From contig QCVY01000002.1 of assembly GCA_003208695.1 (NCBI GenBank), positions 1-33,411 on the forward strand: a stretch of 33,411 nucleotides of DNA, written 5' to 3'. A model generated the notes under the pieces. It saw only the letters and a program-made list of their open reading frames with translations. It had not been told where the DNA came from and searched no databases. Below are positions 1 to 33,411 of the stretch, piece by piece (position 1 is the first letter of the stretch; each line of letters begins with the position of its first letter). The DNA comes from Prochlorococcus sp. AG-686-P16 (GTDB lineage: Bacteria > Cyanobacteriota > Cyanobacteriia > PCC-6307 > Cyanobiaceae). A program made the position numbers and the translations under genes.

Positions 1-34
1 AATCGAAGGTACAAACTATAAATAACTTTTCCAT
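1..34 (-). CDS. 5' fragment of an ORF running off the window (MEKLFIVCTFD...)
   Basis: ATG at 34..32 on the minus strand directly follows a copy of the shared leader (hairpin + T-run); truncated by the window edge. Confidence 0.4.
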   Translation of the reverse strand, partial: MEKLFIVCTFD

Positions 35-41
35 TAAAAAA

Positions 42-78
42 GGAGCTAGTTGCTCCTTATTTTAGATCGACTATCAGT
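42..78 (-). repeat. Cassette leader copy a (TGATAGTCGATCTAAAATAAGGAGCAACTAGCTCCTTTTTT)
   Basis: Reverse complement matches the leader family at 19,749, 21,297 and 22,800; perfect GGAGC/GCTCC hairpin followed by T-run. Confidence 0.8.
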
Positions 79-96
79 CACAAAAGTATTGAGATT

Positions 97-525
97 TTAC
101 TTATTAACAGTTGTAGGAAGTCCAACAGCTGATGCCGCAACTACATAAAGAATTGCAGGTTCTTTTCCTATATTTTCAACAAAATGTTCATCGCCATTAT
201 TGCTCTCTATAAAAGATTGCTTTGATGAAAAGTAATTTATAACATCTCCCCTTGTATGCTTCAATTCTCCCTGGGCAAGAAGTACAACCATTGGTGCTGG
301 ATGTGTGTGAATTGGAGTCTTTGCACCAACAGGGATAATTACCTTGAAGAATCTAAGGTCGGCCTGCTTCCACCTAGGGTAAGAAATCTTTTCACCTCCC
401 AAACCCTTTGTACTCTGAATAAGAGGTATTACTTCAATCTTTTCTTGAGCTTTAGCAATTTCCAGAGGTAGAAGAACTGATGAAATTGTTATTGCTGAGA
501 TTAAAAGATTTCTAAATTTCCGCAT
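97..525 (-). CDS. Exported cupin-domain protein
   Basis: ORF 142 aa; hydrophobic signal peptide; cupin-like HTHPAPMVVLLAQGELKHTRGD. Confidence 0.75.
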   Translation of the reverse strand: MRKFRNLLISAITISSVLLPLEIAKAQEKIEVIPLIQSTKGLGGEKISYPRWKQADLRFFKVIIPVGAKTPIHTHPAPMVVLLAQGELKHTRGDVINYFSSKQSFIESNNGDEHFVENIGKEPAILYVVAASAVGLPTTVNK

Positions 526-530
526 AAAAA

Positions 531-571
531 GAAAAGGAGCTGATTACCCCTTATTTTATATTGATTGTCAA
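531..571 (-). repeat. Cassette leader copy b (TTGACAATCAATATAAAATAAGGGGTAATCAGCTCCTTTTC)
   Basis: Same architecture as the other leaders; ends a few nt before the ATG of 97..525. Confidence 0.75.
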
Positions 572-657
572 TAATTACACCTTGTAATAAGGTATCGCTA
601 GTTGCAGATGGTTAAAAGGAAAAGAGCCAAAAGTTAATTAATAACTTGAAAGGTTTA

Positions 658-747
658 ATGGCAAAAGATCGGAGGGTTTTATTTCGGATAGCAGTTGCAT
701 TAAACGTGCTTATGTTACTGGTGATAATAGTTCTGGTTTTAACTTAA
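658..747 (+). CDS. 29-aa single-TM peptide MAKDRRVLFRIAVALNVLMLLVIIVLVLT
   Basis: Translated by eye; strongly hydrophobic helix; below the ORF-track length cutoff. Confidence 0.5.
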   Translation: MAKDRRVLFRIAVALNVLMLLVIIVLVLT

Positions 748-779
748 TTGATGAAAACATGTACTTGATTACAGCATTT

Positions 780-802
780 TTAGAAGTGGTAAGCGTTTTA
801 TT
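780..802 (-). repeat. Cassette 3' module (TAAAATAAAACGCTTACCACTTC)
   Basis: Begins at the stop codon of 798..1055; matches the modules at 20,366, 20,800 and 23,302. Confidence 0.7.
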
Positions 803-1055
803 TTATGCAATTCTTATAACCTTCTATTTTTGCTAATTCCGTAATACTTAAACCAGTTTCCTTTAACAGTGTTTCTCCGATATTATCCCCCTCGAATTTA
901 TTTAAAGCAGCTTTTTCCGAGAGACTTATGCATGTGTTTTTATATTTTAATTCTTTAATCACTGGGGACACATACCAACCTAATAAGATTAAAAAGCCTC
1001 CAAGAGTCACTACTCTTCGATGGTTTTTCCACCATTGATAAAATTTATTAGTCAT
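798..1055 (-). CDS. Hypothetical protein with one N-terminal TM segment
   Basis: ORF 85 aa; flanked by leader and 3' module. Confidence 0.65.
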   Translation of the reverse strand: MTNKFYQWWKNHRRVVTLGGFLILLGWYVSPVIKELKYKNTCISLSEKAALNKFEGDNIGETLLKETGLSITELAKIEGYKNCIK

Positions 1056-1056
1056 T

Positions 1057-1101
1057 AAAAAAAAAGAGGGTTTTATCCCTCTAATATAGATCGACTGTCA
1101 A
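1057..1101 (-). repeat. Cassette leader copy c (TTGACAGTCGATCTATATTAGAGGGATAAAACCCTCTTTTTTTTT)
   Basis: Conserved TTGACAGTCGATCTA then a different but perfect hairpin AGAGGG/CCCTCT plus T-run directly before the ATG of 798..1055. Confidence 0.85.
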
Positions 1102-1110
1102 TCAATCAAA

Positions 1111-1431
1111 TTATCCCATCGCAGCGACAGCATCCGCAACCTGCTTATTTCTTTGAATAACTTCTTCATCATTTAAAACAGCAGTGATATTCCACTCAAG
1201 GCCGAATTTTGCTCTCCATACTCCGAAATGTTCAGATATTGCCAGGTGATTATCAGCTTTGAAAGTCACAAAAACCTCCCCGGTTTCAGGAGCATGGAAT
1301 CTGGTAATTAATTCAAACCCTTCAAATTTATCCATAGGTGCACCGGAAGCAATATATTGCTCAAAAATTTTGTAACCCTCAGCCTGAGAGATTCCATCCG
1401 GTATCAATCCATGAACGTGATAGTAAGCCAT
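1111..1431 (-). CDS. DUF3303-like protein
   Basis: ORF 106 aa; MAYYHVHGLIPDG...WRAKFGLEWNITAVLNDEE resembles the DUF3303 family. Confidence 0.75.
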   Translation of the reverse strand: MAYYHVHGLIPDGISQAEGYKIFEQYIASGAPMDKFEGFELITRFHAPETGEVFVTFKADNHLAISEHFGVWRAKFGLEWNITAVLNDEEVIQRNKQVADAVAAMG

Positions 1432-1586
1432 ATAAAAAAATAATTATCTAACCATTAATTTAAAACTAATAATTCAGAAAGGCTTTATTTTGTCTCTGAA
1501 TTTATATTTTTCAGAGATTATTTCTAGAAATCAATCTTTGATTTTGTATTACATGTACCGTTTAGATATTTTTTGGTAGCTATTAA

Positions 1587-1775
1587 TTGGATATGACTTA
1601 TTTTGCTGATCCTAATCATATTGAATATGACGAATGGTTCGATGAGAATATTGACCCTCTGGACCTATTGGATTATTCAAATGAAAATGAATTTAGTGAT
1701 TCAGTACATGAGAAGTTCTATAGGATGTCAACTTTGAATTTAACCATTGGTTCCTCTGACAATTTTCACCAATAG
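1587..1775 (+). CDS. Hypothetical acidic protein
   Basis: ORF 62 aa. Confidence 0.4.
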   Translation: MDMTYFADPNHIEYDEWFDENIDPLDLLDYSNENEFSDSVHEKFYRMSTLNLTIGSSDNFHQ

Positions 1776-1982
1776 AATAATTAAATAATGCTCTGCCTAA
1801 AGATTCAATAGTTGTAATAAATGCGAAGGCATAGATGAGAATTTTAGGGCTTGAAGAATTGAGAATGAGATAGAGAGCGGGAGCATTAACACGCAATTAG
1901 TCAGAATTTGTCATCTCAACTATAACTTGAATCATAAACTGTATAAGACTCCACGAAGCCGCATACTTTTACCTAAGTAAGA

Positions 1983-2201
1983 TTATATTTCTAATGTCAA
2001 AATATAACTTAACTTTTCCCAAAAAAGATAAAGATTTGAAAACTGATTGTTATTATCAACTATTCCTGTACTCGTTGAAATTAATTTCCAACCTGCCGAA
2101 TTACGTTTTTTAATAATAACTTCAATTTCACTTTCTTGTCTTTGAGTATTAGTATTACCAACTTCGTAATAGATATCAAAATCATTTTCTACATATGCCA
2201 T
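1983..2201 (-). CDS. Hypothetical protein
   Basis: ORF 72 aa. Confidence 0.55.
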   Translation of the reverse strand: MAYVENDFDIYYEVGNTNTQRQESEIEVIIKKRNSAGWKLISTSTGIVDNNNQFSNLYLFWEKLSYILTLEI

Positions 2202-2422
2202 TTTTATCTTTCAAGGTTTACTCAAGATTTATATTAAGCAATATTCCATCGATACCTGAATGTTTTAAATAGTTTTTTTTTAAACAAATGATTTATAATA
2301 TTATCTTCATCTTAAATAGCGATTGGATTATTTTTAATAAATATAGGAATAGATATGACTTTTGATATTAAATTTACCCTTTGAAAGATAAAAAGTGATG
2401 TAAATAACTTTTTTGAAGGTAA

Positions 2423-3259
2423 TTAGTTTAAAACTAATCCACCATCAACAATTAAATTTTGACCAGTTACTGCTCTCGACCAAGGGGATGCAAAAAATAA
2501 TACCGCATCTGAAAAATCCTCTATTGTTGTAACTTTCCTTAAAGGTGTGATACTAGAAATATATTCAAAAACACTTTCCGGAGTTCCCTTGCTGGCATCG
2601 GTTATTTTCAATAATCCTCCTGAAACCATATTTACTGTTATGTTAAATTGGCCTAGATCTATTGCTGCTGTTCTTGTAAGTGATAACAATCCGCCTTTAG
2701 CCGCTGTGTAATCATGGTAGGGAATTACTGGGTTTTGAAATAAATTAGTTCCAATAGTTACTACCCTTCCAAAAGAGTTATTTTTCATATTTGGAGTGAA
2801 GATATTGAGCAAGTTTAAAAATCCTTTTTGAGTAGTTTCGATTTGATTTTGAAAATCTTGCCATTCTATAGTATCTATTTTTTTTCTTTGATCACCATTA
2901 AAAATAAAGTCATTTATTGCATTATGGATTATTGAATCCACTGTAATATTATGACTTTCCAATTCCTTTTGCATTTTAGAAACTTGATCTTTTTCTCTAA
3001 TATCACCTTTTATTAAAATTACATTTTCTCCCAGTGAATCCGATAATTTTTTAGCGCTTTCAAATGATTTTCGATAATTGATAACTACTTTTGCTCCTTC
3101 TCGATGAAATGATTTTGCTATTTCGGAACCCAATCCTCGTCCTGCACCTGTTATTAGAACAGTTTGTTTTTCAATTGGTAAATTCATAAATTTCATGTTC
3201 AGAGCAAAAACTGCTCTAATTTTTAATTTGACTTTAAAGTAAGAAGATCCATATATCAA
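2423..3259 (-). CDS. Short-chain dehydrogenase/reductase (SDR)
   Basis: TGAGRGLGSEIA Rossmann motif, YHDYTAAKGG active site; true start is probably the internal MKFMNLP or MNLP. Confidence 0.9.
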   Translation of the reverse strand: MIYGSSYFKVKLKIRAVFALNMKFMNLPIEKQTVLITGAGRGLGSEIAKSFHREGAKVVINYRKSFESAKKLSDSLGENVILIKGDIREKDQVSKMQKELESHNITVDSIIHNAINDFIFNGDQRKKIDTIEWQDFQNQIETTQKGFLNLLNIFTPNMKNNSFGRVVTIGTNLFQNPVIPYHDYTAAKGGLLSLTRTAAIDLGQFNITVNMVSGGLLKITDASKGTPESVFEYISSITPLRKVTTIEDFSDAVLFFASPWSRAVTGQNLIVDGGLVLN

Positions 3260-3358
3260 ATTTCATAATTCATATTTCATATTTTTCGATTAAAAGATTT
3301 ATTATTTTAATTTCAATTACCTTTAGGATAATCAATTATTCACTCAATTTTGAAGCAT

Positions 3359-3390
3359 AGAAAAAGACCTCTAATAGAGGTCTTTTTTAG
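3359..3390. terminator. Intrinsic terminator hairpin
   Basis: AAAAAGACCTCtaataGAGGTCTTTTTT. Confidence 0.8.
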
Positions 3391-3547
3391 TTTCAACTAA
3401 ATCAAGTGTTTCCTTGTTTCCACTTTTCAAGAAAAACATCTCTTACACAAATTCAAAACATGCCATAAATTTTGCTACACCTGAAGGGTATGAAGTATGT
3501 AATTTAATTGTCGCAGATACCCGTTATGACTTTCAGTTTTTATGTCA

Positions 3548-3618
3548 ATAAAAAACACCCTAATTTAGAGAAAAGGGTGCTTAATTATCAGAAATTAGTG
3601 TGTGAGGAGTTTCTGATA
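3548..3618 (-). ncRNA. Yfr1-like small RNA candidate
   Basis: Minus strand ATCAGAAA-CTCCTCACACACTAA-TTTCTGAT (8-bp stem with loop containing ACTCCTCACACAC), then CACCCT...AGGGTG + T-run terminator; plausible TTGATT-16nt-TAATTT promoter upstream. Confidence 0.55.
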
Positions 3619-3850
3619 AAATTATGTTACTGGGGAATGGAATCAAATATCTAGAGTATTAATTACTAAAAATAATTTTATTAATAGTTTCTGGTCTAGA
3701 TAATCTGTAGATAAAATCTTATCTGCGAAAAGGAAATCACCGATTGTTGGGATTGGGCTATAAATTAATTAGTCCTTCAGAAATTTTAAGCCTTTAAGGG
3801 CTTGCGTATCTATAGCGATTTGGTTCTATATAAATAGGTTTCTTTTTATT

Positions 3851-3979
3851 ATGCAAATTTCAATTTTTGCAAAGGTAGTTTTCTTTTTAACTCTTTATGC
3901 AATTTCTGACCTTTCTATAAAAAATCATATTTTAAAGAAAACAATACGCAGAGCTAATAGAGCTAAATCAATTTTTTAA
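3851..3979 (+). CDS. 42-aa hypothetical peptide with TM segment (MQISIFAKVVFFLTLYAISDLS...)
   Basis: Translated by eye. Confidence 0.4.
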   Translation: MQISIFAKVVFFLTLYAISDLSIKNHILKKTIRRANRAKSIF

Positions 3980-4101
3980 TTCAGAACATTGCAATTAGTT
4001 ATTCTGTCGTAAGTATTGCATTACTAGGTAGTTTTATATATCTAACTTTTAACATAGCAAAAAGTGAATGAATTTTTATCCATAATTGATCCGTTTTAAA
4101 A

Positions 4102-4127
4102 TTGACATCCGATCTATATTGGAGTCA
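4102..4127 (+). promoter_or_regulatory. Isolated copy of the TTGACA..CGATCTATATT motif
   Basis: TTGACATCCGATCTATATTGGAGTCA lies 27 nt upstream of the ATG at 4,154; no hairpin of the cassette type. Confidence 0.6.
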
Positions 4128-4153
4128 TAAAACTCTATTTTTTTGCTAAATAA

Positions 4154-4267
4154 ATGGAACTATTGCATCAAATTTTTCCAACATGGCATATCTACTTAGA
4201 TGTATTTTTACTTGGGATAGGAACTTATCTATACTTAAGAATTACTAAAAAAATAAATACTAAATAA
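4154..4267 (+). CDS. 37-aa TM peptide MELLHQIFPTWHIYLDVFLLGIGTYLYLRITKKINTK
   Basis: Translated by eye; preceded by the conserved motif. Confidence 0.5.
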   Translation: MELLHQIFPTWHIYLDVFLLGIGTYLYLRITKKINTK

Positions 4268-4350
4268 AAAATTACCTTTACTACATGAAACGCTTGTAAT
4301 ATTAAAATTTTAGAAAATTACAATTATTGCCATAAAAATCATAAGGATGC

Positions 4351-4536
4351 ATGATTAATAGAAATGGCAATAAAGTATTACTTATGGAACTTTCAGAATT
4401 TACTAAAGAAACAAGGGCAAAATTAAATGATCTTCTTAAATATTGGAAGAAATGGGAACATGTTAAAGATGATGATGTTCTTCAACTCTTAGATTCAATA
4501 GCTACAAGCTATGGAGGGAAAGTTGTAGATAGATAG
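4351..4536 (+). CDS. Hypothetical protein
   Basis: ORF 61 aa. Confidence 0.55.
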   Translation: MINRNGNKVLLMELSEFTKETRAKLNDLLKYWKKWEHVKDDDVLQLLDSIATSYGGKVVDR

Positions 4537-4820
4537 ACTAGTAATTGATATAATTAAGAAAATATAAATTCTATAAAAGATAGTAAAAAATTAATTAATT
4601 AATGTAATTATTTTTTGTTAAAGCCAATAAAAGATATCTCAAACAATACTTTTTTTAATATTTCATATAGCTCAAACTAAATATTATGTATTCTTATTTT
4701 ACTTTGAGTTCACAATTATAACTGGATAGTTTTTAGTGGATATAAAATACTTTAAAATAGAGAGAGAGAATTTATTATCTAAGAATTTAAGACCCTTTAA
4801 TTTATTTCAGATAGGTAACT

Positions 4821-5054
4821 TTAAATATAAGTTTTCTTCCAATTCTCTTCTAATAATTTCTTATATTCTTTTCTTGCCTCCTCAATATTTTCTACACTGA
4901 TCCCTTTCATAACTGGTTTATTAGATCTCTTATAAACACATTCATAACTTATCTCTATTGCTTCTATACACGGAGAAGAATTACTTATATGTTTAAATAG
5001 TTTAAATACTTTTGTTCTTATCCTATCTTTATTAATGAGAGTATATTCTTCCAT
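4821..5054 (-). CDS. Hypothetical protein
   Basis: ORF 77 aa, overlaps the upstream ORF at stop/start. Confidence 0.55.
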   Translation of the reverse strand: MEEYTLINKDRIRTKVFKLFKHISNSSPCIEAIEISYECVYKRSNKPVMKGISVENIEEARKEYKKLLEENWKKTYI

Positions 5055-5308
5055 TATTTCCCTTTCGATAAGAGATAATTCAAAAAAATACCACCAAAAA
5101 CTAATAAACCTCCTACTGCAACAAAAGAAAGTAAATCTAATATTGATTTATCTGTATTTACTTTTAAAAATGTAAAACAAAAAGCAACTAAAGGGAATAA
5201 TAATATCGCCTTAGGAATAAGTGATTGATGCCATTTCTTTAAAAAAGTATCTTCTTCTTCATTTAATTGTTGATATATCTTTTCTAACTTTTCTCTATCA
5301 TCTTCCAT
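5054..5308 (-). CDS. Hypothetical membrane protein (two TM segments)
   Basis: ORF 84 aa. Confidence 0.6.
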   Translation of the reverse strand: MEDDREKLEKIYQQLNEEEDTFLKKWHQSLIPKAILLFPLVAFCFTFLKVNTDKSILDLLSFVAVGGLLVFGGIFLNYLLSKGK

Positions 5309-5492
5309 TACTTTTTTGTTGGTGGTAATGAATTAATGTATCCATCAATTCTAACTCCTTAAAAAGTATATGGAGTGCCAGCCAGGTTATTTTTCTCTTA
5401 GGAGAGGGATAACCTATCGTTTGAATTTTCGAGTCAGTATATATTTTTTTAAAGTTTCCCAATAGCTATGGGCTTAATAGTGTTGCAAGTAT

Positions 5493-5894
5493 TCATTCTT
5501 CAAATTCAGCTTCAAAACTTTTCATATCCTCATAGAGAGTATTAAAAGACTTTTCAATTAGATCTTTACCTTTCCTTGTAAGTTTCAAAAGTGTTCTTCT
5601 TTTATCTTTTGGATCTTGTTCTTTAGAAACCAACCCTAATCCTGCCTTACCCAGCCTATGATATCTGCTTATGTAATCTGTCATCCTTGAAGCACTAGCT
5701 TTACTCATATCAAAGTATTTTTCAATATCCTTCTTAGTACAATTTTGATAGGTTGCCACGTACCAAAATACTGCCATTGCCTGAAGTGGAACGTCTTGAG
5801 AATTATCTAACTTCATGAACATTGTGAGGACTCGCAAAAGGTTATATGATTCATTATCTATCTTTAATAAACCCTCTAATTTTGCTTGGGTCAT
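5493..5894 (-). CDS. MarR-family transcriptional regulator
   Basis: Winged-helix pattern, SKASASRMTDYI...LVSKEQDPKDKRRTLLKLTRKGKDL. Confidence 0.85.
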   Translation of the reverse strand: MTQAKLEGLLKIDNESYNLLRVLTMFMKLDNSQDVPLQAMAVFWYVATYQNCTKKDIEKYFDMSKASASRMTDYISRYHRLGKAGLGLVSKEQDPKDKRRTLLKLTRKGKDLIEKSFNTLYEDMKSFEAEFEE

Positions 5895-6049
5895 ATCTAT
5901 TTCATACCTATATATATTTGATTAATTCTAATATTAAGCAAGACTACTTGTAAATATAGATCCATAAGTGGAATGATTTGATTACATGACCAATTTAAAA
6001 ATATTAATTTAGGAATAACAAAATAAGAAATATAACTCAGTCTTAATCT

Positions 6050-6346
6050 TTAAAGAGAATTAATATAGGGGGCAAGATTATTTTTCATAAATGTCGCCAC
6101 CAAAACAAATAATGAAAATATAAATAGCTGAACCATAAGCCAGGTAAATAATTTATAGTTTGGATTTTTGGTAAAAAGAGAAATATTTTTTGTAATAAGG
6201 GAATTAAGATGAAAAACTTCTGGAGTTTTTTCTTTAAATTTATTTTTTTGTTCAAATGAATCTTTATTTGAAGCTTTATCTAAAGACTCTACAAATTCTT
6301 TTTGTTTTTGAGAGAAATCATCATCAAGATTATCCATAGTCTTCAT
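6050..6346 (-). CDS. Hypothetical protein, C-terminal TM
   Basis: ORF 98 aa. Confidence 0.55.
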   Translation of the reverse strand: MKTMDNLDDDFSQKQKEFVESLDKASNKDSFEQKNKFKEKTPEVFHLNSLITKNISLFTKNPNYKLFTWLMVQLFIFSLFVLVATFMKNNLAPYINSL

Positions 6347-6410
6347 TTAGTCGATGAACTAATAGCTTAGTTTCATTTATTCATCTTAGAAAGGTTAATT
6401 TTTAACAACT

Positions 6411-6788
6411 CTAGGCTGAATATGTACCATCACTTTCTCTTCTGGCTTCAGCTAATAAAATCTCATGAAAAACCTTTTCGATCATATAAGCACTTTTTAT
6501 CCCATAGCATTTTTTATTTGAACTTTTCTCTAAGTCTCTTTGACTTATGTAATTGTATTCACAACAATTACATTTAATATCAATTTTCTTACGTTTATAA
6601 ATATCCATAGCCCTCTCAAAAATCCATTGCTGAACTCGTATATTTTTCCAACTGTCAAAATCAGACCATTCCGAAATATCCTTATCAAGAGTATCAATTA
6701 ATCCTTCAACATCTCTCACCTCGTAAAGAAGGGCTTCTTCTCTTGCCGACTGCTTTATGCCGATCGTATTAATAAGATTATGGTTCAT
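6411..6788 (-). CDS. Hypothetical protein with paired cysteines
   Basis: ORF 125 aa; KCNCCEYNY. Confidence 0.55.
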   Translation of the reverse strand: MNHNLINTIGIKQSAREEALLYEVRDVEGLIDTLDKDISEWSDFDSWKNIRVQQWIFERAMDIYKRKKIDIKCNCCEYNYISQRDLEKSSNKKCYGIKSAYMIEKVFHEILLAEARRESDGTYSA

Positions 6789-6819
6789 TTCAATGAGATC
6801 ATAAGATGATTTTAAAAAA

Positions 6820-7287
6820 TTAAATAAGTTCCTTAATAGCCTTAGATGGTCTTAGATAAGGATCTATATTTCTTGGCATTTCAAAATCCTTGAATTCAAA
6901 ACCTGGGCCAACACAACAACTTGTTATTTTAAATTCTCCAGTACTTCTAGCAGCCTGCCAATTTCCAGAAGGAATTATTTTAATAGGATTATTTGAATCT
7001 AATCTTATATTTCTCAATTCTTTATTATTGTCATCTAAAAAATATAAAGTAAGGGGTGCCCCTTGAAGATAAATCCATATCTCATCGGAAGAATTTACTC
7101 GATGCCATTTACTTCTTTTATTCTCACAAAGTAGATAATAAATGCTAGTTATATTATTTCTTTTTTGACCATCATTTCTATTCACAAGATTTTCACTCCG
7201 TATGATTTCCCTAAACCATACTCCTTCAGGATGAAGAGATAATTTAAATTGATTTATAATTTCAGAAATACTTTTACATAATTTCAC
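6820..7287 (-). CDS. DUF985-type cupin protein
   Basis: LSLHPEGVWFREI...SIYYLL...KWHRVNSSDEIWIYLQGAPLTLY...GNWQAARSTGEF...CCVGPGFEFKDFEM. Confidence 0.85.
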   Translation of the reverse strand: MKLCKSISEIINQFKLSLHPEGVWFREIIRSENLVNRNDGQKRNNITSIYYLLCENKRSKWHRVNSSDEIWIYLQGAPLTLYFLDDNNKELRNIRLDSNNPIKIIPSGNWQAARSTGEFKITSCCVGPGFEFKDFEMPRNIDPYLRPSKAIKELI

Positions 7288-7366
7288 TTTGAGAATCTTT
7301 TAAAAGTAGTTTAATATTTTGATTTAAAGATTGACTATTAAGAAGAATATGAAAAAAAGAGATAGC

Positions 7367-7471
7367 TTAATTAGCAAGAATTAAATAATATTTAAAGCTT
7401 TCAATAGAAAAAGTTTTACCGATTTTTGCTCCAAGATATAAAGCTATAAAGAAAAGAAATAGTTTATTCAT
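7367..7471 (-). CDS. 34-aa TM peptide MNKLFLFFIALYLGAKIGKTFSIESFKYYLILAN
   Basis: Translated by eye. Confidence 0.4.
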   Translation of the reverse strand: MNKLFLFFIALYLGAKIGKTFSIESFKYYLILAN

Positions 7472-7683
7472 TTTTTGAAGCTTTAACTAATTTCTTATAA
7501 TTTCCTCTAAGATGGGCCGTATAGGTGAAAAATTTCTTTTATTAAATTAATTATTTAAAATATATTTACTGTCACCAGATATACCGAAAAAAAGTCATAA
7601 CCATATGCCTTTAAAATAACTTAAATAAGTTTCTCTAATACGAAAAATGCCTTATATAAGCGATTGACTTTCAATAATTTAAT

Positions 7684-7827
7684 TTATGCACACATAACTG
7701 AGAGATCCACAAAATTCTTACTTTCATCTGCAAGTTCAGTCATTATCCTATCAAGCCACTCAGAAGTGCTCTCACAATAACCGACATTAACAACTGTTTT
7801 TGAGGTTGTTTTTTCTTGGTTTTTCAT
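7684..7827 (-). CDS. Hypothetical protein (MKNQEKTTSKTVVNVGYCESTSEWLDRIMTELADESKNFVDLSVMCA)
   Basis: Shorter start chosen within track ORF 7684..7977, whose N-terminal extension looks non-coding. Confidence 0.5.
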   Translation of the reverse strand: MKNQEKTTSKTVVNVGYCESTSEWLDRIMTELADESKNFVDLSVMCA

Positions 7828-7960
7828 AAAAAATTTCTGATTTATTTTATAAAATACCTTGAAATTCAATCTATGAGAATAAGTCTTAATTACTATGACT
7901 GCAAAATAGTTGCATTTAATACAAATTACATATTTAAAAATATAAAAAAGACTAATTTCA

Positions 7961-8158
7961 TTGACATTGACAATCAATCAAGTCTATTTAGAAAAAAAAT
8001 TATCTGTTTTAATTGTGAATAACATCAAAATTGAAGAGTTAATAAAAGTAAGATTTGATGGAATTGCAAATAGACTAGGTCATTTAACAAAAGGAGAAGG
8101 CGAATCATTATTGCTAGAACATCTTGAGTGGATAGAAGGTGGGTGGGAAACAGAATAA
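7961..8158 (+). CDS. Hypothetical protein
   Basis: ORF 65 aa. Confidence 0.45.
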   Translation: MTLTINQVYLEKKLSVLIVNNIKIEELIKVRFDGIANRLGHLTKGEGESLLLEHLEWIEGGWETE

Positions 8159-8264
8159 ATTTTATTTTTAAAAAATAAAAATAGAAAATGGTGGCTTTAA
8201 TAAGATTAAAAAATAAGTTAGTTAATATTTATTCTTATTTTTTAATTTTTTATAATAAACCCTT

Positions 8265-9053
8265 TCAAAGTGATTGGTAATGTCCCAGCGGGCCTGGTCC
8301 TAATCCAATTTTATAAGATTTTATCAAGGATCTTTCAATAAATAATTTTGATTTTTGAATTGAATCTATAAGGTCAAACCCTAATGCTTGATATCCACAA
8401 ATTGCAGCACTTAAAGTACATCCACTACCATGCGTATTTTGAGTATTAATAAATTTATTTATAAACCACTTTTTCACTCCATTGACATCAAGATAAAAGT
8501 CCTTCCCTTTCATATCTTTCAATCCACCGCCTTTGATTAAAACTGCTTTAGCACCAAGTTTAATAATATTTTTTGCAGAGTTCTCTATATCTTCCTCATT
8601 CTTAATATCCAAATTTGATAAAAGATTTGCTTCAAAAATATTTGGAGTTACTAAATCGGCAATTGGTAAAAGTAATTTTTTGTAAGCATTAATTGCAGAA
8701 TCCTCAAGTAATTTAGAACCAGTTCTACTTACCATTACTGGGTCAATAACCTTTGGAATAGAAAAAGATTTCAGTTTTAAAGCTGTTTCATTAATAATAC
8801 TATCGTTTAGCAACATTCCAGTTTTTAAAGATTTGATATCAAAATCTGAAAATAAAGTATCAATCTGGCTTGTCAAAGTATCCTTATTTACAGCTTCTAC
8901 ACATTTTACTTCTACACTATTTTGAGCAGTAATACATGTAATCACAGAACATCCATGGACTTTAAGTGCCATAAAAGTTCTTAAATCGGCTTGAATACCT
9001 GCCCCTCCTCCTGAGTCACTACCACCTATTGAAAGAGCAATATTAGAATACAT
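8265..9053 (-). CDS. thiD: Hydroxymethylpyrimidine/phosphomethylpyrimidine kinase
   Basis: SIGGSDSGGGAGIQADLRTF...TPNIFEANLL...NTHGSGCTLSAAI. Confidence 0.95.
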   Translation of the reverse strand: MYSNIALSIGGSDSGGGAGIQADLRTFMALKVHGCSVITCITAQNSVEVKCVEAVNKDTLTSQIDTLFSDFDIKSLKTGMLLNDSIINETALKLKSFSIPKVIDPVMVSRTGSKLLEDSAINAYKKLLLPIADLVTPNIFEANLLSNLDIKNEEDIENSAKNIIKLGAKAVLIKGGGLKDMKGKDFYLDVNGVKKWFINKFINTQNTHGSGCTLSAAICGYQALGFDLIDSIQKSKLFIERSLIKSYKIGLGPGPLGHYQSL

Positions 9054-9088
9054 AATTTTTGTAAAATTAAAAAACTTTCTTAGATTTA

Positions 9089-9712
9089 TTAGAAATTTGA
9101 ATAAGCATTAAAAAAATCTAATTCCAGTTCCATAGCTTTTTTATATAAATTATTTGCCTGATTAATGTCAAATGGTTCTTGGTAATTATCAATTATTTTT
9201 TCAAGAGATTTTGCTAGATTATCAAAACTTTCATTAGAGTAAGTAAGAATCCATTCTTTATAAGGATTATTTAAAATCATATCCGATAAATTCTTTCCTA
9301 TCCAAGAATATAAACGCATGCAAGGAGTCATTGCAAACATTATTTCAACTGAACTTAGTTTTATGGAGACATCATAAAGGAAATCCGTGTAGTTCTTCGT
9401 CGCAGGTTTTATATAGTTAGTAGACAAATCAATCTCCCATTCTTTTGAATACGACTCATGAAGTATTAATTCATCAGACACACCAACTAAGAGTTGGCTT
9501 AAAGACTTAATTTCACTTTTATCTTTTGATTTAGAAATAGCTAATCCATATGCCTTAGCAAAGCTCTCTAAAAAAAAATAATCTTGAGCTATATAATCTT
9601 TAAAAATATTTCTTGGTAAATTTCCATTTCTTATCCCTTGAACAAATTTAGTGTTCAAGCTAAGCAAAGCTAGTTCAGAGTTATTTTCCCACAATTTTTT
9701 TGTGATTAACAT
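9089..9712 (-). CDS. tenA: TenA/THI-4 family protein (aminopyrimidine aminohydrolase-like)
   Basis: FKDYIAQDYFFLESFAKAYG...AMTPCMRLYSWIG; adjacent to thiD. Confidence 0.9.
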   Translation of the reverse strand: MLITKKLWENNSELALLSLNTKFVQGIRNGNLPRNIFKDYIAQDYFFLESFAKAYGLAISKSKDKSEIKSLSQLLVGVSDELILHESYSKEWEIDLSTNYIKPATKNYTDFLYDVSIKLSSVEIMFAMTPCMRLYSWIGKNLSDMILNNPYKEWILTYSNESFDNLAKSLEKIIDNYQEPFDINQANNLYKKAMELELDFFNAYSNF

Positions 9713-9788
9713 TATTTTTTTATTTTAATTTAACTAAGAGTAGATTTTATTTTTCTAAAAAGTAAATTAGAATTTTCTATAAATTTAA

Positions 9789-9935
9789 TTATTTAGAAGA
9801 AATATCCATTTCACTCTTAATCAGTAGCTCTTCTGCATCAGAAAATATTTCTTCTGTTATTAATCCCCTTTTTTTTAATAAAGAAAGACGTTTAATACCT
9901 ATTTCTATTGGCATTTCCTTACTCTTTTCTGCCAT
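9789..9935 (-). CDS. 48-aa short-C-terminal-domain-like peptide (MAEKSKEMPIEIGIKRLSLLKKRGLITEEIFSDAEELLIKSEMDISSK)
   Basis: Translated by eye; resembles SHOCT-like helical tails. Confidence 0.45.
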   Translation of the reverse strand: MAEKSKEMPIEIGIKRLSLLKKRGLITEEIFSDAEELLIKSEMDISSK

Positions 9936-9941
9936 TTATTA

Positions 9942-10052
9942 TTAGTCTTGAGAAGTTCTTTGCTGATTAAATAATAATTTCTTTAGACCAAAGAAATAAA
10001 TAAATACCCCTAAAACAGCAAGCATAATATCAATTAAATAAATCTGGGTCAT
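9942..10052 (-). CDS. 36-aa TM peptide MTQIYLIDIMLAVLGVFIYFFGLKKLLFNQQRTSQD
   Basis: Translated by eye. Confidence 0.45.
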   Translation of the reverse strand: MTQIYLIDIMLAVLGVFIYFFGLKKLLFNQQRTSQD

Positions 10053-10272
10053 AAATAATTATTGTTCATAACTCATTTATAGCTGATAGGCATAATTTAA
10101 GATGTGAGTAATTCGACTTAAATGTAGATAATTTAAAACAAATAAACAAATAATAGGAACATTATTATGTATATTTTGGATTTTTATTATTAAAAAAGAC
10201 TAATTATTAGAATGATTTTATACATCAATTATTATTCAATATTAGCTATAAATATACTAAAAAGGTAAAGCT

Positions 10273-10632
10273 ATGTGGTCAAAAATTAGACTTACAATTT
10301 ATGGAGCGACTTCACTAGCAGGATTAATTTGGCCATTTTATTTTATTCTTCAATTTATTAACCTAGTCAGGAATGGGAATATTCAAGGTTCTGTAATAGA
10401 TATAGGAACCGCATTTTTTGATGACGCATGGATAACTCCTACTTCTGGATTTATATCAGCTGATACAGCAGTTCTTCTCATATCAATATTTGTATTTTAT
10501 GTTGCAGAGGGGAAAAGATTAAAATTAAAATTATGGGGTTTTTATTTTCCTCTAACTTTTTTAATCTCACTTGCTTTTTCATTTGGTGCATTTATGTTTA
10601 TGCGAGAACTAGAAATTAAAAAGGAAGATTAA
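10273..10632 (+). CDS. Hypothetical multi-pass membrane protein (DUF2834-like)
   Basis: ORF 119 aa; several TM segments, WITPTSGFISADTAVLLISIFVFYVAEGKRL. Confidence 0.6.
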   Translation: MWSKIRLTIYGATSLAGLIWPFYFILQFINLVRNGNIQGSVIDIGTAFFDDAWITPTSGFISADTAVLLISIFVFYVAEGKRLKLKLWGFYFPLTFLISLAFSFGAFMFMRELEIKKED

Positions 10633-10636
10633 TTGA

Positions 10637-10861
10637 ATTAAACTAATCGAAGATTATACTGATAGATTTCATAATTACACGCTCCCTTCACCTGAAAAAT
10701 GTTTTAGATTAGAAGATGGAGATGAAATTTATATAAAAAGATGGATAACTAACGGCAAAATAAACGGGAAGCTTAAAGATGTTTTTGAGTGGATCGAAAA
10801 AAAATATTTAAGTAATAAAGAGGAACTAGAAAAAACTGACAAAAAAAATATGAAGAGATAG
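10637..10861 (+). pseudogene. 74-codon open frame without canonical start
   Basis: KLIEDYTDRFHNYTLPSPEKCFRLEDGDEIYIKRWITNGKINGKLKDVFEWIEKKYL...; no ATG/GTG/TTG start after the preceding in-frame TGA. Confidence 0.35.
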
Positions 10862-10902
10862 TTAGGAGATTTTATATAAAAAATTGGCGTATAATTCTTT
10901 TA

Positions 10903-11019
10903 ATGAGTGAGTATCAAATTAAATATAGATACTATACAAAAGTAATTGAATCTATAAAGGAAAAAAAGTTTTTCAGGAAGGATAATAAAGAATTTGTAAA
11001 ATTATTCCAAAAAGAATAA
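10903..11019 (+). CDS. 38-aa hypothetical peptide MSEYQIKYRYYTKVIESIKEKKFFRKDNKEFVKLFQKE
   Basis: Translated by eye. Confidence 0.4.
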   Translation: MSEYQIKYRYYTKVIESIKEKKFFRKDNKEFVKLFQKE

Positions 11020-11078
11020 ATTTTTTATTTGGTAACTAATCAAAATTTATTTTTTTATAATACAAATAAATTTTATAG

Positions 11079-12578
11079 ATGAAAGATATAAATATACTAT
11101 GGTTTAAAAGAGATTTAAGAGTAAAAGATAATGAGGCTCTAATTGAATCTTTAAAAGATAGAGATATATTACCTATTTATATAGTTGAAAAAGAACTATG
11201 GAGACAAAAAACTTATTCAGATAGACAGTGGCAATTTTGCAAGGAAAGCATTTTAGATTTAAGAAATTCACTTAAAAATATTGGTCAACCTTTAATAATT
11301 AGAACAGGTAAAGTTATTGAAATTTTTGATGAAATATCAAATATATTTAATGTGAAGGGTATATATAGTCATCAAGAAACTGGTGACTATTTTACATATA
11401 AAAGAGATCAAGAAGTTAGAAAATGGGCTTCAATGAAAAAAATAGTTTGGAATGAATATTTACAATTTTCTGTATTTAGAGGAAATCTAGATAGAAATAA
11501 TTGGTCAAAAAAATGGAAGAAAAATATGGAGAAAAAATTATTATTAGAACCCTCAAATATTAATCCTATAGAAATTGATACTGGAGAAATACCACCAGAT
11601 AATTTCTTTTGCTTTAAGGATGATTTATGTGAAGGAAGATTAAAGGGTGGGAGGGAGAATGGTCTAAAAAGAATGGATTATTTTTTTAGTAAAAAATTAA
11701 ATTCTTACTCAAAAGACATTTCAAGCCCGGAGAAATCATTGAATAGCTGTTCACGACTATCTCCTTATATAAGTTGGGGATGTATTTCTTTGAAAGAGAT
11801 TTTTTATAAAGCAAATTTAATTAAAAATACTAATTCTAAAATGTTAAAAAGTAGATTAACTTGGCATTGTCACTTTATTCAAAAACTTGAAAGTGAACCA
11901 GAATTAGAATTTAAAGAATTTCATCCATATTTTCAAAAAATCAGAAAAATAGATAATGATTTACTCCAATTATGGAGTGAAGGGAAAACAGGTTTTCCTT
12001 TCTTAGATGCTTGCATGAGATCTTTAAATTTTAATGGCTGGCTTAATTTCAGAATGCGTGCAATGTTAATGTCTTTTGCAAGTTATAACTTATGGATACC
12101 ATGGCAAGATTCTGGTTCATTATTGGCAAGCAAATTTATTGACTATGAACCTGGAATTCATTGGAATCAATGCCAAATGCAATCAGGTACAACCTCTATA
12201 AATATAAATAGAATTTATAACCCTATAAAGCAAGGTAAAGATCATGATCCAAAAGGTACTTTTATTAGAAAATGGGTGCCGGAGATAAAACATTATCCTG
12301 ATCACTTTATACATGAACCTTGGTTGATGGAAAAATTCAATTCAAGCGAATATTCAAATTCTCAATATGCAAAACCAATAATCGACCTCTCAAAAACCAC
12401 TAAAATTGCCCGAAAAAAGATTCAAGAAATAACTCAAAAAGATGGTTATTGGGATATTTCAAAAAAAGTATATTTAAAACACGGATCTAGAAGAACGCCA
12501 TTAATTAAGAGAAAAAATGATCCTAAAAAAATTAATATAAAACCAAAAAATGATCTTCAATATGAATTAAAAATTTAA
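11079..12578 (+). CDS. DNA photolyase/cryptochrome family protein
   Basis: ILWFKRDLRVKDNEAL N-terminus; GKTGFPFLDACMRSLNFNGWLNFRMRAMLMSF FAD-binding region. Confidence 0.92.
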   Translation: MKDINILWFKRDLRVKDNEALIESLKDRDILPIYIVEKELWRQKTYSDRQWQFCKESILDLRNSLKNIGQPLIIRTGKVIEIFDEISNIFNVKGIYSHQETGDYFTYKRDQEVRKWASMKKIVWNEYLQFSVFRGNLDRNNWSKKWKKNMEKKLLLEPSNINPIEIDTGEIPPDNFFCFKDDLCEGRLKGGRENGLKRMDYFFSKKLNSYSKDISSPEKSLNSCSRLSPYISWGCISLKEIFYKANLIKNTNSKMLKSRLTWHCHFIQKLESEPELEFKEFHPYFQKIRKIDNDLLQLWSEGKTGFPFLDACMRSLNFNGWLNFRMRAMLMSFASYNLWIPWQDSGSLLASKFIDYEPGIHWNQCQMQSGTTSININRIYNPIKQGKDHDPKGTFIRKWVPEIKHYPDHFIHEPWLMEKFNSSEYSNSQYAKPIIDLSKTTKIARKKIQEITQKDGYWDISKKVYLKHGSRRTPLIKRKNDPKKINIKPKNDLQYELKI

Positions 12579-12715
12579 TTTTTTTAAGAAAATTAAAACC
12601 TTGAAAGCTATTCAAAAATTTATTTTTAAAAAGGATTTAAGTTAAAAAAGTTACACCTTGGAATCCACGATCATCAGTATCAAGCTTTAATGTATTATGG
12701 TTAATTATTATAAAT

Positions 12716-12949
12716 ATGAAGAAACCTACTATCGAGCTTAAATCGACAGAATTTACTGAAGTTATAGAAATCGAAAGAACAGTTACTCCAGACGAAGAGA
12801 AAAGAGTTGACCACGTTTTTGTTAGAAGAAGAAAAATTTGTAAGCGCCATCCTGAAGGGTTTGCAACCGAAGAGTATGCGAGATTTGATATTGAGTGGCC
12901 AGAAGAAATAAAAGAAGATATTAAAGAAGAAATAAAAGTTAATTCTTAG
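12716..12949 (+). CDS. Conserved hypothetical protein
   Basis: ORF 77 aa. Confidence 0.65.
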   Translation: MKKPTIELKSTEFTEVIEIERTVTPDEEKRVDHVFVRRRKICKRHPEGFATEEYARFDIEWPEEIKEDIKEEIKVNS

Positions 12950-12954
12950 AAGTA

Positions 12955-13128
12955 ATGTCCGATAGATTTGAATGGGACGATACAAATAGTTCAGGAATTT
13001 GGTGGAGTACTAATGTAAGCATTAGAGATGAATGCATTTTGCTTAAAGAGGATACAGAATGTGATGACTCTGATATCGTTGAGTTACTAAGAAGTATTGC
13101 TAAAAATATTGAAGATAATGGCCTATGA
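12955..13128 (+). CDS. 57-aa hypothetical MSDRFEWDDTNSSGIWWSTNVSIRDECILLKEDTECDDSDIVELLRSIAKNIEDNGL
   Basis: Translated by eye; starts 5 nt after the upstream ORF. Confidence 0.55.
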   Translation: MSDRFEWDDTNSSGIWWSTNVSIRDECILLKEDTECDDSDIVELLRSIAKNIEDNGL

Positions 13129-13160
13129 CTATTGATAAATTTATTCTTAATAAGATTTGC

Positions 13161-14111
13161 CTAAAAACTTCCTAATTTTTCAACTGAATCTAATAATTTT
13201 AATGTGATGCCTTTTTCACTCATTGAATGACCTGCATCATCTACTATGATTAATTCTGAGTTTGTTAATTTTCTGCTAAGGTCCCAAGCACTCCTGACAG
13301 GACAGACTACGTCATATCTACCTTGAATTATTTTAGTTGGTATGTTTTCTATAATATTTATATTGTTCAAAATAAAATCTTCTTCCAAGAAGATCTTATT
13401 TATAAAATAATGACACTCTATTCTAGCAAAAGCATCTGAAAAGGAATTAGTTTTACTTTTTCCAACATCAATATCTCTTTTTATAAGATGACTTGTACAA
13501 AGTTCCCAATTTGTCCAGGCAGCCGCGGCTTTGGATCTAAGTTCAATATCTGGGGAAGTTAGATATTTATAAAAAGAAGCTATCAAATCAACCCTTTCAT
13601 CCTTCGGAATTACTGCAATATACTTTTCAAACTCTTCAGGAAATATCTCACTTGCGCCATATTGATAAAACCATAAGAGTTCAAATTTTCTACATAAAAA
13701 TATTCCTCTTAAGGTCATACTTAAAACTCTTGATGGATTTTTTATTGCATAAATCAAAGCTAGAGTAGATCCCCATGAACCCCCAAACAAATGCCAAGAA
13801 TCTATTTTCAAATCAACTCTTAATTTTTCAATATCATTTACTAGGTCGCCTGTTGTATTTTCTCTTAATTCTGAAAAAGGTCTTGAAGAGCCGCAACCTC
13901 TTTGATCAAATTGAATAATATCAAATTTTTGGGGATTAAAATATCGCCTATATCTTGGCTGACTTCCTCCTCCAGGACCACCATGAATTACTAATACCTT
14001 TTTACCTTTTGGATTTCCAGATCTTTCCCAATAGATAGAATGAATTTTACTTACCTGTAAAAAACCCTTTTCTCTTGGTTCGATGGAGGGGAATAAATTT
14101 TTCTCTTTCAT
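13161..14111 (-). CDS. pip: Proline iminopeptidase (alpha/beta hydrolase)
   Basis: VIHGGPGGGSQPRYRRYFNP, FDQRGCGSSRP, LFGGSWGSTLALIYA, GHSMSE. Confidence 0.93.
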   Translation of the reverse strand: MKEKNLFPSIEPREKGFLQVSKIHSIYWERSGNPKGKKVLVIHGGPGGGSQPRYRRYFNPQKFDIIQFDQRGCGSSRPFSELRENTTGDLVNDIEKLRVDLKIDSWHLFGGSWGSTLALIYAIKNPSRVLSMTLRGIFLCRKFELLWFYQYGASEIFPEEFEKYIAVIPKDERVDLIASFYKYLTSPDIELRSKAAAAWTNWELCTSHLIKRDIDVGKSKTNSFSDAFARIECHYFINKIFLEEDFILNNINIIENIPTKIIQGRYDVVCPVRSAWDLSRKLTNSELIIVDDAGHSMSEKGITLKLLDSVEKLGSF

Positions 14112-14194
14112 TTTATAAATATAATTTATTTGAAATTGAAAATTAATATTAACTAATAATAAACATTTATAATTATATAAATTAATAAAAAAAA

Positions 14195-14225
14195 AGAGGC
14201 CTGTGATAACAGTCCTCTTTTAGAT
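14195..14225. terminator. Intrinsic terminator hairpin
   Basis: AAAAGAGGcctgtgataacagtCCTCTTTT. Confidence 0.7.
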
Positions 14226-14666
14226 TTCTTATTTCCTACTTTCAGGATTTATAATACATAATATAAAGTCCATTTATTCATGAGCTTTAAATACGTGGAT
14301 AAGGGGATACATCTCGATAATTTTAGTCCTTTTTTGTCACTGGTAATTATAAAGCGAAGTCTTATCAGACTAATTGATTGAACTTTATTTATCGAGTAAT
14401 CCCATTGTCAGGAATACGCTTCCTATATTTGTAAATTTGCTAAATTTCAGGCGGACTATCAATCATTTAGATTGCCTCCTAACTCAACATTTATAAATTA
14501 CTACTATCTTGATTTCAAGTAAATCCGTAAATATGCTGATTTACTTTTTTATCGATTTGTACGAGAATTTTGATGCCTTGTTCGTTTTATGATATTTATC
14601 TAAATTGTAAATCTATACTTTTAATATTAAAGAAGTTTCTAGAAACCATAATTTAAGAGGCAGGAA

Positions 14667-15878
14667 ATGATTTTAAATACAAATAGTATTCTCTTGTATT
14701 TAGGTTTTTTATCTTTTGTTCTAATATTATTTTCATTCTTTTATGAAATATATATTTTTAATAAGGCACCTTTTTTAAAAGATTCTCTTTATTCAAAGCC
14801 AATTAATGAGAGCCTATCAATTTTAATACCGGCTTATAATGAGGAAATAAATATAGTCAACTGTCTAAAAGCATTAAGTGAAATAAAAAAACCGTGCCAA
14901 ACTTTTAAAATTTTAGTTGTTGATGACTCAAGTACTGATAATACTTATAATGAAGCTATAAAATGTAAAGATAAATATTTTCAAAAAAATGATGATATAG
15001 AAATTATTTCTTCTGGGGATAGACCAATTAACAAAAATTGGGTTGGCAAAAATTGGGCTTGCTATAAAGGATCAAAACAATTAAGCACTGATTGGATTTT
15101 ATTTATAGATGCAGATGTCATAATTGGTAAAAATTGTATTTTCAATGCATTATTAAAATCTTGTGCAGAAGACATTGATTTATTATCTTTGGCTCCAAAA
15201 ATAAATTGTAATTGCTTAGCAGAATGGATGGTCCAACCAATAATGACTAGTCTTCTTATGCTAGGTTTCCCAATTTCTAAAACTAATGATTCATCAAATA
15301 AAGATTCTTTTGCCGCAGGTCCTTTTATGCTATTTAAAAAAAAATCCTATGATCTAATTGGCGGACATCTTGAAACATATAATGAAGTCGTTGAAGATTT
15401 AGCATTAGCCGAAAAAATAAAATCAAATAATTTAAAATTAAATTTTTCTATAGCAATTAATGATATCTCTCTTAATATGTACAGTAACTTAAATTCATTG
15501 ATTGAAGGTTGGAGTAAAAACTGGTTCTTAGGTCTTGAGAAAAACATTTTAAAATCACTATCGGCATCAATATTTGTATTTTTCTTGTATTCATTTCCTT
15601 TAATTTTATTTCTGATATCACTAATACAAATTAATTTTACAGATATTACAAAAATATACTTTCTAACTTTTCTAATTTCTTTTATATCTATTATTAGTTA
15701 TGGAATAAAAAGGCTAATATTTAAGAATAAATTTAATATCCCTAACAATTACTGGTACCTCAATAGCATAGGAGGATTTATTGTAATTTATATTAGTTTT
15801 TTGTCTATTTATCGAACAGTTACGGGCAATGGATGGACTTGGAAGGGTAGAAAATTACATAAGAAATTCGATTTATAA
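14667..15878 (+). CDS. Family 2 glycosyltransferase, membrane-anchored (HpnB/CruG-like)
   Basis: SLSILIPAYNEEINIVNCL...VVDDSSTDNT...LFIDADV...EDLALAEKIK; C-terminal TM helices. Confidence 0.85.
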   Translation: MILNTNSILLYLGFLSFVLILFSFFYEIYIFNKAPFLKDSLYSKPINESLSILIPAYNEEINIVNCLKALSEIKKPCQTFKILVVDDSSTDNTYNEAIKCKDKYFQKNDDIEIISSGDRPINKNWVGKNWACYKGSKQLSTDWILFIDADVIIGKNCIFNALLKSCAEDIDLLSLAPKINCNCLAEWMVQPIMTSLLMLGFPISKTNDSSNKDSFAAGPFMLFKKKSYDLIGGHLETYNEVVEDLALAEKIKSNNLKLNFSIAINDISLNMYSNLNSLIEGWSKNWFLGLEKNILKSLSASIFVFFLYSFPLILFLISLIQINFTDITKIYFLTFLISFISIISYGIKRLIFKNKFNIPNNYWYLNSIGGFIVIYISFLSIYRTVTGNGWTWKGRKLHKKFDL

Positions 15879-15883
15879 AAGTT

Positions 15884-16072
15884 TTAACTTTCTTCAGTTT
15901 CATAAAGTAAAATACTTTCAATTATCATCCGATCACCATCTGTTAATTTATAATTTTCTATTTTCCATTTTGTAAACTTTATACAATCCTCAAGAGATGG
16001 ATTTTCATTTCTACATTTTCGCCACTCTCTAATCCAATCTGCTAAAGCATATGTAATTTTTGTTGTAAGCAT
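15884..16072 (-). CDS. Hypothetical protein
   Basis: ORF 62 aa. Confidence 0.5.
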   Translation of the reverse strand: MLTTKITYALADWIREWRKCRNENPSLEDCIKFTKWKIENYKLTDGDRMIIESILLYETEES

Positions 16073-16077
16073 TTTTT

Positions 16078-16093
16078 ACCAATCTGGATAAAT
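16078..16093. repeat. Candidate left attachment site (att)
   Basis: ACCAATCTGGATAAAT, 15/16 match in the same orientation to 25,477..25,492; minus strand reads ...IIYPDW-stop. Confidence 0.6.
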
Positions 16094-16169
16094 TATATCT
16101 TGCTCTAATTAACCCCTTTTGTCATAAGTAGAAACCCGTGCCATACTGCTTTCAAAGCAATAGATAAAA

Positions 16170-18080
16170 ATGGCTGAAGCAACTCAAAAAGCTTCTATTA
16201 CAAAGGGTAAAGAGTCAGAGATAACTACTAAATATTCTATCTCATATATTCGTGTGAGTACGAAAAAACAAACCAAAGCCGAAGCATCAGGTATAGAAAG
16301 ACAGGAGGAAGAATATCAAAGATGGCTATATGAGCATCCAGAATATAAAAATTTAGATGGAGTTGAATTTATAGATTTAGGAGTTTCTGGTAGAGGTAAA
16401 AATAGCGAAAAAGGTGCATTGAGTGTTTTTATTAAAGAAGCTGAAAAGGGTAATTTACCTCCTCATACTTGTTTGGTTTGTAGTGATATGAGCAGACTTA
16501 CAAGAGAGCAGCCATATGAAGGTTTTACACTCTTAAAAAAAATATGGGATTTAGGGCATACATTTGCTTTCACTGAAGGTAGATGGAGAGGGGATGTTAT
16601 TACAGGAAGAGAAAGAGGAATGTTTGGTCTAGTTGAAATAGCTATAGATACAGCTTCTACGGAATGGGAAAGAAAAAGAGATAGGGCTAATGGCTACCAA
16701 AATAAAATTGCAAAGATGTTGGAGAAGAGAGATTTATCTTTTTTTAAATCTAGAGTAGAAGGAACAAAAATATCTATGTATCCTTTTTGGCTTGGATTTG
16801 ATGAAAAAATTAATGAATTTTATGTAATTGAAAAATGGGGGAAATTAGTTAAAAGAATATGTGATATGGCTCTTAATATGGGATCTAAAAAAATTGCATG
16901 GATATTAAAGCAAGAAGGGATTAAAAATGTACGTGGTAGATTTTTCGCGCCAAATACAATTAGACAAACAATATTGGATCATAGAGGTTTATTAGGAGAA
17001 AAAATTCATAACGGTATTACTTATAAAGGAATATATCCCCCAATAATTACCCCTGAGCTATTTGATTTAATACACTCTGCTAAAGAGAGTAGAAAACTAG
17101 ATTATAAAAATGGCCCTAAAAGTAAAATGGTAAACCTTTTTCAAGGATTAATATTTTGTGCTGAATGTGGAGGTTTAATGCAAGTTGCTAAAAAAACAAC
17201 ATTTAAATGTAAAAAAGCTAATGAAAAGAATGGAGAAAAAATAGAGATTGAATATGAAAATATTTATTGCGATAGAGCCAAAACCAAAAAAACTTGTAAG
17301 GCAACTAACTCAGCTCCTTATATTCAAAAACATAGAGATATTGATAATGAATTATTAATTCTTGAAAAAATATCAAAATTTAGATGGGAAGAATTTTTTA
17401 CAGATGAAAAGCACGATAGTGAATTAAATGCAAAAGTAGAGAAAAGGCAAAGATTATTGCATGACAGAAATAAAGTAGAAAAGATATTAGATAATCTTAA
17501 AAGATCAAATATTGAATATTTAAAACAAGGAAGAGTGGTGCCTATTGACCTTGATAAGTTACAGATAGAAGAACAGGAAAAGTATGATGAATTAAATAAA
17601 AAATACAATAAAGCAAAGCTAGATATTCAAAATTTAAAAAGGAAAAAAACAGGGAAAGAATTTAAAAAAGATATTCAAGAAAGAGTTCAGAATTTTATTA
17701 AAAAAGAAAGATTTATTCCTAAGAAAAGAGAAGAGTTTAATATTTGGCTTAAAGAAATAGGATTAGTAGTTACAGCAGATATTGAGATTACTGGAAGAAA
17801 TCCAAGAAAGAGTGCTAACAAGAATTATTACTTTGATACTGGTGTTGGAATGTTTGATTTCTTTACTAGAGAATTTAAAGGATTAAATCAAGTTGAGGAC
17901 GCTGCTAATGCTTTTGGAATGGATATTAAACAAGTTAGAAAAGAAGAAGCTATAAGAGAACAAATTTATAAAGAGCAAAGTTTAAAAGCTGGAAGAGATT
18001 TAAGATTTCATAAGCCTAAAAAAGAATTCAAAAAAATAACTGAAGAAGAATTTAGTAAACGAATTGAGGCAAAATTATGA
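16170..18080 (+). CDS. Large serine recombinase/integrase
   Basis: SYIRVSTKKQT...GIERQEEEYQRW catalytic N-terminus, recombinase domain (RGRFFAPNTIRQTILDHRGLLGEKIH), zinc ribbon LIFCAECGGLM, C-terminal coiled coil; 636 aa. Confidence 0.93.
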   Translation: MAEATQKASITKGKESEITTKYSISYIRVSTKKQTKAEASGIERQEEEYQRWLYEHPEYKNLDGVEFIDLGVSGRGKNSEKGALSVFIKEAEKGNLPPHTCLVCSDMSRLTREQPYEGFTLLKKIWDLGHTFAFTEGRWRGDVITGRERGMFGLVEIAIDTASTEWERKRDRANGYQNKIAKMLEKRDLSFFKSRVEGTKISMYPFWLGFDEKINEFYVIEKWGKLVKRICDMALNMGSKKIAWILKQEGIKNVRGRFFAPNTIRQTILDHRGLLGEKIHNGITYKGIYPPIITPELFDLIHSAKESRKLDYKNGPKSKMVNLFQGLIFCAECGGLMQVAKKTTFKCKKANEKNGEKIEIEYENIYCDRAKTKKTCKATNSAPYIQKHRDIDNELLILEKISKFRWEEFFTDEKHDSELNAKVEKRQRLLHDRNKVEKILDNLKRSNIEYLKQGRVVPIDLDKLQIEEQEKYDELNKKYNKAKLDIQNLKRKKTGKEFKKDIQERVQNFIKKERFIPKKREEFNIWLKEIGLVVTADIEITGRNPRKSANKNYYFDTGVGMFDFFTREFKGLNQVEDAANAFGMDIKQVRKEEAIREQIYKEQSLKAGRDLRFHKPKKEFKKITEEEFSKRIEAKL

Positions 18081-18829
18081 GCACTTACCTAGAAGAACGA
18101 ATTAAATACTATGACGAGGAATATCGTGCGGGGAGGGCTTTGATTTCTGATAAACAGTTCGACCAATTAGAAAAGAATCTTCTAAGGATTGCCCCTAAAT
18201 GCGATTACTTTAATAAGCAAAATAATTTAATTTTACCTTCATAAGCTAAAGACAATATCCAAGAATTTTTAGACGGCATTTTATCTGATACTCGATTATT
18301 AATAGAACCTAAGATCGATGGAGTTGCTATTGCGATCAAATATATAGATGGCAAATTGGAAAAAGCTATAAGTAGGAAGGGACATGATGTCACAGAAAAA
18401 ATCAAAACAATTAAAAGTATCCCCAGAGAAATCAGTATTAGATCAAATTTTGTGGTTCGTGGAGAATTATTTGCCAAAGAAGAAGAGCCCGCAACTAGCC
18501 AAAGAATCGCAAGTGGGTATCTCAGGAGCAAAAGCTACGAACCTAACCAAAAAATCACGTTCGCAGCCTTCCAGATCATCAACGGCAACTGCAACCAATA
18601 CGAAAGTCTCAATTACCTTAGGAAATTGGGCTTCTCCGTACTTGAAAGTTATCAAGCAAATCGGACTTCTCAAATAGAAACTTATAGGCAAGCATGGAGG
18701 TCTAAAAAACTCTTTGCTGATATTCCTACTGATGGAATAGTTATAAAAATAAATTCTAGAAAATTACAATTATTAAGAGAAAAATCTTATAGTTGCTATC
18801 CTTTTTGGCAGATGGCTATAAAGTATTAG
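18077..18829 (+). pseudogene. NAD-dependent DNA ligase-like (Ia + adenylation region), interrupted by one in-frame TAA at 18,242
   Basis: Continuous frame MSTYLEERIKYYDEEYRAG..ISDKQFDQLEKNL..LILPS*AKDNIQEFLDG...LLIEPKIDGVAIAIKY...VVRGELF..; ATGA overlap with integrase. Confidence 0.75.
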
Positions 18830-18849
18830 AAAATAAATTATTTAGAGTT

Positions 18850-19332
18850 ATGGCGGAAGAAACAAAGAAAGACGAAAAGATAAAAGACACCAGAATGTTT
18901 TATAAAAAGAAAAGGTATATTATCCCAGTTGTTTTAACTGCTTTAGCTGCACTAGGTTCGATATGGACTCACAATAATATTTATCAACTTGTAGATGAAT
19001 GTAATGATGGTTCGATGAAAGCATGTAAGGAGATAGAAAATGATTATGACTATACTCTTGATGATGAGGACGTACAATCTCGATTAACCAATCCATACTT
19101 AGTAGATAAAATAAACAAATTGAATGAAAAGCTAAACGAAGAGAATAGGAGGTATTCAGCTATGGGACGTTGCAAAAGGTATCTAAAAGCAAATATGAAA
19201 GATCCAGATAGTTTTAAATTAATTAATAGTGCAAGTGCTCAATTCAATACTGGAATTATTCAATACTCTGCTACTAATAGTTTTGGTGGCAGAGTACAAG
19301 ATTCATATAAATGTTTTGAGCCAAAGTATTAG
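18850..19332 (+). CDS. Hypothetical membrane-anchored protein
   Basis: Track ORF 18793..19332 with start moved to MAEETKKDEK; YLKANMKDPDSFKLINS...ATNSFGG pattern. Confidence 0.65.
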   Translation: MAEETKKDEKIKDTRMFYKKKRYIIPVVLTALAALGSIWTHNNIYQLVDECNDGSMKACKEIENDYDYTLDDEDVQSRLTNPYLVDKINKLNEKLNEENRRYSAMGRCKRYLKANMKDPDSFKLINSASAQFNTGIIQYSATNSFGGRVQDSYKCFEPKY

Positions 19333-19335
19333 TGG

Positions 19336-19710
19336 ATGAATAACGATCTTAAAAAAGGTTTTTTTAATGGCGTAGGCGGTTTCTTAGGCGTAATTATTAT
19401 TCCTTTAATTGGTTTAGGGATATGGAAAGTCTCTCCTTTAGCAAAGTCTTTATTTATAGGAATATTTGACCCTGAATTAAAAGAGTTTAGGCAATGTGAG
19501 AATAAAGCTTATAAAGATTGGTTGGTAACTCTTATAAGTTCAGATTATAAAAAATTTGAAAGAATACAAAAAATTCTGAAAGAAAATCCCAAAAGTGATA
19601 AAGCAAAATTAGAGAAACTTTTTAAAGATATGTACTTCGTTATATACAGACAGGGAATATGTGGAATGAATAGAACTGAAAAGAAAAGTTATGGTGTACA
19701 AGGTTATTAA
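19336..19710 (+). CDS. Hypothetical membrane protein
   Basis: ORF 124 aa; starts 4 nt after previous stop. Confidence 0.6.
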   Translation: MNNDLKKGFFNGVGGFLGVIIIPLIGLGIWKVSPLAKSLFIGIFDPELKEFRQCENKAYKDWLVTLISSDYKKFERIQKILKENPKSDKAKLEKLFKDMYFVIYRQGICGMNRTEKKSYGVQGY

Positions 19711-19734
19711 ATGAAACGCTTAATACTTGCACCG
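19708..19734 (+). repeat. Cassette 3' module (TAAATGAAACGCTTAATACTTGCACCG)
   Basis: Begins at the stop codon of 19336..19710; matches the other 3' modules. Confidence 0.7.
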
Positions 19735-19748
19735 TTAAAAGTTAGTAA

Positions 19749-19781
19749 TTGACAGTCGATCTAAAATAAGGGGCAATTAGC
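19749..19781 (+). repeat. Cassette leader copy e (TTGACAGTCGATCTAAAATAAGGGGCAATTAGC)
   Basis: Near-identical to 21,297, 22,800 and 23,133; upstream of the ATG at 19,792. Confidence 0.9.
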
Positions 19782-19791
19782 AAATTAATAA

Positions 19792-20367
19792 ATGGAATAT
19801 ACAAAAGAACAAATTATTTATATACAGGAAAATAAACCAGAATTTGTATTAAAAGAAGTCCCTTCACTTGATTTTGTCGTAGTTGAATTTCTTAAAAAAT
19901 ATGAGGTTTTTGTAAAGCCTATGACTTCAGGTTCAAGAAATGTTGGAGAAGATGTTGCCTCTGGAGTATTAACTGGATTAGCTGGCCCAGATGTTGGATT
20001 AGATGCTTACGGAGTGAGTGGTCAAAAGAAACAAACTGCAGTTCAAGAATGGACACAATGGAAACAATGGACATTAAATCATAAAGATTTTGAAGATTTT
20101 AGAGCAAAGAAAATAGATGAACCCAAGGCTTTAAATATGAAGGTTTTAGAGAAATTAAAAGATCCAATGGTGCAAAAAGAGTTAGAGCCATTAATGGAAG
20201 CCTTTGGTAAAAAAGATAAAGCAGCAAAGAAAGGAATTATTATTGGTTTAATATTATTTTTTGGAATTTTTGGTGGTTTAAATATCTACTTCTTATTAGA
20301 AGATAATCAAATTTTTAAAAATAATAATAGGTCTAGTTATGTCCCTAGAAACTTAGATATTAAATAA
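19792..20367 (+). CDS. Hypothetical protein with C-terminal TM
   Basis: ORF 191 aa. Confidence 0.7.
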   Translation: MEYTKEQIIYIQENKPEFVLKEVPSLDFVVVEFLKKYEVFVKPMTSGSRNVGEDVASGVLTGLAGPDVGLDAYGVSGQKKQTAVQEWTQWKQWTLNHKDFEDFRAKKIDEPKALNMKVLEKLKDPMVQKELEPLMEAFGKKDKAAKKGIIIGLILFFGIFGGLNIYFLLEDNQIFKNNNRSSYVPRNLDIK

Positions 20368-20412
20368 AACGCTTACTACTTGCACAGCTTGTTGATAGCT
20401 GCTCTAAATAAG
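20365..20412 (+). repeat. Cassette spacer: 3' module plus diverged leader f
   Basis: TAAATAAAACGCTTACTACTTGCACAGCTTGTTGATAGCTGCTCTAAATAAG. Confidence 0.7.
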
Positions 20413-20430
20413 AAATAAATAAATTAGCTT

Positions 20431-20802
20431 ATGTCAATACAATTTATTGAAGAGTTTGATAATGCATCAAAAAAAACCGCCCCTGGTTCAAAAGGAATAG
20501 CCATTTTAAATATTTTGATTGTTATTAGTTCCATAATTGCCATACCTTTCACTTGGGGATTTAGCCTTTTTAGTTTATTCGCAGTTCCTATTTATTCAGC
20601 ATTACAATCAATTGCTAATGAAACATATAGAACAAGATTATTTACTGAAATTCAAACTCAGATTATTGCTGAAAAAGAAGGATTATTTAAAAAACCTCGT
20701 ATGAGGAGAATAGCTCGCTCAGCTCCAATTTATGAAGAAGAACTGATAGACGAAACTGACGATATTGATGAAGAAAATTTAGATGATGATATTGATAAAT
20801 AA
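20431..20802 (+). CDS. Hypothetical membrane protein with acidic tail
   Basis: ORF 123 aa; two TM segments, EEELIDETDDIDEENLDDDIDK. Confidence 0.65.
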   Translation: MSIQFIEEFDNASKKTAPGSKGIAILNILIVISSIIAIPFTWGFSLFSLFAVPIYSALQSIANETYRTRLFTEIQTQIIAEKEGLFKKPRMRRIARSAPIYEEELIDETDDIDEENLDDDIDK

Positions 20803-20850
20803 AACCCTTACTAATTGCACAGCTTTATTATTGTCAGATCGCTATTAAGT
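20800..20850 (+). repeat. Cassette spacer: 3' module plus diverged leader g
   Basis: TAAATAAAACCCTTACTAATTGCACAGCTTTATTATTGTCAGATCGCTATTAAG. Confidence 0.65.
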
Positions 20851-20854
20851 ATTA

Positions 20855-21004
20855 ATGGAACTTGAGAAAGGAGAAATAATTGAAATTCCAGTAGAAAATC
20901 CTACTAATTTCACAAATCCAAATCAACCAGACATTGAGATTATTGTTTTAAGTTTTACTGTAGTTTTATTAATATTGGCTATCTATATTAAAAATCGGCA
21001 TTAA
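20855..21004 (+). CDS. 49-aa TM peptide MELEKGEIIEIPVENPTNFTNPNQPDIEIIVLSFTVVLLILAIYIKNRH
   Basis: Translated by eye; sits in the array between spacer g and the next unit. Confidence 0.55.
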   Translation: MELEKGEIIEIPVENPTNFTNPNQPDIEIIVLSFTVVLLILAIYIKNRH

Positions 21005-21296
21005 TACCGATATACAGAAAAAAATAATCATAGTAATTTCATCTTGATCTAACGGATCTAAGCTAAAAATTCTGAGATTGTTTCCATTTAAAGGCTGGAT
21101 TACAATCTCTTTTTTAATGTAGAGAGCTAGGACTGTTTGCATGACAGTACACCTATTAATTAATGAGACTAGCCAACCTATTTACCGTACTTTTCACGTC
21201 TTAGGTTAAGACTAGATTTTCAAAAACAACCAATATTTTGTCCAATATTTTCTAACATTATGTCCAAGACGTATGAGACCCGCTAATAGTTAGTAA

Positions 21297-21338
21297 TTGA
21301 CAGTCGATCTACAATAAGGGGCAATTAGCTCCCTTTTT
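21297..21338 (+). repeat. Cassette leader copy h (TTGACAGTCGATCTACAATAAGGGGCAATTAGCTCCCTTTTTTT)
   Basis: Extended identity with copy e including upstream GTTAGTAA. Confidence 0.9.
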
Positions 21339-21350
21339 TTATCTTGCTAT

Positions 21351-22379
21351 ATGTATGAGTATTTTTTAAAAATCATAATTATATTTTCTGTTATTTCTCC
21401 TCTTAAAATTTATGCTTCAACCGATGATAAGAAAGTAGTTATTACCCTCACAAATGGGGATATATTGAATGGAACTTTAATTGAAAGTAAAAGTAACAAT
21501 GATGTAAAAACATTAGATCATCCACAATTAGGAGAGCTTACTATTAGTGAATCAATAATCGAAAGTTTTAAGTTAGATGGAAAAGCTACTGAAGATAAAA
21601 CTAATAGCATCGCTGATACAAATACTGCCACTTTTTCAATTTCTAAAAATAATATTTCAGAAGTAAAAATTAATGATGAAATTTCGAAATGGAGTGGATC
21701 AATAAGTATCGGTTTAGATAAGGATATTGAATATGAAGATTTTTTTAAAAGAACATTAGGTTTAGATTTAAGTATTGATTTAACTAATGAAAAAAGTATC
21801 TATACAAATACCATTTCATTTGATTGGACAAAAGATGAATCTCAATATGAAATTGGAGGATCATACTACGTGAGTGATTCTCTTGAAATTGATCAAAAAA
21901 CAAGTATGGATACAAGTAACAGAAATATGGAAATATATTTTTCTAATAATTATGACTATAACTCGGATGCGTCCTATGGTAAAAATTCATTAATTTCATC
22001 TATTGGTTTAACCAAAGGATTTTTTGCCTCAGATGATACTTCTTTATCAATCTCTGCTGGACCTGCTATACATTTTGTTTATGGAGGTAATGAATGCGAT
22101 ATAACTACTGACTGTGGTGAAACTTATCTATCAAGTGTTTTTAGCATTAATTTTTCAAATAAACTAAGTAAAAAATTTGAATTAGAAATCAATAATATTT
22201 TTACTTCAAGTTACGCAAGTACTGCTATTTATGGAAATGAATTATCAACTACCTTAACTTTTAGACCAAGTGATAGTTCTGGTTTTAATACTTCTTTTGA
22301 ATATCAAAATGATTATAAAGAGTTTAGTAACCCAAAATTTGAAGATAAATATTCTTTAAATGTAGGTTATGATTTTTGA
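21351..22379 (+). CDS. DUF481-like outer-membrane beta-barrel protein
   Basis: Signal peptide; LTNGDILNGTLIE..; repeating beta-strand pattern ending in aromatic residue (VGYDF). Confidence 0.75.
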   Translation: MYEYFLKIIIIFSVISPLKIYASTDDKKVVITLTNGDILNGTLIESKSNNDVKTLDHPQLGELTISESIIESFKLDGKATEDKTNSIADTNTATFSISKNNISEVKINDEISKWSGSISIGLDKDIEYEDFFKRTLGLDLSIDLTNEKSIYTNTISFDWTKDESQYEIGGSYYVSDSLEIDQKTSMDTSNRNMEIYFSNNYDYNSDASYGKNSLISSIGLTKGFFASDDTSLSISAGPAIHFVYGGNECDITTDCGETYLSSVFSINFSNKLSKKFELEINNIFTSSYASTAIYGNELSTTLTFRPSDSSGFNTSFEYQNDYKEFSNPKFEDKYSLNVGYDF

Positions 22380-22473
22380 TTATTTTGATTCCTTATAATA
22401 TTAAGCTTACTAATTCCACCGATTTAGTTAGTTTTTAATTATTTTGCTATATCTATATAAATTATACATTTAA

Positions 22474-22770
22474 ATGAAAATATTATTATTGCTTCCTTTG
22501 TTATTAGGTTTCTCAGTTCCAGTTCTTGCACATAACGAAGCTAATGGAGGTCTAGTACCTCTGCCAGGAATGGGTGGAATGCCAGGAATAGGTGGAACGC
22601 CTAAAAAGGACTGTCCAAGTGGTCCTACATTTAATAATCAGGGGAAAAATCCTCTAACTAAACAAATTGTTGATTATAAAGGAAGAAGATGTTCTTCAGC
22701 TACATGCATAACTGTTCGAAATGGAGATAATTGGAAAGGAGTTTGGAGTTGTTCAGGTAGACCAGAATAA
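22474..22770 (+). CDS. Small exported Gly/Pro-rich, Cys-containing protein
   Basis: Signal peptide MKILLLLPLLLGFSVPVLA; four or more Cys; LPGMGGMPGIGGTP. Confidence 0.65.
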   Translation: MKILLLLPLLLGFSVPVLAHNEANGGLVPLPGMGGMPGIGGTPKKDCPSGPTFNNQGKNPLTKQIVDYKGRRCSSATCITVRNGDNWKGVWSCSGRPE

Positions 22771-22799
22771 TTATCAAAAATTGATTTAGTTGTAGTAGG

Positions 22800-22838
22800 T
22801 TGTCGATCTACAATAAGGGGCAATTAGCTCCTTTTTTT
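22800..22838 (+). repeat. Cassette leader copy i
   Basis: TGTCGATCTACAATAAGGGGCAATTAGCTCCTTTTTTT; here located between convergent genes. Confidence 0.85.
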
Positions 22839-23049
22839 AATGGTTATGTTTGTGCATATAGCATGGCATCCACTTATCACCCATTTGATGAGCTCCTTTA
22901 CATTTAAATTTATAAGCTTCTTTTACAGCCTGTTCTTTTGTATCAAATAACATTGGCATTTTCATTTCTTTTTCAACGGTTTTATTTGAACAACTTAACG
23001 AAAAAATTGACATAAAAAAAAAGGGAAGAAAAGAAATAAAGTGTTTCAA
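22837..23049 (-). CDS. DUF3721-like small lipoprotein
   Basis: Signal/lipobox FSLSCSN; KFKCKGAHQMGDKWMPC. Confidence 0.75.
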   Translation of the reverse strand: MKHFISFLPFFFMSIFSLSCSNKTVEKEMKMPMLFDTKEQAVKEAYKFKCKGAHQMGDKWMPCYMHKHNH

Positions 23050-23132
23050 AATTAATTTATAAAATCAAGGCAGCTTAGTATTAAATATCTTTCGAAATAT
23101 TTTAAAAATTGATTTCTTTACAAATATATTGA

Positions 23133-23163
23133 TTGACAGTCGATTTACAATAAGGGGCAATTT
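23133..23163 (+). repeat. Cassette leader copy j (TTGACAGTCGATTTACAATAAGGGGCAATTT)
   Basis: One-base variant of copies e/h. Confidence 0.85.
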
Positions 23164-23303
23164 TCTGAAGCCTCGAATGAAAAGTTTGATAAATTCCCTT
23201 TATCAGATGGTTATGTAATACGTAATACCAAAATATGATGGTTTAGCACTTGATTTATTAAAAATTGAAGCTTGTAAGAAATATGCAAAATTTGAAGATT
23301 AAA
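23164..23303 (+). pseudogene. Decayed cassette ORF
   Basis: Fragments SEASNEKFDKFPLSDGYVIR and LDLLKIEACKKYAKFED-stop in different frames between leader j and a 3' module. Confidence 0.5.
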
Positions 23304-23329
23304 TAAAACTCTTACTACTTTGACTGCCT
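23300..23329 (+). repeat. Cassette 3' module (TAAATAAAACTCTTACTACTTTGACTGCC)
   Basis: Begins at the stop of the decayed ORF. Confidence 0.7.
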
Positions 23330-23560
23330 AATAATATTATTTCTTCTAACTTGAATATTCGCTTTTATCTTTTCTGCAAGAGTTGGAAGATTTGGTGGTT
23401 CTAATATTAAAAAAACTCTTCCTGATTTTTCTAAATGAATATAGTCTTCTAATACATCTCTATTAAGTAATCTATATAAAGTTTTGGTGCTTTTGTAGCC
23501 TAACTTTTTAGCTGTTTGGCTGATTGTATATGCCTCAAAATGGAAAGATATTGGTTTCAT
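23315..23560 (-). CDS. Small HTH protein (excisionase/MerR-like)
   Basis: YTISQTAKKLGYKSTKTLYRLLNR. Confidence 0.6.
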   Translation of the reverse strand: MKPISFHFEAYTISQTAKKLGYKSTKTLYRLLNRDVLEDYIHLEKSGRVFLILEPPNLPTLAEKIKANIQVRRNNIIRQSK

Positions 23561-23739
23561 CTTACATTATTTACATTAGGTGAGATCAATTGCCATAAAA
23601 TGATTCTAGCCCATTCGCCTTATCAGGAAGTTGTAAAAGCATGTCTATATACAGCGGGTAGTGCCTAGGGAGATTTTGCCGTACGAAATCACTCACAGCC
23701 TGAACACCACAAAGAACCTATTTTCAAAATTACTATTGT

Positions 23740-23824
23740 CTTATGTCTTACATCTTTCCTAATAACTTCTAGAAATTATTAATACAAAGATAATTGTTTT
23801 TAGGAAGAATAGATAAGACATAAG
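23740..23824. repeat. Nested inverted repeats; candidate replication origin
   Basis: CTTATGTCTTA (23740-23750) / TAAGACATAAG (23814-23824); TTCCTAA / TTAGGAA; AATAACTTCTAGAAATTATT near-palindrome inside. Confidence 0.5.
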
Positions 23825-23901
23825 GCAACCTCTGAAATCCAAATCGCATCATTTCTTTTGGTGTCATAGAGAAAAATTATTCTGCTAAGACACATAAGTC
23901 A

Positions 23902-25185
23902 CTAAACCTCTTGATTTCCTTTATCAGGCAACTGTGTAATTCTTGGTTTCATTTCTATTTGTTCAATAGTCCATTCTGGATGAAACCAATAATAAGTCTT
24001 TTTTCCATAAAATCTATATTGCTTCTTATCATGTCCTAACTTTCTCAAGCAATCTGCGACCTCTTTTACATCTTTATCTCTTACTTGCTCATCATTTCTA
24101 CAACCGCTATTAACCAAAGCTTGAACAGTCGTAAATCTATATTTATTATGCTCTTTATTAGTCCATTCTTCTATTCGTGAAAAGAAGGGATGCTCTGCTT
24201 CAAAATTTAAATTTCTGATATTTATTTCCTTTTTAAATTCATCCTTTAAATCTAATATCATGCCTTCTTTATAAGCCAAAAGAGCAGCTTTCCAAATTCG
24301 ATCTCTATCTTTTAAAACCTTATTATTATTAATTAAATTACCTTCTAGATTGATTACCCAAAACCTTCTAGAGCCAGTTGGATCATTTAGAAAATCGTTC
24401 CTATTACAACTTGAAACCATTATTAAAGGTCTTGGATAAGCCCCAATACTCCTTCCATAAGGTCTTCTAAATGTATCAACAGGACTTGATAAAAGAGCTT
24501 TTAATGATGCCGCTTTTTCAGAATTTGGTGAGATCCTATCAAGTTCAGCAATTTCAAAAATCCAACATCTTTGAAGAGTCATTGCTAGGTCTTGATACTT
24601 TGGTTGCCATGTATCAGCAAAGAAATCGTCAGAAGCTAAATATCTCCAAAAAGTAGATTTTCCGGTTCCTTGCTTACCAACTAATACACAACAATTATCA
24701 AATTTAACACCACGATTTTTGACCCTTGCAACTGCTGAAATAAGAGTCATTTTTAGCATCTGGTTGAATAACTTAGATTCAGTTCCTAAGTAGTCGCTTG
24801 CAATTGTTTCTATGTCAATTGGTTTAATTGATTTATCTGATGTAATTCTTTCTAGATATGCATTGACTGGATGATATGTATTTTGACGAGCAGCTGTTAA
24901 TAAACCATCAAAAGCTGCGTCTTTTCTAATGTTATAACCATACATATTTAGATAAGTTGAAAAATCCTCAATCATATCTAAAGGAATAGGCAATTTATCA
25001 AATTCAGGTTCTAAAGTTAAAAGATTATAGGTCAATCTAGAAGAACAATAAGTAACTAAAAGTTCTACAAGATCACCAGAATCAATCTTCTTTTTTCTAT
25101 TCCCTTCAAAGCCTTTTGGGAGTTTTATCTTATTAAGAAAACCAGTATTAAATCTTATTTTCTTTGGAATAGGTTCATTAGTCAT
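23902..25185 (-). CDS. VapE-type P-loop helicase/NTPase
   Basis: CCVLVGKQGTGKSTFWRYLA Walker A; CWIFEIAELD; LIMVSSCNRNDFLNDPTGSRRFWVI typical of the virulence-associated E family. Confidence 0.88.
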   Translation of the reverse strand: MTNEPIPKKIRFNTGFLNKIKLPKGFEGNRKKKIDSGDLVELLVTYCSSRLTYNLLTLEPEFDKLPIPLDMIEDFSTYLNMYGYNIRKDAAFDGLLTAARQNTYHPVNAYLERITSDKSIKPIDIETIASDYLGTESKLFNQMLKMTLISAVARVKNRGVKFDNCCVLVGKQGTGKSTFWRYLASDDFFADTWQPKYQDLAMTLQRCWIFEIAELDRISPNSEKAASLKALLSSPVDTFRRPYGRSIGAYPRPLIMVSSCNRNDFLNDPTGSRRFWVINLEGNLINNNKVLKDRDRIWKAALLAYKEGMILDLKDEFKKEINIRNLNFEAEHPFFSRIEEWTNKEHNKYRFTTVQALVNSGCRNDEQVRDKDVKEVADCLRKLGHDKKQYRFYGKKTYYWFHPEWTIEQIEMKPRITQLPDKGNQEV

Positions 25186-25215
25186 ATAGCAACCAAATCT
25201 TTTTTTTATAAATCA

Positions 25216-25398
25216 TTAGAGAACCTCTTTATGCCTTTTCAGACAGTCTTTGATTAATGCCCTCATTAGCTCTGCCTTTGTACACTTGTAATGCTCAGAT
25301 AATTGACCAAACTTTTCAAAAGTAAAATCATTTACTCTGCATTGAAGTGTTGGCGTCGCATCCACTTTTTGTGTTCTCTCCTTAACATCAAGCAACAT
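25216..25398 (-). CDS. Ribbon-helix-helix/CopG-like DNA-binding protein
   Basis: PTLQCRVNDFTFEKFGQLSEHYKCTKAELMRALIKDCLKRH. Confidence 0.65.
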   Translation of the reverse strand: MLLDVKERTQKVDATPTLQCRVNDFTFEKFGQLSEHYKCTKAELMRALIKDCLKRHKEVL

Positions 25399-25474
25399 AA
25401 AATTAAATTAAATTTACTACGAACTTATTATTGTTTCACTTCAAATACATTGCAAGAACTAGTTTTTCAGAAAA

Positions 25475-25624
25475 CTACCAGTCTGGATAAATGTGGCCAA
25501 ATGGGTCTTCTCCAATTGGTTCCTCATGAAATTCTCCCTTTTTTAAACCTTTTTCGTATTGATCAATAATTTTCTGATAGGAGTGTATAGAGGGTATTAA
25601 ATCTCCCACGTAGTTAGGTTCCAT
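25475..25624 (-). CDS. 49-aa ORF MEPNYVGDLIPSIHSYQKIIDQYEKGLKKGEFHEEPIGEDPFGHIYPDW; candidate integration target
   Basis: Translated by eye; its last codons overlap the right direct repeat. Confidence 0.65.
   Translation of the reverse strand: MEPNYVGDLIPSIHSYQKIIDQYEKGLKKGEFHEEPIGEDPFGHIYPDW
25477..25492. repeat. Candidate right attachment site (att)
   Basis: ACCAGTCTGGATAAAT, 15/16 match to 16,078..16,093; contains CCAG-T-CTGG dyad. Confidence 0.6.
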
Positions 25625-25691
25625 AAATATATTATAAAAATTATCTTATTAATCACTATATATAGATATCACATAAATCATGAATTACAAA

Positions 25692-26033
25692 TTATTTACC
25701 CATCGCTCTTCTTAATTTTGCAGCTTCATCTAAACCCTCCATTATTGTAAATGTAGAATTCTCAGTTGCTTTTTTTCTCAACTTTGAAAGTTCTCTATAT
25801 TCTTCAGATTCAAAAGCTTCAACTGCTGCTCTCATGGAAGGAAATTCACAAATAACGGCTAAATTAGAATCCTCAGTTCGTTCCTTACCTAACGGTTCTG
25901 TATCTTTTGCAAATACTTCCCCACTAACTTCTTTTAGCCATGGTCCAACTTTATTTACATACTCATCAAATAATTCCTGGTTAATTATTCTTGCTGTTGA
26001 TATCCAGTAGCCTTTTGCTCCTTTTTTATCCAT
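25692..26033 (-). CDS. DUF1330 family protein
   Basis: GYWISTARIINQELFDEYVNKVGPWLKEVSGEVFAKDTEP...AVICEFPSMRAAVEAFESEEYRELSKLR. Confidence 0.85.
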   Translation of the reverse strand: MDKKGAKGYWISTARIINQELFDEYVNKVGPWLKEVSGEVFAKDTEPLGKERTEDSNLAVICEFPSMRAAVEAFESEEYRELSKLRKKATENSTFTIMEGLDEAAKLRRAMGK

Positions 26034-26202
26034 AAAATAAAAATAATATTTAAACTCAATTTAAATATAATTTACTTTTTAGGAAGGATCTTTATAAAAA
26101 TTTTTATTAATGTAATATATTTTTTTTGAAAATAATAATTGAATATAAAACAAGATAGACTTAACTTCTATAAATAGCACTAGTTATTAATCTATATCTA
26201 AT

Positions 26203-26298
26203 ATGGATTTCATCAATAAGAACAAGATCCTTACAGTTATGGCTGTTATAGCAATTTTATCCTTTGTTCTAGAAAAAACAGGGATTATTCACCCCTAA
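26203..26298 (+). CDS. 31-aa TM peptide MDFINKNKILTVMAVIAILSFVLEKTGIIHP
   Basis: Translated by eye. Confidence 0.45.
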   Translation: MDFINKNKILTVMAVIAILSFVLEKTGIIHP

Positions 26299-26339
26299 AA
26301 ATTATTTAAACCAAATATTTCTATATAAAAGAATTTTAA

Positions 26340-26429
26340 TTAATGAAATAAATAAACCACAAGAATTGCTGCAACAATTAGTATTGGAGATAATGCTGTA
26401 AACATTAAAGTCTTGAAATTAAGTCCCAT
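26340..26429 (-). CDS. 29-aa TM peptide MGLNFKTLMFTALSPILIVAAILVVYLFH
   Basis: Translated by eye; photosystem-small-subunit-like size but family not recognised. Confidence 0.45.
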   Translation of the reverse strand: MGLNFKTLMFTALSPILIVAAILVVYLFH

Positions 26430-26518
26430 TACATTTAAATAAATATACAAACTAAGTAAATAATACTTTTAAGTATTGGCAATAAGTAGAATTTACATTA
26501 TTTAGATATGCAAAAAAA

Positions 26519-26755
26519 ATGAATAAAAAAAGATACCAAGAAGAGTATGAAGAAGGTTCTAATTTACTTTGGCCTAGCGAAGAAGAAGATAAAATTACCA
26601 GAAAATTTTATAGAGATTTATCACACCTATCTAAAAAAATAATTCATAATGAAAATAAAAATAAAAAGTTAAATTTATTAAAACAAATTTTTAGAGTTTT
26701 TACTGGAAAGGGAGGTTCGTCAAAAAATATAGATCAATCGTTAAGAAATTTTTAG
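26519..26755 (+). CDS. Hypothetical protein
   Basis: ORF 78 aa. Confidence 0.5.
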   Translation: MNKKRYQEEYEEGSNLLWPSEEEDKITRKFYRDLSHLSKKIIHNENKNKKLNLLKQIFRVFTGKGGSSKNIDQSLRNF

Positions 26756-26782
26756 CTTGATTAATTTATTAAATAAAAGATT

Positions 26783-27652
26783 ATGTCTAATCCAAACAAG
26801 AAGAGTAAAAAAAAAATAAACAGTATTTTTATTTTTAAAACTAAAATTTTTGTAACCATAGTTTTCATCCCATTACTTTACTTATTAGGTTGGATATTTT
26901 CACAATCATTTTTATTCTTAAGTTTAAGCAAAGAAGCTTTATCCTTAATAGGAACAATATTTACATTCTTATTATTTATTTTCTTAATGCCTGCATGGTT
27001 TAATTTTCGTTGGGAAATAAAAAATAGCTGGTCAACACTTGGTATAAATAATAAAACTTTAATGAATAATATTTTATCTTTTTCTCAAGGAATTATTTTT
27101 GCTTTAATATTATTAATTTTAATTTTGGTACCGTTACTTACAAATAACTATATTGCTTTATCAGGAGTATTGTCCTCTGACATAATATTAAATGGGATTT
27201 TACTTACTTTTGGCATTGGGTTTGCTGAGGAAATAATTTTTAGGGGATGGCTTTTAGAAGACTTAAAACTTCAATTCGGAATAAAAGTTGCCTTAATAAG
27301 TCAATCTATAGTTTTTAGCCTTGTTCATATTGGATTCAAGATGCCATTTTGGAATACATTAGGAACTCTTATAGGTTTATTCACCTTAGGAATTCTTTGT
27401 TCAATAATAAGATTAAAAGATGAAGGATCATTGTGGGGAGCTATTGGTCTTCATGGTGGACTTGTCGGTATTTGGTTTATTTTAAATAATGGTTTAATAA
27501 ATGTATCTAAAGAAGCACCTGGGTGGTTGGTTGGTTATGGTACTCCTAACACAAATCCATTAGGTGGTTTCTATGGGATTTCATTATTGCTGATTTCTTG
27601 CATTTTTTACTTTTTTAAATTTAAGAATCAAATATTCAAATTTATAAAGTAA
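26783..27652 (+). CDS. CPBP family intramembrane metalloprotease
   Basis: EEIIFRGWLLEDL, FSLVHIGF, LHGGLVGIWF; multi-TM. Confidence 0.88.
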   Translation: MSNPNKKSKKKINSIFIFKTKIFVTIVFIPLLYLLGWIFSQSFLFLSLSKEALSLIGTIFTFLLFIFLMPAWFNFRWEIKNSWSTLGINNKTLMNNILSFSQGIIFALILLILILVPLLTNNYIALSGVLSSDIILNGILLTFGIGFAEEIIFRGWLLEDLKLQFGIKVALISQSIVFSLVHIGFKMPFWNTLGTLIGLFTLGILCSIIRLKDEGSLWGAIGLHGGLVGIWFILNNGLINVSKEAPGWLVGYGTPNTNPLGGFYGISLLLISCIFYFFKFKNQIFKFIK

Positions 27653-27671
27653 ATAGGAATGTTTTTTAAAT

Positions 27672-27932
27672 TTATATTAATTTCGCTAAAGTCAATAATG
27701 CGTTGAGACTTTCTAATCTTTTTTGAGCTTGAATTATCATTCTTTTGGAATCCGGAACACAATCAGCCTGTAATGATAATGCATAATAATATTCATCATT
27801 AGTACAAGCTATGCATTTTTCAATCTTTGATTTTGAATCAGAATTAATCATATCAAGACTATCTATTAATTTTTTACCCACAATTTGCAAAAGGAGTTGA
27901 TTAAAAGCTTGTTCTGATGAATAATTAGCCAA
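27672..27932 (-). CDS. Hypothetical protein
   Basis: ORF 86 aa. Confidence 0.6.
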   Translation of the reverse strand: MANYSSEQAFNQLLLQIVGKKLIDSLDMINSDSKSKIEKCIACTNDEYYYALSLQADCVPDSKRMIIQAQKRLESLNALLTLAKLI

Positions 27933-28122
27933 ATTGAATTTTTTTTAATGCTAAGCATTGTACAAAAAATTGCTATATAAAATAATAAATTAACTTATAT
28001 ATTCGTATGTAATATATCGTTTGATTTTATAGAGATGTTAAGTTTTCTTTTAAATAGATATAAATACCGATGTCTTTTATTTGAGCAATTGTCAGATTAA
28101 AGTAAAGTTTAAATATTAAATT

Positions 28123-28290
28123 ATGAACTTAGAGGCAGGATTTAGATTCATTATTTTGTTGTTGTTGTTTGGATCTACTAATTATTTGATGATGCTAAAA
28201 AGATATGAAAATGACCTCAATAAAAGACTAGTTATGCAAAAGAAAAGAATTGCCGAATTATATCCTAAAGGAACTTTTATAAGCGTATAA
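28123..28290 (+). CDS. 55-aa TM peptide MNLEAGFRFIILLLLFGSTNYLMMLKRYENDLNKRLVMQKKRIAELYPKGTFISV
   Basis: Translated by eye. Confidence 0.55.
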   Translation: MNLEAGFRFIILLLLFGSTNYLMMLKRYENDLNKRLVMQKKRIAELYPKGTFISV

Positions 28291-28431
28291 AATTATAAAT
28301 AAAATATATTCATAATTTAGTTTTTAAATTTTCAAATGATATTGGAAAACCTTTTTAAAATTATAAAATTATTTTTTTGAGAAGTAAATTTATTTTTCAA
28401 AATTTAAAATTATTTTCAAAGCAAAGTTTAT

Positions 28432-28680
28432 TTACCATTTTGGATTAGTTTTTTGCCATCCTTTATTTATTAAATTTTTCCAAAATAATCTTGCATCTTC
28501 TATCTTCATTTCTCTTCTTGTTTTCATTAAAGGGGGATTTTCACCATGACTACCCATGACAATGCCCTCTTCAATAAACATAGATTTGATCAAATCCTCT
28601 TTATTTTCCTTTTCTTTATAAAAACGAATTACTCCAACAGAGTTAGAATCAATTAACCAAAAATCATTTTCTTTTTTCAT
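28432..28680 (-). CDS. Hypothetical protein
   Basis: ORF 82 aa; LIDSNSVGVIRFYKEKENK...ARLFWKNLINKGWQKTNPKW. Confidence 0.6.
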   Translation of the reverse strand: MKKENDFWLIDSNSVGVIRFYKEKENKEDLIKSMFIEEGIVMGSHGENPPLMKTRREMKIEDARLFWKNLINKGWQKTNPKW

Positions 28681-28778
28681 TTATTTTGAAGTTTAATGAA
28701 AAGAAATCACATCAAAGACATATATAAAATAATCTAATTAAGACATTGAAAGAAAAAATATATTTAAATCAAAATTAA

Positions 28779-29195
28779 TTAATATTTACTCTGTCGATTC
28801 TTCTTTAATTCGCCCCGTTTTTTTTTGGAATCAAGCCTTCTATTCTGAGAAGCTTTAGATGGTTTAGTAGCTTTTCTAACTTTGGTAAAATTTTTTAATG
28901 AATTTCTAATTAATGAGCTAATTCTTGCTATAGCTATTTGTCTATTAAGTAATTGATTTCTTTCTTCCTGGACGGCTATACATATACAATTATTGACTAA
29001 TTTAGTTTTCAATTTTTTCGTTATAACTTTCTTTTGATAATCATTTAAGACTTTTGATTCTTCGATATTAAAAATAATTTCTACTCTTGTATTAGTTTTA
29101 TTTACTTTTTGACCTCCTGGGCCAGATGATCTAGAAAAACGCCATTTTAATTCTCTTGAAGGAATTACTAATCTGGTAGTAATAATTAAATCCAT
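28779..29195 (-). CDS. arfB: ArfB-like GGQ peptidyl-tRNA hydrolase/release factor
   Basis: RFSRSSGPGGQKVNKTNTRVE and basic C-terminal tail. Confidence 0.88.
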   Translation of the reverse strand: MDLIITTRLVIPSRELKWRFSRSSGPGGQKVNKTNTRVEIIFNIEESKVLNDYQKKVITKKLKTKLVNNCICIAVQEERNQLLNRQIAIARISSLIRNSLKNFTKVRKATKPSKASQNRRLDSKKKRGELKKNRQSKY

Positions 29196-29266
29196 TTTTA
29201 TCTCTAAAACATCCTCAGCTCATATCCAAATATACTTTTAGATTATAATACCAATTAAAAACAGAT

Positions 29267-29325
29267 CGGTAAATACTGGCCGGTTTAGTTAGGTAAACCG
29301 AAATTCGGTGTATTTGCCGTATAAT
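29267..29325 (+). promoter_or_regulatory. Nested inverted repeats followed by TATAAT
   Basis: CGGTAAATAC..GTATTTGCCG outer pair, CGGTTTA-gttagg-TAAACCG inner pair, TATAAT at 29320-29325. Confidence 0.5.
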
Positions 29326-29399
29326 TTTCTTCGGTTTGTATCCTTACAACATTCAAATATTTGTAAGATATTTGATTTGTACTTAATTCAAAGGTCACT

Positions 29400-29639
29400 A
29401 TGTATTCAATGTTTGATCTTCTTTTTGAAACTCCTTCATATCGTCCAGTATATGTTATTTCTGATACCGAGATGAAAGAACTCAAGAAAAACCATCATCA
29501 AGAAGAACTTGATGAAATCACAACACAAAGAAAAAGACTTGAAGATGCTTTTAAATCACAATTAAAACATCTTGAAGAAAGGGAAAAAGAAGTCAAGAAT
29601 GAGCTTAAAATAATTTCCGGAACTAAAGGAAAAGGATAG
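29400..29639 (+). CDS. Conserved hypothetical, coiled-coil C-terminus
   Basis: ORF 79 aa MYSMFDLLFETPSYRPVYVISDTEMKELKKNHHQEELDEI... Confidence 0.65.
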   Translation: MYSMFDLLFETPSYRPVYVISDTEMKELKKNHHQEELDEITTQRKRLEDAFKSQLKHLEEREKEVKNELKIISGTKGKG

Positions 29640-29663
29640 TTTTTTTTCAAAAAAATTATTACT

Positions 29664-29696
29664 AAAAAGACGGTTATTTTTAATCGTCTTTTTTCT
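29664..29696. terminator. Intrinsic terminator
   Basis: AAAAAGACGgttatttttaatCGTCTTTTTT. Confidence 0.8.
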
Positions 29697-29756
29697 TAAT
29701 TAATTTATAAATTTTTTTTAACCACGAATTCATAAAATATTATCCATAATAAATAA

Positions 29757-29861
29757 ATGAATAATAAGAAAGAGCAGATAAGAATGTTTCTACCTTTCAG
29801 TTGGGTAATTTGTGCTGTTATTTCTTTCGCATATATAAATTCTCATTTAATTAACACTTAG
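29757..29861 (+). CDS. 34-aa TM peptide MNNKKEQIRMFLPFSWVICAVISFAYINSHLINT
   Basis: Translated by eye. Confidence 0.4.
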   Translation: MNNKKEQIRMFLPFSWVICAVISFAYINSHLINT

Positions 29862-29866
29862 GTTAA

Positions 29867-30211
29867 ATGGATAAATTATCAAAAGAACAAGTATTAGCTT
29901 CTTCAAGCGGATGGGTTGCATCTCTATTAAATTTCTTACCTGGAGTTGGGACTGGTTATCTATATCAGAGAAGGTGGTTACCATATTTCATTACTACTGG
30001 AGCCGTAACAGCATGGTTTGTTCTCGGAATAATTTTGCAAGGTGATAAAGAGCCAAGTCAAACAGAACAATTAATAGGTATCTCAGGCTTATTTCTCATA
30101 TCAATAATAACAGTAGTGGAAGCTAACTTAGCTTCTAAGAAAGCTGTAAAAATAGCTTCTATTAAAAAAGAAGAAGTAAAAACTCCTGTAAAAAAAGGAT
30201 GGTTTAAATAA
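29867..30211 (+). CDS. Hypothetical membrane protein
   Basis: ORF 114 aa; FLPGVGTGYLYQRRW then TM helices. Confidence 0.65.
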   Translation: MDKLSKEQVLASSSGWVASLLNFLPGVGTGYLYQRRWLPYFITTGAVTAWFVLGIILQGDKEPSQTEQLIGISGLFLISIITVVEANLASKKAVKIASIKKEEVKTPVKKGWFK

Positions 30212-30217
30212 ATCCTA

Positions 30218-30490
30218 CTAATTGTAGAAAAATAAAATTTCTTTTTCTTTTAGGCCTTCCCAACCAGAATCAATTAATAATTGATCTAGGGTACCTTTAT
30301 CAAAATGCTTAGAACCTGTTTTAACGCATCTATTCCTCATTGATTTTTTAACTCCGCTTCTTTCTCTTTTGTTTTCTTCAATCATAATCCTGTTATAAAG
30401 CTCAAGCATTTTAGGTGGTATTGGAGTCCCATCTAGGTCAATACCGTTTTCAATTGCTTCATCAACTGCTTGCATCCCTATTTTTTTCAT
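30218..30490 (-). CDS. Conserved hypothetical protein
   Basis: ORF 90 aa. Confidence 0.6.
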   Translation of the reverse strand: MKKIGMQAVDEAIENGIDLDGTPIPPKMLELYNRIMIEENKRERSGVKKSMRNRCVKTGSKHFDKGTLDQLLIDSGWEGLKEKEILFFYN

Positions 30491-30561
30491 AAAGTTTGAT
30501 TTATTTATAGAGAATATCCTATAAGAAAAGATATTGATTTCTAAGGATTTGAATAATTAAT

Positions 30562-31011
30562 TTACTGATTTTGAATTTCCTTTAAGACTCTTATTGCCTC
30601 TTTAATGTGTTCTGGGCCATTCAACAAATCTCGAAAGATATGTTTAACAAATCCATTTCTATCAATCACATAGGTAACTCTTCCATCTAATAGCCCTAGT
30701 ACTTTGGGTACTTTGAAAGCTTTTCTTAATGAATCATTTTCATCACATAGCAAAGGATATTGTAATTTATTCTTATTAGCAAATGCCAAGTGACTTGAAG
30801 AACTACCATTACTCACTCCCCAGACTTGCGCACCAAGGACTTTAAAAAGGTCATACTTATCTCTAAATCCGCAAACCTCTATCGTGCATCCTGGGGTATC
30901 ATCCTTTGGATAAAAGAATAAAACTAAAGGAGTTTTTAATCCATTATTTGTCCTTTTAGTCCCATTCTGATCTAGTAAAGAAAATTGTGGTACTTTATCT
31001 CCAATCTGCAA
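30562..31011 (-). CDS. bcp: Peroxiredoxin Bcp/PrxQ
   Basis: GDKVPQFSLLDQNG...VLFFYPKDDTPGCTIEVCGFRD. Confidence 0.93.
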   Translation of the reverse strand: MQIGDKVPQFSLLDQNGTKRTNNGLKTPLVLFFYPKDDTPGCTIEVCGFRDKYDLFKVLGAQVWGVSNGSSSSHLAFANKNKLQYPLLCDENDSLRKAFKVPKVLGLLDGRVTYVIDRNGFVKHIFRDLLNGPEHIKEAIRVLKEIQNQ

Positions 31012-31170
31012 AATAGTTTATGTAAATCTCCATCTTAGAAGCAACTAATATTTTTCTGTGACCAAAAACAACAAAGTTTTGGATAATTTTTCTAAAATTG
31101 TTCTAAAAGAGACTAAAAGAGACTAAAAGATTCTTCTAATTAACTAATGTTATTGAATATATCTATTCTC

Positions 31171-31278
31171 ATGGAATTTGCCATAAGTAGTTTTTTATTT
31201 CTCATTCTCTTTGTCGGAATACTTTTTAATTTAAAAATAACTAACAATAAGAGAGTTAATGAAATAAAAGAAAAATAA
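31171..31278 (+). CDS. 35-aa TM peptide MEFAISSFLFLILFVGILFNLKITNNKRVNEIKEK
   Basis: Translated by eye. Confidence 0.45.
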   Translation: MEFAISSFLFLILFVGILFNLKITNNKRVNEIKEK

Positions 31279-31329
31279 AAAAATAATAATAATTGGAATA
31301 AATAAATTTAAGATCTCTAAAAATGATTT

Positions 31330-31569
31330 TTAGAATTTTATATTTTCATTTGGGGTAAATACAGAACAATAATTACTTACAATATTTTGTAAATCAATTT
31401 CGGAAGAACTCTTAGATTCTAATTTTAATTTATCTATGGCTTCTCTTGAATCAATCTCCCTAAGACGATATCTAGCACATGTATCGAGTACTTTAAACAT
31501 TTTTGTAGTAACTGCCATTGATGAGGGTATAAAGGCTAATAAGAAAAAAGATGATAATAAAATTTTCAT
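31330..31569 (-). CDS. Small exported hypothetical protein
   Basis: Signal peptide MKILLSSFFLLAFIPSSMA. Confidence 0.6.
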   Translation of the reverse strand: MKILLSSFFLLAFIPSSMAVTTKMFKVLDTCARYRLREIDSREAIDKLKLESKSSSEIDLQNIVSNYCSVFTPNENIKF

Positions 31570-32015
31570 TATATTTTAAAAAGTAAATTACAGTTTTGAA
31601 ATTTAGTTAGGTTTAAACAAAGCTTATTTTTAAAGAATAAGGAAGCCAAAAATAATTGGGATAAAATGTGGTTAATTATTAAAAAATTTTAACTTGCTGT
31701 TAACCAAAAATTTTTTATTTATCATTTTCATCCCATACAGTTTTGATATAAAGTTAGTTTTATCTGATAAATAGATTTTGAAACTAATCAAACAAATTAT
31801 TAAAAGACATAAAATACTTATTAAGTGGTACCAAGAAAAATTAAAATTAAGTGATTATCAACTCCTTTGGTTAGTTTTTTTTAAGGGCGTAATAATTACG
31901 ATTATTTTTTATAAACTTCTTTGAAGAGTAACAAAGCGAGTTTATAAAAAGATATTTTCAAATCATTAGATTATATTAATAATAGATTTAACAATGAATT
32001 AAATAGACTTCTATC

Positions 32016-32306
32016 ATGAATATCTTTGGGGTCGGTTTACCAGAAGTAACAGTAATTTTAATTCTAGCTCTATTAATTTTTGGTCCTAAGAAATTACCAG
32101 AATTAGGAAAACAACTTGGCAAAACATTAAAAAGCTTAAAGAAAGCATCGAATGAATTTCAAAATGAGATAGATCAAGTAATTAATGAGCCAGAAAAAGA
32201 AAATTTACCAAATTCTCCTCAAAAAAAATTCATAAATGATCTCGATCAAGTTACTAAAGAATCAGAGGAAAAGGATTTCTTAGAATCAGATAATAATGAT
32301 AAATGA
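32016..32306 (+). CDS. tatA: Sec-independent translocase TatA/E family protein
   Basis: MNIFGVGLPEVTVILILALLIFGPKKLPELGKQLGKTLKSLKKASNEF. Confidence 0.92.
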   Translation: MNIFGVGLPEVTVILILALLIFGPKKLPELGKQLGKTLKSLKKASNEFQNEIDQVINEPEKENLPNSPQKKFINDLDQVTKESEEKDFLESDNNDK

Positions 32307-32703
32307 GATAATTCAGAGGCCAATTACGCCTATAGAAGAATTTGAAATCGCCTTAAATAAAGCAAAACTTTCAGATGAAGATTATGAATTGATTGACTAC
32401 ATCAGATACACTAGTGTTTTTACCCAACCAAGTCTTGTTAAAGATTTAAAAAGGCCATCCAAACCACCTCTACTTACGAATCTTTGCCAAATATGCAGGA
32501 AAATTGGATCAGAGATGCCTGAGCACTTTAAAAAAGTAATTGATTGGTCAATCCAAATGAGTGAACATAATACAAGATGGGATGGCCATCTAATTTGTGC
32601 AGAGGCATTAAACGTAGATAATATCCCAATAAGTCCTTCACATGGAACATCTTTATTTGATGTTCTTGTAGTACACAAAGAATTATTTCTCGGATTTGAT
32701 TAG
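32296..32703 (+). CDS. Conserved hypothetical protein
   Basis: ORF 135 aa overlapping the tatA end by 11 nt. Confidence 0.7.
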   Translation: MINEIIQRPITPIEEFEIALNKAKLSDEDYELIDYIRYTSVFTQPSLVKDLKRPSKPPLLTNLCQICRKIGSEMPEHFKKVIDWSIQMSEHNTRWDGHLICAEALNVDNIPISPSHGTSLFDVLVVHKELFLGFD

Positions 32704-32712
32704 CTAAAGATG

Positions 32713-33033
32713 TTAATCATCTAGCGGAATTGAATCGGTATCAATTACGTCTTTGGAATCTTCATATTTACTTCTCTTAGTATCAATCCAGTTATTAATA
32801 GATGCCACAACTGGAAGGGAACCTCTATAAATAAAAATTGAAGTTGGCAAAGCACTCAATAATCCAACCAAAGGATTTTTGAAAAGTAATCTTCCTGCTT
32901 TGATATTAAATAAAATTATAAGAATTGATGGAACCAAAACTTTAATTACTGTTTTTGAAGCCTCAATCCAACCGACACGATATATCCACCATATCAACAC
33001 TATTCCAACTACATATAAAAATAGGTAAGTCAT
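32713..33033 (-). CDS. Hypothetical membrane protein
   Basis: ORF 106 aa with TM segments. Confidence 0.6.
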   Translation of the reverse strand: MTYLFLYVVGIVLIWWIYRVGWIEASKTVIKVLVPSILIILFNIKAGRLLFKNPLVGLLSALPTSIFIYRGSLPVVASINNWIDTKRSKYEDSKDVIDTDSIPLDD

Positions 33034-33128
33034 ATATTTAATATAGTATTTATTATATTTATTTGGTCTTTACAAAAAACAATTTAATTTTTTCTAAGGC
33101 TTTAATAAAATTACTCGTAAACGTTAAA

Positions 33129-33344
33129 ATGAGTTTCTCTGAAATAAGAAAATTTTTAAAACAAATGCAGTCAGAAGATAATTTAAGAAAGGAGGTTACT
33201 TCTTCTGCAACCGCCGATGATGTAGCACTTATTGCTCAAAAACTTGGATATGGTTTCTCTGGTGATGATCTTTTAAGATTTAATGGCCAAAAAGTAGATA
33301 AAGTCACCGTCAGAAAAGTTGATCACCCCGGTGAATATCACTGA
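33129..33344 (+). CDS. Stand-alone Nif11-like domain protein
   Basis: MSFSEIRKFLKQMQSEDNLRKEVTSSATADDVALIAQKLGYGFSGDDL; start moved to internal ATG of track ORF. Confidence 0.8.
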   Translation: MSFSEIRKFLKQMQSEDNLRKEVTSSATADDVALIAQKLGYGFSGDDLLRFNGQKVDKVTVRKVDHPGEYH

Positions 33345-33348
33345 ATGT

Positions 33349-33411
33349 TCAAGACTTAATCCAAATTGCGAGTCCTCCGCCTCTTCCTCTTGCACACATC
33401 CAATTTTTTTC
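33349..33411 (-). CDS. C-terminal fragment of an ORF entering from the right (...NWMCARGRGGGLAIWIKS)
   Basis: Open frame to window edge ending in TGA. Confidence 0.4.
   Translation of the reverse strand, partial: EKNWMCARGRGGGLAIWIKS

What the first reader, a model, noticed from the sequence alone, without database searches (positions are those of the whole stretch)
19708..23329. Gene-cassette-like array: unrelated ORFs between shared 5' and 3' modules
Seen directly: consecutive ORFs with no visible similarity to each other (191-aa TM protein, acidic membrane protein, 49-aa TM peptide, DUF481-like barrel, Gly-rich secreted protein, decayed ORF) are separated by homologous spacers. The 3' module begins exactly at the stop codon: TAAATGAAACGCTTAATACTTGCACCG (19708), TAAATAAAACGCTTACTACTTGCACAGCTT (20365), TAAATAAAACCCTTACTAATTGCACAGCTTT (20800), TAAATAAAACTCTTACTACTTTGACTGCC (23300). 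The 5' module is TTGACAGTCGATCTAmAATAAGGGGCAATTAGC(TCC) at 19749, 21297, 22800 and 23133, with diverged forms at 20392 and 20831. Conserved ends around variable ORFs is the layout of exchangeable cassettes. No integron integrase or attC-like fold was recognised, so exchange could be by homologous recombination at the modules or by an unknown mechanism.
Basis: partly seen in the sequence, partly recalled or inferred. Interest (0 to 1): 0.88.

Follow-up and report, generated by a model that had tools for sequence, protein, structure and literature searches.

The report
Shuffled gene cassettes in Prochlorococcus islands
In the variable islands of the ocean cyanobacterium Prochlorococcus, small unrelated genes sit between short reusable DNA parts (a combined stop-and-start signal for transcription, and the first codons of an export signal), and gene neighbours are swapped at those parts with no integron machinery found, sometimes into cyanophage genomes.

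Summary
The "5' module" is a ~48-bp composite element (E): a near-palindrome GATTGACAGTCGATC, a TANNNT (-10-like) box, and a hairpin plus T-run that looks like an intrinsic terminator. It ends 0-2 nt before the next gene's ATG. The "3' module" (L) is the start of a Sec signal-peptide coding sequence (MKRLLLAPL...). It is present full length in many genes with unrelated mature proteins, and as stubs or relics here. The diverged "5' module" at 20831 is a third shared piece, the 3' tail of a DNA-ligase gene (T).

E, L and T recur across the genus. At E junctions, loci sharing the upstream side share the downstream side in 9% of pairs, against 84% at ordinary junctions in the same islands; L junctions behave alike (13%). 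The same ORF occurs with the same modules beside different neighbours, also in MED4. E-cassettes occur in T4-like cyanophage contigs. No integron integrase was found, and MED4 has arrays but only a core tyrosine recombinase.

Best reading: homologous recombination at dispersed expression modules, working like the PeSL promoter-terminator motifs of T4-like phages, here in a host chromosome. Promoter and terminator activity are inferred.

The parts
19708..19752 (+). Module L (signal-peptide start) stub directly after ORF 19336-19710: TAA + ATGAAACGCTTAATACTTGCACCG..., mini-ORF MKRLILAPLKVSN*
   Evidence: sequence; genus-wide copies and full-length relatives
19747..19791 (+). Module E: AATTGACAGTCGATC, TAAAAT box, GGGGCAATTAGC; terminator 3' arm lost; ATG of the 191-aa ORF at 19792
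19792..20367 (+). Cassette ORF, 191 aa, no clear Pfam family; relatives in other genomes keep E in front and in three of them L behind
20361..20390 (+). Module L relic (ATG changed to ATA; supplies the stop of ORF 19792-20367)
20391..20430 (+). Diverged module E (TTGATAGCTGCTCTAAAT...)
20431..20802 (+). Cassette ORF, 123 aa, acidic membrane protein
20796..20831 (+). Module L relic, fused to module T
20832..20857 (+). Module T: tail of a DNA-ligase gene (TGtCAGATcGCTATTAAGTATTAATG), overlapping the ATG of the 49-aa ORF
20855..21004 (+). Cassette ORF, 49-aa TM peptide; the same cassette with the same L+T linker lies in MED4 (L037:4474) after a different gene
21295..21337 (+). Module E with complete hairpin GGGGCAATTAGCTCC + T7
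21351..22379 (+).
22474..22770 (+). Cassette ORF, 98 aa, Gly-rich secreted protein
22800..22835 (+). Module E (5' end altered; best hairpin-terminator, 7-bp stem + T7), between convergent ORFs 22474-22770 (+) and 22837-23049 (-)
23131..23165 (+). Module E without terminator stem, before a decayed ORF
23300..23326 (+). Module L relic after the decayed ORF
1056..1103 (-). Module E, second stem type AGAGGG-ATAAAA-CCCTCT + T9, between ORFs 1111-1431 and 798-1055 (ATG directly after the T-run)
526..573 (-). Diverged module E directly before ATG of the cupin ORF 97-525
40..79 (-). Module E after ORF 97-525; the T-run is followed by the ATG of an ORF leaving the contig
4100..4147 (+). Diverged module E (AATTGACATCCGATCTATATTGGAGTCATAAAACTCTATTTTTTT)
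18077..18829 (+). Decayed NAD-dependent DNA ligase gene (in-frame stop at 18242); source-like full copy of module T at its 3' end (18806-18829)
16170..18080 (+). Large serine recombinase (Resolvase, Recombinase, Zn ribbon); neighbour, not the general agent

Best explanation
The array is a piece of a genus-wide pool of single-gene cassettes in Prochlorococcus genomic islands. Short shared sequences join them: E (about 48 bp), L (about 60 bp, signal-peptide start) and T (ligase-gene tail). I infer that E works as a portable insulated start. Its hairpin and T-run end the transcript coming from the previous gene, and the TANNNT box inside it starts a new one about 17 nt before the next ATG, with the start site in the hairpin loop so that the new mRNA does not carry the hairpin. 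The near-palindrome just upstream of the -10 box (about -27 to -13) is probably an operator for a shared regulator. Because E, L and T are repeated many times per genome, and occasionally carried by T4-like cyanophages, they are patches of identity at which RecA or phage-type homologous recombination exchanges what lies on either side. Selection keeps junctions in which a gene lands with a start signal, an export signal or a stop. Shown here: the repeats, their fixed position, neighbour exchange at E and L, phage-borne copies, and absence of an integron integrase. Inferred: promoter and terminator activity, the regulator, and the recombination enzyme.
For: Composite anatomy: in 194 copies from 1.17 Mb the conserved block has sharp edges. 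T-A---T is 97/98/93% conserved with A/C-rich positions between, the signature of a -10 box. ATG falls 26-31 nt after the core in most copies. The hairpin region folds at -5.7 kcal/mol against -1.1 shuffled, with two unrelated stem types and 43 distinct stems in 88 sequences. TANNNT is kept in 97% of copies followed by ATG against 81% of the others; T-run 83% against 55%. Exchange: P(downstream homologous | upstream homologous) is 0.09 at E (0.14 without leader stubs), 0.84 at ordinary junctions in the same islands and 0.94 outside. Family level: 22/28 against 3/15 (p=3e-4) and 32/39 against 4/14 (p=5e-4). Linkage to the upstream neighbour ends at the palindrome. L junctions: 0.13 and 0.15. L: among 60 genes with distinct mature parts, DNA identity is 0.88 at the ATG, 0.62 at nt 50-60, and about 0.29-0.35 outside. 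Same ORF, same modules, other neighbours: relatives of the 191-aa ORF; 49-aa cassette in MED4. Phage: L218 and L219 carry E+gene beside uvsX and phoH; homology to known cyanophages starts exactly at the uvsX ATG. No single agent: serine recombinase in 5/117 genomes, integron integrase 0/88 over cut-off, RT 3/88, MED4 only the core tyrosine recombinase.
Against: No transcription start or termination data were available, and the -10 box has no clear -35 partner. The palindromic region shows conserved sequence, not covariation, so its role is open. The hairpin type is only partly linked to either neighbour. A replacement right up to the ATG is not explained by simple crossover in homology and needs T-run/ATG microhomology or repeated small exchanges. 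Pairs of loci are not independent, and the control junctions were chosen with larger ORFs (80 aa or more), so the contrast may be somewhat overstated. E core identity (17-20 bp) is short for RecA.
Confidence: 0.66

Rival explanations
1. E is a site-specific recombination site: a recombinase acting in trans (from phages, tycheposon-like elements or the core genome) crosses over in the near-palindrome and moves single-gene cassettes, as in an integron but with another enzyme.
For: Linkage to the upstream neighbour ends at the palindrome. The palindrome is the most conserved part. Large serine recombinases lie next to some arrays (window; G020 C10:296267 about 6-8 kb from E copies).
Against: L and T, unrelated in sequence, also act as junctions. 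The serine recombinase is in 5 of 117 genomes. MED4 has 14 E copies and one tyrosine recombinase, the core one at 495 kb.
Confidence: 0.12
2. E is only a standard promoter/terminator of island genes, spread by ordinary vertical and horizontal inheritance; the shuffling is general island scrambling and the modules play no part in it.
For: E has promoter-like and terminator-like anatomy at fixed distance from the ATG. Islands are known to be variable.
Against: Ordinary junctions within 3 kb of E in the same islands keep both neighbours in 84% of upstream-matched pairs against 9% at E, and in 12/15 families against 6/28.
Confidence: 0.15
3. Cassettes are copies of mRNAs: units run from ATG to the terminator T-run like leaderless transcripts and were inserted after reverse transcription.
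For: T-run and next ATG abut with 0-2 nt between; hairpin type switches exactly up to the ATG.
Against: Reverse transcriptase genes in only 3 of 88 genomes; the -10-like box inside E would not be part of such a transcript; no poly-A, target-site duplication or intron was seen.
Confidence: 0.05
4. L stub plus E hairpin form a leader-peptide attenuator controlling the next gene.
For: In about 18 places a mini-ORF (MKRLLLAPLY*, MKRLLLAPLIVSN*) ends at the start of E.
Against: Most E copies have no stub (17 of 194 have one). In this window three of four L copies have lost the ATG. The peptide is simply the start of the signal peptide.
Confidence: 0.04

Closest known systems
PeSLs, promoter(early)-stem-loop motifs of T4-like phages (Arbiol et al. 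2010; Comeau et al. 2014, as cited in PMC4503421)
   Same: Composite promoter-terminator motif between unrelated small genes, described as mediating modular shuffling of genes.
   Different: Here in host chromosome islands of one genus, with a different sequence, a near-palindrome, and two further coding modules (signal-peptide start, ligase tail). Host-phage sharing of the same motif is seen in three contigs. PeSL details beyond the citing text are from memory.
48-bp repeat 'PRE1' of Prochlorococcus islands (Coleman et al. 2006; from memory, not held in the library)
   Same: Length, genus, island location and copy number (about 13 in a strain, as I recall; 14 found in the genome identified as MED4) fit E; probably the same sequence.
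   Different: As far as I recall it was reported as a repeat, without composite anatomy, fixed ATG distance, neighbour-exchange test or phage copies. Could not be checked.
Integron gene cassette arrays
   Same: Single small ORFs in same-strand arrays between shared short sites; 80 of 88 neighbouring E pairs on the same strand.
   Different: No IntI, no attC recognised; each cassette has its own start-like signal; breakpoints in three different modules.
Tycheposons and replacement flexible genomic islands
   Same: Same islands. Some arrays start directly at tRNA-Pro-derived att-like ends. Exchange of island content by homologous recombination is known for replacement islands (title of PMC4033161).
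   Different: Tycheposons are 4-200 kb units moved by a recombinase at tRNA genes; here the units are single genes.

Membership tests
Integron | Integron integrase (IntI, TIGR02249) | tested here: not met
   0 of 88 genomes over the cut-off; 4 weak matches only
Integron | attC sites at cassette ends | tested here: inconclusive
   Modules L and E carry no attC-like long hairpin; no attC covariance model was run
Integron | Array of exchangeable single-gene cassettes at shared sites | tested here: met
PeSL | Terminator-like stem-loop with T-run combined with a promoter between genes | tested here: inconclusive
   Sequence anatomy met; activity not measured
PeSL | Marks places of gene shuffling | tested here: met
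PeSL | Located in T4-like phage genomes, early promoter class | tested here: not met
   Mainly host islands; 3 of 2.9 million viral contigs, none in GenBank phages
Tycheposon | Integrated at a tRNA gene | tested here: inconclusive
   tRNA-Pro fragments and tandem 11-bp repeats directly upstream of some E arrays in other genomes; no tRNA in this window
Tycheposon | Tyrosine recombinase in the element | tested here: not met
   Window has a large serine recombinase instead; MED4 arrays have none nearby
PRE1 repeat | Same 48-bp sequence as published | not testable with these tools
   Paper not held; length and distribution agree

The most novel reading that the evidence does not exclude
Prochlorococcus and its T4-like phages share a working modular gene-assembly system. 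Reusable parts with edges at functional boundaries (transcription stop/start ending at the ATG; a signal-peptide coding piece from ATG to the cleavage site; a stop-carrying gene tail) are recombined continuously, so that new small secreted or membrane proteins are built, expressed and exchanged, much like exon shuffling in a bacterium without introns or integrons.
Probability: 0.3. Interest if true: 0.85.

Novelty: new variant of a known kind. Interest (0 to 1): 0.7.

Why it matters
Prochlorococcus is the most abundant photosynthetic organism, and its islands carry most of its stress-, nutrient- and phage-related variation. How single genes turn over there without integrons or many transposons is open. 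These modules give a concrete, countable junction for that process, predict a shared regulator for unrelated island genes, and link host islands to cyanophages through the same 48-bp part. The signal-peptide module is direct sequence evidence for domain shuffling at the DNA level in a streamlined bacterium. MED4 and its phages are cultured, so the predictions can be tested.

Tried and rejected
Pure 3' terminator reading of E: rejected as complete, because E has a fixed distance to the downstream ATG and keeps that distance even where the hairpin is lost (window 19747).

RNA-structure reading of the palindrome: only sequence conservation, little covariation.

tRNA-fragment reading of GGGGCAATTAGCTC: considered on sight, dropped once it folded as a hairpin; no tRNA in the window.

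Rfam families: only Yfr8, Yfr10 and Cyano-1 elsewhere in the window.

GenBank phages with E consensus: only partial, AT-driven matches in Vibrio, Bacillus and similar phages, judged chance.

Large serine recombinase as agent: rejected as general cause (5/117 genomes).

Papers on MED4 transcription starts (Voigt 2014, Vogel 2003), tycheposons (Hackl 2023) and Kettler 2007 are not held.
Full report
WHAT IS THERE. The window is contig C2 of a 52%-complete Prochlorococcus-like genome. With tools, three modules can be told apart.

Two unrelated stems occur (AAGGGGC-AATTA-GCTCCTT and AGAGGG-ATAAAA-CCCTCT). In 194 copies from 1.17 Mb of islands of other genomes plus the window, conservation starts and stops sharply. 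The positions T, A and T of TANNNT are kept in 97, 98 and 93% with looser positions between. Most copies have an ATG 26-31 nt after the core. The hairpin part of copies followed by ATG folds at -5.7 kcal/mol, shuffled -1.1. Stems vary with pairing kept, 43 different stems in 88 sequences. E therefore looks like an intrinsic terminator and a -10 promoter box in one 48-bp piece. If the usual 6-8 nt separate -10 box and start, the start lies in the loop, so the new mRNA would not contain the hairpin while read-through RNA would. That step is inference.

Full-length relatives read MKRLLLPLLAALALPTAVNA- or MKRLLLAPLLLxxIPSANA- followed by unrelated mature proteins. Among 60 such genes with distinct mature parts, unrelated pairs are 0.27-0.43 identical in DNA before the ATG, 0.88 falling to 0.62 over the first 60 nt, and 0.28-0.35 after it; the drop lies at the end of the signal peptide. 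In this window all four copies are stubs or relics, three of them with ATG changed to ATA.

Module T is the 3' tail of a DNA-ligase gene. A decayed full copy lies at 18077-18829, and a fusion L+T stands before the 49-aa ORF at 20855.

DISTRIBUTION. L occurs in 200 of 267 genomes of the genus, reversed control 0. E occurs in 14 of 14 searched, about 5-15 copies each, control 0. In a family-wide sample E is in 22 of 24 genomes of the genus and in only 2 of 276 genomes of other genera, one copy each. In seven closed genomes 66 of 80 E copies have another within 20 kb; 18 expected at random. Genome lengths match, from memory, MED4 (G033), MIT9312 (G019), MIT9515 (G023) and MIT9215 (G001). The window carries Yfr8 and Yfr10, which in MED4 lie in genomic island 1 (PMC2518516).

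NEIGHBOUR EXCHANGE. For each pair of E copies I asked whether the 250 bp upstream and the 250 bp downstream are homologous. If the upstream side is shared, the downstream side is shared in 9% of pairs (14% without leader stubs); in the other direction 15%. At ordinary intergenic junctions within 3 kb of E the values are 84% and 44%, outside 94% and 89%. By families, 22 of 28 upstream families have more than one downstream partner against 3 of 15 in the island control (p=3e-4), and 32 of 39 against 4 of 14 in the other direction (p=5e-4). Limits: loci are related, and control ORFs were at least 80 aa. Block identities show that the upstream neighbour is linked up to the palindrome, while the hairpin travels partly with the downstream gene. 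L junctions behave the same: 13% and 15%.

The window's own cassettes show it directly. Relatives of the 191-aa ORF in L146, L043, L053, L039 and L202 have E in front, and in L053, L107 and L202 have L behind, with otherwise different surroundings. The 49-aa ORF with its L+T linker and its 3' region lies in MED4 behind a DUF3764 gene instead of the 123-aa ORF; homology begins at the linker.

VEHICLES. Three viral contigs carry E. L218 is a T4-like cyanophage piece (UvsX, gp41 helicase) with three E copies and two island-type genes directly before uvsX; related phages match from the uvsX ATG onwards. L219 has E plus a 41-aa island gene right after phoH. Some arrays in other genomes begin at a tRNA-Pro fragment with tandem 11-bp repeats, which I read as the att end of a tycheposon-like element. 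So cassettes travel in phages and probably in tRNA-targeting elements, but those are carriers rather than the shuffling agent.

MECHANISM. An integron is excluded as far as tested: no integron integrase over cut-off in 88 genomes. The large serine recombinase next to this array is in 5 of 117 genomes. Reverse transcriptase is in 3 of 88. MED4 has 14 E copies but only the tyrosine recombinase common to most genomes searched, at 495 kb. Three unrelated modules acting alike points to a general process, homologous recombination at repeated patches, with selection keeping junctions at functional edges. Exact replacement of the hairpin up to the ATG is the least explained point.

KNOWN OR NEW. It works like the PeSL motifs of T4-like phages, described as promoter early stem loops that mediate shuffling of genes (PMC4503421). 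It is not a PeSL by location and sequence. From memory, a 48-bp repeat named PRE1 was reported in Prochlorococcus islands in 2006 and is probably E; this could not be checked here. New here, as far as I can tell, are the composite anatomy with fixed ATG distance, the quantitative neighbour exchange, the signal-peptide module, and E-cassettes in cyanophages. Hence: new variant of a known kind.

Noticed in passing
L025, L042, L044, L047, L050, L062, L065, L075 (upstream of E copies): Pairs of 11-bp direct repeats whose sequence differs from place to place but agrees within a pair (ATTCACACTTT x2, ACCCAAACTTT x2, TTAGCGATTAT x2), some beside tRNA-Pro fragments and one in a cyanophage contig (L218). 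They look like recombinase arm sites with changing specificity.
   Followed up: partly
window 16170-25398: Large serine recombinase, decayed NAD-DNA ligase, VapE-like helicase (23902-25185, minus) and a 60-aa ORF bracket the array; possibly the remains of one integrative element. A related recombinase lies about 6-8 kb from E copies in G020.
   Followed up: partly
window 18077-18829: NAD-dependent DNA ligase adenylation-domain gene with an in-frame stop at about 18242; a second decayed piece of its 3' end with an L relic lies at about 4285-4380.
   Followed up: partly
window 14262-14488, 3540-3617, 3385-3452: Yfr8, Yfr10 and Cyano-1 RNAs; Yfr8/9 and Yfr10 mark genomic island 1 in MED4 (PMC2518516).
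   Followed up: partly
L217 (IMG/VR 85-kb contig): E copy at the contig end beside phage structural genes; only 2 kb of the contig was held.
   Followed up: no
G422:C1:314186 and G358:C17:601: Single E copies in two genomes of other genera of the family; possible recent transfers.
   Followed up: no
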